41,880 bases of DNA. Origin: a virus. Under the pieces are notes generated by a model that was not told the origin of the DNA, ran no database searches, and was given only the letters and a program-made list of their open reading frames with translations. The stretch spans positions 1-41,880 of the IMG/VR virus record IMGVR_UViG_3300037963_002440; one strand, given 5' to 3'. Made by a program: the position numbers and the translations under genes. How positions within the stretch are numbered: position 1 is the first letter of the stretch; each line of letters begins with the position of its first letter. Positions 1 to 41,880 of the stretch are shown here, piece after piece.

Positions 1-168
1 ATTGGATTATGTTGCGAATTTACAGAATACGAAGATTTAAAAGAGTTTCAAGGTGAATATTATGATGACATAGAAGGCGATAAATATAAAGCACTTGAAG
101 AAATAGAAAATGAAACAATTGTAATAAAAATCGAAGGAACAGAAGGATTTATTATACAAGATTTTTAA
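1..168 (+). CDS. C-terminal part of a small acidic hypothetical protein (5' end outside the linear window)
   Basis: Frame 1 is open from the first base and stops at TAA 166-168, giving 55 residues rich in Glu, Asp and Tyr, with two Cys near the visible start. No family is recognised. If the two ends of the window are joined, the frame continues in phase to ATG 41872-41874, adding only three residues (Met-Cys-Val), which would make a complete protein of 58 residues. There is no clear SD before that ATG. Promoter P1 lies just after the stop. Confidence 0.6.
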   Translation: MGLCCEFTEYEDLKEFQGEYYDDIEGDKYKALEEIENETIVIKIEGTEGFIIQDF

Positions 169-184
169 ATAAATAAAAATAAAT

Positions 185-214
185 GGGAACTTTTAACAAA
201 CTAAGACATTAAAT
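185..214 (+). promoter_or_regulatory. early promoter P1 (GGGAAC-N18-TTAAAT)
   Basis: GGGAAC at 185-190, TTTT directly after it, then a -10-like TTAAAT at 209-214 exactly 18 bases downstream of the AAC end. It is the first of six such elements in the left 3.1 kb. The 13-base leader ACAAACAAAAGGA (222-234) and the start codon at 242 follow. Confidence 0.65.
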
Positions 215-241
215 ATATATAACAAACAAAAGGAAAATAAA

Positions 242-478
242 ATGATATTTGAACATGAACATAATAATTATCCGAATAATTATAAAATAATAAATGATGG
301 TAGGACTTTAAAAGCTTTAAAAAATAGGGGATATATTGACAGCTATGACAAACAATTTAAATACATTGAATGTAGCTTTAAGCAACAATTAACACCTATT
401 AATTATAAAAATGAAACCTATAAAATTAAATACTTTGATGGTTGTTTTAGTCCATTTATTATAAAAGAATTAAAATAA
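242..478 (+). CDS. early hypothetical protein, 78 aa
   Basis: Begins 27 bases after the -10 of promoter P1, with SD AAAGGA at 229-234. The protein is rich in Asn, Tyr and Lys, with no transmembrane segment and no recognised domain; two cysteines do not form a CxxC pair. It stands alone between P1 and P2, so it is probably expressed as an early monocistron or read through into the next gene. Function unknown. Confidence 0.7.
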   Translation: MIFEHEHNNYPNNYKIINDGRTLKALKNRGYIDSYDKQFKYIECSFKQQLTPINYKNETYKIKYFDGCFSPFIIKELK

Positions 479-480
479 AT

Positions 481-510
481 TGGAACTTTTAAGAAACTAA
501 GGAATATAAT
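481..510 (+). promoter_or_regulatory. early promoter P2 (TGGAAC-N18-TATAAT)
   Basis: GGAAC at 482-486 followed by TTTT, an 18-base spacer and a perfect TATAAT at 505-510. It lies in the gap between the 242-478 gene and the gene starting at 531. Confidence 0.7.
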
Positions 511-530
511 ATAAAAAGGGGATAAATAAA

Positions 531-719
531 ATGAAAAATGACATAACAAAAAACAAAGTAAAAGAATGGTTAAAGTCTGAACATATTGATGAAGTAGATG
601 TTGACAATGCAATAGAAGTTTTATATTGTTTAGCAAGTGGTCAATATACCATTGGAAAATTAAGAGAAGACGTGCGAAATCATTATAATAACAATTGGGA
701 ATATATGGAGGATAAATAA
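531..719 (+). CDS. early hypothetical protein, 62 aa
   Basis: First gene behind promoter P2, with an A/G-rich SD (AAAAGGGG). A small helical-looking acidic protein with no recognised family. Its 3' end carries the GGAGG ribosome site of the next gene (start 721), which begins one base after this stop, so the two are probably translationally coupled. Confidence 0.7.
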   Translation: MKNDITKNKVKEWLKSEHIDEVDVDNAIEVLYCLASGQYTIGKLREDVRNHYNNNWEYMEDK

Positions 720-720
720 A

Positions 721-834
721 ATGTTTACAATATTATGGAGTTTATTTATGGGGTTGGTTTTTGGTGTGGTGGTGTTAACATTATTAACAATAATAAGATT
801 AGACATAAAAAGAAATAAACGGGAACTTTTTTGA
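721..834 (+). CDS. single-TM small protein, 37 aa
   Basis: ATG 721 with GGAGG about ten bases upstream. Residues 3-25 are almost entirely hydrophobic (one transmembrane helix), followed by a basic tail (KRNKRE), predicting an inner-membrane protein with its C-terminus in the cytoplasm by the positive-inside rule. The last codons overlap promoter P3 (GGGAAC at 821-826). No family recognised; an early membrane-acting peptide of unknown role. Confidence 0.6.
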   Translation: MFTILWSLFMGLVFGVVVLTLLTIIRLDIKRNKRELF

Positions 835-850
835 AACAATAACATATAAT
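821..850 (+). promoter_or_regulatory. early promoter P3 (GGGAAC-N18-TATAAT)
   Basis: GGGAAC 821-826, TTTT, 18-base spacer, TATAAT 845-850. The upstream half lies inside the last codons of the 37-aa membrane protein gene. Confidence 0.7.
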
Positions 851-868
851 AAAAAAAGGATAAATAAA

Positions 869-1093
869 ATGAAGAAATATAGAAAGGATATAAGAAAAGC
901 ATATGAACTTGTGGAAAATGCTCATGATTTAATGGAACAAGCAGAAAGAGTTGTAGTGTTTGGTAATGATAGAACTTTTAATCTTATTTCAAATATGAAC
1001 TCTAAAATGGAACAATTGTTAGATGATATAAAACAAAGAATAATTATGCAAGATGTACATATTTATACTGAATTAATAAAGGGGAACAAATGA
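869..1093 (+). CDS. early helical hypothetical protein, 74 aa
   Basis: First gene behind promoter P3, SD AAAAAGGA. The sequence is charged and almost entirely helix-forming, with heptad-like Leu/Ile/Met spacing, suggesting a small coiled coil. No recognised family. Its stop overlaps the next start (ATGA at 1090-1093), so the downstream zinc-ribbon protein is coupled to it. Confidence 0.7.
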   Translation: MKKYRKDIRKAYELVENAHDLMEQAERVVVFGNDRTFNLISNMNSKMEQLLDDIKQRIIMQDVHIYTELIKGNK

Positions 1094-1272
1094 ATTTAAC
1101 AGAAATTAAACTTAAAGATTATTGTTGTGAAAATTGTGGGGAACAAGATAACTGGATTGATGAAGGCAAAGAAGGACACATATTAGAAAGAACATTTTTT
1201 AGAGATATATATTGTTATGCTTGTAATAATTTATCTCAATTAATAAATAAACGGGAACAAATAAATATTTAA
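1090..1272 (+). CDS. zinc-ribbon-like early protein, 60 aa
   Basis: ATGA overlap with the preceding gene. Four cysteines in two pairs (CENC near residues 13-16 and CYAC near 42-45) fit a one-zinc ribbon. Such phage mini-proteins often contact nucleic acids or host proteins, but no specific role can be assigned. The last codons contain the GGGAAC of promoter P4. Confidence 0.7.
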   Translation: MNLTEIKLKDYCCENCGEQDNWIDEGKEGHILERTFFRDIYCYACNNLSQLINKREQINI

Positions 1273-1282
1273 GATGTATAAA
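1253..1282 (+). promoter_or_regulatory. early promoter P4 (GGGAAC-N18-TATAAA)
   Basis: GGGAAC 1253-1258 inside the end of the zinc-ribbon gene, 18-base spacer, TATAAA 1277-1282, then the 13-base leader (1290-1302). Unlike P1-P3 and P6, the bases after GGGAAC are AAAT rather than TTTT. Confidence 0.6.
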
Positions 1283-1310
1283 ATAAATAACAAACAAAAG
1301 GATAAATAAA

Positions 1311-1649
1311 ATGAAAATAGCAAACTATGAAATAAAAAATAAAAGTATTAAAAAAATAGCAGAAACTTTAAGCGATAATGGATTCAATCCTCATTGGGAA
1401 AAAAATGATGAATCGGGAGATTGGTATCTTGGAATGAATGATGAAGGTTGTGAGGCTATATGTATTCCTAATCATGACGGATTTGGGGAACAAGTAGAGG
1501 ATTGTTTTTTGAATGATTGTGATAAAGGTAAAGATGTGATGTGGGAACTTGGAAGATATTCAAATAGAATGATTTATGTTAAAGAACAATATGCAGAAGA
1601 TATGACAGAAGAAGAAATGGATTTTTTATGTAAAAATGATGAATATTAA
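1311..1649 (+). CDS. early acidic hypothetical protein, 112 aa
   Basis: Behind promoter P4, with SD AAAGGA in the repeated leader. The protein is strongly acidic, with Trp- and Cys-containing segments (five Cys not arranged as CxxC pairs) and a Glu-rich C-terminal half. The fold could be a compact alpha/beta domain, and the acidity is compatible with DNA mimicry, but that is only a possibility. No recognised family. Confidence 0.75.
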   Translation: MKIANYEIKNKSIKKIAETLSDNGFNPHWEKNDESGDWYLGMNDEGCEAICIPNHDGFGEQVEDCFLNDCDKGKDVMWELGRYSNRMIYVKEQYAEDMTEEEMDFLCKNDEY

Positions 1650-1662
1650 AAATAATACGGGT

Positions 1663-1677
1663 AGAGCTGATGGCTCT
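1663..1677 (+). promoter_or_regulatory. small hairpin ahead of a ribosome site
   Basis: AGAGC (1663-1667) and GCTCT (1673-1677) form a 5-bp stem with a TGATG loop in the 58-base gap before the GTG-start gene at 1708. No U-run follows, so it is not a classical terminator; it could tune translation or mRNA stability. Confidence 0.3.
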
Positions 1678-1707
1678 CACAAAACAAACAAAAGGAGGTA
1701 GAAAAGA

Positions 1708-1848
1708 GTGGAACTATTTAACGTAATAGCATTATTGATTGGATTTGCTTTTCTTTGGAAGTTAATTAAAAAGTTCATGCTAAATCTGATTGATAGAGAA
1801 AACGAACGATATGAAAGAAAAAAAGAAAATGATTGGAACAAATCATAA
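1708..1848 (+). CDS. single-TM small protein with GTG start, 46 aa
   Basis: GTG 1708 lies 7 bases after an AAAGGAGG ribosome site, which decides the start. Residues 4-18 are hydrophobic (one TM helix), followed by a highly charged tail. No family recognised. The last codons carry the GGAAC of promoter P5. A second copy of the 13-base leader (1684-1696) sits upstream without its own promoter. Confidence 0.6.
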   Translation: MELFNVIALLIGFAFLWKLIKKFMLNLIDRENERYERKKENDWNKS

Positions 1849-1863
1849 ACTAAGACATATAAG
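1835..1863 (+). promoter_or_regulatory. early promoter P5 (GGAAC-N18-TATAAG)
   Basis: GGAAC 1835-1839 inside the end of the GTG-start gene, 18-base spacer, TATAAG 1858-1863, then the leader at 1871-1883. The eight bases before the -10, CTAAGACA, are identical to those in P1. Confidence 0.65.
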
Positions 1864-1890
1864 ATACATAACAAACAAAAGGAATATAAA

Positions 1891-2100
1891 ATGATAAAAT
1901 GGAAAAAAAGCGAATATCCAAATGTAGATGTTTTAACTGATGACAAGCTAGATATTAAGGTTCAAGTATCTTATCATAACATCGGTGGACAACCCCTTAA
2001 GATTGACAAGACATCTAGGGATGCTATAAAAAGAGCTGTTAGACAAGTGTTAGTTTTTAAATCAATTAATGATAAAAAGGAGATAAAAAATGACAGATGA
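1891..2100 (+). CDS. early hypothetical protein, 69 aa
   Basis: Behind promoter P5 with SD AAAGGA. It begins MIKWKKSEYP, then a short beta-rich stretch and a basic helical C-terminus. No family recognised. It overlaps the next gene by 11 bases, and that gene's SD (AAAAAGGAG) lies inside this one, indicating coupling. Confidence 0.7.
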   Translation: MIKWKKSEYPNVDVLTDDKLDIKVQVSYHNIGGQPLKIDKTSRDAIKRAVRQVLVFKSINDKKEIKNDR

Positions 2101-2233
2101 AGAAGTTTTCCAACATCAAAGAGTATTAAGAGTATTCTATGAAACCATAGAAAGACTTAGAAAAGATATAAAACAATTAAGTGATGATGAATTAACAGAA
2201 CTAAAAACCAAACTAAGTGAATGGTTAAAATAA
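2090..2233 (+). CDS. small helical protein, 47 aa
   Basis: ATG 2090 with AAGGAG at 2078-2083 inside the preceding gene. All-helical charged peptide (TEELxxLKxxLSEWLK-like C-terminus). No recognised family. Co-transcribed from P5 with its neighbours. Confidence 0.6.
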   Translation: MTDEEVFQHQRVLRVFYETIERLRKDIKQLSDDELTELKTKLSEWLK

Positions 2234-2243
2234 AGGAGAATAG

Positions 2244-2600
2244 ATGAAAATAGGTCAAATAAGAAAAGTGATTGGTGTTTCAGCGAATGATATCAATGAC
2301 ATATTGGTTGGAGCATTTGAAGGTGGCTCTAACTATTGGATTGATAAAGTAAGTGTAGTAGATGATGATTATAAAGGTGGTGAGTATGCTTCAGATGTCA
2401 TTGGATTGGGTGGCGAACTTTTAATCCATACAATAGATGGTGGGAAACATAAATTAACACAAGCAATGATGTTTGATGGTATTCAAAGATATGTTGATAA
2501 TGGTGGGAAACACTTTCCATTTACTGATGGAAATCCAGATGCTTATACATATGACACCATGCTACAAAACGCATTGTTTAAGGAGGTTGTATATGGATAG
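2244..2600 (+). CDS. conserved phage hypothetical protein, 118 aa
   Basis: SD AAAGGAG ten bases upstream. The stretch AFEGGSNYWIDKV (residues 28-40) followed by a GGEYASDVI segment and a histidine/glycine-rich central part resembles a widespread family of phage accessory proteins of unknown function in which an EGGxNYW motif is conserved. That assignment is from memory of the motif. It sits in the P5 operon and overlaps the following gene by 8 bases. Confidence 0.75.
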   Translation: MKIGQIRKVIGVSANDINDILVGAFEGGSNYWIDKVSVVDDDYKGGEYASDVIGLGGELLIHTIDGGKHKLTQAMMFDGIQRYVDNGGKHFPFTDGNPDAYTYDTMLQNALFKEVVYG

Positions 2601-2745
2601 AGATGCAAAACTTGTTGAATGGTTAGAGGAAAATTTCAGCTTACATGATGTTGATATGATTTTTAATACATTAGATGAGTTCAGAGACTTTGACACAAAG
2701 CAAGGTGAAATTACATTTTTAGATTTTATAAATAAAAACTATTAA
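2593..2745 (+). CDS. small acidic protein, 50 aa
   Basis: ATG 2593 is chosen because a near-perfect AAGGAGGT ribosome site precedes it by five bases. The same frame is open back to 2473 but has no ribosome site there and would overlap the 118-aa gene extensively. Acidic, helical, no recognised family. Confidence 0.65.
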   Translation: MDRDAKLVEWLEENFSLHDVDMIFNTLDEFRDFDTKQGEITFLDFINKNY

Positions 2746-2754
2746 GGAGGAAAA

Positions 2755-2895
2755 ATGAAGAGATTTAAAGTAACTATAATACTTGAAGTAGAAAATCAAT
2801 CTGTTGAGGATATGAAATATAATGCTCAAGGCTATATTAAAGATGATATAGAAGACAATGCTCTTTATATCGAAGACATAAAGGAGGAGGAATGA
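2755..2895 (+). CDS. small acidic protein, 46 aa
   Basis: ATG 2755 behind AAGGAGG. Beta strand (KRFKVTIILEV) then an acidic helix ending in EEE. The N-terminal strand resembles that of the 68-aa protein at 4017 (KKIVVKYIIEV), hinting at a small paralogous family. It ends in an ATGA overlap with the next gene. Confidence 0.6.
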   Translation: MKRFKVTIILEVENQSVEDMKYNAQGYIKDDIEDNALYIEDIKEEE

Positions 2896-3026
2896 AGATT
2901 ACAATACCAATAGGAGAAGAAGATATTAGATTGTTTCAAGAACTAATATATTATGGTAGAGAGCCTTTTGAATGGAGGTTTGATGGTGTAGACATTGAAT
3001 TTGTAAGAGAGGAGGAGGAAGAATGA
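2892..3026 (+). CDS. small acidic protein, 44 aa
   Basis: ATGA overlaps at both ends place it in a tightly coupled chain with the genes at 2755 and 3023. SD is GGAGGAGG. Acidic C-terminus (five Glu in a row). No recognised family. Confidence 0.55.
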   Translation: MKITIPIGEEDIRLFQELIYYGREPFEWRFDGVDIEFVREEEEE

Positions 3027-3103
3027 GTTTTTTTGAGTTCATGATGTGGGTATGTGGAGCTAGAATAATAGTGATAATATATAATAAAATAAGAGGATAT
3101 TAA
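3023..3103 (+). CDS. very small membrane peptide, 26 aa
   Basis: ATG 3023 in an ATGA overlap, SD GGAGGAGG inside the upstream gene. Aromatic/aliphatic, Cys-containing peptide with a basic C-terminus (NKIRGY), probably one short membrane helix. Its size leaves real doubt, but the overlap arrangement and SD match its neighbours. Confidence 0.4.
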   Translation: MSFFEFMMWVCGARIIVIIYNKIRGY

Positions 3104-3110
3104 AATAGTT

Positions 3111-3140
3111 GGGAACTTTTTGGAAACATAAACATATAAG
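3111..3140 (+). promoter_or_regulatory. early promoter P6 (GGGAAC-N18-TATAAG)
   Basis: GGGAAC 3111-3116, TTTT, 18-base spacer, TATAAG 3135-3140, then the leader at 3148-3160. This is the last copy; none was found in 3.2-11.4 kb, where other GGAAC occurrences have no -10 at this spacing. Confidence 0.7.
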
Positions 3141-3166
3141 ATATATAACAAACAAAAGGAAGAATA

Positions 3167-3319
3167 ATGAGTTTTAACAAAGATGCATTGATACACAAGT
3201 TACAAGAAGATAGAGATAGATATAGACAAGCCTATGATATATTAATGGATTATTGGGACTTGTTGCCCGAAGAAGCATTGCAAGAAATACATAAAGAACT
3301 AGCCAAGATAGGCTTATAA
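3167..3319 (+). CDS. early helical protein, 50 aa
   Basis: First gene behind promoter P6, SD AAAAGGA in the repeated leader. Two charged helices separated by a DLLPEEAL turn. No recognised family. Its stop codon touches the next copy of the 13-base leader. Confidence 0.65.
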   Translation: MSFNKDALIHKLQEDRDRYRQAYDILMDYWDLLPEEALQEIHKELAKIGL

Positions 3320-3339
3320 CAAACAAAAGGAGATAGAAA

Positions 3340-3498
3340 ATGGGTAAAATAAAAAACCACTTACAAGATTGGCTTGAAACATACGGATACAGACTAGGAT
3401 ATGATATATCAAATGCTCCAGACTTACCAGATTTATGGTGGGTAGCTGATGGTAACGTAGATTCACAAACATATTGGGAGGGCAAAAATGAAGAATGA
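3340..3498 (+). CDS. small hypothetical protein, 52 aa
   Basis: SD AAAAGGAG in a leader copy (3319-3331). Trp- and Tyr-rich, acidic overall (YDISNAPDLPDLWWVADG). No recognised family. Overlaps the next gene by 11 bases. Confidence 0.6.
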   Translation: MGKIKNHLQDWLETYGYRLGYDISNAPDLPDLWWVADGNVDSQTYWEGKNEE

Positions 3499-3868
3499 GA
3501 TTGAAGTGTATTATCAACGTGTAAAGAAAGCACTATGCAGAATAGAAGTATTGCAGACCATTGCATCAGTTCTTGTGGTGATATCAATATTCCACTTCAT
3601 TACACGACCAAAAGTGATTCATAAAGACGTGGTCAGATATAAAACAGAATATGTTGATAAGGTGGTCAAGGTAGATAAGATAGTAGAGGTTGAAGTAGAG
3701 AAAATAGTGGAGGTTGAGAAGATAGTAGAGGTTCCAACCATAGCTGAACAGACTGATGATGATTTAGAGTTTGGAGAAATGTTTAACAAGGAACGTGAAC
3801 GACTAGGAGCAAACCAAATTTTTCTATGGCGAAACAAATACTATTCAACAAACTATGAAGAAGAATAA
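3488..3868 (+). CDS. membrane-anchored repeat protein, 126 aa
   Basis: SD GGGAGGG is inside the upstream gene. A charged N-terminus is followed by one TM helix (about residues 20-40), then a repetitive stretch built on KIVEVE units (about 62-82) and an acidic C-terminal domain ending in a FLWRNKYYSTN segment. A C-terminal F-x-W-R-x-K-x-Y-x-T motif recurs in otherwise unrelated small marine-phage proteins as I recall it. It is likely a bitopic inner-membrane protein; function unknown. The stop overlaps the next start (TAATG). Confidence 0.7.
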   Translation: MKNEIEVYYQRVKKALCRIEVLQTIASVLVVISIFHFITRPKVIHKDVVRYKTEYVDKVVKVDKIVEVEVEKIVEVEKIVEVPTIAEQTDDDLEFGEMFNKERERLGANQIFLWRNKYYSTNYEEE

Positions 3869-4020
3869 TGGAGAATCTGATGCTCAAATTAAAATGTAAA
3901 GACTGCAAAAATACAGAGCTTTGGAGTTTCTCAGAACTAGAGTATATTGACAATCATCCAATCGAATGCACAAAATGTGATAATGATGATATGGATATAA
4001 CAATAAAGGAGATGAAATGA
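3868..4020 (+). CDS. zinc-ribbon protein, 50 aa
   Basis: TAATG overlap with the membrane repeat protein. Two CxxC knuckles (CKDC at residues 10-13 and CTKC at 34-37) predict a single zinc ribbon. Ends in an ATGA overlap with the next gene. Probably a nucleic-acid or protein-binding accessory protein; target unknown. Confidence 0.65.
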   Translation: MENLMLKLKCKDCKNTELWSFSELEYIDNHPIECTKCDNDDMDITIKEMK

Positions 4021-4223
4021 AGAAAATAGTAGTTAAATATATAATAGAAGTTCCAGAAAACCATATTGATAAGGTTTGTAGGAAAGCTAGATGTGGGAAA
4101 AGGGACTTAGAAAATGATATAAAAGAAATGGCTGAGGTGTCGGGAAGACATAGAGTATATGAGTTTATTCAGCCTTTCACAGAAGCAAAAATAGGAGAGT
4201 TAAATGAACGGGAAAGGGGATAA
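4017..4223 (+). CDS. small basic hypothetical protein, 68 aa
   Basis: SD AAAGGAG inside the upstream gene, ATGA overlap. N-terminal strand KKIVVKYIIEVPE, then a Lys/Arg-rich helix with two Cys. No recognised family. Overlaps the next gene by 20 bases. Confidence 0.65.
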   Translation: MKKIVVKYIIEVPENHIDKVCRKARCGKRDLENDIKEMAEVSGRHRVYEFIQPFTEAKIGELNERERG

Positions 4224-4452
4224 ATGGCGAGGAGGTTGGTCAAAAGAATATGAAAGCAACCATAATGATATATTTAAAAAGGAGAAACAAATGATTAAAG
4301 TAATTGTTGAAGATTATAATGGAGATTATTTATGTAGCTTTGATTCTAAAGAAGTAAAGAATCTAAAGAACTGCGATATTGCAGACATAGATACAGATGA
4401 GAATGGTATTAAATATATTAGAGTTCAATTAACGGAGGATAGAAATGAATAA
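4204..4452 (+). CDS. NGKGD-type phage peptide fused in frame to a second small protein, 82 aa
   Basis: ATG 4204 follows AGGAG. Residues 1-28 (MNGKGDKWRGG... to DIFKK) match a short phage protein type that begins NGKGDxxR and normally ends soon after. Here no stop occurs. The frame runs on into a 53-residue acidic beta-rich segment that has its own strong site (AAAAAGGAG) and ATG at 4291. Two products are likely: the full-length fusion and a shorter one from 4291. Function unknown. Confidence 0.6.
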   Translation: MNGKGDKWRGGWSKEYESNHNDIFKKEKQMIKVIVEDYNGDYLCSFDSKEVKNLKNCDIADIDTDENGIKYIRVQLTEDRNE

Positions 4453-4588
4453 AGAGTTAATAAGAGAAGCAGTCTATGGATTCATAGCTTACTACACAAC
4501 AGATGAACTTGAGAGGCTAGACCTTAGATTTGTAGCAGATAAATATGTAGATGAAGAATACGAAACTAACCCAAGAGGAGAAAAGTAA
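4445..4588 (+). CDS. small acidic protein, 47 aa
   Basis: SD GGAGG inside the upstream gene; overlaps it by 8 bases and the next gene by one (TAATG). Helical, Glu/Tyr-rich. No recognised family. Confidence 0.6.
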   Translation: MNKELIREAVYGFIAYYTTDELERLDLRFVADKYVDEEYETNPRGEK

Positions 4589-4773
4589 TGGATTATAAAA
4601 TATCACAAGCACTGAACGACCTTAAAAACTTTTATGGATTAGAAGACTTTAAAGAGGTTAATTTAAATATGGTAGATGTAACAAAACCATTTATTAGATT
4701 CAAATCTGGAAATGATAATTGGATACTAAAACTCAGCAAGATTGTAGAAGAAGGCGAGAATGGTGTCTTATAA
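4588..4773 (+). CDS. hypothetical protein, 61 aa
   Basis: TAATG overlap with the upstream gene and SD GAGGAG. Helix then mixed strands (PFIRFKSGNDNWILKL). No recognised family. Last gene of the early block before the regulatory gap at 4774-4884. Confidence 0.65.
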   Translation: MDYKISQALNDLKNFYGLEDFKEVNLNMVDVTKPFIRFKSGNDNWILKLSKIVEEGENGVL

Positions 4774-4795
4774 GTGTGAGAATAGTGTGAGAATA
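4774..4795 (+). repeat. tandem 11-base repeat, possible operator
   Basis: GTGTGAGAATA occurs twice head to tail (4774-4784 and 4785-4795), one helical turn apart. It lies about 30 bases upstream of the -35 of the putative promoter for the RHH regulator gene. RHH proteins commonly bind tandem short repeats, so this is a candidate autoregulatory site (inference). Confidence 0.4.
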
Positions 4796-4826
4796 AGAAG
4801 AGGTATAAAAAATAATAAAAAAAACC

Positions 4827-4856
4827 TTGACTTATTAATGTTATCTGAAGTAATCT
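4827..4856 (+). promoter_or_regulatory. sigma70-like promoter for the RHH/replication cluster
   Basis: TTGACT (4827-4832), 18-base spacer, TAATCT (4851-4856). This is the only sigma70-type -35 seen in the plus-strand region, and it sits in the one real gap between the early block and the replication genes. Confidence 0.5.
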
Positions 4857-4884
4857 TTGCTAACGTGAGGCAAGGAGAAATAAG

Positions 4885-5034
4885 ATGAATGATAATACGA
4901 AGACATTTCTACTCAAAGGCATACCAGAATCAGTATGGAGAGAGTTTAAAATTAGATTCTTACAAGACGGATTCAATACTTACAATGAGGCTTTGATAGA
5001 TGTGATTAAACAATACACAAAAAAAGGAAAATAA
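4885..5034 (+). CDS. ribbon-helix-helix-like regulator, 49 aa
   Basis: SD AAGGAG before ATG 4885. The pattern is short strand (TKTFLLKG), helix (PESVWREFKIRFLQ), a G-F-N turn, then a helix (YNEALIDVIKQYTK). This fits the Arc/MetJ ribbon-helix-helix fold, in which the strand pair of a dimer inserts into the DNA major groove. It leads the recombination/replication cluster and follows a tandem repeat, so it probably regulates its own promoter. Family assignment rests on pattern only. Confidence 0.6.
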   Translation: MNDNTKTFLLKGIPESVWREFKIRFLQDGFNTYNEALIDVIKQYTKKGK

Positions 5035-5035
5035 A

Positions 5036-5806
5036 ATGAAATTGCCTATAGATTTTGAAAAGATATACCAAGACTATATTGATTCAGAAAACGAGAAAAA
5101 TAGGAAGGAACGATACGAGGGTAAAGAAAGTTTTTATAGAGCCTCTAGCAGTGGTTTTTGCTCTAGGAAAATATACTTTGAATCGGTTGCACAGATTGAA
5201 CAAACAAATCCAGCTCAACCTAAAGGTCAAAGGATTATGAGGCTTGGAACAATTGTTCATGACGATTTACAGAACGCACTCGTATATAAAGATAATATTA
5301 TTAATAAAGAAATTAATAATAAAGAAAAAGAAATTAAAAATAAACAAAAAGAAAGTTTTCACATTGAGGGTAATGTGGAAATAAAAGAACTTAATGTTAG
5401 AGGTCATTATGATTTTGTTCTTGAAGGCGATAAGGTTTACTTGTTTGATTTCAAGACTATTGCTAGTTGGTCTTACTCTAAGAAGTTTGGAAGGAGTAAA
5501 GAGTTTGACCCGTCTATTCACCAAGAATTACAGCTTGGAACTTATGGCTATGCTATAAAAGAAAAGTTTGGAAGACTTGATGGTATGTTTCTTGTGTATT
5601 ACAACAAGGACAATTCAATGATGAACTCTATTGAGATACCAGTGACTTATGTGAACAGAGCATATAATTTCTGGTATAACATTAACGAAGAACATAAACG
5701 AGGATTGCCAGACTTTAAGAAAGGAGTATCTCCAGTTCAAGATTGGAATTGTAGTTACTGCCCTTACTTAGACCATTGTAATCCACCAAACAAAAAAAGG
5801 AGATAA
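5036..5806 (+). CDS. Cas4/RecB-like PD-(D/E)XK exonuclease with Fe-S cysteines
   Basis: 256 aa. Nuclease core: LGTIVHDDLQ (H75), GHYDF (D126), FDFK (D138, K140) and QLGTYGYA (Q166), in the order seen in RecB/Cas4-type nucleases. One N-terminal Cys (C42) and three near the C-terminus (C239, C242, C248) fit the 4Fe-4S clamp of Cas4/AddB. A Lys/Asn/Glu-rich insert occupies about 86-106. Followed closely by an annealase, it probably supplies the 5'-3' resecting activity of a phage recombination pair. It is not a CRISPR protein here: no array or cas1/2 is present. Confidence 0.8.
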   Translation: MKLPIDFEKIYQDYIDSENEKNRKERYEGKESFYRASSSGFCSRKIYFESVAQIEQTNPAQPKGQRIMRLGTIVHDDLQNALVYKDNIINKEINNKEKEIKNKQKESFHIEGNVEIKELNVRGHYDFVLEGDKVYLFDFKTIASWSYSKKFGRSKEFDPSIHQELQLGTYGYAIKEKFGRLDGMFLVYYNKDNSMMNSIEIPVTYVNRAYNFWYNINEEHKRGLPDFKKGVSPVQDWNCSYCPYLDHCNPPNKKRR

Positions 5807-5810
5807 GAAA

Positions 5811-6386
5811 ATGAGTGATTTTCCACTATTTGAAAAACTAAATAAAGTAGATGTTAATAAACATAAAAAGCAGAAAGGTCAGTTTGATTACTTGAGTTGG
5901 CCACTAGCTGTCAGAGAGTTGCTGAAGGTTTGTCCCGATGCTACTTGGCAAGTGCATGAATACCAAAACGAAGATGGCTTGACTGCACCTTTTATGACAA
6001 CAAACGCAGGTTGCTTTGTTAGAGTATCCGTTACATGTGATGAGGTTACTAGAAGTCAAGTTCATCCAGTTACTGATAACAGAAACCAAACAATTGCACA
6101 ACCTACTGCACAAGACATTAATACATCAATACAAAGATGTCTAGCTAAAGCCATTGCATTGCATGGACTTGGTTTGTATATCTTTGCTGGTGAGGATTTA
6201 CCAGAGCCAGATGGATTAAATAGCAAGCAAAGAAGCGAGCTACTAGCTGTTGTTAAGAAACTTGACAATAAGTCGCTAGAAAACGATATATTGCGTAAAA
6301 TGGATGACTTACAGATTAATGTAAGGAACTATGAAGCATCTATCGAGAAACTAAATGAAATGATAAAAGATAAGGAGAAAAAATAA
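5811..6386 (+). CDS. DUF1071/Sak3-type single-strand annealing protein
   Basis: 191 aa. The segments KGQFDYLSWPLAVREL, ATWQVHEY, VRVSVT and QDINTSIQRCLAKAIALHGLGLYIF match the DUF1071 (Sak3-like) family of phage RAD52-related annealases. These coat ssDNA and pair homologous strands. SD AAAGGAG. It sits between a resecting nuclease and an SSB-like protein, the usual layout of a phage annealing cassette. The C-terminal about 50 residues are charged and helical. Overlaps the next gene in TAATG. Confidence 0.8.
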   Translation: MSDFPLFEKLNKVDVNKHKKQKGQFDYLSWPLAVRELLKVCPDATWQVHEYQNEDGLTAPFMTTNAGCFVRVSVTCDEVTRSQVHPVTDNRNQTIAQPTAQDINTSIQRCLAKAIALHGLGLYIFAGEDLPEPDGLNSKQRSELLAVVKKLDNKSLENDILRKMDDLQINVRNYEASIEKLNEMIKDKEKK

Positions 6387-7030
6387 TGAGTATAACAGAC
6401 GATATGTTTGACAAAGCTGTGAACGAAACAAGTTTTGCACTACCTACAGAGGACAAGCCTAGGCAATCAAAAGGTGATAAAAAGCATCCACTAGTGAGTG
6501 GTGACTATGTTGGCCACATAACACAAGTAAATAGCAAGGTAGTTGATGTAAAGGGTGGTGAATACAAAGCAAGAGTCTATGACTACTTTGTTGAGGTTGC
6601 TCCCGAAAACAAGGACAACAAGTATACTTACACAGACTACAAATCAAAAGATGTTGTAGGTTGTGATGGAAGTAGTTATGTTGGTTACAAGTTCAAAGGT
6701 TCTGCGTTCAAATATCTTGAGCCTGGAAAAGATGACAAGTTTAAATCAAGAACGGAGTTCAACAAATACTATCTATGGTTTTGTGAAGCATGTGGTATTG
6801 AATGCAAAACAATTACAACCGAAATAGATGGTCAAGATGTTGAGGTTAAAGAACTACCAGTGATTGACATGGAAGAGCTTGTTGGTACACCCGTAACAGC
6901 TGTTGTGGGACAAGGCAAAACATGGACTGATAGTGATGGGAACGAACGAACACCATGGGTTGTTAAGTTTGTTAGACCTTGGGCAGATGGAAAGAAGAAG
7001 GAGATGAATGATGCAGAAATACCGTTCTAG
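6386..7030 (+). CDS. SSB-like ssDNA-binding protein with acidic PF tail
   Basis: 214 aa, next to the annealase. A beta-rich central domain (GDYVGHITQVNSKV..., TPVTAVVGQGKTW, PWVVKFVRPW) is compatible with an OB fold, as in phage ssDNA-binding proteins. The last residues, NDAEIPF, mimic the bacterial SSB C-terminal tip (acidic then I/L-P-F) that recruits replication and repair partners. Residue-level homology to a named family is not certain. Its 3' end overlaps the HTH gene. Confidence 0.65.
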   Translation: MSITDDMFDKAVNETSFALPTEDKPRQSKGDKKHPLVSGDYVGHITQVNSKVVDVKGGEYKARVYDYFVEVAPENKDNKYTYTDYKSKDVVGCDGSSYVGYKFKGSAFKYLEPGKDDKFKSRTEFNKYYLWFCEACGIECKTITTEIDGQDVEVKELPVIDMEELVGTPVTAVVGQGKTWTDSDGNERTPWVVKFVRPWADGKKKEMNDAEIPF

Positions 7031-7148
7031 GATTAATTCATTCAAATCAGTTATGATGAAAGGTGCGTATTTGTTAGGTATGAAACCTAAAAAGATAGCA
7101 CGTAAATTTAATGTATCTTTGGCGAGTGTATACAGACACATTAAATAA
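7011..7148 (+). CDS. small helix-turn-helix protein, 45 aa
   Basis: AAGAAGGAG at 6995-7003 places the start at ATG 7011 (ATG 7008, directly in front, is the alternative). The C-terminal half, GMKPKKIARKFNVSLASVYRHIK, has the resolvase/Hin-like HTH pattern with the recognition helix at SLASVYRHI; the N-terminus is basic. This is essentially a free DNA-binding helix set, probably a transcriptional or replication-site binder. It overlaps the SSB-like gene by 20 bases and the 7111-7353 frame by 38. Confidence 0.65.
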   Translation: MQKYRSRINSFKSVMMKGAYLLGMKPKKIARKFNVSLASVYRHIK

Positions 7149-7353
7149 TAAATTGGGAGAGTCTAAGTATCGTGAGAGCTTAGATGCAGAGGTGTTTTTC
7201 TGGACAACCCTAGAGTCCTTTCCTTTTCATCTCAGCAGTGTTAACTCTCCCAAAAAATTGACTCCAGAGGAAAGGCTTAGGAGATACATTGAACTAAAAT
7301 ATGGAAAAATAAATGTTCATAAGAAGAAAAAAAACGTCGAAAAGAAATCTTAA
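7111..7353 (+). CDS. hypothetical protein in a second frame over the HTH gene, 80 aa
   Basis: The frame is open from ATG 7111, which lies inside the HTH gene and has no SD; TTG 7153 is an alternative. The C-terminal half (LTPEERLRRYIELKYGKIN then Lys-rich) looks protein-like; the first half contains unusual Trp/Phe-rich sequence. A 10-bp inverted repeat (7153-7162 with 7244-7253) overlaps it. It may be translated by coupling, by frameshifting from the HTH gene, or only in part. Confidence 0.45.
   Translation: MYLWRVYTDTLNNKLGESKYRESLDAEVFFWTTLESFPFHLSSVNSPKKLTPEERLRRYIELKYGKINVHKKKKNVEKKS
7153..7253 (+). repeat. 10-bp inverted repeat enclosing a branched fold
   Basis: TTGGGAGAGT (7153-7162) is perfectly complementary to ACTCTCCCAA (7244-7253). 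Inside are CTAAG/CTTAG (7163-7167/7179-7183) and GGAC/GTCC (7202-7205/7215-7218), giving a possible cloverleaf of about 100 nt. It lacks tRNA landmarks (no T-loop GTTCGA). It coincides with the least convincing coding stretch of the region. Confidence 0.35.
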
Positions 7354-7483
7354 GCCTTTTCAAAGGAGTTACAGTAAAGACTTTGGTCCAGTATTAAGTT
7401 TTTGGGATATATTTTTACTGTTAATTTTGATAGGAATGTTTAGTTTTGTAGTATATGGCATAATAAACACAATAAGGATATAA
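7313..7483 (+). CDS. single-TM small basic protein, 56 aa
   Basis: ATG 7313 overlaps the end of the 80-aa frame. A basic N-terminus (FIRRKKTSKRN) is followed by a long hydrophobic helix (about residues 26-48, FLLLILIGMFSFVVYGII). Predicted inner-membrane protein with cytoplasmic N-terminus. It has only a weak ribosome site, so it may be coupled to the preceding frame. It precedes the lipoprotein and membrane coiled-coil genes, so an envelope role is plausible. Confidence 0.5.
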   Translation: MFIRRKKTSKRNLKPFQRSYSKDFGPVLSFWDIFLLLILIGMFSFVVYGIINTIRI

Positions 7484-7485
7484 AA

Positions 7486-7620
7486 ATGGATTGGGATGAC
7501 GTAATGATATATAAAGAAATGGCATTTGTATATATAGTAAATGGTGAAAAGTTCTTAAGTAAAGAAGAAGCGAAAGAATATTTATCAAAAAAGATAAAGG
7601 AGAATAAAGATGAAAAATAA
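7486..7620 (+). CDS. small charged protein, 44 aa
   Basis: SD AAGGA six bases before ATG 7486. Acidic N-terminus and a Lys/Glu helix at the C-terminus (LSKEEAKEYLSKKIKE). No recognised family. Overlaps the lipoprotein start by 11 bases. Confidence 0.55.
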   Translation: MDWDDVMIYKEMAFVYIVNGEKFLSKEEAKEYLSKKIKENKDEK

Positions 7621-7876
7621 GACATCATATTTATTGTTAGCAGTGATTGTATGTATTGGTATTATAGCCACAGGATGTAGTGCTAGTGGTAGCGATACTG
7701 CAATAAAGGTTGTTGAAGAAAAACCAGCACCGACTGTTATAGAAGTGGAAACTGTTGAGCCTACAGAGGTTCCAGTAGAAGAAATTGTTGAGCCAGTAAT
7801 TGAAGAAGTTCCTGCTGAAACAATTGAAGAAGCACCACTTGACGATGAAGATGAAGACGAACTGTGGGTTGATTAA
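7610..7876 (+). CDS. phage lipoprotein (spanin outer-membrane subunit candidate), 88 aa
   Basis: Basic N-terminus, hydrophobic core (YLLLAVIVCIGII) and lipobox ATGC with Cys23 as the predicted lipidation site. The mature part is short, rich in Pro, Glu and Val (repeated EVxxVEP and EEVP units) and ends in a very acidic DDEDEDELWVD. A small Pro-rich phage lipoprotein suits an Rz1-like o-spanin, especially as a TM coiled-coil protein follows. A lipoprotein blocking superinfection is the main alternative. SD AAAGGAG. Confidence 0.7.
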   Translation: MKNKTSYLLLAVIVCIGIIATGCSASGSDTAIKVVEEKPAPTVIEVETVEPTEVPVEEIVEPVIEEVPAETIEEAPLDDEDEDELWVD

Positions 7877-7877
7877 T

Positions 7878-7903
7878 TATTATAGTTATCAGCCACTATA
7901 ATA
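7878..7903 (+). promoter_or_regulatory. hairpin after the lipoprotein gene
   Basis: TATTATAGT (7878-7886) pairs with ACTATAATA (7895-7903), a 9-bp perfect stem with an 8-base loop, immediately after the lipoprotein stop. No U-run. Confidence 0.4.
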
Positions 7904-7907
7904 GATG

Positions 7908-7935
7908 TGTGGGGTTGATTAATTTTGACCCCACA
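7908..7935 (+). promoter_or_regulatory. G/C-rich hairpin before the membrane coiled-coil gene
   Basis: TGTGGGGT (7908-7915) pairs with ACCCCACA (7928-7935), 8 bp perfect around a 12-base loop; the next two flanking positions can also pair. It lies just upstream of SD AAGGAG and the start at 7953. There is no U-run, so attenuation, mRNA protection or translational control is more likely than a classical terminator. Confidence 0.45.
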
Positions 7936-7952
7936 TACAATAAGGAGAAAAA

Positions 7953-8201
7953 ATGTTAAATAGTATAATAATGAAACTATCCATTGTATTGGTTCTTTGT
8001 GGGGGTATAGCATGCTTGTTATATTTTACAGACCTAGGAGCTTTGCTCAATGGTGAGGTTGAAAAAAAAGTTGAAGAGTTGAAAGAAAAAACAGAAGAAA
8101 AGATAGAAGAAAAAAAAGAAGAAGTAAAAAAAGAAGTTGAAAAAGTAGAAGATAAAATAGATGAACTTAAAAAAATAAAAATTAAAGATATAATAAAATA
8201 A
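7953..8201 (+). CDS. N-terminal TM plus coiled coil (spanin inner-membrane subunit candidate), 82 aa
   Basis: SD AAGGAG. Residues about 8-27 form one TM helix (LSIVLVLCGGIACLLYF); the rest (about 34-80) is an uninterrupted Lys/Glu coiled coil made of VEELKEKTEEKIEE-type repeats. A type II membrane anchor with a long coiled coil is the architecture of Rz-like i-spanins, and a lipoprotein gene lies directly upstream. The separation and order (lipoprotein first) are unusual for Rz/Rz1, so this is inference. Confidence 0.6.
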   Translation: MLNSIIMKLSIVLVLCGGIACLLYFTDLGALLNGEVEKKVEELKEKTEEKIEEKKEEVKKEVEKVEDKIDELKKIKIKDIIK

Positions 8202-8210
8202 GGAGATACG

Positions 8211-8453
8211 ATGGGAAGAGCAATTGATGTAGATAAAAGATTAGATAAGTTAGAACATAATGTTAGAGAGCTGTTTTTAATACTTGAAGAGCTTAGCAAG
8301 GTAAACACAACAAAGGAGAACATAGACCTACATGAAGCAACTAAAGAAAAAGAAACCAACAATGAAGGAAATGGAAAAAGTAGTGGGAAATCTAATAAGG
8401 GAAAGTCAAATGCTAAGGCTAAGTCTAATGAAGACGCAGGAAGTTCTAAGTAG
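8211..8453 (+). CDS. coiled-coil protein with low-complexity tail, 80 aa
   Basis: SD AAGGAG. It begins MGRAID..., then a coiled coil (KRLDKLEHNVRELFLILEEL), and from about residue 45 a Lys/Ser/Asn/Gly low-complexity tail. The tail is exactly the part that overlaps the next gene in another frame (8332-8453), suggesting the tail arose by overprinting. No function known. Confidence 0.65.
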   Translation: MGRAIDVDKRLDKLEHNVRELFLILEELSKVNTTKENIDLHEATKEKETNNEGNGKSSGKSNKGKSNAKAKSNEDAGSSK

Positions 8454-8559
8454 TTATATTGATTTCAACAAGCACACAGAACAATTCACAAAACATGTGA
8501 GGGATAAAAATGAACAAGAAAATAACAGAGATAATAAGAAACACATTAGTAAAAAATAA
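8332..8559 (+). CDS. helical hypothetical protein overlapping its neighbour by 122 bases, 75 aa
   Basis: Starts inside the previous gene; AAGGAG lies about 12 bases before ATG 8332, and ATG 8362 is an alternative. The helical sequence KPTMKEMEKVVGNLIRES ... EVLSSYIDFNKHTEQF resembles small coiled-coil proteins common in marine phages (recalled, not searched). It looks more protein-like than the overlapping tail of the upstream gene. It overlaps the next gene by 50 bases. Confidence 0.6.
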   Translation: MKQLKKKKPTMKEMEKVVGNLIRESQMLRLSLMKTQEVLSSYIDFNKHTEQFTKHVRDKNEQENNRDNKKHISKK

Positions 8560-8761
8560 CTGGGGCTTATACTTTAAAGGGAAACCTTTAATGGAAATGC
8601 CAGTAAATGGTGAGGCCAGCATTTACAAGTTAAATGAGGTGCGTATTGATGAATTAGAGGGGGCATTATCGGAAGAGTTCAATAATATTATTGAGGAAAT
8701 TAACCAGCAAGGAGAAACCGAATGCCAGAGGGATATCAAGACAAGTTCAGAAGACAGGTAG
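8510..8761 (+). CDS. hypothetical protein, 83 aa
   Basis: ATG 8510 inside the previous gene, with weak ribosome site (GAGGGA). A compact N-terminal part (NNWGLYFKGKPLMEMPVNG) is followed by an acidic helix. No recognised family. It shares 40 bases with the next frame, so this stretch is a run of nested overlapping genes. Confidence 0.6.
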   Translation: MNKKITEIIRNTLVKNNWGLYFKGKPLMEMPVNGEASIYKLNEVRIDELEGALSEEFNNIIEEINQQGETECQRDIKTSSEDR

Positions 8762-8979
8762 AAAACTCATCAGAGTTGATGTATATTCGTAAGATGAAAA
8801 CTTTTTACGAATCAACCCTACAAGATTTGAGCAAAATGATTGGAGAAACAACAGAGTTTAATGTTGTGGTTACAATGAAATTGCTATCAAAGATTGAAGA
8901 AAGGTTGTCTGACTTTGAGGAAAAAGAAAAGAAAATAATGCAAAAGTATAGAAATTTTTCTGAAGTTATATTAGTATAA
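8722..8979 (+). CDS. helical hypothetical protein, 85 aa
   Basis: SD AAGGAG ten bases before ATG 8722. Amphipathic charged helices throughout, including IEERLSDFEEKEKKIMQKY near the end. Its position directly ahead of the DnaB-like helicase would suit a helicase loader or accessory protein, but nothing in the sequence proves that. No recognised family. Confidence 0.65.
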   Translation: MPEGYQDKFRRQVENSSELMYIRKMKTFYESTLQDLSKMIGETTEFNVVVTMKLLSKIEERLSDFEEKEKKIMQKYRNFSEVILV

Positions 8980-9011
8980 ATAGTCAGAAAATATAAAAAA
9001 GGAGATAAAAA

Positions 9012-10370
9012 ATGGAAACAACTATGCCCTGCGATAAGGGCCTTGAGAATAGTGTCTTAGGAACACTGATTCTCTACCCAGAAACATATAAAGACATTCG
9101 TGACTTTATAATTGAGGATGATGTTTTTTACCAAAAGAAAGCAAAGCTCTTATGGAAAAAGCTTAAAACAATGATTGGTAGAAAAGACTTTATAGATGTC
9201 AAGACAGTTATAGCATCACTTAAAGAAGAGGAAAAACTGGGAGGGCTTTCTCATATGTATGTTGTTGATTGCACTATTGCGGCAGGACTCAGCAGTGCAA
9301 TTTCAACTTATGCAAGAAAGCTTTATGAGAAGTATCTAATGCGAAGGGTGATAGAGGAAACCAATAAGGTGCAGAACTCTGCCTCGAATAGTGGTGAGGA
9401 TACATACGACTGTATAGTTAAAGCACATACATTGTTTTCAGAGCTTATTGAATTAAATCCAACCAAAGAAAAAGAGTCAATTGATTCATTGCTCATTGAT
9501 GCAGTCCAAGACATACAGAGCAAAGAATTAAATCTTATCAAAACTGGATATGATGCTATCGATAAATTTGCAGGAGGTTTAACGAGGGGTGAGATTACAA
9601 TTATTGGAGGCAGGCCTGGGCATGGAAAAACTACAATGATGGTAAATATGCTAGCTAGCCTAGTAGGAAATGGCTATAAAGTAGCTTTATTTAACCGAGA
9701 ATTGCCCAATATAGAGGTTATAAAGAAGTTAATATGCCTAGAGTCACAAAAACTATCTTACTCCCTTATACGTCAAGGTATTCATAGCAAAGATTCTTTA
9801 CAGCAATTGGAAGAAGTTAGAGAAATAATCAAACATAAGTACAATGAAGACAAGTTTTTGATGTTTGACAACATTAGAGATTTTGCAAAGACTTCTGCTG
9901 AAGTTAAAAAGTTTAAGCCAGATATTATTATGGATGATTATATACAGCTTGTATCACCAGATGGCAAGATACCAGAGAGAAGATTGCAACTTGAAAGACT
10001 TGTTAATGATTACAAGTGGTTGGCAAAGCAGATGAAATGTGCAGTAATACTAGCATCACAGCTTAACCGTGGGATAGAGTCAAGGCATGGTGCATCAAGA
10101 CCACAGCTGTCAGATTTAGCAGAGAGTGGAGCAATAGAGCAAGTGGCAGAAAATGTTTTCTTTGTTTATTATGATTACAAGATTAATGGAGAAGATGGTA
10201 AGGGTAAGAACATTATAACATTTGTAGCTAGAAAGGTTCGTTATGGCGAGACAGGTGAATCAGACCTTGGATATAATGGTGATAAGTGTAAGATATTTAA
10301 TAGTTATGATGGCTTTATGAACTCAATACAGAGAAAGGAGATGATGGATGAAAAAGAACTCCCGTTTTAA
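9012..10370 (+). CDS. DnaB-like replicative helicase
   Basis: 452 aa, normal length for the family. N-terminal DnaB_N-like helical domain (about 5-105), then the RecA-type core: Walker A GGRPGHGKTT (199-208), Walker B IIMDDY (306-311), ASQLNR (348-353) and a LSDLAESGAIEQ motif near 366-377. It acts as a hexameric 5'-3' helicase at phage forks; no primase domain is fused. The last residues (DEKELPF) repeat the acidic-L/I-P-F tail of the SSB-like protein. SD AAAGGAG; overlaps the resolvase gene by 23 bases. Confidence 0.9.
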   Translation: METTMPCDKGLENSVLGTLILYPETYKDIRDFIIEDDVFYQKKAKLLWKKLKTMIGRKDFIDVKTVIASLKEEEKLGGLSHMYVVDCTIAAGLSSAISTYARKLYEKYLMRRVIEETNKVQNSASNSGEDTYDCIVKAHTLFSELIELNPTKEKESIDSLLIDAVQDIQSKELNLIKTGYDAIDKFAGGLTRGEITIIGGRPGHGKTTMMVNMLASLVGNGYKVALFNRELPNIEVIKKLICLESQKLSYSLIRQGIHSKDSLQQLEEVREIIKHKYNEDKFLMFDNIRDFAKTSAEVKKFKPDIIMDDYIQLVSPDGKIPERRLQLERLVNDYKWLAKQMKCAVILASQLNRGIESRHGASRPQLSDLAESGAIEQVAENVFFVYYDYKINGEDGKGKNIITFVARKVRYGETGESDLGYNGDKCKIFNSYDGFMNSIQRKEMMDEKELPF

Positions 10371-10824
10371 ATATATAGGAATTGACCCAGGTAAGTCTGG
10401 GGGTATAACAGTAATGCAAGGCAAAAAAATAAAAACTTATAAATGTCCCCAAAGAACAGAAGATATGTCAATATTATTTTCTTTAATCATTGGGGACACC
10501 TCCTCCTATGATGTTAAGCTTTTAATGGAGAGAGTATGGGCAAGGCCTAATAATGCTGTAAGGTCAGCCTTTGCCTACGGTGTTAATTATGGGCAATGGA
10601 TGGGGATTATTGCGTGCCATGAGGTTCCATTACAGACATGTTTACCTAATCAATGGATAAGTTATTACAAATGCGATAAAAGCCTTGAATATCAAGAACG
10701 AAAAAGATGGTTAAAGAAAAAAGCTAAGTCTTTATACCCTAATCTAAACGTAACATTAACCACAGCAGATTCAATATTAATTGCTGATTATGCAATGAAG
10801 GAGCATTTTAAAAATGAAGAATGA
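10348..10824 (+). CDS. RuvC-like Holliday junction resolvase
   Basis: 158 aa. RNase H-fold motifs: IGIDPGKSGG (D13), LLMERV (E61) and TADSILIADY (D141, possibly D147), the acidic set of RuvC-type resolvases. It would resolve branched intermediates made by the nuclease/annealase system before packaging. Starts inside the helicase gene with AAAGGAG. Confidence 0.85.
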   Translation: MKKNSRFKYIGIDPGKSGGITVMQGKKIKTYKCPQRTEDMSILFSLIIGDTSSYDVKLLMERVWARPNNAVRSAFAYGVNYGQWMGIIACHEVPLQTCLPNQWISYYKCDKSLEYQERKRWLKKKAKSLYPNLNVTLTTADSILIADYAMKEHFKNEE

Positions 10825-11014
10825 ACTTGAGTGCAGTATATGTGACTCGCCTATGGATGAGGATGAAGGTATTGTGGGTGAGTTTGGTATATTACCAGTT
10901 CAATTTTGTTGTTGGTGTTACTCGTCTTTAACAGATATGGTAATACAGATGCAGGGGTTTGATGACATAGAATTATTACAGGAGAGAATTGATTACATTA
11001 AAGAAGATAGTTGA
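10814..11014 (+). CDS. zinc-ribbon-like protein, 66 aa
   Basis: Two CxxC pairs (CSIC at residues 7-10, CWCY region at 33-35 with a preceding Cys) suggest a small zinc-binding domain followed by an acidic helix. Overlaps both neighbours (11 and 26 bases). Position between a resolvase and a nuclease-like protein suggests a replication or recombination accessory role. Confidence 0.65.
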   Translation: MKNELECSICDSPMDEDEGIVGEFGILPVQFCCWCYSSLTDMVIQMQGFDDIELLQERIDYIKEDS

Positions 11015-11444
11015 AGTATTTGGTGAAGCTAATATATATCAAGGAGGTAGATGGGTGCCAATAACAGAAGAAGTACAGCAAAAGTTTGACCATGACTTAG
11101 AGTTTGGTAGGCTTGGTGAAAACTTTGTAGAAAGCATGCAGAGTGAAAATACCAAGATTGAGGTTAAGACAGAACGAGATATATGGAAAACAACAGGGAA
11201 TATTGCAATAGAGATTAGATGTAGAGGTAAAAAGTCTGGGATATCTGTGACAGAAGCAGATACTTGGATTCATCTTCTTAGTTATAAAAACAAAATTGAA
11301 GGTGGTTTTATCTTTAGCACTAAGTATTTAAAGGATAAGATTGTTGAGATGCATAAAAATGATGAACTTAAATTAGTAATGGGTGGGGATGATAATATGT
11401 CTCAAATGGTGCTTATACCTATAAAAAAACTATTTACTAAATAG
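10989..11444 (+). CDS. PD-(D/E)XK-like endonuclease family protein, TTG start
   Basis: TTG 10989 is the start supported by AGGAGAG five bases upstream; no ATG exists near the N-terminus. Motifs: GRLGENF (E44), IEVK (E58, K60), NIAIEIRCRGKKSGI (E75) and TEADTW, a pattern seen in small endonuclease-like proteins of T7-like cyanophages (recalled). It probably cuts DNA during replication or host genome breakdown. Last plus-strand gene of the cluster; its stop overlaps the convergent 1878-aa gene by 8 bases. Confidence 0.65.
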   Translation: MITLKKIVEVFGEANIYQGGRWVPITEEVQQKFDHDLEFGRLGENFVESMQSENTKIEVKTERDIWKTTGNIAIEIRCRGKKSGISVTEADTWIHLLSYKNKIEGGFIFSTKYLKDKIVEMHKNDELKLVMGGDDNMSQMVLIPIKKLFTK

Positions 11445-14400
11445 AATATTTTTTACCGTAAATACCATATTTGTTCCAATACTTTTCGTTATTTATAACT
11501 TTATAAAATTTTCTGAGCAAGTATTCGTATTGTTTTTCACTTTTAAGTAGCTCATCAAGACCTTCTTGTCCATATTTTCTTCTTGTCCACCTTATAAGTA
11601 AACTCTTTTTAGATATTGTTTTGCCATCAGATGTAGTATCAGAAACTTTTAAAGGATTCATAAAGCTTACAGATTGCTTGATACGTTTAATTGCGTCTTT
11701 ATGCCTTTGTGTTGGTGTTGTTCCTGGGAACTCTGAGTTCTGCATTATATCTGCATAAGCAGCAAAAAATGTTTTTGCAATATCTTCCTCAGTTCCAAAA
11801 TATATAGCCTCTTTTAAATCCCTATTGTAGTAATTCTTTGTAAATGTATCACCTCTATTTTCAATGCCATAATCATCATTGAATTGAGACATTCTTGCGT
11901 TCATCTTTCTTGCAAGTTCCCACTCTGGAGATTTAGCGTTTCTTTTCATTTTGTCTGCTTGTGCATATAAAACAACTGATTGTTTTGCAAACTCATCGGC
12001 AGCTTGTAAAATATTTCTTTTTCCTGTAATTGCATTATATGTAGCTTCAGCTCCCAACATCAGATTGTTAAGCACAACTGGTTTCATTAGGTTTGATGTA
12101 ACCCCTCTATCATATGGGTCATATATAAAGCCTGCTAAACCAAGCATCTCAGAACGATTAATATAAAAGAATGCTTCTGCTAATTTATCATTAGATGATT
12201 CTGGGCTTTCCTCATTAAAAAGTTTTTTATACATAGCATACAATCCCATACCACCTAGATAATGCCCTATCGTTGCTCTGGCCAAAGGTGCAATATTTCC
12301 ACGAAGAGCAGGCTTGACATAGTTTTGAACAGTATCATGAGTTGTAGAGTAAGCTATTCTTTGGAACAATGTCAAAGGTCTACCAACATTACTTGACATC
12401 CATAATGGTAACTGTCCTACTGATGTCCCCCCTTGCGTTGATATATGAGAGTAGTGCTCAACTTGTCTTAGTATTTCTTGGTATCGTTTAAAATCTGCCT
12501 TGTTACCTATTTCGCCTTTTAAAACCAAAGCTATATCTTTTTCACTTAATTTGTACATGTCCTTTAAAACTCTTGTAGCATTATTTTTTGAGCCTGTTAC
12601 ACCAAAAACATCGTGACTACCTTTTAATATACCAAGTTGTTGAGAGAAGTACATTTTACCAGCTTCCATCGCAGCTATTCTGTTGTAGTTTTCAGTAAGC
12701 TCCATCAAGTTTCCTCTAAACAATTTTTCCATTGGTATATAATCTGAAATTTTACCCTTACCGTCTGCACCAAGTTCAAGTGTTTTAGGTGTATATCCAA
12801 GTGCCCCAGACTCTCTTCCTTTTTTCCATCCTGCATAAGTCAATGCCTTTGCATAACCTGCCATAGTATTGTAAAGACCAAATGATGCAAAATTACGAGG
12901 AAGACCAATTAATATGTTTTTAACACCAGATGTTGGGGATGACAGTCCAATAGCGGCAGATACAGTAGACATATCTTGAAGAATGCTTTCATATCCTTTA
13001 GTCTTACCATCCATACCAATAAGTCTTCTTATGGCACTATCTGCGTATTTCCCTAAACTATTATTTTTTAATGCTAAATTAAACCTGTCTAAACCAGCCT
13101 CATTAAGGCCATATTTTTTACCCAACCCTGTATATTCTGGAAAATGTTTTAAGGTAGCAAGATACTTAGACATGCCTACAATATAAGGCTCAATTGTATT
13201 TTGCATTTTATGCTCATACGTTCTAATTATTTTTTTCTGACCACTAGGTGTTGTTATCTCTATAAAAGCATCCAGCAAAGGTCCACGTTCTTTTAAGTAG
13301 TTACTTTGAACAAGATGGTGTTGATGTGTCATTATGTTAATTAGATTTTCAGCTGTCTTATCTCTAAGTCTTTTACCTTCAACACTTGTTGGGTCAGTCA
13401 ATTTTTCATAATAATTTTTATATTGCTTGCTATTTTTATCTGAGTATTTATCACCAGCCATTGTTTTTGCCTGTCTTTTAACAGCAGCATCTAAATCTTT
13501 CAGTAAGACGCTTTGGTCTTTACTTGATATTAAATATTCCCTAGCTTCTTTTGTTAGCCTTCTTGTAAAATAATCTCTAACAAATTTATTACTAAATTCT
13601 TTTTTAAATTTTGCATATTCTTTAGGACTATATAAAACTTTAGCTTCCTTGGCTAGTGAGTTCCAGTAAAACTCAGTCAAACTACGCAACTCTTGCTTAG
13701 CTAAATAAGCATTAGAGCCTTCATGTTTACCAGTTTTTGTATTAAATTTACCTTTTTCAATAGAGCCATAAAACTTAGCCTCAGCTGCTGTCAATGCTGG
13801 AGCATTCTTATCCTTCATGTAAGCCTTAACCATATCTTTATCCATCATCCAAATATGTTCAACATCTTTTTTAAGAAGCTCTCTTATTCTTGCAGCCTTT
13901 GCATCACCTCTACCTTTATATTCATTAGTATACGTAACGTCAAACTTTATAAATTTATCAGCAATCTTTTTTCCAGCTGGGACACCAGACTCTCTTAACA
14001 TATAGTATACAGGTAAGCCAAACTTTCTAGCCAAGTTTCTAGTAACAGGGAAATTACCTAGCTCTACGATTGAATTAAAAGTGCTTTCAAACCCTTCTGC
14101 TTTAGCAGGTCCTTTGTCATGCTTTTCAACAAGATATTTAAAATACTCTCTATTTTGTGGAGTAAGTTTACTTACATCACCAGTGCCCTCACCTAACAAC
14201 CTAACAATGCTTTGTTCCTCTAGTTTAGATATGTTACGGTCCTTGGCGTAATTTTTTATATCTAACTTTTCTTTCCCAGATTTATACATAGACTCAACAC
14301 GTTTAGCCCACTCTCTCATACTAGTTAAGCTTAAATCTTTGCTTGAACGAGCACTTAATTGAGAAGTGGTCTCAAGACCTGCACCACCTTTTTTCTGTAT

Positions 14401-17073
14401 TCCAAACAATGATTTTGGTATTCCATGCATATCCCTAATTGCATCTATTTCTGTTTTTGTATAGCCCATTTCGTTTTCAAGCTTTCGTTCATACTTATTA
14501 GCTATATAATTAGCATTAGATTTATCTTGTATTGTTTCTTTAGATTGATTTCCTTTGCTATCTAGCTTGTGATGAATCTTACTTCTTTCAATGGACTTGC
14601 TGACATCTCCTTTAGCTCTGGACATTATCCAAGAAATATCTTCTTTTGTCCCTACATCTAGGACCTCACTTGCTCTTTTGAAGAAATCTTTTGCAAAACT
14701 TTTAGATTTAGATATTAAAATCTTGTCCTTCATTTTGCCTGTAGCAAACTCGTTTATTCTTTTAGTTAACATGTTTTCTTGGGCAGTTCTAAACTCAGCA
14801 TCAGTCTTATAGTCTTTTCTTTTAATGTCTTTAGCAAACATTTTAATACCTTTATCAATTATAGACTTATCTTTACTTGTGCCTAATTGCTTTAATATAC
14901 TCACAACATGTTTTGATATTTCTTTGGGCACAGAATCAATCTTTGTTCTGCCCTCTAATATGCTTGTAGTTTGCTCAACGACTTTGTTTAATACTTTGTC
15001 TGCTCTAACCTTACCAATATCTTTATCTAAATTATCTTTTAATTTTTTATAAGACTCTACATCTTTCAGATACTCTGCTTGAGCCTCTTTTTTCTCAACT
15101 TCTTTTTGAATTTTTTGTTGCATTCTTTGCACTTGTGCTTCTGTAACAGGCTTTTTTAAACTAGAAAAAGCAATTGGGTCTTTAACACCAGATATGTATG
15201 CCAATGGAGTGTCGTTCTTTCCAACAACTATAGATTCTATTGTCCCTGCAGACTCAACCTTCTTACCATCTTTGGAAACAGTTTCATACTCAACAGTTTC
15301 ACCCTCTTTAAACTTAGACTTTTCCTTTAGCTGTGGAGACATCTTTTTAAATCCTGCATCTGCCTCTCCTTTTTTCCTAATATTATAAGCCTCAATTCTT
15401 GTTGCTAAAGTGTTTCTAACTTCAGGGTTGCTCAAGTCATATCTTTTGCCAGTCTTAGGGTCAATAGCATTTAAATCAACAATAAAGCTACCATCTTTCT
15501 CGACATTCATTTCTTTTAATTTTTTCTCAGATACTGGCTCAACTTTTGGTTTAGGTTTTAAAGGTATTGGTTGTTGAGCAGGGGTTTGAGCACTTAATGA
15601 TTCAAACGATGCATCGAAACTTTCTTCTATTTTGTTTAACTTTTCTCTTAAAGCTTTGACTGATTTTTTTTGTTGTTGAGTTACATTAAATTCAACTCCA
15701 GAAATCTCACCTTTTTCACCTTGCCTTAAAACTTCCTCAGCTAATTTAATTGTTTGAACAGCCTCAGCAATTGTTTTACCACTACCCTCTATCTTCTTAG
15801 GGTCACCAGACTCTATTATCTTATCAACTTTATCAAGTGATTTACCCAGCTTGGTGAGCATATTGTCAACTTCTTTAGCAGAACCAAGGTTTCTATTGAT
15901 TTCTGCCTGCACTTCTTTTGTGTCAACATTATAATCTTCTAAATTCTTTTTAACATTCTCTAAAGACTCATTTGTCTTATTGGTCTCTTTATTATAACCC
16001 TTTCGTATTTCATCACGCCATGCCTTTGTATGCTCTTGAATAGCTTTACCTAAAGGAGTCTCTGCAATTTTTTCTGCAGCTTTTTGTTTACCAAAGCCAT
16101 ATGTTTTTAAAGCACCAAACATACCAATATTTCTAGCCCAAGCTTTTAGAAAGTCTTTACCAGCGACATCTTCTCCAGCATTAATTCTGTCAGCCATTTC
16201 ACTTGCTGTAAACACAGTTGACTCAGCTCCTACTTGTCCAGGAATACCATAACCAACCCTCGCTTTTAGCCAGTCACCTTTTCCTAAAGGTTTTTTACCA
16301 CCAGCTTTTAATATCTCAGCTGCCTTAGCACCCATACCTCCACCAATACCACCTGTAATAGCACCTAGTGCGGCTCCATGCCACAATCCATGTACAATAC
16401 CATCCATAGGATTGTTGCCTTCAATCTTAGACTGTACACCACCAATTGCAGCTTCATATAATGCCAATGTAGGTGCATTGCCTGCAGCACCCATTAATGC
16501 TTTATCTATTTTTGTTAAATTAGGAATAAAATTCTCTGGTAGTGACTCACCTGTTTTTAGTGCATTGTCAACAGTTTTCTTGCCGAACTTTTTATATGCT
16601 TTGTTTTTTACAAGTTTTTGCCCTAAGCTACCAGCAACAGCCTTACCAGCAACTGTTCCAACTTTCATTGTAATAATATCAAGAGGCATAAAGAAAGACA
16701 TGAGGCTTGCACCTATATCTTCAAGAACTGTAAAATCTGTTTCGTCAACATTGTAACGTGCAGTCCCTGTAATCATTTTTTCAGTTAAACCTGTTAGGGA
16801 GCGAGTATAGGATGCTTTCATCCAATCTGGAGAGTCTTCGTTAATCCAAAGGTCAGCCCAACTTTCAAGAGTGCTTAAATCATTTTTACCGTCAAGAGCT
16901 TCATCTGGGACAAATTGATTGTCAGGGCTATTGTAGTCATATTCTTCTGGAAGCATTCCACTTCTTGCAAGAGTGGATTCAAGCAGTTGGTCACTCATGT
17001 TTCTGTAATGAGCTGGTGAGCTTGGAGAGTTTCTAACTCTGTCTAAATATTTTTTATAATCTATATCTGCCAT
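11437..17073 (-). CDS. giant putative internal virion/ejection protein, 1878 aa
   Basis: The last and largest gene of the late cluster. Near the N-terminus there are Gly/Ala-rich hydrophobic stretches (about residues 110-155 and 215-250) that could insert in membranes. Then come long Lys/Glu helical and coiled-coil regions (about 350-480 and 640-760), and a long mixed C-terminal part with more hydrophobic segments. This build and its place behind other ejection candidates fit the large internal virion protein of podoviruses (T7 gp16-like by position, not by clear homology). No transglycosylase or nuclease motif was identified. The start has no strong SD. Confidence 0.65.
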   Translation of the reverse strand: MADIDYKKYLDRVRNSPSSPAHYRNMSDQLLESTLARSGMLPEEYDYNSPDNQFVPDEALDGKNDLSTLESWADLWINEDSPDWMKASYTRSLTGLTEKMITGTARYNVDETDFTVLEDIGASLMSFFMPLDIITMKVGTVAGKAVAGSLGQKLVKNKAYKKFGKKTVDNALKTGESLPENFIPNLTKIDKALMGAAGNAPTLALYEAAIGGVQSKIEGNNPMDGIVHGLWHGAALGAITGGIGGGMGAKAAEILKAGGKKPLGKGDWLKARVGYGIPGQVGAESTVFTASEMADRINAGEDVAGKDFLKAWARNIGMFGALKTYGFGKQKAAEKIAETPLGKAIQEHTKAWRDEIRKGYNKETNKTNESLENVKKNLEDYNVDTKEVQAEINRNLGSAKEVDNMLTKLGKSLDKVDKIIESGDPKKIEGSGKTIAEAVQTIKLAEEVLRQGEKGEISGVEFNVTQQQKKSVKALREKLNKIEESFDASFESLSAQTPAQQPIPLKPKPKVEPVSEKKLKEMNVEKDGSFIVDLNAIDPKTGKRYDLSNPEVRNTLATRIEAYNIRKKGEADAGFKKMSPQLKEKSKFKEGETVEYETVSKDGKKVESAGTIESIVVGKNDTPLAYISGVKDPIAFSSLKKPVTEAQVQRMQQKIQKEVEKKEAQAEYLKDVESYKKLKDNLDKDIGKVRADKVLNKVVEQTTSILEGRTKIDSVPKEISKHVVSILKQLGTSKDKSIIDKGIKMFAKDIKRKDYKTDAEFRTAQENMLTKRINEFATGKMKDKILISKSKSFAKDFFKRASEVLDVGTKEDISWIMSRAKGDVSKSIERSKIHHKLDSKGNQSKETIQDKSNANYIANKYERKLENEMGYTKTEIDAIRDMHGIPKSLFGIQKKGGAGLETTSQLSARSSKDLSLTSMREWAKRVESMYKSGKEKLDIKNYAKDRNISKLEEQSIVRLLGEGTGDVSKLTPQNREYFKYLVEKHDKGPAKAEGFESTFNSIVELGNFPVTRNLARKFGLPVYYMLRESGVPAGKKIADKFIKFDVTYTNEYKGRGDAKAARIRELLKKDVEHIWMMDKDMVKAYMKDKNAPALTAAEAKFYGSIEKGKFNTKTGKHEGSNAYLAKQELRSLTEFYWNSLAKEAKVLYSPKEYAKFKKEFSNKFVRDYFTRRLTKEAREYLISSKDQSVLLKDLDAAVKRQAKTMAGDKYSDKNSKQYKNYYEKLTDPTSVEGKRLRDKTAENLINIMTHQHHLVQSNYLKERGPLLDAFIEITTPSGQKKIIRTYEHKMQNTIEPYIVGMSKYLATLKHFPEYTGLGKKYGLNEAGLDRFNLALKNNSLGKYADSAIRRLIGMDGKTKGYESILQDMSTVSAAIGLSSPTSGVKNILIGLPRNFASFGLYNTMAGYAKALTYAGWKKGRESGALGYTPKTLELGADGKGKISDYIPMEKLFRGNLMELTENYNRIAAMEAGKMYFSQQLGILKGSHDVFGVTGSKNNATRVLKDMYKLSEKDIALVLKGEIGNKADFKRYQEILRQVEHYSHISTQGGTSVGQLPLWMSSNVGRPLTLFQRIAYSTTHDTVQNYVKPALRGNIAPLARATIGHYLGGMGLYAMYKKLFNEESPESSNDKLAEAFFYINRSEMLGLAGFIYDPYDRGVTSNLMKPVVLNNLMLGAEATYNAITGKRNILQAADEFAKQSVVLYAQADKMKRNAKSPEWELARKMNARMSQFNDDYGIENRGDTFTKNYYNRDLKEAIYFGTEEDIAKTFFAAYADIMQNSEFPGTTPTQRHKDAIKRIKQSVSFMNPLKVSDTTSDGKTISKKSLLIRWTRRKYGQEGLDELLKSEKQYEYLLRKFYKVINNEKYWNKYGIYGKKYSI

Positions 17074-17075
17074 CT

Positions 17076-17780
17076 TTAGTCAAAAGGATTTAGATAGTAA
17101 TCAAGGAAGCTTGCAACTCTATGTAAGCCAGTTCCAATATCTTTTCCTAACTCAGGACCCAATCCTAATGTGTTTGTAAAATCACCAAAATCTCTCCTAA
17201 AGTCTTGTCTGTCTCTTTCACCGCCGAAAGTAATAATAGTCCTATCACCATTTTCTAACCAAGGCGTTTCATCTAAAGCTATTGCATCTAAAAGAGGTGC
17301 AAGCTCATCTTTAATTTCACGGTATGTAGAACCGTATGTAGGAGAAGATGCTGTATTAACAACACGAAGATTGTCTGCTAATATTGCAGATTCTTGAGAA
17401 CCAAATCTATCGTTTAAATCTGATTTTAAATTGTCTGTTGTTACTGTATATGTCGTATCAATCCCTTCTAATAAATCATAAGTTTTATTAAATTGTATTA
17501 GCTCAAGTTCACTCATGTTTTCAATATCTGCAGCAGTTGTGCTTTCTAATATATTTTTTAAAGAATCTGTGTATATTTTGTTTTCGTTTGTATCTAAATT
17601 AGATAGAGAATTAATAGCACTTTGCATTTCTCTATTTGCAGATAACGCAGCTAAAACATCATCAATTTCATTTTCAGGGATTATTTCGCTGTTAGAGCCC
17701 CACACAAAATTTCCATTTTCAAATCTTATTGTATCATTTAAAAGTTTATCTTCATAGTTTGCGTATTGCTGTTCAGCCAA
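17076..17780 (-). CDS. acidic virion-associated protein candidate, 234 aa, TTG start
   Basis: TTG at 17780 is supported by GGGAGG eight bases upstream, and the site overlaps the previous stop. Acidic, mostly helical protein; C-terminal region DFGDFTNTLGLGPELGKDIGTG then an aromatic end. It lies between two ejection-protein candidates, so it is probably a virion or assembly component. No recognised family. Confidence 0.6.
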   Translation of the reverse strand: MAEQQYANYEDKLLNDTIRFENGNFVWGSNSEIIPENEIDDVLAALSANREMQSAINSLSNLDTNENKIYTDSLKNILESTTAADIENMSELELIQFNKTYDLLEGIDTTYTVTTDNLKSDLNDRFGSQESAILADNLRVVNTASSPTYGSTYREIKDELAPLLDAIALDETPWLENGDRTIITFGGERDRQDFRRDFGDFTNTLGLGPELGKDIGTGLHRVASFLDYYLNPFD

Positions 17781-17781
17781 C

Positions 17782-19395
17782 TTAATTTCCTCCCTTTTGC
17801 TGTTTTCTAAGCTCTAATAAATTGTCTAAATTTTCATAGTTACTGCCTTCTAAAGAAATAATTTCATACAGTTTGTCAACTGAAATAGGCAATGCACCGT
17901 ATGTGCTTGCATAGCCCCCTTGATTATACGCTTTTGCCCAATTGTCTCCATGCTGTTTAATTAATCCATTTATAACTGCCAGCTTTTCTTTATACCATCT
18001 ATCACGACCACTTTTCTTAACAGTCTCTATGTCACCTTTTCTTGTGATATCTTTTACCCACTTAAGTCTATTTGTGTCTTTATATCCACTTTTAATATAG
18101 TCCACAGTTTTTGACATTTGTTCAAAGTTGGTATCAACGTCTAAATCTTTATATTTATTTTGTGCTTTATAAGCACGCTTCTTTAACTCTTCTATATTTT
18201 TTTGCTCTACTTCTGACTCTTTATCTTTTATTCCACTATAGCCTAAATTATCCAAGCTATTATATACACCAAAAGTATTTAAAATTTTATTTTGTTTTTC
18301 AATATCTTCGTCTAACTGTATTTGTTTAAGCTCAATAGGCTCCCAAAAATGTGAGGCAATTTTATTTCTGTCAAGTGCCTGTCTATATTGTTCGCTATCT
18401 TCTCCAAATTCGTTTTTAATAGCATTAAGCTGACCTTTAGTTAGCCACCATTCACGAGGAATAGTTACTAAATCACCCTTTCCAACGGCAACATGAGCAG
18501 GCATTGCGTTTCCACTAAAAAGAAGCTCAATTTCACCTTTGCCTACATCCACACGACCTAGCTCTAGTAAATTTTTACCACTATTATATGCATTAACATT
18601 TTCTGTAAGAGCATTGTTTGTTTGGGCAATTTGTGTTTTAGTGATTTGTTCTTTTGCTGAATTTAAGTTTTGAAGTGCTTGGTCATCACCATTTTTAACA
18701 AGACCACTCCAAGCCTGGTATTCAAAGTCATCAATCTTTCCATCTTGCGAAAACCCTTTCAATATATCATTCATATAAAACTGGGTGTCTGCCATGCTCA
18801 TTGATATACTGTTAGGTATTCTATCGTAGAACTTGGCACCAAAGTTTCTAACATGTGCACCATAATCAGATATGGTTTTTTTCATATTCTCGGTTTGCCA
18901 TGCTTCATACTTTTCAAATTCATTAGTTCTGCTGGCCACCAATGGGCTTAATTCTTCGTTTTTTATGGCATCTTGATATGCAAGGTCCCTGTTAATAAAT
19001 TGAAGCTTTTGAGAGTCATTATCTAACGAAGAATATTGATACATATCTGTAATAAATTGTTCAGACGTTTCAGAAAACCCTTCCCACTCCTTCATTCTTG
19101 TGTCAAACTCAACATTCTCGTTCATCTGACGAGTCATTTTTTCTTTTAAAGTGTTATATATATCTCTTGATTCGAGGTCGTATTTATTACCTCTTTCATT
19201 GTAGAACTTATCTAGTTTTGCTATGGAGTCTTGTATACCTCTATTGTCAAATTCAGTTTCAAAGCCTTTTGTTATGGCATCAGCCATTCTAATGAAATGC
19301 TCTCTTCTGCCTTGTTTGCCTCTTTCAGCAAGTGTTGCAATATCAGTTCCGTACTGTGCCAGCCGTGTTATAATATCCGCTGTTTCTAATCCCAT
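17782..19395 (-). CDS. putative internal virion protein, 537 aa
   Basis: The frame is open further, to ATG 19434, but ATG 19395 is preferred: AAGGAG lies five bases upstream and the longer form would run into the previous gene. The protein is helical, charged and soluble-looking, with MGLETADIITRLAQYGTDIATLAERGK at the start, suggesting a filamentous or barrel-forming ejection protein. Assignment is by position and composition. Confidence 0.6.
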   Translation of the reverse strand: MGLETADIITRLAQYGTDIATLAERGKQGRREHFIRMADAITKGFETEFDNRGIQDSIAKLDKFYNERGNKYDLESRDIYNTLKEKMTRQMNENVEFDTRMKEWEGFSETSEQFITDMYQYSSLDNDSQKLQFINRDLAYQDAIKNEELSPLVASRTNEFEKYEAWQTENMKKTISDYGAHVRNFGAKFYDRIPNSISMSMADTQFYMNDILKGFSQDGKIDDFEYQAWSGLVKNGDDQALQNLNSAKEQITKTQIAQTNNALTENVNAYNSGKNLLELGRVDVGKGEIELLFSGNAMPAHVAVGKGDLVTIPREWWLTKGQLNAIKNEFGEDSEQYRQALDRNKIASHFWEPIELKQIQLDEDIEKQNKILNTFGVYNSLDNLGYSGIKDKESEVEQKNIEELKKRAYKAQNKYKDLDVDTNFEQMSKTVDYIKSGYKDTNRLKWVKDITRKGDIETVKKSGRDRWYKEKLAVINGLIKQHGDNWAKAYNQGGYASTYGALPISVDKLYEIISLEGSNYENLDNLLELRKQQKGGN

Positions 19396-19403
19396 TGAAC
19401 TCC

Positions 19404-20189
19404 TTATCCTACGTTTGACATTAATTCTTGCCAACCATATATTGTGTCCATTACATCTGAAGTTGCCTGACCTTTCATTTTTTCAATATCTGCAAGAAGG
19501 TCTCCGTATCCACCCTGATACAATCTTTCTGCTCCAGATAACCCTGACTGTCTTCCTGCACTTCCAGCAAACCCACCTGTTGAAGCCCCACCTAATGCTT
19601 TGCCTTTTCTTTCAACAAGCTCTGCTCTTTCAGACTCTTCATATGGAGAGTAATATGCACCAGTTGTTTTCTCAATCATCTCAGGGGTTAAAGCTTTTAA
19701 TTCTGCAGGACTAATAGACTTATCATAACCTGTAGCAGAACTTAAACCTAATGCAAGGCTTTCAGGGTCAAAAACATCTATAAATGGCAATATTCCTTGC
19801 GACGGGTCATAACTATCTCCATGTCGAAACCAGTGCGTACCTCCCATATCACCGCCAAACTCTGAAGAAAAACTACCTTCGCCTGGTTGCGACATGTGAA
19901 GCTCTATTCCTTCTGGACCCCAAACCATATGCACGTCATCAACGCTTTGTCCAGTATAAGTTTCAAAATCCCCTAAATCAATTCCAGGAATTTCAGAAAT
20001 ATCAAACTGAGTTCCTTCGTAACCTCCCCCCAAAACATTAGAAAGTGCACTCATAATAGTTGGGCTAATGCCTGAATATTGATATCCTGGTATGTTAAAA
20101 CTGCCATCATCCCCAGCTCCTGCTCCATACCATTCAAAAGAAAATGGGTCTATTGGTGTTATATATGGGTTATGTCCTGGTACGTGCAT
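19404..20189 (-). CDS. structural protein with PGHN start and GGFAG C-terminal region, 261 aa
   Basis: SD GGAGG and TAATG overlap with the 581-aa gene. Begins MHVPGHNP; Gly/Tyr/Ser-rich acidic middle; C-terminal STGGFAGSAGRQSGLSG followed by helices. The same PGHN and GGFAG elements appear in the 333-aa protein at 39297-40298, so the two are partial paralogues. Virion component by position; function unknown. Confidence 0.6.
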   Translation of the reverse strand: MHVPGHNPYITPIDPFSFEWYGAGAGDDGSFNIPGYQYSGISPTIMSALSNVLGGGYEGTQFDISEIPGIDLGDFETYTGQSVDDVHMVWGPEGIELHMSQPGEGSFSSEFGGDMGGTHWFRHGDSYDPSQGILPFIDVFDPESLALGLSSATGYDKSISPAELKALTPEMIEKTTGAYYSPYEESERAELVERKGKALGGASTGGFAGSAGRQSGLSGAERLYQGGYGDLLADIEKMKGQATSDVMDTIYGWQELMSNVG

Positions 20190-21934
20190 TAATATCCTCC
20201 GTATGGGTTTCTAAATGTTGGTCTCTCAAGCCTTCCCATTCCTGGCATGCTTGGTCTCATTAACTGAGGACCTAAAATTTTAAGTAAATTATTAATCATT
20301 GGGTTTTGGAATAATTTATTGTTAAGCAATCCTTCTGGAATAAGCTTTCCAAGTTGTGTTCCTTTTATAATATTTTGTCCATAACTTGTTTTTTTTGCAA
20401 AGTTTTCTGCAGCTGCGTCAGATATTGGAACATTTATTCCGAAAATATTTGTAGCAGCAGGGTCATAAACTTGTGGTGCTTCAAATCCGCTTTGAAGAGT
20501 GCCTGTTCCTGTATATGCTGTAGGGTCTGTATACCCTGCTTCGCTAAGAGTCCCGCCTGTTTCAGTCCATGTTCTTTCTATTGGAAATGGTAAAGCCCCA
20601 ACATCTACTCCAGGTGCTGAAGCCAATGCATTAGGGTCACTAGTCAAAATTTGAGCAGGAGATATTACTTCTGGAGACTGAAATTGTGCATAGTTTTTAA
20701 GCGTAAAAGGGTTGGGGGCACCCATTGTCTCTGCTCCTGTAGGCAAAGCAAAATCTGGGTACATAATATTGTAAAATGTTTCAGGGCTACCGTATCCACT
20801 TTTTATATCCATAGCATAATAACGAGGATGTCTCTTGATTGCCTCATCATATGCAAGGTTGTAACTCAGGCTTTCTGTGTCACCAAAAATTCCTGCCTCT
20901 TCTAAATTTTTTAGTGCATCTGCTTTTACTAAATTATAATCTATTCTACCAGTCTCAGGGTTAATAAACTTTACAGCCCCTTCGTTCATTATATTGTATT
21001 GTTGACCTGCATACTTCCCTTCAGTAGCAACTCCTGTTAAATAAGAGCCCTCGATAGGTTCTGGCATTTTTGTTACTGCGTCTTTAGCGTATTGCACACC
21101 ATCAAGTGATACACCATCTCCACCATAAACTCTACCAGTTACGTCCGTGAAACCCGCTTCTTCCATAAGAGCTCTATCAGCATCTGAAATATCAAGAGAT
21201 TCTCCAACTATAGCTTCACTAAAAGTCCCTTCCACGGGAGCATAGGATTGACCTATGTTATCCACATCTAAGCTTACATCAAGACCAAGATTTTTAAGTT
21301 GTTCTAAATTTGCATCTGGGTTTATATTAATTTGAGTACCCACATCTAAGCTTTCATCAAGTATTCCTGGGTCAATTCCTGCCTCTTCAAAAGCTTTTGC
21401 AGCCTCAGGGTTTATAATGTTTTTTCCAGCTTTAGTTATTGCTGGCATAATTAAGTCCATTGTTGCTGCATTTAACATTCCAGATTCAAGCATTTTATCT
21501 AAATTTGAATCCATTTCTTGTCTAATGTCTTTAACTTGCTCGCCTTGCTTTGTGCCCTTTAATCTTTCTTCTAATTTTTTAAGTTTATTGGTAGCTCCAG
21601 TTCTGTCTTGTCTATACTTTTCTGCAACGCCAGAGCCTAATGCTGCCCCAAGAGTGCTCATATATGGTGCAGCAGCTGACAATCCAAGCCCACCTGTTGC
21701 GGCTGTTAAACCTGCCCCAAGTAATCCTCCAAGAAGAGAACCAGCTATTCCATAACCCTCTTTATTTTTGCCAGCCTTTTTTTCAGCATCTGCTATTGCT
21801 TCATTTATATCGTCCACTATATCTTTTTGTTTTTTATATTGAGCTAGTAATGCAGAAGCGTCTGCAGCCTCACTTCTAGCCCTTTGCATAGGGTCGCCTG
21901 ACTGTATTCTTGCTATGTCATATATAGATGCCAT
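20189..21934 (-). CDS. putative internal virion/ejection protein, 581 aa
   Basis: SD AAGGAG. N-terminal coiled coil (about 10-60), then a Gly/Ala-rich hydrophobic segment (GIAGSLLGGLLGAGLTAATG, about 62-81, continuing to about 105) typical of ejected membrane-active proteins. A long acidic Asp/Gly-rich middle with glycine-tyrosine stretches follows, and a Pro/Gly-rich C-terminus (MPGMGRLERP). First of the four-gene ejection block downstream of the tail fibre gene. Confidence 0.6.
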   Translation of the reverse strand: MASIYDIARIQSGDPMQRARSEAADASALLAQYKKQKDIVDDINEAIADAEKKAGKNKEGYGIAGSLLGGLLGAGLTAATGGLGLSAAAPYMSTLGAALGSGVAEKYRQDRTGATNKLKKLEERLKGTKQGEQVKDIRQEMDSNLDKMLESGMLNAATMDLIMPAITKAGKNIINPEAAKAFEEAGIDPGILDESLDVGTQININPDANLEQLKNLGLDVSLDVDNIGQSYAPVEGTFSEAIVGESLDISDADRALMEEAGFTDVTGRVYGGDGVSLDGVQYAKDAVTKMPEPIEGSYLTGVATEGKYAGQQYNIMNEGAVKFINPETGRIDYNLVKADALKNLEEAGIFGDTESLSYNLAYDEAIKRHPRYYAMDIKSGYGSPETFYNIMYPDFALPTGAETMGAPNPFTLKNYAQFQSPEVISPAQILTSDPNALASAPGVDVGALPFPIERTWTETGGTLSEAGYTDPTAYTGTGTLQSGFEAPQVYDPAATNIFGINVPISDAAAENFAKKTSYGQNIIKGTQLGKLIPEGLLNNKLFQNPMINNLLKILGPQLMRPSMPGMGRLERPTFRNPYGGY

Positions 21935-21990
21935 TTCTCTCCTTATCCTAACCAGTAATTTAATAAAAAAATATTAATTATCATAATCGA

Positions 21991-23490
21991 CTATTGCCCA
22001 TCGTAAATTGTTGTTGGTAAAGCTGTTGCTTTTATTGTAAAAGGACTATACATGAGATTATGTGTTGACCTAAATCCATATTGCAAGTAAGCTGTTTTAG
22101 TTACACCACCTGTACCAAGCCCTATCCAAAATGTATTACTAGAGCCTACTGATGCTAATTCACTTGCACCTAACACCCATCTTGCAGTTAATACTTCATC
22201 ATCTATTTCATCATCACTAAAACTTAATCCTCCATAGTCATATTCAAATTTTTGTCCTATAGCGTTATACCCTGTTGAAGCATCTGCATCAGAAAGTCCA
22301 ACAGTAATCCTTGTATCTGTTGATGACCTATTTATAAAAAAACTTGCTACGATTTCCACATTTTCACTAGGTGGTGTTTTGAATGTAATTTTATGTGTAT
22401 CATCTTCCACAGTAATAGAGTTTTGTATTTCAAAAGAACTTATGTTTGTACCATCTCCCTTTAGACATGTATATCCAAGTATCATACCTGCACCTATTAA
22501 ACTTCCGTCATGAGTTATTTGAACATCTTGGCCAGTATCATCAGTAAAATAAAGATTATTAGGTGTGTCAGATTTTATCCATATCTGCCCATAAGCATTA
22601 GTATCTGCATTAGCACTAGCAACTTCTTTCAAATTTAAAGAAGAGTTCGTTATAAAGCCAGTTTGAGTCCCATTTTTTTTAAAAATAATATCCGTACCAC
22701 TTGCAGCACTATCTCTAGCATCAAGTACAACAGTTTCATGAGAATCTATTGTAGTATGTCCATCAGAATTTAGGTATATATCCCCATCAATATCAAAACT
22801 TAAATTAGCTGCCGAACCTGCAGTATCATGAGTTACAATAGTTGTTGCTCCATGCTCTTCGCACTTTATTTCAAGATAATCGTCAGAAGATTCTCCACCA
22901 TTTTCATATAGCCTTAATTGCGAATAACTTCCATCCTCTGCTGCAAATGATGCAAATGTGTTACCACCAACATTACATTGTATTGAGTCTGCAGCTCCGT
23001 CTAATGCAGCAAATTTAATTTTACCGTCAGGAGCAAAGCTTAAATGACCTTCAGTTCCATCAGAATCAAATGTTGTAAGTGAAGTTACTCCATTTGAACC
23101 AACTGCAATTCTCATAAAGTCGTCAGTATCGCCATTGTTAAAGTAGAAAAATTTCCCATTTCCTGCATCTAATTTTATACTAGCTGAAGCATCAAGGGTA
23201 AAAGCACCTATAACTGAATATGTTGATGGTAATTTAAATTGTCTCATCACATCAACTTTAGACTTGATATCGTTAATTGTGCTTTCTAGGCTAGAAAATG
23301 ACTCCCCTACCTTTACCCCATGCCAAGAATGATTTGCCTTTATATACAGTATTAAGCCCTCAGATGTACGTCTAAAGGTTAAGTCTCCTTCATTTCCTTG
23401 TGAATTTAGTGGCCTTCCTCTTCCTATGGTGGGCAACGAAGACTTTCTTGCTTCATTAAGTCTATCAATTGGAGTTCTTCTTGATGTCAC
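21991..23490 (-). CDS. tail fibre/spike-like protein, 499 aa, GTG start
   Basis: GTG start inside a TAGTG overlap with the tail hub gene, so translation is coupled. The N-terminal region contains GDLTFRRTSEGLILYIK and a short coiled coil; the middle is a chain of beta-rich repeats with GxxxSLTTFDSDGTEGHLSF-like and LDARDSAASGTDIIFKKNG-like units, as in fibrous phage adhesins. The C-terminus is a compact beta domain likely to bind the receptor. Low similarity to any named adhesin can be claimed. Confidence 0.7.
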   Translation of the reverse strand: MTSRRTPIDRLNEARKSSLPTIGRGRPLNSQGNEGDLTFRRTSEGLILYIKANHSWHGVKVGESFSSLESTINDIKSKVDVMRQFKLPSTYSVIGAFTLDASASIKLDAGNGKFFYFNNGDTDDFMRIAVGSNGVTSLTTFDSDGTEGHLSFAPDGKIKFAALDGAADSIQCNVGGNTFASFAAEDGSYSQLRLYENGGESSDDYLEIKCEEHGATTIVTHDTAGSAANLSFDIDGDIYLNSDGHTTIDSHETVVLDARDSAASGTDIIFKKNGTQTGFITNSSLNLKEVASANADTNAYGQIWIKSDTPNNLYFTDDTGQDVQITHDGSLIGAGMILGYTCLKGDGTNISSFEIQNSITVEDDTHKITFKTPPSENVEIVASFFINRSSTDTRITVGLSDADASTGYNAIGQKFEYDYGGLSFSDDEIDDEVLTARWVLGASELASVGSSNTFWIGLGTGGVTKTAYLQYGFRSTHNLMYSPFTIKATALPTTIYDGQ

Positions 23491-26400
23491 TACTTAACTC
23501 TTTTAGGTCGATATATTATTGTTATGTCGTTTATTTCAAAATCTGTTGCAACGGTGCCTAAATAATATTTGGATGCACTTGTAACTGCGTTACCATAACC
23601 CTTGTCTGTCATTGCTGCAACTGTCGCAGTTTCTGTTCCACCATCATAGTCAGTAATTTTAGAAGCATTATATCTTCCAGGGCCTCCATAAATATATATT
23701 TGATAATCATTGTATGCGTCATCTGTTTCACTCGTAGATGAATCATCCTTCAACTGAATAGTTGTAGAGCTTCCCCCTCTAGCTGTACCTGTTTGTATAT
23801 AAATTTGCTCAAAGCTCAATTGAATGCTTTTAACATTATTAATTGATTCTGTTGGTTTTAATTCTGCAACTTTCCAGTCACCTCCTGTGTCTTTAAGACC
23901 TGTTGCTGTGCCTGCTCCCGTAAAGTTCCCTATATTGTAACCAGGACCTGACGTGTCCAATGTTCCGTCATAATAAGTGCTTGATTTAAAAGTTTTCTGA
24001 AGTGACGTTGTGTTTGCAACATTTTGAAGCCCTCCGTCAGTCACATATTTTACCTGAATACCTGAATGGCCTGTAGACTTGTATGTTACATATATTTTAT
24101 ATATTTTTTTATTAACGGCAGGACTTCCAAAATCTATATCTTTGCTTTTCCACATAACTGGTAAATTTGTAAGTGTTCCTTCTGCAGGAGAGTCAGACCA
24201 TTTATAAAAGTTTAACTCAGTTGGAGTTCCCGAATCTACATATCCAAATATTATTTCCCCTGACTTATTGGTTGCAAAATTAGTAAAATTATTTTCAGAT
24301 GTTTCACTATGAGGAAAAGTTTCTCCACTATGAAAGCTTTGAAGTGCCCCAAAATTTAAATCATAAAACTCCCATAGCATAGTCATGCCATTATTATGCG
24401 TTCCCGTAAAAATTAATTTATTTGTTTTGGCATCATAAGCAATCAAACCATTTTCGTTATTATTTAATGTACCAGCTTTGACTTGTTTTGTTAAGTTTTG
24501 AACTCCTTTTCCATCAAAAAACCAAAGCCCCCATTGATTAGTCCATGCAATACCAAGTTCTGTTTTAACGACTCTTGAAGGTGATGATACTCCTGCATTC
24601 ATATACTCGCTTTCCAAAACTTCTGATTCACCTGCAATATTTATAACATAAAGATTTTTTTCTTTATATTGTAAAAGTCTATCACCAAAAGATTCTAATG
24701 CTGTTATAACGTCTCCATCTCCAATAGCCACATCAATAAAATTTGTCTCAGGAAATGTGTCAAATTTATTCACAGGGCTTCTAAGCATTCTATCAGGGTA
24801 TGTTCTTCCACCTTGTCTTATATTTCCAATGTATACTTTTCTTCCTGCAACACACGATGCTTTATATTGTGCATCTATAATTGTTTGCTCTGTAAATAAA
24901 TTTTCTGACAAGTACGTATCAATAGGTTTTATTGTTATGCTTGTGCCTTCTGTATTTGTTGCAATAGCATTTGCTGCAGGTTGTTCAAGAATAAGTTCTG
25001 AATCTCCTGCTCCAAACAATGTATACGTTCCTTTATTAAAATTAACTTCACAAAATAATCTAAATTCTTTTGAACCATCATCTTCTGTCACGTCTTTCAT
25101 GTATATTTTAAACCCATTAATTCTTGGATTCCATGACTTTTCATCTACTCCATACCCATATACAGATTTAACTACACACTCTGGTGCTCCTACAAAATTT
25201 GTCCAATCAACTGTTTCAGTGGGTGTTAGCTCTGTAACTAAAAATATAGGAGCATTATCACTGTGAGCAGCTTTAGTTGAATTGTTGTACCCTCTAGTTA
25301 CTGTTATAGTATTACTAGATATGTTAGTTACAAGCATTTGCTCAGTTCCGACCATTATGACTGAAACATCATCAGTTAAAACTGAGGCATCATCTATATC
25401 TATAGCTGTCTCTGCACCATCATCAACATCTTCAGCTAATAAATTTGATGTTATTCCATCTGCTTGTGTTAATAAGGTTATTTTGTGTCCTGCTGTCAAT
25501 AAAGACTCTTGGACTTCTTGCCCTGGCCCATCATATGTAAAAGACATTGCAAAGTTCCACTTTCTTTTTAAATCTTCATTAATCATTTCAGCAGAATTAG
25601 CAGGAGAAACTCTCCCTATTAATTGCTGTACTTGAGTTGTTCCTGCAACATCTCCAACGCTTGCATGTGATGCGTTTTCATATCTAAATTTGTTATCAGC
25701 TACTCTGTACGCAAGATAAATACCATTATAAGCATTAACTCCTGTTTGGCCTGTAATATGAACATATGCTGTTTGATTGTAAGCTGCATAAGTGCTTTCA
25801 CTTGAATCTAAAAATGGTATTAATGAGTCTGCAACTGTAACCTCTATATTGTTTGGATAATCAGTCGTATCGTCAACCCATGCACTTGCATTAGCATAAT
25901 AAACAGCTCCTGACCCATCAAGAGACTGTGTAGCGTCATTAAATGCTATTGAAAAAGTATTTGAAGTAACACCTGTAACTACATGATTGCCATTATAAAC
26001 AGATAAATTATCATGCATATTTGTCAATACTATTTCATCATTAACGCTAAGTTTATGCGAAGCACTTGCATTGTTTCCATAACCACTTGTTGTAAATGTA
26101 ACTCTGTTTTCATTAACTTCAACTTTTATTATTCCTGTCCCTGCTGGACTTTCACCAAACTCTAATACAACTTTTTCTGATTCTGTTGGATAATTAACAG
26201 TAGAGCTTTCTATTATATCATATACTCTTAATGATTGGACCCCAGCACTGCTTGCAAGAGTTCCTGTTGTACCATCTGATTTTCTTGTATTATTAGGAGG
26301 TTGTGGTGTTTGAACATCTTCTACCCATGTATTAATTGAGTTTGATGTTGCACATTCAAACAATCTATCAGCTTTTATATGCCCAAAATATTTAGGCACA

Positions 26401-27080
26401 TTTGCATAAAAAACATTTGTATTATCTGTATGAGTTGCAATCTTTGTATTAGCATAACCCCTAATAACTGTAAAAGCTTGACCTGTGCCACCTGATGTTA
26501 CATACATAATTTCTTGGTCAATTTGTATAACAGAACCAGTAGCAATTGTAACATTGCCTCCACCACCATTATCAATTGCAAGAACAACGTCATTTTTCCC
26601 AATATCTGCAGAAGTATCAGCACTTGTATCTGTAACACTAAAGTTTCTATCAGATACCCTTAAAGCACCATCAACATTATAATATTCAGGTTTGACTGTT
26701 GCAGTCCTTGAACCTAGAAGAAGTTTGTTGGCTTGCCACTCAGTTGATTGATTAGGGTCATATATATCAATAGCATTTGCATCATTAACACATATAAACT
26801 CTGTGTCAATTTCGTCCCCTTCCATATCATAGTCATGTGAAAACAAGTGGAGCCCGCAACTTTTTTCAAATCCACCTGAATCTGTTGTAATATCTGTTAT
26901 TGTGTGGCCATTTAAATCCGTTTTACTATAAAGATTTTTACCATCACCTTCCTTAACAAGCCTTCCTGGATTATTAATTGAAAACTGAGATAATACATTT
27001 TGATTTTCTGCAACATCTCTTGGGTCCATTTTACTATTAGTCCCACCATGAAACTCTAATATTTTATACTCTTGTTTCAC
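23490..27080 (-). CDS. tail hub/nozzle-like protein with duplicated beta modules, 1196 aa
   Basis: GTG start directly abutting the previous TAA. Segments such as VYIGNIRQGGRTYPDRML, NKFDTFPE and FGDRLLQYKEKNLYVINI resemble propeller-type tail-tube/nozzle proteins of podoviruses (P22 gp10/T7 gp12 type; by motif style only). Two copies of one module (about 163-227 and 555-615) share an E-x-M-x-V-T ... T-V-x-R-G-Y ... A-x-H-x-D-N pattern. A second module (about 325-382) is of the HxLxxGDxVxI...YNGxxxVTxVxxxxF type, also found in the 208-aa connector protein. Confidence 0.65.
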   Translation of the reverse strand: MKQEYKILEFHGGTNSKMDPRDVAENQNVLSQFSINNPGRLVKEGDGKNLYSKTDLNGHTITDITTDSGGFEKSCGLHLFSHDYDMEGDEIDTEFICVNDANAIDIYDPNQSTEWQANKLLLGSRTATVKPEYYNVDGALRVSDRNFSVTDTSADTSADIGKNDVVLAIDNGGGGNVTIATGSVIQIDQEIMYVTSGGTGQAFTVIRGYANTKIATHTDNTNVFYANVPKYFGHIKADRLFECATSNSINTWVEDVQTPQPPNNTRKSDGTTGTLASSAGVQSLRVYDIIESSTVNYPTESEKVVLEFGESPAGTGIIKVEVNENRVTFTTSGYGNNASASHKLSVNDEIVLTNMHDNLSVYNGNHVVTGVTSNTFSIAFNDATQSLDGSGAVYYANASAWVDDTTDYPNNIEVTVADSLIPFLDSSESTYAAYNQTAYVHITGQTGVNAYNGIYLAYRVADNKFRYENASHASVGDVAGTTQVQQLIGRVSPANSAEMINEDLKRKWNFAMSFTYDGPGQEVQESLLTAGHKITLLTQADGITSNLLAEDVDDGAETAIDIDDASVLTDDVSVIMVGTEQMLVTNISSNTITVTRGYNNSTKAAHSDNAPIFLVTELTPTETVDWTNFVGAPECVVKSVYGYGVDEKSWNPRINGFKIYMKDVTEDDGSKEFRLFCEVNFNKGTYTLFGAGDSELILEQPAANAIATNTEGTSITIKPIDTYLSENLFTEQTIIDAQYKASCVAGRKVYIGNIRQGGRTYPDRMLRSPVNKFDTFPETNFIDVAIGDGDVITALESFGDRLLQYKEKNLYVINIAGESEVLESEYMNAGVSSPSRVVKTELGIAWTNQWGLWFFDGKGVQNLTKQVKAGTLNNNENGLIAYDAKTNKLIFTGTHNNGMTMLWEFYDLNFGALQSFHSGETFPHSETSENNFTNFATNKSGEIIFGYVDSGTPTELNFYKWSDSPAEGTLTNLPVMWKSKDIDFGSPAVNKKIYKIYVTYKSTGHSGIQVKYVTDGGLQNVANTTSLQKTFKSSTYYDGTLDTSGPGYNIGNFTGAGTATGLKDTGGDWKVAELKPTESINNVKSIQLSFEQIYIQTGTARGGSSTTIQLKDDSSTSETDDAYNDYQIYIYGGPGRYNASKITDYDGGTETATVAAMTDKGYGNAVTSASKYYLGTVATDFEINDITIIYRPKRVK

Positions 27081-27236
27081 TTATTTTAATAACTTGTTTT
27101 TGCAAACATCCCAAACTTTGTCGTCTAGTTTGTTCTTTGATGAAGATACTAAATAGTCTCCAACTTTAACGAATACTTCTTTTAATATTTTTTCGCTAAA
27201 TAGATTTTTAATTATTATTGATACTACTTTCTTCAT
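27081..27236 (-). CDS. small protein, 51 aa
   Basis: SD AAGGAG five bases before the ATG. MKKVVSIIIKNLFSEKILKEV start, amphipathic; it ends one base before the hub gene's GTG. Small amphipathic proteins of this kind (KxLSEKxxxxVxxKxGDYL) occur next to tail genes in marine phages as I recall. Could associate with membranes. Function unknown. Confidence 0.6.
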   Translation of the reverse strand: MKKVVSIIIKNLFSEKILKEVFVKVGDYLVSSSKNKLDDKVWDVCKNKLLK

Positions 27237-27245
27237 TGTTTCTCC

Positions 27246-27485
27246 TTATTTAATTTTATGATTCTCTAATGCAATTTTTTGCTCTAAAGTATCATTACAA
27301 TTTTTACACTTTATTAGTGCTTCTAAAGCTTTTATCCTTCTATTGCTTGCAACTAAATCAGTTTCAAGTTTATCAATTCTTTCGTCAGCATCATTTGGTT
27401 CTTTAACATACTTCATTATATCATACAACTTAAATTGTTTTGCAAGTAAATCAATTATTTTATTTACTACCATTTTTTGAAGCAT
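27246..27485 (-). CDS. coiled-coil protein with CxxC, 79 aa
   Basis: SD GGGAGG inside the upstream gene's end; TAAATG junction. N-terminal amphipathic helix, then a coiled coil (DADERIDKLETDLVASNRRI) and a CKNC pair. No recognised family. It belongs to a membrane/lysis-like gene group with the MscS-like and holin-like proteins. Confidence 0.6.
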   Translation of the reverse strand: MLQKMVVNKIIDLLAKQFKLYDIMKYVKEPNDADERIDKLETDLVASNRRIKALEALIKCKNCNDTLEQKIALENHKIK

Positions 27486-27848
27486 TTACTTTTCCTCCCA
27501 TTTGCTTAAATCTAACATTTGCAATGGCCTTTCAATTACATGTTCTTTTAGCTTATCGTTTTGTATTTGTATTTTAGTTCCACCTTTAACATAAGGTTTC
27601 CCATCAGCCATACCAATATCGTAAGCAAAAAATGTTGTTTTCCATAAGCCTACCCTTATACATCTTGCAGGTCTTCCATCAAGTATTACAACGTCATCAG
27701 TATTTAAATCTTTTCCCATGAAGACTTTTACGCCTTCAACTACAGTCTCAATAGTGGACTTAAACAACAAAAGAGCAACTCCAGATACAAATAGCCATAC
27801 CCAGTTTCCTAAGATACCTTCTGCTTGTTTCTGTAATTCCTCTTCCAT
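27486..27848 (-). CDS. MscS-like mini-protein: one TM helix plus MscS-type beta domain, 120 aa
   Basis: TM helix at about 16-36 (WVWLFVSGVALLLFK), followed by STIETVVEGVKVFMGKDLNTDD and then the small beta barrel pattern of MscS channels: DDVVILDGRPARCIRVGLWKT ... KIQIQNDKLKEHVIERP. The order 'pore helix, xGDxVxIxGxxGxVxxIxxxxTxF, IPNxxL' matches the MscS core, but TM1, TM2 and the C-terminal cage are missing. An oligomeric inner-membrane pore or channel modulator is plausible; it lies near the holin-like gene. Homology inferred by pattern. Confidence 0.6.
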   Translation of the reverse strand: MEEELQKQAEGILGNWVWLFVSGVALLLFKSTIETVVEGVKVFMGKDLNTDDVVILDGRPARCIRVGLWKTTFFAYDIGMADGKPYVKGGTKIQIQNDKLKEHVIERPLQMLDLSKWEEK

Positions 27849-27850
27849 AA

Positions 27851-28627
27851 TTATCCATTTATTAATTCACCCCACAATGAGGTTCTTCCATCAATTATTT
27901 GTATAACATGCACTGTAAAATGCCCTTTTGTAAAAAAATCAACAATTGCAAATGCATGTGACCAGTTTATAGGTCTACCACCAAGCCAGGCATTTTGTTC
28001 ATTTCTCATATCTTTTAGGCATCCAATGCTCCAGGCTGACTTTTGACCATCCATATGCGTCATTGAGCTCTGCTGGATATCGTGATGATGACCATACATT
28101 ACATTCGTTCCAAGACGTATTAAATGATTCCTCGTATGTTGCACTCCCGCAAAGTGATGGCCATGGTAAAAGTGTAGTTTGCCAATCTTGAGATACTTTC
28201 CTGCCTGATAATAGTTGTATCCTCTTTCCTTTAATTTTACGCATTCTTCAAACCTATAGTTAGTTAAGTAAGGGTTTTCGTCAACAAATCGATTCATCCA
28301 ATCATCATGATTACCCTCAATCATGTATTTTTCTGTGCAATTAGCCTTATCTAAAGACTCATCAATTGAGTCCATGCCTTTATTAACATCTTTAACATCT
28401 TTGTCAATGAACGGTAATTGATACTCTAGGGGTGGTCTTTTTTTCTTTTTCCATTGCCAATGAGAACAACCATGCCACTCACCTACATCACCTAAATCCA
28501 CATAAACATCAGGCTTTACTATTTCAATTGCTTTTTTAACCACACTGATAGCTTTCTTATCATGTAGTGGAAAATGTTTATCTGGTGTTACAAATACACG
28601 TTTTACAACGCCTTTGTCATTTTTCAT
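27851..28627 (-). CDS. calcineurin-like metallophosphoesterase
   Basis: 258 aa. The metal-binding motifs are in order: D16-x-H18, GDxxE (D47), GNHDD (105-109), HGHH (155-158) and GHHHD (179-183). This is the full two-metal signature of the calcineurin-like superfamily. The substrate is not evident; phage members act on DNA ends, cyclic nucleotides or phosphoproteins. It sits between the holin-like and MscS-like genes in the late cluster, not with the replication genes. ATG has only a weak AGG site. Confidence 0.85.
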   Translation of the reverse strand: MKNDKGVVKRVFVTPDKHFPLHDKKAISVVKKAIEIVKPDVYVDLGDVGEWHGCSHWQWKKKKRPPLEYQLPFIDKDVKDVNKGMDSIDESLDKANCTEKYMIEGNHDDWMNRFVDENPYLTNYRFEECVKLKERGYNYYQAGKYLKIGKLHFYHGHHFAGVQHTRNHLIRLGTNVMYGHHHDIQQSSMTHMDGQKSAWSIGCLKDMRNEQNAWLGGRPINWSHAFAIVDFFTKGHFTVHVIQIIDGRTSLWGELING

Positions 28628-28633
28628 ATAAAC

Positions 28634-28783
28634 CTATTTTTTAATTTCGTTATATGCTTTTGCACATATATATACAAAGGTAGCAACCCCTACAGCCACT
28701 CTAACTACAACAGGTAACCATTCAATCCATGTTACACTTATGCCTGTTACACTCGCAGCTGTGGTTTTAAGAGAGTCTACCAT
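28634..28783 (-). CDS. single-TM holin-like protein, 49 aa
   Basis: ATG 28783 overlaps the previous stop by 7 bases. A short polar N-terminus with TTAASVTGIS, then WIEWLPVVVRVAVGVATFVYICAKAY (one TM helix, about 20-43) and a basic tail (NEIKK). Length and topology match small phage holins and similar TM peptides found in podovirus late regions. Holin function is inferred. Confidence 0.6.
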   Translation of the reverse strand: MVDSLKTTAASVTGISVTWIEWLPVVVRVAVGVATFVYICAKAYNEIKK

Positions 28784-29064
28784 TTAACCTTGTTAGCCCA
28801 ATAAGCAGCAGACATTTTACCCTTAGCTATATTCTTTGCGTGCCTAGCTTTAAATGATTTACGTCTATTCTTTTGTTTTTGAGATTCACCAGCTTTTGGT
28901 TTTCCTGCAGTCTTAACTCCCTGTTGTCCAAAGCGTATTGTTTTAACCTTATCACCTTCTTTGGCAACAACTATATGACTTTTCTTTGGATGTCCTGGAG
29001 TTCTCTTGGGTTTATTGTAACCACTAACACCTGCCCTTCTTAATCTTGCATCTTTTTTTTGCAT
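28777..29064 (-). CDS. lysine-rich conserved phage protein (DUF6321-like), 95 aa
   Basis: Very basic. The segments RRAGVSGYNKPKRTPGHPKK, SHIVVAKEGDKVKTIRFGQQ and KSFKARHAKNIAKGKMSAA are strongly conserved in cyanophages, pelagiphages and some giant viruses; I believe the family is DUF6321 (memory, not searched). Likely binds nucleic acid or packs in the virion. TAATG junction with the upstream gene, SD GAGGA. Third of three consecutive basic-protein genes. Confidence 0.75.
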   Translation of the reverse strand: MQKKDARLRRAGVSGYNKPKRTPGHPKKSHIVVAKEGDKVKTIRFGQQGVKTAGKPKAGESQKQKNRRKSFKARHAKNIAKGKMSAAYWANKVKW

Positions 29065-29309
29065 TAACGATTCCTCATTTTTTTAAGAACTTCTTTGCCA
29101 TACTTAGCATGAGTTTTTCCTTTACGTGTAGCAGCTCTTTTTTTACGGTTTTCCGAAGCTTTTTGCGATGCAGTTAAGCTTTCCCTTACAGACTTAGGTA
29201 AGTACCTACCACGCTTTGCTTTTGGCTTTCTTCTATCACTAGCACTTACATAATCCCAATCTTCACCTGTCCATTTATTTAATGATTTTTGTGATTTTTT
29301 AAGAGCCAT
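29064..29309 (-). CDS. lysine-rich protein resembling the C-terminal half of DUF5872, 81 aa
   Basis: KSQKSLNKWTGEDWDYV, RGRYLPKSVRESLTASQKA and ENRKKRAATRKGKTHAKYG match the second half of DUF5872-type proteins (recalled). In those proteins the first half corresponds to the gene immediately upstream (29310-29510). SD GGAGG is about twelve bases from the start, inside the upstream gene. Basic, probably nucleic-acid binding. Confidence 0.7.
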   Translation of the reverse strand: MALKKSQKSLNKWTGEDWDYVSASDRRKPKAKRGRYLPKSVRESLTASQKASENRKKRAATRKGKTHAKYGKEVLKKMRNR

Positions 29310-29510
29310 TTATGAAGTATATCCTCCACCCTTAGCTTTATATTTTTTAGCTAACATTTGGGCTTTACGAGCACTCCAAACACCTGCAGGTCCTCCCTTT
29401 GAGCCAGCTTTAATACTTTGAAATAATCTTTTACGCATTGCAGGTTTGGTATAATTACCTGCCTCATTAACTTTTGACTTTCTTCTGTCTTTTGCGTTTT
29501 TACTTTTCAT
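29310..29510 (-). CDS. lysine-rich protein resembling the N-terminal half of DUF5872, 66 aa
   Basis: YTKPAMRKRLFQSIKAGSKG and GVWSARKAQMLAKKYKAKGG are the typical first-half motifs of DUF5872-like proteins. It ends GGGYTS just where other family members continue into the SQKSLxKWT part, which is encoded here by the next gene. Overlaps the 57-aa coiled-coil gene by 11 bases. Confidence 0.7.
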   Translation of the reverse strand: MKSKNAKDRRKSKVNEAGNYTKPAMRKRLFQSIKAGSKGGPAGVWSARKAQMLAKKYKAKGGGYTS

Positions 29511-29673
29511 TTTTACCTTCGTTCAAATCTTGTAATAATTCTATCTTACCTAAAACTTTTAACATATCTTGATTAAGTTTTCCTAACTCAACTTCAAGTT
29601 CTTTCTTTTTTTGATTTAAGTCATTATAAATATCAACTTCTATTTTTAATCTATCTTCTACTTTTTCTGCCAT
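29500..29673 (-). CDS. coiled-coil protein, 57 aa
   Basis: Directly abuts the stop of the 208-aa gene (TAAATG). Entirely heptad-like (DRLKIEVDIYNDLNQKKKEL), predicted dimeric or trimeric coiled coil. No SD of its own, so it is probably translated by reinitiation. Function unknown. Confidence 0.6.
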   Translation of the reverse strand: MAEKVEDRLKIEVDIYNDLNQKKKELEVELGKLNQDMLKVLGKIELLQDLNEGKNEK

Positions 29674-30300
29674 TTATATTCTTGGGACCGCTAATGCCCT
29701 TACTCCTGATTTTCTTAATGGATACTGATGTACCCCTTTTTCGTACATCTGTCTAAAATAATTTGCTCTTTCTAGGTCTCCTGAATCTTCAAACATTCTT
29801 GCTTTTATATAGCACACAACCATTGGATGTAAACCACTATCTAATCCTGCTTCTGTTTTTAAGTCTTCAGTTTGAGCATCAATTGTCCCGTATTTAGAAT
29901 GGTATGTAATTCTCAATCCATTGTCAATAAATAATGATGTAAAAGTTCCATCATCTTCAGCACTATGTGCTTTTGTAAAATAAAACTCATCGTCATCAAC
30001 CCTTGTTATTGAGTAGTTACCGTCATAATAACTATCAGGCGAAGAAGTTATAGCTACTCTATCCCCTGTTGCTAGTCCATGATTGGCACTACAAGTAACT
30101 TTTGTTGTACCTGCTACAGTTGAATTGTAATCAGTAAATGTAGATATTGTGCCACTTAAATCTCCAGTCCCTTGAAAGGTGTCATATTTTTCTGTTGTTT
30201 TTTCACCTGATACTGATTCATTATCTTCGCACAAAATAGCTAATCTATCATCATCATTATACCACGCAAAATTACTGTTTGGATATGTTCTTTTAGCCAT
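29674..30300 (-). CDS. head-tail connector/tail-associated protein with beta module, 208 aa
   Basis: SD AGGAG. Acidic N-terminus; residues about 64-108 carry the VTCSANHGLATGDRVAI ... YDGNYSITRVDDDEFYF module, the same type as in the 1196-aa hub protein. The C-terminal part (LHPMVVCYIKARMFEDSGDL) is helical, like proteins that dock to a connector. Position after the adaptor genes suggests a head-tail joining or tail completion role. Confidence 0.6.
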   Translation of the reverse strand: MAKRTYPNSNFAWYNDDDRLAILCEDNESVSGEKTTEKYDTFQGTGDLSGTISTFTDYNSTVAGTTKVTCSANHGLATGDRVAITSSPDSYYDGNYSITRVDDDEFYFTKAHSAEDDGTFTSLFIDNGLRITYHSKYGTIDAQTEDLKTEAGLDSGLHPMVVCYIKARMFEDSGDLERANYFRQMYEKGVHQYPLRKSGVRALAVPRI

Positions 30301-30307
30301 AAATCTC

Positions 30308-30643
30308 CTAAGTTAAAGTATCATCTCCTGCATCTAAATCTGACCAAGTAGTATCACTATCATCTGTATCACCTCTTAAAATTTTATGTGGGTCTGCAAG
30401 TTTTGGAATCATTACATATCTACCATTTGTATCTTTTATTTCAACTCTTTTAACATCAATAACATCGTCACTTAAAGTATACCATCTGTCGTGTTTTTTT
30501 AAATCAGTTACTTTAGATACTGTTCTATGTTGTTTTTGTACCGCAATATCATCTAATGCGTCATTAATTAGTTGAAACATATATTGTTCAGGTTGTCTTC
30601 CGAACATTTTTTCTATTTGCTCTATAATGTTTTTGGCTGTCAT
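30308..30643 (-). CDS. small head-tail joining protein candidate, 111 aa
   Basis: TAATG overlap with the adaptor-like gene. It opens with helices (AKNIIEQIEKMFGRQPEQY), followed by a compact beta part and an acidic end with several Asp. Helical N-terminus and beta-rich C-terminus are typical of neck or completion proteins, but no family is recognised. Confidence 0.6.
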   Translation of the reverse strand: MTAKNIIEQIEKMFGRQPEQYMFQLINDALDDIAVQKQHRTVSKVTDLKKHDRWYTLSDDVIDVKRVEIKDTNGRYVMIPKLADPHKILRGDTDDSDTTWSDLDAGDDTLT

Positions 30644-31284
30644 TATTTAGCTCCTTGTGGCTGAGAGACTCCTAGCATCATCTGTAACCCTTGTTGATAA
30701 TCTTGTTTTAAATTTTGTATCAGTGGAAGATATAGCTCAGGGTCTTCTTCGAGCACTGCTTGTGCCCCTAAAGCTTTTATTGCAGCATATAAAACTACAA
30801 GATATTCTAATTCATCAGGAAAGTTTGGAATACCAGACGCACCATCTGAGTGAGATATTGTTGGATAACCTACATGGTATACAACTGCAGTTTGGTCAGC
30901 AGTTGGTGTAGGTATTACATTTAATATCGCAGCATCCCCCGAACTTAAAATCCAATACACAGGGTCTGTTGCACTTGCTTTATAGATACTGTTAGCATCA
31001 TTTGATAGTTCTCCATACATTGATGACACCTCTCTACATGGAATCCTGCTTCCTCCAGAATCAGCAGAAAGCCTATTTACATATAAAATTTCACCTACTC
31101 CATCCATATCCATAGTGGTAGCAGAATTATTTAATGTAGTTTCTGTGGTGCATTTTTTCTTTAACTCTCTGGGCATCATATTGATTATTTCACGAGCACC
31201 AAGAGTTAACCAATCACTCAATGCATCATTATCTGTTGTATCGAAACCCGTTAAAGCATCAACTTGATTTAAAAAACTTTCCAT
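30643..31284 (-). CDS. head-tail adaptor-like protein, 213 aa
   Basis: Acidic N-terminal helices (NDALSDWLTLGAREIINMMP), a beta-rich middle with YVNRLSADSGGSRIPCREV and DPVYWILSSGDAAILNVIPTP, then FPDELEYLVVLYAAIKALG and a helical C-terminus. The gross pattern is that of podovirus adaptor (gp4/gp11-type, DUF6682-like) proteins that bind below the portal. Coupled to the next gene by TAATG. Confidence 0.65.
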   Translation of the reverse strand: MESFLNQVDALTGFDTTDNDALSDWLTLGAREIINMMPRELKKKCTTETTLNNSATTMDMDGVGEILYVNRLSADSGGSRIPCREVSSMYGELSNDANSIYKASATDPVYWILSSGDAAILNVIPTPTADQTAVVYHVGYPTISHSDGASGIPNFPDELEYLVVLYAAIKALGAQAVLEEDPELYLPLIQNLKQDYQQGLQMMLGVSQPQGAK

Positions 31285-31463
31285 TATTTAGCTCTTCTGT
31301 TAGCTATATCCTGGTCCATTGTTGTTGAGCTAAACTCAATTTTTGTTTGACTGCTCCAAGTTGTTCTCATATTTACATGATTTCTTGTATCGTCAAATTT
31401 AATTGGAGCTTCTTTTACCTCAACAACTTTACCATCATCTTTATCAAAAACAAAAATTGGCAT
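31284..31463 (-). CDS. small late protein, 59 aa
   Basis: TAATG at both junctions. MPIFVFDKDDGKVVEVKEAP start, then a polar region ending in ANRRAK. Not recognised; a conserved place between capsid-associated small proteins and the adaptor gene suggests a virion or assembly role. Confidence 0.6.
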   Translation of the reverse strand: MPIFVFDKDDGKVVEVKEAPIKFDDTRNHVNMRTTWSSQTKIEFSSTTMDQDIANRRAK

Positions 31464-31804
31464 TACTTCTTTTTCTTTTTGCTGTGAACTTTTCCACCAT
31501 CCATCATCATATTGGCTAGTCTTTTACGAACAGCCATTTTTTGCATTGGGCTCATAACTAAGCCACCATGCTTGTACATTTTCATCATTGGTTTAACCAT
31601 CCCACCACCTGGATATTTAGGCATTGCTTTACCACCATATCTATACATTGGCATCATTGGCTTAACCATTCCACCATGTCCATACTCAGGTATCATCCCA
31701 CCATCTTCCATTTCCATGGGCTTTCCTGATTGTTTTGAATAATTTTTAGCATCCTTCATACCTTTTTCTGTATAAGGAAACTTCATTTTTCCTACTTTTG
31801 GCAT
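31463..31804 (-). CDS. Met/Gly-rich repeat protein, 113 aa
   Basis: 21 of 113 residues are Met. Two near-identical units (GGMVKPMMPMYRYGG about 44-58 and GGGMVKPMMKMYKHGG about 66-81) are preceded by a weaker copy. A Lys-rich tail (HSKKKKK) ends the protein. Gly/Met/Tyr repeat proteins of this style are common beside capsid genes in aquatic phages; role unknown, perhaps virion decoration or metal/membrane contact. TAATG couplings on both sides. Confidence 0.65.
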   Translation of the reverse strand: MPKVGKMKFPYTEKGMKDAKNYSKQSGKPMEMEDGGMIPEYGHGGMVKPMMPMYRYGGKAMPKYPGGGMVKPMMKMYKHGGLVMSPMQKMAVRKRLANMMMDGGKVHSKKKKK

Positions 31805-32106
31805 TATTTCTTCCCCCTTTTACGTGCATCCTGCACTGGTAATTTACCATATTCGTTTATATATTCCAAAACAGCTTCTGTCTTCGGGTTGACCGAGCTT
31901 TTCCTAATCACATATTCGCCACCTTCAACTTCAATAGGTACTCCTCCTTTTGCATGTGAAGGTCCGTAAATTGGCCCACCTTTTTGTTTTTTAGTATGAC
32001 CATATCCTTGCTTTCCTAATGAAAGATGTTTTTCATAAGTATCAGCTTTCACAGCCTTACCATCTTTATACATCATATGTGGCTTAAAATCTTTTTTCTT
32101 AGCCAT
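31804..32106 (-). CDS. EGGEYVI-motif phage protein, 100 aa
   Basis: Basic N-terminus with KHLSLGKQGYGHTKKQKGGP, then SHAKGGVPIEVEGGEYVIRK. The HxxGGVxIExEGGExVI motif is a widespread phage signature found in capsid- or tape-associated proteins. C-terminal VLEYINEYGKLP helix. Overlaps its neighbours by single TAATG bases. Confidence 0.7.
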   Translation of the reverse strand: MAKKKDFKPHMMYKDGKAVKADTYEKHLSLGKQGYGHTKKQKGGPIYGPSHAKGGVPIEVEGGEYVIRKSSVNPKTEAVLEYINEYGKLPVQDARKRGKK

Positions 32107-32333
32107 TATGAGGTTGGTATACTATAGTTCATAGCCACAACCATTGTAAGTATTCTGTCTCCACTTAAAGAACAATGACTAACAGAAACAACAATATTAT
32201 TTGCATCGTCTAGTGTTGCAATATAATCTTGAACATCTCTTGCTAAAACTCCAGCACTTGCATCTTGTTCTGCTGCCGAAGCGTCATGAATAAAAGTTTT
32301 TACTTTAGTATTTGAGTCACCATATGCTGCCAT
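32106..32333 (-). CDS. small virion-associated protein candidate, 75 aa
   Basis: SD TTGGAG. Ala/Asp-rich, ends in two beta strands (NNIVVSVSHCSLSG, RILTMVVAMNYSI). It follows the structured gap after the decoration gene. Resembles small capsid-associated proteins in composition only. Confidence 0.6.
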   Translation of the reverse strand: MAAYGDSNTKVKTFIHDASAAEQDASAGVLARDVQDYIATLDDANNIVVSVSHCSLSGDRILTMVVAMNYSIPTS

Positions 32334-32374
32334 ATTTTCTCCAATTTAAATGTTATAAAATTCTTAGTAGATTC

Positions 32375-32441
32375 GGGGTAAGCCCTTTATACGACCTACC
32401 CCATAGTTCTACAAAACTATTAAACCTTATTAGTTTGGTTT
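32375..32441 (-). promoter_or_regulatory. three consecutive hairpins after the capsid/decoration genes
   Basis: In the 106-base gap: GGGGTA/TACCCC (32375-32380/32397-32402), ATAGTT/AACTAT (32403-32408/32415-32420) and AAACC/GGTTT (32422-32426/32437-32441). The minus-strand RNA has no U-run after them, so they are better read as mRNA processing or stability elements setting a high level for the capsid message than as a terminator. Confidence 0.45.
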
Positions 32442-32892
32442 ATGATAACGATACGCCACCATCAGCTTTTGTTTGACCTGATACATAGTAATTAGTACCA
32501 TCACACCAGATATCAATAAAATCACCTTTGATAGCTACGCCATCTGCAAAAGTAATTGTTGTACATCCTGTGTTTGATGGACCGTCATCACTAGTGTCAA
32601 CCTCAAGCTCATTAATACCATTGACAATAATAACATCAGTATCGTCTGCTGCTTTTTCAACAATAGTATATGATGCACTAGAAGGAGCAGCCTTAACTAC
32701 AAACTTGCAATACCAACCTGCACCTGCATCTGCAACTGCTGGTAAAGTTGTTGCAAACTCTGTAGCAGAGTTCAATAAAAATATTGAACCTGAATCTGCT
32801 TCTGCTAACGATGAAGCTGCGGATAACTCTTTCACTTTAAGTTTATGAGAACCTGTAAAGTTACTATTTTCGTTTAAAAAATCACTTCTCAT
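32440..32892 (-). CDS. capsid decoration-like protein, 150 aa
   Basis: The frame is open to 32946, but that start lies inside the capsid gene; ATG 32892, immediately after the capsid stop (TAATATG), is preferred. Acidic beta-rich protein with LPAVADAGAGWYCKFVVKAA, IIVNGINELEVD and FIDIWCDGTNYYVSG. This is typical of small trimeric head decoration or fibre-like domains. Together with its place right after the capsid gene, it suggests decoration of the head surface. Confidence 0.65.
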   Translation of the reverse strand: MRSDFLNENSNFTGSHKLKVKELSAASSLAEADSGSIFLLNSATEFATTLPAVADAGAGWYCKFVVKAAPSSASYTIVEKAADDTDVIIVNGINELEVDTSDDGPSNTGCTTITFADGVAIKGDFIDIWCDGTNYYVSGQTKADGGVSLS

Positions 32893-32893
32893 A

Positions 32894-34285
32894 TTATACG
32901 CCCTCCAAGTGTAATAGTGCGTGAGTTTCAGGAAGAGATACTTCAAGACCAGCCTCTGTTAAGATTAGGTCTTTTCTTAAATCTTCATCCGCTTGTTGCA
33001 CATTTGTTGTAATTGATGTGTCTCGGTTGTAACCATTTCCAACTAGTGGTCTGTAAGCTACGTGGTCTAAGTCAACTAAACACATGTATCCAGAATAATT
33101 TGCTCTGAATAATGGCTCTTTAACTAATGTCATGTCACCATGAATTGTGTCTATTTTTAACACCCTATGCCCAAATGTTCCTTGAGATTTTTCAAGATTA
33201 TATTGTGCTTGAGTGCTTGCTGTTGAGCCATCAATAAAACCATCGGCCCCCAACTTATTGAATTGAGACATTACAGGTAATGAAGCTAACGCTAATTTAG
33301 AGCTTGCTCCGCCTCTTGCAGGGTCAAAAATCACTTCAAAATCACCAAGCAAAGAATCATATGTTAATTGAGCTGCTGTGTATGATTTAATAAATGATTT
33401 TTTTTCTGAGTAAGATAAAGCCGCATCACCTTCAGTAACTTGGCTCCCACCTACTGCTACTGCAGCATTTTTTACAATGCTACCTGCAATACCATCAGTA
33501 TACTGTACACCACCTTGAGAACCTTTCATACCAAAAAGCATTGCTCTTTCGATATCAATCTTGTGCTCTCTTAGTTTTAAGTTCCAGATTCTTGCCCATT
33601 CATCAGCATATCCACGATAAATTGTAGCAAGAGCAGTATTACTCATTTCACAAGCTGTTTTGAAGATTTGAGTATATCCAAATCCATCATCAAGCTTTTG
33701 TGAAAATACGTCTGGTGCACCTGAACCTTCACCAAAACCAGTACCTATTACAGTTACTAAAGCATTATTATCAACAGCAGTTGTTGACGAGTCTCCAGTT
33801 GAAGCCTGTATAGTTTTTACTGACAATGTTGTAACAGCAGAATCATGAGAAACAGATTCAATTCGTACAGTTGCCTGTGCAAGCTCATCTGCTTCAGCAC
33901 CTGCTGCTGCATTATGTCTTACATTTAAAACCATTCCTTTAATTAAATAGTCAACAGAAGAAGGGCTTGAAGCACCATCATCAACAGTTATTGTTGTAAG
34001 TCCTCCTGGAGCAGCTATTGTTGCACTTGCTGCCATTGAAAAACTTCTATCAGTCATAGCTATTTGTGTTCTGTCTTCCAAGTATCTGAATTGCGAATCA
34101 GATGTTGGAACTTTTGCGACCTGTGATAAATACACAAAAAATGGAGATTCTTCTGGTGACAGTTCTGCGACTCTATCGCTAAAATCGTACAGTCGTCTTG
34201 TTGACATACTTGCACTGTCAACAACACCTTGCCCAGGAGTAATTCCACTTATTGCATTTACAGGCCCTTTATTATATGTAGCCAT
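32894..34285 (-). CDS. major capsid protein (SU10-like, HK97 fold)
   Basis: 463 aa, SD AAGGAG. The sequence runs ELSPEESPFFVYLSQ, a beta-rich inserted region (about 95-180), an IERAMLFG segment near residue 245, VIFDPARGGASSK, and a C-terminal ... YMCLVDLDHVAYRPLVGNGYNRDT ... LILTEAGLEV, as in DUF5309/SU10_MCP-type capsids. Preceded by a scaffold gene and portal, followed by a decoration-like gene. Expected to be the most abundant virion protein. Confidence 0.75.
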   Translation of the reverse strand: MATYNKGPVNAISGITPGQGVVDSASMSTRRLYDFSDRVAELSPEESPFFVYLSQVAKVPTSDSQFRYLEDRTQIAMTDRSFSMAASATIAAPGGLTTITVDDGASSPSSVDYLIKGMVLNVRHNAAAGAEADELAQATVRIESVSHDSAVTTLSVKTIQASTGDSSTTAVDNNALVTVIGTGFGEGSGAPDVFSQKLDDGFGYTQIFKTACEMSNTALATIYRGYADEWARIWNLKLREHKIDIERAMLFGMKGSQGGVQYTDGIAGSIVKNAAVAVGGSQVTEGDAALSYSEKKSFIKSYTAAQLTYDSLLGDFEVIFDPARGGASSKLALASLPVMSQFNKLGADGFIDGSTASTQAQYNLEKSQGTFGHRVLKIDTIHGDMTLVKEPLFRANYSGYMCLVDLDHVAYRPLVGNGYNRDTSITTNVQQADEDLRKDLILTEAGLEVSLPETHALLHLEGV

Positions 34286-34312
34286 TTTTGTTATTCTCCT
34301 TAGTTATTTTAT

Positions 34313-35050
34313 TTACAATACATTCTTTCGGCTTCCAGAAGCAGCAATAGCGTCCCACATACCATCTTTTTCAGATTTAACTTGAGGCTGCTCACCTTGA
34401 AGTATTCCTCCAGGAGTAGGCGTTGCCTGAGTTTGTCTGACATTGTCAAGAGGACTTGCAGACGGGTCAACTGTTCCTTGGCCATCGTTCATAACAGCAC
34501 GCCACATTTTAACAGCACCTTCAACTCCGTATTCCGAAGGATTTTTTGCAGCGAAATTCATAAAAGAATCAACTTCAGCAGGAGTTAATCCTTGCTGTAA
34601 AAGGTTACCCTTTAATTGTTGAATACCTTGTTGTTTCATTACGCCTGCCATCCTTTGGTTTACAGCTTGTCCAATACTGTCTTGTAGTTCTTGCTGTCTG
34701 AACTTATACGATTTAGATTTCGGGTCATTATAGGCTTCCCATGGGTCAAAATCATCTTTATCTAATTCTATTCGTTGAGGTCCAACATTTTGGGGTTGAC
34801 CGCCCTGAACCATTGTTGCAACTGTATTTGCAATATCTGGTCTCGCTTGTAGCAATTTCCCAATGGACTCATACTTTTTTAGATTTTGATTTTCATTAGC
34901 AAGTTTATCCTTTTCTGATTGGAAATATTTAACTTGTTCTTCCAAATTTTGATTAGAACTCTCGCTTACGTTTTGCCCTTTATCTTGCCCTACATTGTCA
35001 ATAGGTTGACCCTCAACTTGAGGATTCCCACTTTCATATGCGTCTGTCAT
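34313..35050 (-). CDS. scaffolding protein
   Basis: 245 aa, acidic, Gln/Asn-rich and helical, with a coiled coil (LEEQVKYFQSEKDKLANENQ, about 35-55), disordered Pro/Gly/Gln regions and a basic C-terminal end (SGSRKNVL) suited to bind the capsid shell. Placed between portal and capsid, as usual for phage scaffolds. SD AAAGGAG. Confidence 0.75.
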   Translation of the reverse strand: MTDAYESGNPQVEGQPIDNVGQDKGQNVSESSNQNLEEQVKYFQSEKDKLANENQNLKKYESIGKLLQARPDIANTVATMVQGGQPQNVGPQRIELDKDDFDPWEAYNDPKSKSYKFRQQELQDSIGQAVNQRMAGVMKQQGIQQLKGNLLQQGLTPAEVDSFMNFAAKNPSEYGVEGAVKMWRAVMNDGQGTVDPSASPLDNVRQTQATPTPGGILQGEQPQVKSEKDGMWDAIAASGSRKNVL

Positions 35051-35051
35051 T

Positions 35052-37079
35052 TTACTTCTCCTTTTGCGATTTCTGTTGTCGTAACTGAGCTTGACTGCCT
35101 ACACGCAATTTCTCTGACTCCAGCTTGACCGCATCTTTTAGTCTACCAATAGCTAGCTTATCTTCAGCCTTCTTATTAGAAGAGTCTTTGTTAAGCTCTG
35201 CTTTGAATTTTTCCACCTCAGTACGCTTACGTGCTTGTATAGATTCTCTATGTGCTGTTTGTAAGTCGCCTGAAACTTTCTTAATTTGTTCTTGAGCACC
35301 TTGCAATGCTTGTTGCAATTGCATAATTTGGTCTGTTCTTGACAATACACCTTCTTTATCAAATATGTCTGTTTTCTTGAGAGCTTCAACCTTATCAATA
35401 AGTCCTGACTGATAAGCCTGCATATATATTTCCCACTCTCCCCATTTATTTGATGGCATTGTTGAGTTACCAATTACTCTAATATCAAATTGTCCAACTG
35501 AAATTTCATTTTCAATTGTTTGTAATTCTTTTGTTTTATCATCATACAGTCTTTTGTTAACTGTAAATTCATTTATATCATTATTAGGTTGTGATATTCT
35601 AAATGTTTTTTGAAAGTTATAATGTGATTTAGCTAAATTATATACAACCCTTCCAATTCTTTTTAACGAACCTTCAATGTCTCTTAACTTAGACTTAGAA
35701 CGTCTTTGGCCAAAATCCTCCATCATCATTGTTGCTGACGATGTTCTTGGTGCTGCCTCTGCATTTCCTTGCATCATTTCAAATATTCCCATATTCAAAT
35801 CAATATATTTTTCAATCATACCAGGCAACTGCATTATTGAGCTGCTCAATGGTTGTGGAGCAGGAAAATGTGGTTCCCCAAAAGAAGCATCATATTCGAG
35901 GGTGGCATTCGGGTTAGCCCAATCTCTTTCGAGCTCTTCAATATCTTGAACACTTCCTTGAGGTATAAGAAGTTTTAGTCCTGAGCTAGCCTGTGCGTGT
36001 GATGTGATTAACGACACCGTCTTATTGAGGAACCTTTGAAAATCTTTATTCTTTCTAACATCACTCATTGGATAAGGAGTGTTTGTCCAAATGTTTGGAA
36101 CTGGAACAATTGGATATATATCTGTATCTAAAACTAAATCAAATAATACAATTTGCCCAACTGAACATGTTTGTCTAATTCTTGTTTGTTGAACTTCAAC
36201 AAAATCAATTAAACCTTTTTCTATAGCATTAATAAATTGACTGTCTTGAGACATAGCGTCAAATTGCTCTTTTTCAATAATTTTTTCTTGATTAGTTCTT
36301 TTATCTAAAACTCTGTAATATGGAACTTTAATTTTTGAATAGTATTCAATAAGTCTATATTTTTCACTTGAGCCTTGATAATCATAGTCTTTTACAACAT
36401 CAGGAGTAAATGAACCCATAGTCCTTTTATTTGTATTGCTAGGCCAATCTTCTTCTGACTCTGTTTCAATACTATCAATTAATAATCTTTCCCCATCTTC
36501 TTCTATTGGTTGACCTAATTGTGGGTATGCATCTAAAAGTTGCATTTTACTCATAATATGTGAAACCATTATTCCAGAAGAATCATCAAAATACCTATCT
36601 CTTGAGTTAGGGTCAACATATACTTTAAAAGGATTTAAATGTTTAAATTTTATTTCACCACGACCATAGTCAGCTTCTTTATCTATGTAGGCATAAAAAT
36701 AACCTAGGCCTGTAACAGTATAGTCATGAACTGCTTGTTTAAACTGCTCATTACCATCTGATAAGTCCCATATATATTCAAGAATAACTTTCCATACATT
36801 TGCTAGTTTAGTATCAGAGTCTTCTCTTGCAACAGCTGAAAACTTTGGAGGTTTAGATGTTATAATTGCTTTAAATTGTTCAATAGCAGAATACAGCCTG
36901 TCAATAGGTACTGCAGACTGATTTCGAGAAGCAAGTTCGTCTGATTCTTCTGCACTAAAATGGTTGCCCAAGTAAAAATCTATATCTTCACGAGCAGCAA
37001 CATCCCAGTCCTCTCTTGCGTTAGACCAACGGTCAAACATCTCTCGAATTTCTTTTGCTCTAAAATCTTCCTTAATCAC
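35052..37079 (-). CDS. P22-like portal protein
   Basis: 675 aa. Conserved portal elements include REDIDFYLGNHFSAEE, a YGRGEIKFKHLNPFKVYVDP segment, LVLDTDIYPIVPVPNIWT, and a helical barrel-like C-terminal region (about 570-675) rich in Gln/Lys. It forms the dodecameric DNA-entry ring. The GTG start at 37079 has no SD; the element TCTTATATTA ends six bases before it. ATG at 37040 is an alternative start. Confidence 0.8.
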   Translation of the reverse strand: MIKEDFRAKEIREMFDRWSNAREDWDVAAREDIDFYLGNHFSAEESDELASRNQSAVPIDRLYSAIEQFKAIITSKPPKFSAVAREDSDTKLANVWKVILEYIWDLSDGNEQFKQAVHDYTVTGLGYFYAYIDKEADYGRGEIKFKHLNPFKVYVDPNSRDRYFDDSSGIMVSHIMSKMQLLDAYPQLGQPIEEDGERLLIDSIETESEEDWPSNTNKRTMGSFTPDVVKDYDYQGSSEKYRLIEYYSKIKVPYYRVLDKRTNQEKIIEKEQFDAMSQDSQFINAIEKGLIDFVEVQQTRIRQTCSVGQIVLFDLVLDTDIYPIVPVPNIWTNTPYPMSDVRKNKDFQRFLNKTVSLITSHAQASSGLKLLIPQGSVQDIEELERDWANPNATLEYDASFGEPHFPAPQPLSSSIMQLPGMIEKYIDLNMGIFEMMQGNAEAAPRTSSATMMMEDFGQRRSKSKLRDIEGSLKRIGRVVYNLAKSHYNFQKTFRISQPNNDINEFTVNKRLYDDKTKELQTIENEISVGQFDIRVIGNSTMPSNKWGEWEIYMQAYQSGLIDKVEALKKTDIFDKEGVLSRTDQIMQLQQALQGAQEQIKKVSGDLQTAHRESIQARKRTEVEKFKAELNKDSSNKKAEDKLAIGRLKDAVKLESEKLRVGSQAQLRQQKSQKEK

Positions 37080-37085
37080 AGTGTA

Positions 37086-37095
37086 TAATATAAGA
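37086..37095 (-). promoter_or_regulatory. late promoter-like element TCTTATATTA before the portal
   Basis: On the minus strand TCTTATATTA lies in the 38-base gap between the terminase stop and the portal GTG. The same 10-mer precedes the small terminase start. TATATT serves as a -10; TTGTTA 18 bases upstream is a weak -35. Confidence 0.45.
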
Positions 37096-37117
37096 ATAAA
37101 TTATGTTAAATAACAAA

Positions 37118-38683
37118 TCAGCCTATCCTTCTTCCTGTCATCCAATCGTACATTTTTCTAGGCTTTATCCAAGACCCTTCTTTGTTTTTCTCTCTTTTTA
37201 TAGTTCCAGCCTTAGAATTACCCTTAGCCCATTGAGTTGCTAAATAAAAAGCATCAATAATATCGTCATGAGAGCCCTTTGGAAAATCAATGAGCTCATC
37301 AATAAATTCATGGTGTTGTTTTTTAAGATGAACAGCTCCAGCTTTAAACATAGGCTGTAGTCCTTCAAACAATCTATCTTTCTTTTTTGAGTTGTAATTC
37401 TTAACACCTTTTTCTATTCCTGGTAAAAACAAACCTTCTTGCTTGCTACGCTTCATAATATAGTCACGCAACATTTCTTGGTATGCAATTGTTTCAATAT
37501 TTATTCTTCTGATTGGCGAATATCTTTTAGCGATTTTAAATATTTCATCGGCACACTCCATGGGTAAGACTCTTTTACGCCAATATTCAATAACGTAATA
37601 ATCATAATCGCTAGTAACGCCCAGCACCATAATAACGGAATAATCACTACGAGTAGTAATTGTTGAGGCTGGGTCAACACCAATATATATATTAACATAT
37701 TCTTTATCGCCATTAGCAAACTGTATATACCACGAGTCAGCTGCTTCATCAAACCTTGCATTGCCTTGATATATTCCATCATTAATATCCCCCTCACTAA
37801 ATATTTGGTCTTCTGGTGACTTAGCTTGATTCATATACTCTTGGTAAAACTTTGCAGGAGTACCTGAGTCAATGTAAAACTGCTTACGTTCTTCAAGTTT
37901 TTTCATTGGCCACCTAGAAGGCCATAATGGTTTACCATCTTCTATTGCTTTTTTAGTATAAACTTCCCAAGCATAATCTTCACCTGTTTTATCAGCTTCT
38001 TGCTTGTTTCTAACCAATACATTTAAAAATGCATCATAATGAACAATTGTTCCATTGCACCACAAAAAACCATCTTTATCAAAGTCAATAGCAGGATAAA
38101 CAGCAGCAGTTACCCATTCTTTAATTTGTCTACGTGAATCAGGTGTTTTAGTATTTAACTCTGATTCAAAGTCGTCAAGTATAATACCTGTATACCTAGA
38201 TGATAATTGCTTTTTACCACGAAGTCTTTGTGATGTACCTTTGCCAATCATCCTGCATCCGTTGCTCAAAGTAAATTCGTCTTTTGTCCACTTATCTCCT
38301 TGTAGGTCACCAAAGTAATAGTGTATAGCAGGGTTAGAATATATATGGTTAGCAATCCAATTTAAATTATCCCTAGCCTGGTCTTGTGCTTCTCCAATCC
38401 ATGCAATAAATTCAGGCTTATCTTTTGTGGCAAATAAAAATCTATGTAAAACAGCTGCAGCAGCCAAAGTAGATTTTGCGTGGTCACGAGGTAATACTAG
38501 TGCTAATTGTTGTTTATTTTTATCTAATAGTAGTTTTCCAACATCAATATGAAAATCTGGCGTTGCACTTGCCAAAAAGTCTTGTGGAGAAAACAATTTC
38601 CCAAATGTAATAAGATTTGAATGTGCTAACTGTAATGCTTCTTCGTTTTTTGAAACATTACCATTAAGGTTTAAATTTGCCAT
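37118..38683 (-). CDS. terminase large subunit
   Basis: 521 aa. ATPase motifs: LPRDHAKST (64-72, Walker A of the TerL type) and GIILDD (166-171, Walker B). Nuclease domain: IGVDPAS (D337), a following SDYSV (D347) and a C-terminal GSHDDIIDAFYLA with the last catalytic Asp. It packages DNA into the prohead and cuts it. TAATG coupling with the preceding transglycosylase-like gene. Confidence 0.92.
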   Translation of the reverse strand: MANLNLNGNVSKNEEALQLAHSNLITFGKLFSPQDFLASATPDFHIDVGKLLLDKNKQQLALVLPRDHAKSTLAAAAVLHRFLFATKDKPEFIAWIGEAQDQARDNLNWIANHIYSNPAIHYYFGDLQGDKWTKDEFTLSNGCRMIGKGTSQRLRGKKQLSSRYTGIILDDFESELNTKTPDSRRQIKEWVTAAVYPAIDFDKDGFLWCNGTIVHYDAFLNVLVRNKQEADKTGEDYAWEVYTKKAIEDGKPLWPSRWPMKKLEERKQFYIDSGTPAKFYQEYMNQAKSPEDQIFSEGDINDGIYQGNARFDEAADSWYIQFANGDKEYVNIYIGVDPASTITTRSDYSVIMVLGVTSDYDYYVIEYWRKRVLPMECADEIFKIAKRYSPIRRINIETIAYQEMLRDYIMKRSKQEGLFLPGIEKGVKNYNSKKKDRLFEGLQPMFKAGAVHLKKQHHEFIDELIDFPKGSHDDIIDAFYLATQWAKGNSKAGTIKREKNKEGSWIKPRKMYDWMTGRRIG

Positions 38684-39291
38684 TAAGGTTTATAAAATTG
38701 ATAATCTTCGGATGTTTTATCCATAAAAGCATGTCTTTCCATCATTTCAAGTAAATTAAGTGGTTTTGTTGGACCTATACCTCCTATTAAATCAAATATA
38801 AAATTTTCAGCTCCTCCATATCCAGCCCAATGCTCATCTGCATGAAAGCCAGCTAATTCTTCATTTGATAAAACTTTATCTCCATCTGTATCATATCTGC
38901 CCATATTAGCAGTTGGGTCAATAAGTTTGTCTGCTAAAAATAAAATTTTTTGTTCTTCGGGAGTTAATCGACTAAAATCATACGATTTATCATCAACTAT
39001 TGATTTTAAAAAACTTATATCGTATTGATTTCCTTTTGATTTATTAAAAGATATTAATCTGTTAATTGCGGTATGTGCACCTTTTTGCTCGCCTATTTCA
39101 TATTGATATAAGCCTCTGCCAGGACCATATCCTGAAGAAGATTCATCGCTAATTTGTATAGGAGTATATTCAGGTGTTCCATATTTGCTTTCATGAAATG
39201 CTATTTTTGCCATTGCATCTTGAATTGCTGCCTCATCCATCCCCCAATTGGATTCTGCTTGGCCTAGTAATGCTGTTAATAAATCATTCAT
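38683..39291 (-). CDS. lytic transglycosylase-like protein with EF-hand-like loop, 202 aa
   Basis: Catalytic-type segment IAFHESKYGTPE (E34), then QISDESSSGYGPGRGLYQYEIG, which fits the GxGLFQ... pattern of lysozyme-like transglycosylases, and GAHTAINRL. Residues 134-145 (DTDGDKVLSNEE) form an EF-hand-like Ca loop. A virion-borne peptidoglycan enzyme for entry is likely; endolysin use is possible. No signal peptide. No SD at the ATG. Confidence 0.65.
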   Translation of the reverse strand: MNDLLTALLGQAESNWGMDEAAIQDAMAKIAFHESKYGTPEYTPIQISDESSSGYGPGRGLYQYEIGEQKGAHTAINRLISFNKSKGNQYDISFLKSIVDDKSYDFSRLTPEEQKILFLADKLIDPTANMGRYDTDGDKVLSNEELAGFHADEHWAGYGGAENFIFDLIGGIGPTKPLNLLEMMERHAFMDKTSEDYQFYKP

Positions 39292-39296
39292 TTATA

Positions 39297-40298
39297 TTAA
39301 CCCATTATATTTTTTAACATATCTTGCATTCCGCCACCTCTAAGTCCTTGGCCAACTCCTGCAAAACCACCCGATGTTCCAGGATAATATAAGTCTCTTG
39401 CTCTTTGACCACCTGTGCCTCCACCACCTGTAAATTGTTGCGGAGCACTTTGCGATGGGTGCACATAGTTCATTAAATTTTCAAGAAATCCTTGTTGAGA
39501 CTCTTCTCCGTAACCCATATCATAATACGAACCCATATTTGCTGTTGTAGCAGCTCCAGGAGTAGGAGCTCCTGGCACATATCTAAGACCATATAAAGGG
39601 TTAAGCCCATAATTTCCTGCACCACTTCCTTCTTCAAGATTGAAATCAGACATTGATAGATAGTATTCGTTTGTAGCATACTCTGGATTATTAAATTGCC
39701 CTTGTAAATCTTGTTGAGTACCAGGATATAAGTTTTCATACCAATCTGTAGCTGATTCATACATTAAGTTGCCTTCATTTTGATAAAGACCTTGTTCTAT
39801 TCCACCTTGATAAAATGACTCAATATAGTCATCAAAAGTAAATTGTCCAGCTCCAGTTGATTGCATCCAATCTAATGGAGACGAGCCAGCAGTAATTGCT
39901 GTTGCATCAAGCATATTGACAACTCCATCGTTGTTCACGTCAAATCCTTGACCCATTGCAGATAATCCAGGTTTTGGGTTATTTGGATTCATCATAAAAT
40001 TTTGCCCCATATAAATATTGCTTGGATTTTCAAGCTTATCCGTAGGTTTAGGTCCACCCATGTCCATAAAATCTTGTTGCATAGGAAGTTCTGATGGCCC
40101 TTTTGGCATAGGTTTATTAAAAAAGTTTCCAACACCTTGAAATCCAGGTTGCATAGGAAGATTTGATGGGTTTGGGTTTTTTGGAAAATTAATTTGATTG
40201 TTTGGCATGCTCATTGTATTAATATTTTGATTGGTATTTTGCATACCTTGCGTTAAAAAACTTGTAAATGGTCTGTTATGTCCTGGTAAATGTGGCAT
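39297..40298 (-). CDS. Met/Asn/Gly-rich structural protein with dockerin-like loop, 333 aa
   Basis: SD AAGGAAAA. Begins MPHLPGHN; the N-terminal 110 residues carry degenerate LPMQxxFxxMG repeats (three copies). Residues 120-131 (DVNNDGVVNMLD) are a perfect DxNxDGxVxxxD calcium loop. C-terminal GTSGGFAGVGQGLRGGG shares the GGFAG signature of the 261-aa protein at 19404. Probably a virion protein; function unknown. Confidence 0.6.
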   Translation of the reverse strand: MPHLPGHNRPFTSFLTQGMQNTNQNINTMSMPNNQINFPKNPNPSNLPMQPGFQGVGNFFNKPMPKGPSELPMQQDFMDMGGPKPTDKLENPSNIYMGQNFMMNPNNPKPGLSAMGQGFDVNNDGVVNMLDATAITAGSSPLDWMQSTGAGQFTFDDYIESFYQGGIEQGLYQNEGNLMYESATDWYENLYPGTQQDLQGQFNNPEYATNEYYLSMSDFNLEEGSGAGNYGLNPLYGLRYVPGAPTPGAATTANMGSYYDMGYGEESQQGFLENLMNYVHPSQSAPQQFTGGGGTGGQRARDLYYPGTSGGFAGVGQGLRGGGMQDMLKNIMG

Positions 40299-40532
40299 TT
40301 ATGCTTTTCCTTGTATTGAATCTTCACCGTAAATATACACAATATTATCGTCTAAATCAAATTCACTATCGCATTCAGGGCAAATCCAACCTAGAACCTT
40401 TCTTTTTACGTTAATTATGCCAATTCTTTTGGTTGCATCAGCATCAAAATACAAGTCATAATCGCATACAGGACAAGGGTCTTTGTCTCTACTCTGTTTC
40501 TTTGTGTCCGATGAGCTCTGTTTTGCTTCCAT
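40299..40532 (-). CDS. zinc-ribbon protein, 77 aa
   Basis: Two knuckles, CPVC (about 20-23) and CPEC (about 51-54), separated by 27 residues, with an acidic C-terminus (DLDDNIVYIYGED). GGAGG precedes the ATG by about nine bases, inside the small terminase gene, which it overlaps by 44 bases. Located within the packaging module; may assist terminase or act as a late regulator. Confidence 0.7.
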   Translation of the reverse strand: MEAKQSSSDTKKQSRDKDPCPVCDYDLYFDADATKRIGIINVKRKVLGWICPECDSEFDLDDNIVYIYGEDSIQGKA

Positions 40533-41247
40533 CTTTAAGTGCCTCCATTTGTTCTGATGTAAAACCTGACCATACAGTCAATTGTTCTTGTTTCGTTTCT
40601 GTGTCAAATAAACCAGAAATTTTTGACAACGAGTCCAATGAACGTAATTTATCAGAATCTTTGTCGGCAAGGTCTGCAATATCCTTATATCGAGACACAA
40701 TCCAATTAGCTGATACGTTTTCTTCCTCCAATACCCTCTTTATTTCTTCTTTTACCATCTTTTTAACCTCATCTTTTTTCATTAATTGTTTGGCTGAGTT
40801 GGCAATGTATTCACTACTCTTTGAATTCTTGAATACTTTTGCGTATGCCTGTGAGATTCCCATCCCCTCAGCCACATATCTAGCAAAAACAAACTCTTTT
40901 GGCTTTAATCCATCCTTTTGATATTGCTTAAATGCTTTATATGTCCTTGAAAATGTGTAAATGTTCTCAGCAATGCCATCTTCACCCAGTAATTTAATGT
41001 TATGATTGTCTACCCTGAACGTACCTAAGACAGTTCTTGAGCATTTTGTAACTTTTTTGGACATATTTATCTTTAAATCGTAACATTTTAGAATTTGACA
41101 CACGTTTTGGTCGTCTGTAACTACCCATTCACCCTCCTTTGCCTTACGCCAGTTCTCGTTTAATGGCTCATCTGGGTGATGAATCCGAAATTCTTGTATA
41201 GAATCATACAAATAATTCTTTTTTCCCTTAATTACTTTAAAATCCAT
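40489..41247 (-). CDS. terminase small subunit-like protein
   Basis: 252 aa. A central DNA-binding region, LKPKEFVFARYVAEGMGISQAYAKVF followed by SEYIANSAKQLMKKDEVKKMVKEE, matches the Terminase_2-type HTH plus helix pattern; the N-terminal 80 residues are beta-rich and the C-terminus acidic. It recognises the packaging site for TerL. First gene of the late minus-strand cluster; no SD, with the element TCTTATATTA four bases upstream of the ATG. Confidence 0.7.
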   Translation of the reverse strand: MDFKVIKGKKNYLYDSIQEFRIHHPDEPLNENWRKAKEGEWVVTDDQNVCQILKCYDLKINMSKKVTKCSRTVLGTFRVDNHNIKLLGEDGIAENIYTFSRTYKAFKQYQKDGLKPKEFVFARYVAEGMGISQAYAKVFKNSKSSEYIANSAKQLMKKDEVKKMVKEEIKRVLEEENVSANWIVSRYKDIADLADKDSDKLRSLDSLSKISGLFDTETKQEQLTVWSGFTSEQMEALKDGSKTELIGHKETE

Positions 41248-41251
41248 GAAT

Positions 41252-41261
41252 TAATATAAGA
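41252..41261 (-). promoter_or_regulatory. late promoter-like element TCTTATATTA before the small terminase
   Basis: Identical to the 10-mer before the portal and 4 bases from the ATG. If TATATT is the -10, transcription would begin at or next to the start codon, giving a leaderless message; consistent with the missing SD. Confidence 0.45.
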
Positions 41262-41629
41262 CATATTTGGTTTTAAAAAAAATTTAACATAAATTACACC
41301 TCGCATAAATGGTTTGGTTTGAGACTTGTTGCGTTTATGTTAGAAAAAGTAGCTACAATAAGGGGTGAATCAAAGCTACAGGCCAACTCGAAGACAATTG
41401 AGGCCGATTCTAGGGAAATAACCCGAAACTGATGATTGTCCGTGGTTTTAGTTTATTTGCTATAATCATATCCGATGGCAATATGGCTCCGAGAGTCTAA
41501 ATTGCAAAGGATTTAGAGAACTCTAGTAAGTGCTAGGGGTAATATCTCTCTATCCTTTCAACAATATTCACCAAGAGTCTATTAATAAAATATTTTGTAT
41601 ATTATATATTATAATAAACAAGGAGAAAA
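41262..41629. other. gene-free divergent region with extensive secondary structure
   Basis: No ORF with a ribosome site was seen. Stems: GTAGCT/AGCTAC (41349-41354/41374-41379); GGCC...GGCC (41381-41405); GGG/CCC (41413-41415/41422-41424); GACAAT/ATTGTC (41393-41398/41435-41440); TCTAAAT/ATTTAGA (41496-41502/41511-41517); and a 7+5-bp stem 41506-41519 with 41545-41558 that cannot coexist with the previous one. A TATAAT lies at 41461-41466. Could be a structured RNA, a regulatory leader or an origin. It matches no RNA class I recognise. Confidence 0.5.
41610..41615 (+). promoter_or_regulatory. -10-like TATAAT before the 57-aa gene
   Basis: TATAAT at 41610-41615, 15 bases from the start codon at 41630, in a very AT-rich run; no convincing -35. 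The SD AAGGAG follows. Confidence 0.3.
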
Positions 41630-41803
41630 ATGAAGATTAAAGGCGTAAACTTAAAAGATTTAACAAAAAAACAACAAAACGCAATGAAAAGACATTCTGT
41701 TCATCATACAGGAAATCATATCAAAGCTATGGTAAATGCAATGAAGAAAGGTAAGACATTTACACAATCACACAAAGATGCAATGAAAAAAGTAGGTAAA
41801 TAA
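41630..41803 (+). CDS. small basic HH/Lys-rich phage protein, 57 aa
   Basis: SD AAGGAG five bases from ATG. Sequence LTKKQQNAMKRHSVHHTGNH then IKAMVNAMKKGKTFTQSH and DAMKKVGK. Small proteins with this KxxHSxHHTxxHxxxM pattern recur in marine phages (recalled). Its strong basicity recalls the three Lys-rich proteins of the late cluster, suggesting nucleic acid binding. It is on the plus strand, divergent from the late genes, and would be the first gene of the early region if the genome is circular. Confidence 0.7.
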   Translation: MKIKGVNLKDLTKKQQNAMKRHSVHHTGNHIKAMVNAMKKGKTFTQSHKDAMKKVGK

Positions 41804-41871
41804 GAACCTAAAAACCTCACCTAAAGAAAATCTTAAATTAAAGTTATAAAAAGTTGAAAAATAGTATTAGA

Positions 41872-41880
41872 ATGTGTGTG
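41872..41880 (+). other. possible 5' end of the gene that continues at base 1
   Basis: ATG TGT GTG at the very end is in frame with the ORF open at base 1, because the window length is a multiple of three. This is used only as evidence for circularity. The start has no good SD, and a TTG at 41854 in the same frame is an alternative. Confidence 0.3.

Follow-up and report, generated by a model that had tools for sequence, protein, structure and literature searches.

Six copies of GGAAC, each with an AT-rich box 18 bases further on, stand near the beginning of a virus contig, and they raise the question of which factor, of the host or of the phage, would read them. The window, that is, the whole 41,880-base stretch that was analyzed, consists of a plus-strand arm from 1 to 11.4 kb, with small unknown genes plus replication and recombination genes, and a minus-strand arm from 11.4 to 41.2 kb, with the terminase, portal and capsid genes. 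The following genes were placed in the plus-strand arm:

5036 (+ arm): Cas4-like exonuclease
5811 (+ arm): Sak-like annealing protein
6386 (+ arm): SSB-like protein
9012 (+ arm): DnaB-like helicase
10348 (+ arm): Holliday-junction resolvase

The phage was read as podovirus-like from its gene content and terminase matches, and it seems to be marine, judging from the apparent sample type of the contigs and from marine terminase matches. No near relative was detected when its DNA, its terL, its portal and the motif were compared by BLAST with annotated phages; the portal had no match among 50,697 annotated phage records, and the terminase matched annotated phages at about 25% only.

The GGAAC positions and the boxes 18 bases downstream that had been reported from the letters without database searches (the sequence-only reading) were all confirmed, as was the continuation of four of the six sites into GGAACTTTT. 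The location of P3, P4 and P5 inside the 3' ends of upstream open reading frames (721-834, 1090-1272 and one from GTG1708 to ~1848) was also correct. The six sites are listed here with the four bases found 16 bases after GGAAC and the predicted starts:

186..214 (+): P1; -35 GGAAC 186-190; -10 CATT 207-210 (TTAAAT 209-214); predicted start ~221
482..510 (+): P2; -35 GGAAC 482-486; -10 AATA 503-506 (TATAAT 505-510); predicted start ~517
822..850 (+): P3; -35 GGAAC 822-826; -10 CATA 843-846 (TATAAT 845-850); predicted start ~857
1254..1282 (+): P4; -35 GGAAC 1254-1258; -10 TGTA 1275-1278 (TATAAA 1277-1282); predicted start ~1289
1835..1863 (+): P5; -35 GGAAC 1835-1839; -10 CATA 1856-1859 (TATAAG 1858-1863); predicted start ~1870
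3112..3140 (+): P6; -35 GGAAC 3112-3116; -10 CATA 3133-3136 (TATAAG 3135-3140); predicted start ~3147

These sites are genuine, with many more copies than chance would give. The exact arrangement GGAAC-N18-TATAA was found five times in the 41,880 bases against 0.11 expected (0 of 100 shuffles reached five), on the plus strand only and always between 482 and 3139, and among the dyads of the early arm GGAAC-18-TATAA came out on top in an unbiased search over all 5-mer pairs. A relaxed form of the motif matched seven times in bases 1-3300, against 0.1 expected from a shuffle test. All of P1-P6 are located on the plus strand within 186-3140, each 5' of a small early gene. A 40-bp weight matrix gave 36-46 bits to P1-P6, 15.1 to the next best place in the window and 16.1 as the maximum in random sequence, a gap that is partly due to construction, as the matrix was built from these same six sites. 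The earlier statement that other GGAAC sites have no -10 at this distance held only in part: TTAAAC stands 18 bases after the GGAAC at 1083, although this site scores only 12.4 bits.

The search over related phages that the sequence-only reading had proposed found the motif recurring across the family, and the idea of promoters with an ECF-like -35 was supported. The first broad pattern, GGAACTTTTN14TATAA, gave many chance matches, so the case rests on 80 loci fetched by their terminase alone, in whose choice the motif played no part. Counts from these loci are free of the search pattern, whereas those from a set of 25 contigs are partly conditioned on it. Many of the relatives are fragments, in which absence of the motif does not mean absence from the phage, and the set may omit records very near the window's own genome.

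Several copies of the motif were present in each member of a wide contig set of the same family (terL about 40% and portal about 49% identical to those of the window). In the early arms of the terminase-chosen loci, the top de novo dyad was GGAAC-N17-GTATA (21 occurrences against 0.34 expected, in 9 loci). Collected with no -10 requirement, 52 GGAAC sites were located ahead of start codons in the early arms of the 80 loci, and their alignment displayed, in this order, an AT-rich upstream stretch, GGAAC, a T-tract, (A/C)-G-T at N16 and a conserved A near the start; at the CGT position, G was found in 71% and T in 81%. The family alignments were anchored on GGAAC and leave its conservation unmeasured, but GGAAC does emerge in the top dyad.

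The register of the second element was fixed. In 16 loci with long early arms, (C/A)GT(A/T) followed GGAAC 34 times at N16 against 0-5 times at nearly all other distances, the exception being N25 (19), which belongs to the start region; on the antisense strand it was found once at N16. TATAA was spread over 18, 19 and 20 bases in these loci, and the fourth base of the -10 was more commonly A than T (GTA 26, GTT 14). CGTATAAT is a putative promoter of this family, and in the variants AGTATATA, AGTTATAA, CGTTTATA and AGTATTAA GT is fixed and TATA shifted. The 18-base spacer to TATAA that had been described as invariant is so within the window, but the constant distance in the family is N16 to (C/A)GT. 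Two loci, L350 and L358, had no motif despite a long early arm. The GGAAC class of putative promoters occurs across the uncultured marine podovirus family whose terL is about 40% identical to that of the window.

The hallmarks of promoters read by ECF sigma factors are AAC in the -35 and CGT in the -10 element (PMC8103513). The EcfG consensus is GGAAC-N16-CGTT, with TGTT, CATT and GGTT as frequent natural variants, and transcription in vitro is lower when CGTT is changed to CATT or TGTT (PMC7083833). The EcfG general stress promoters of Alphaproteobacteria have the same -35, the same 16-base spacing and a (C/T)GT or CAT -10 as in the phage motif, and P1 is literally GGAAC-N16-CATT. The phage motif differs from them in a fourth base that is more often A, in the T-tract after GGAAC, in its AT-rich extension and in its location in phages. 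AAC at -35, a T-tract and CGT at -10 are also shared with the promoters of RpoE and of Bacillus ECF factors (sigma W/M/X type); the -10 of the classical sigma-E is of the GTC type, unlike that of the phage motif. A genome scan with TTGGAACTTTTN12CGTATAA matched mainly Bacillaceae (12 of 17 matches), whose known ECF promoters have a form like this pattern, and five other genomes had a single match each, apparently by chance.

The hybrid of an ECF box and TATAAT that the sequence-only reading had suggested therefore kept its ECF-like -35 and lost its second half: the family -10 is (C/A)GT at N16, TATAA floats and T(-7) is not conserved. The motif has the architecture of ECF and EcfG promoters and agrees less with housekeeping promoters, so the simplest account of the hybrid is an ECF-type promoter whose -10 is AT-rich, set in very AT-rich DNA. 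The window's own sites depart from the family at the CGT position, with CAT in four of the six, AAT in one and only one CGT-like element (TGTA), and five of them contain TATAA, which counts against the ECF reading.

We infer that the sites start transcription and that the sigma factor involved is an ECF factor belonging to the host; with a probability of about 0.6, P1-P6 would be promoters of the ECF type, read by a host ECF sigma factor, in a marine podovirus-like phage that is uncultured. An ECF (group IV) sigma factor of the host, of the EcfG or RpoE kind, would contact GGAAC and its T-tract at -35 and, 16 bases on, the (C/A)GT or CAT element at -10. The transcript would begin with an A located about 12 bases downstream of the first base of the TATA-like box, and the predicted leaders are 12-22 nt long. 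Small early genes would be transcribed singly or a few at a time, each set from its own promoter, so that this stretch would form a series of short transcription units instead of one operon. In the literature searched, which included few subscription papers, nothing described early promoters of a phage being used by EcfG or a different ECF factor.

An unlikely alternative is that the primary sigma factor of the host reads the sites, in a host group that prefers GGAAC at -35 with a TATAAT-like -10. TATAA at a constant 18 bases in five of the six window sites agrees with this, and the motif is spread over the whole phage family, as host-driven specificity would be. The primary sigma factor is also the normal starter for phages: lytic phages are thought to begin infection with the housekeeping sigma factor of the host, which is a point against the ECF reading. 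However, the -35 has little in common with TTGACA, no TTGACA-type element was found at 16-18 bases, and GGAAC occupies the -35 in 6/6 window sites. A sigma-70 -10 with conserved A(-11) and T(-7) was not found either. The family has fixed G(-13) and T(-12) and a floating TATAA, with T(-7) in 38% of the pattern-conditioned 25-contig set and in 21% of the 52 sites; in the window, only P1, P2 and P3 have this T. The sigma-70 consensus scan of the window gave 57 sites against 56 in shuffles. Moreover, no such motif was found in the cultured marine phages MEP401, Venkman, HTVC010P, HMO-2011 and CRP-5 or in the part of HTVC008M that was scanned. A sigma-70-like -10 could still apply in the window's subclade.

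More doubtful is a phage-encoded factor (a diverged sigma factor, a sigma-appropriation factor or a GGAAC-binding activator) that would turn the sites into middle-class promoters via the host polymerase. There is precedent in phiEco32 and 7-11, which encode a sigma factor (PMC4331800) and are likewise podoviruses with non-sigma-70 promoters, but phiEco32 carries its own sigma gene and uses TAATGTATA, and no such gene was found in the window phages. The MotA-dependent middle promoters of T4 also combine an upstream box with a TATAAT-like -10. The distance between the MotA box and the -10 is 12-13 bases; unlike that box, GGAAC in the window is at the -35 position, 18 bases from TATAA and 16 from CGT. 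The position of the sites, right where the early arm begins, also counts against this reading.

The phage-modified polymerase or phage factor entertained by the sequence-only reading was not borne out by the gene searches. Sigma region 2 was absent from 36 phage records, and a phiEco32-type sigma factor was not found in the phage records searched, some of the records being fragments in both cases; nor was a TraR/DksA finger found in the phage records searched. T7-type RNA polymerase (PF00940) gave no match in a search whose control was also silent. A weak match to sigma region 4 (E 5e-5) came from a 46-aa helix-turn-helix protein (7008-7148), but this protein is equally well conserved in motif-free relatives. 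No window protein had counterparts in motif-bearing phages only, except for the product of gene 242, with one weak relative in L295. A 214-aa early protein was also considered as a sigma factor and set aside; its gene is located 3' of those of the exonuclease and the annealing protein, and it has an SSB-like D-I-P-F tail. Since neither a sigma factor (phiEco32-type or other) nor TraR turned up in these searches, and the distribution of the motif is matched by no phage gene, the promoters are probably read by an ECF sigma factor of the host.

The genes under the six sites and their presence in motif-free relatives were as follows:

242-478 (+): gene under P1; 78 aa; no homolog in motif-free close relatives; 40% relative in motif-bearing L295
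531-719 (+): gene under P2; 62 aa; homologs up to 45% in motif-free relatives, there without the promoter
869-1093 (+): gene under P3; 74 aa; no homolog in motif-free relatives
1311-1649 (+): gene under P4; 112 aa; no homolog in motif-free relatives
1891-2100 (+): gene under P5; 69 aa; no homolog in motif-free relatives
3167-3319 (+): gene under P6; 50 aa; 76% homologs in motif-free relatives, those without the promoter

A non-promoter dispersed repeat (a binding site or the border of a recombination cassette) travelling with accessory genes would explain why four of the six sites precede genes missing from motif-free relatives (242, 869, 1311 and 1891) and why the copies share a flanking leader, as duplicated cassettes would, but it is very improbable given the strict orientation and start-codon distance, the two-part architecture with a variable spacer sequence, the conservation among phages whose terminases are about 40% identical and the conserved bases at the expected start region.

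The sister phages L121-L135, with helicases 77-82% identical to that of the window, do not have the motif and manage without it, which also counts against the ECF reading. The absence of the motif where flanking genes are kept, which had been named in advance as evidence against the promoters, was thus observed in one sister group, and the nearest relatives alone suggested a refutation; this was overturned by the family-wide search, in which many more distant members carry the motif. Its absence from the sister group is better explained by a module that was lost or exchanged than by a failure of the promoter reading. The early arm of L129, L132, L133 and L134 has a terminator close to its start; the same test found none in the window. 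In L129, L132 and L133 this terminator was located 3' of the first early gene, which in L129 and L133 is a homolog of window 1-168.

By contrast, L183 (terL 97.5% and terS 98% identical to those of the window) contains two copies of the motif. Among phages with a small terminase 88-99% identical to that of the window, the early arm of L183 and L389 starts with Fur-box-like repeats followed by a GGAAC promoter, and L385, L386 and L388 have apparent leftward genes and no GGAAC promoter in the visible 0.4-1.1 kb. The start of the early arm differs among sisters in a way that looks like module exchange, in fragments that are short. The Fur-box-like operator array, which precedes the promoters in the window's subclade, suggests a host with classical Fur and does not discriminate between sigma types.

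More tentatively, this family of uncultured marine podoviruses may place its early accessory genes under a host stress ECF sigma factor (EcfG- or RpoE-like) and not under the housekeeping one. In the window's subclade, with the Fur-box-like array upstream, early expression may read host stress and perhaps iron, and sister phages may swap this module for one bearing a terminator. The motif would also serve as a marker for finding the host, in whose genome an ECF regulon with GGAAC-N16-(C/A)GT promoters would be expected. If the ECF reading is true, early expression depends on, or exploits, a stress sigma factor of the host, infection is tied to the state of the host, and the finding could bear on the infection of slow-growing or stressed marine cells.

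A conserved non-coding block lies between terS and gene 41630 of the window (41290-41590, plus strand); within the close clade, 20 contigs carry it. Base pairing was kept despite changes on both sides in 8 of the 71 predicted pairs across six sequences. The search of this block against Rfam gave no match, even at an E value of 0.5, and its single-sequence folding was not significant (z -1.4). The block is a candidate for a new structured RNA of phages.

Additionally, a short direct repeat was observed on both sides of the last hairpin of the block (about 41500 and 41575), and at equivalent positions in the related phages L183, L130 and L134. Its sequence varies among phages, yet both copies change in concert: the window has GAGTCTA, L183 has AATGCAA, and L130 and L134 share GAGTAA.

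Two window proteins were also noted:

7008-7148, plus strand, helix-turn-helix protein of 46 aa, weak match to sigma region 4
11437-17073, minus strand, protein of 1878 aa

The former is present in all of the relatives lacking the GGAAC promoters, with identities of up to 93%. The latter had no match in PHROG or Pfam, and its close-clade relatives are at 26-39%.

The leader ACAAACAAAAGGA was observed downstream of several GGAAC promoters and also upstream of genes without a promoter copy (window 1680-1700 and 3316-3336); it is perhaps a translation element.

Three to four Fur-box-like elements (TGATAATGATTCTCA) form an array in L183 (12760-12920), and also in L389 and L390. In the subclade of the window this array lies directly upstream of the first GGAAC promoter, and in these three phages it corresponds to the region just beyond the right end of the window. 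The window ends (41880 and 1) do not join, because L183 and L390 continue differently past 41880; therefore, the start of the early arm is missing, and it probably carries one more promoter.

Near the start of the early arm, the following relatives lacking the promoters have an intrinsic terminator:

L133, about 1000
L129, about 5320
L132, about 2690
L134, about 4380

A terminator of this type is absent from the window. There are hints that termination control replaces the repeated promoters in these relatives.
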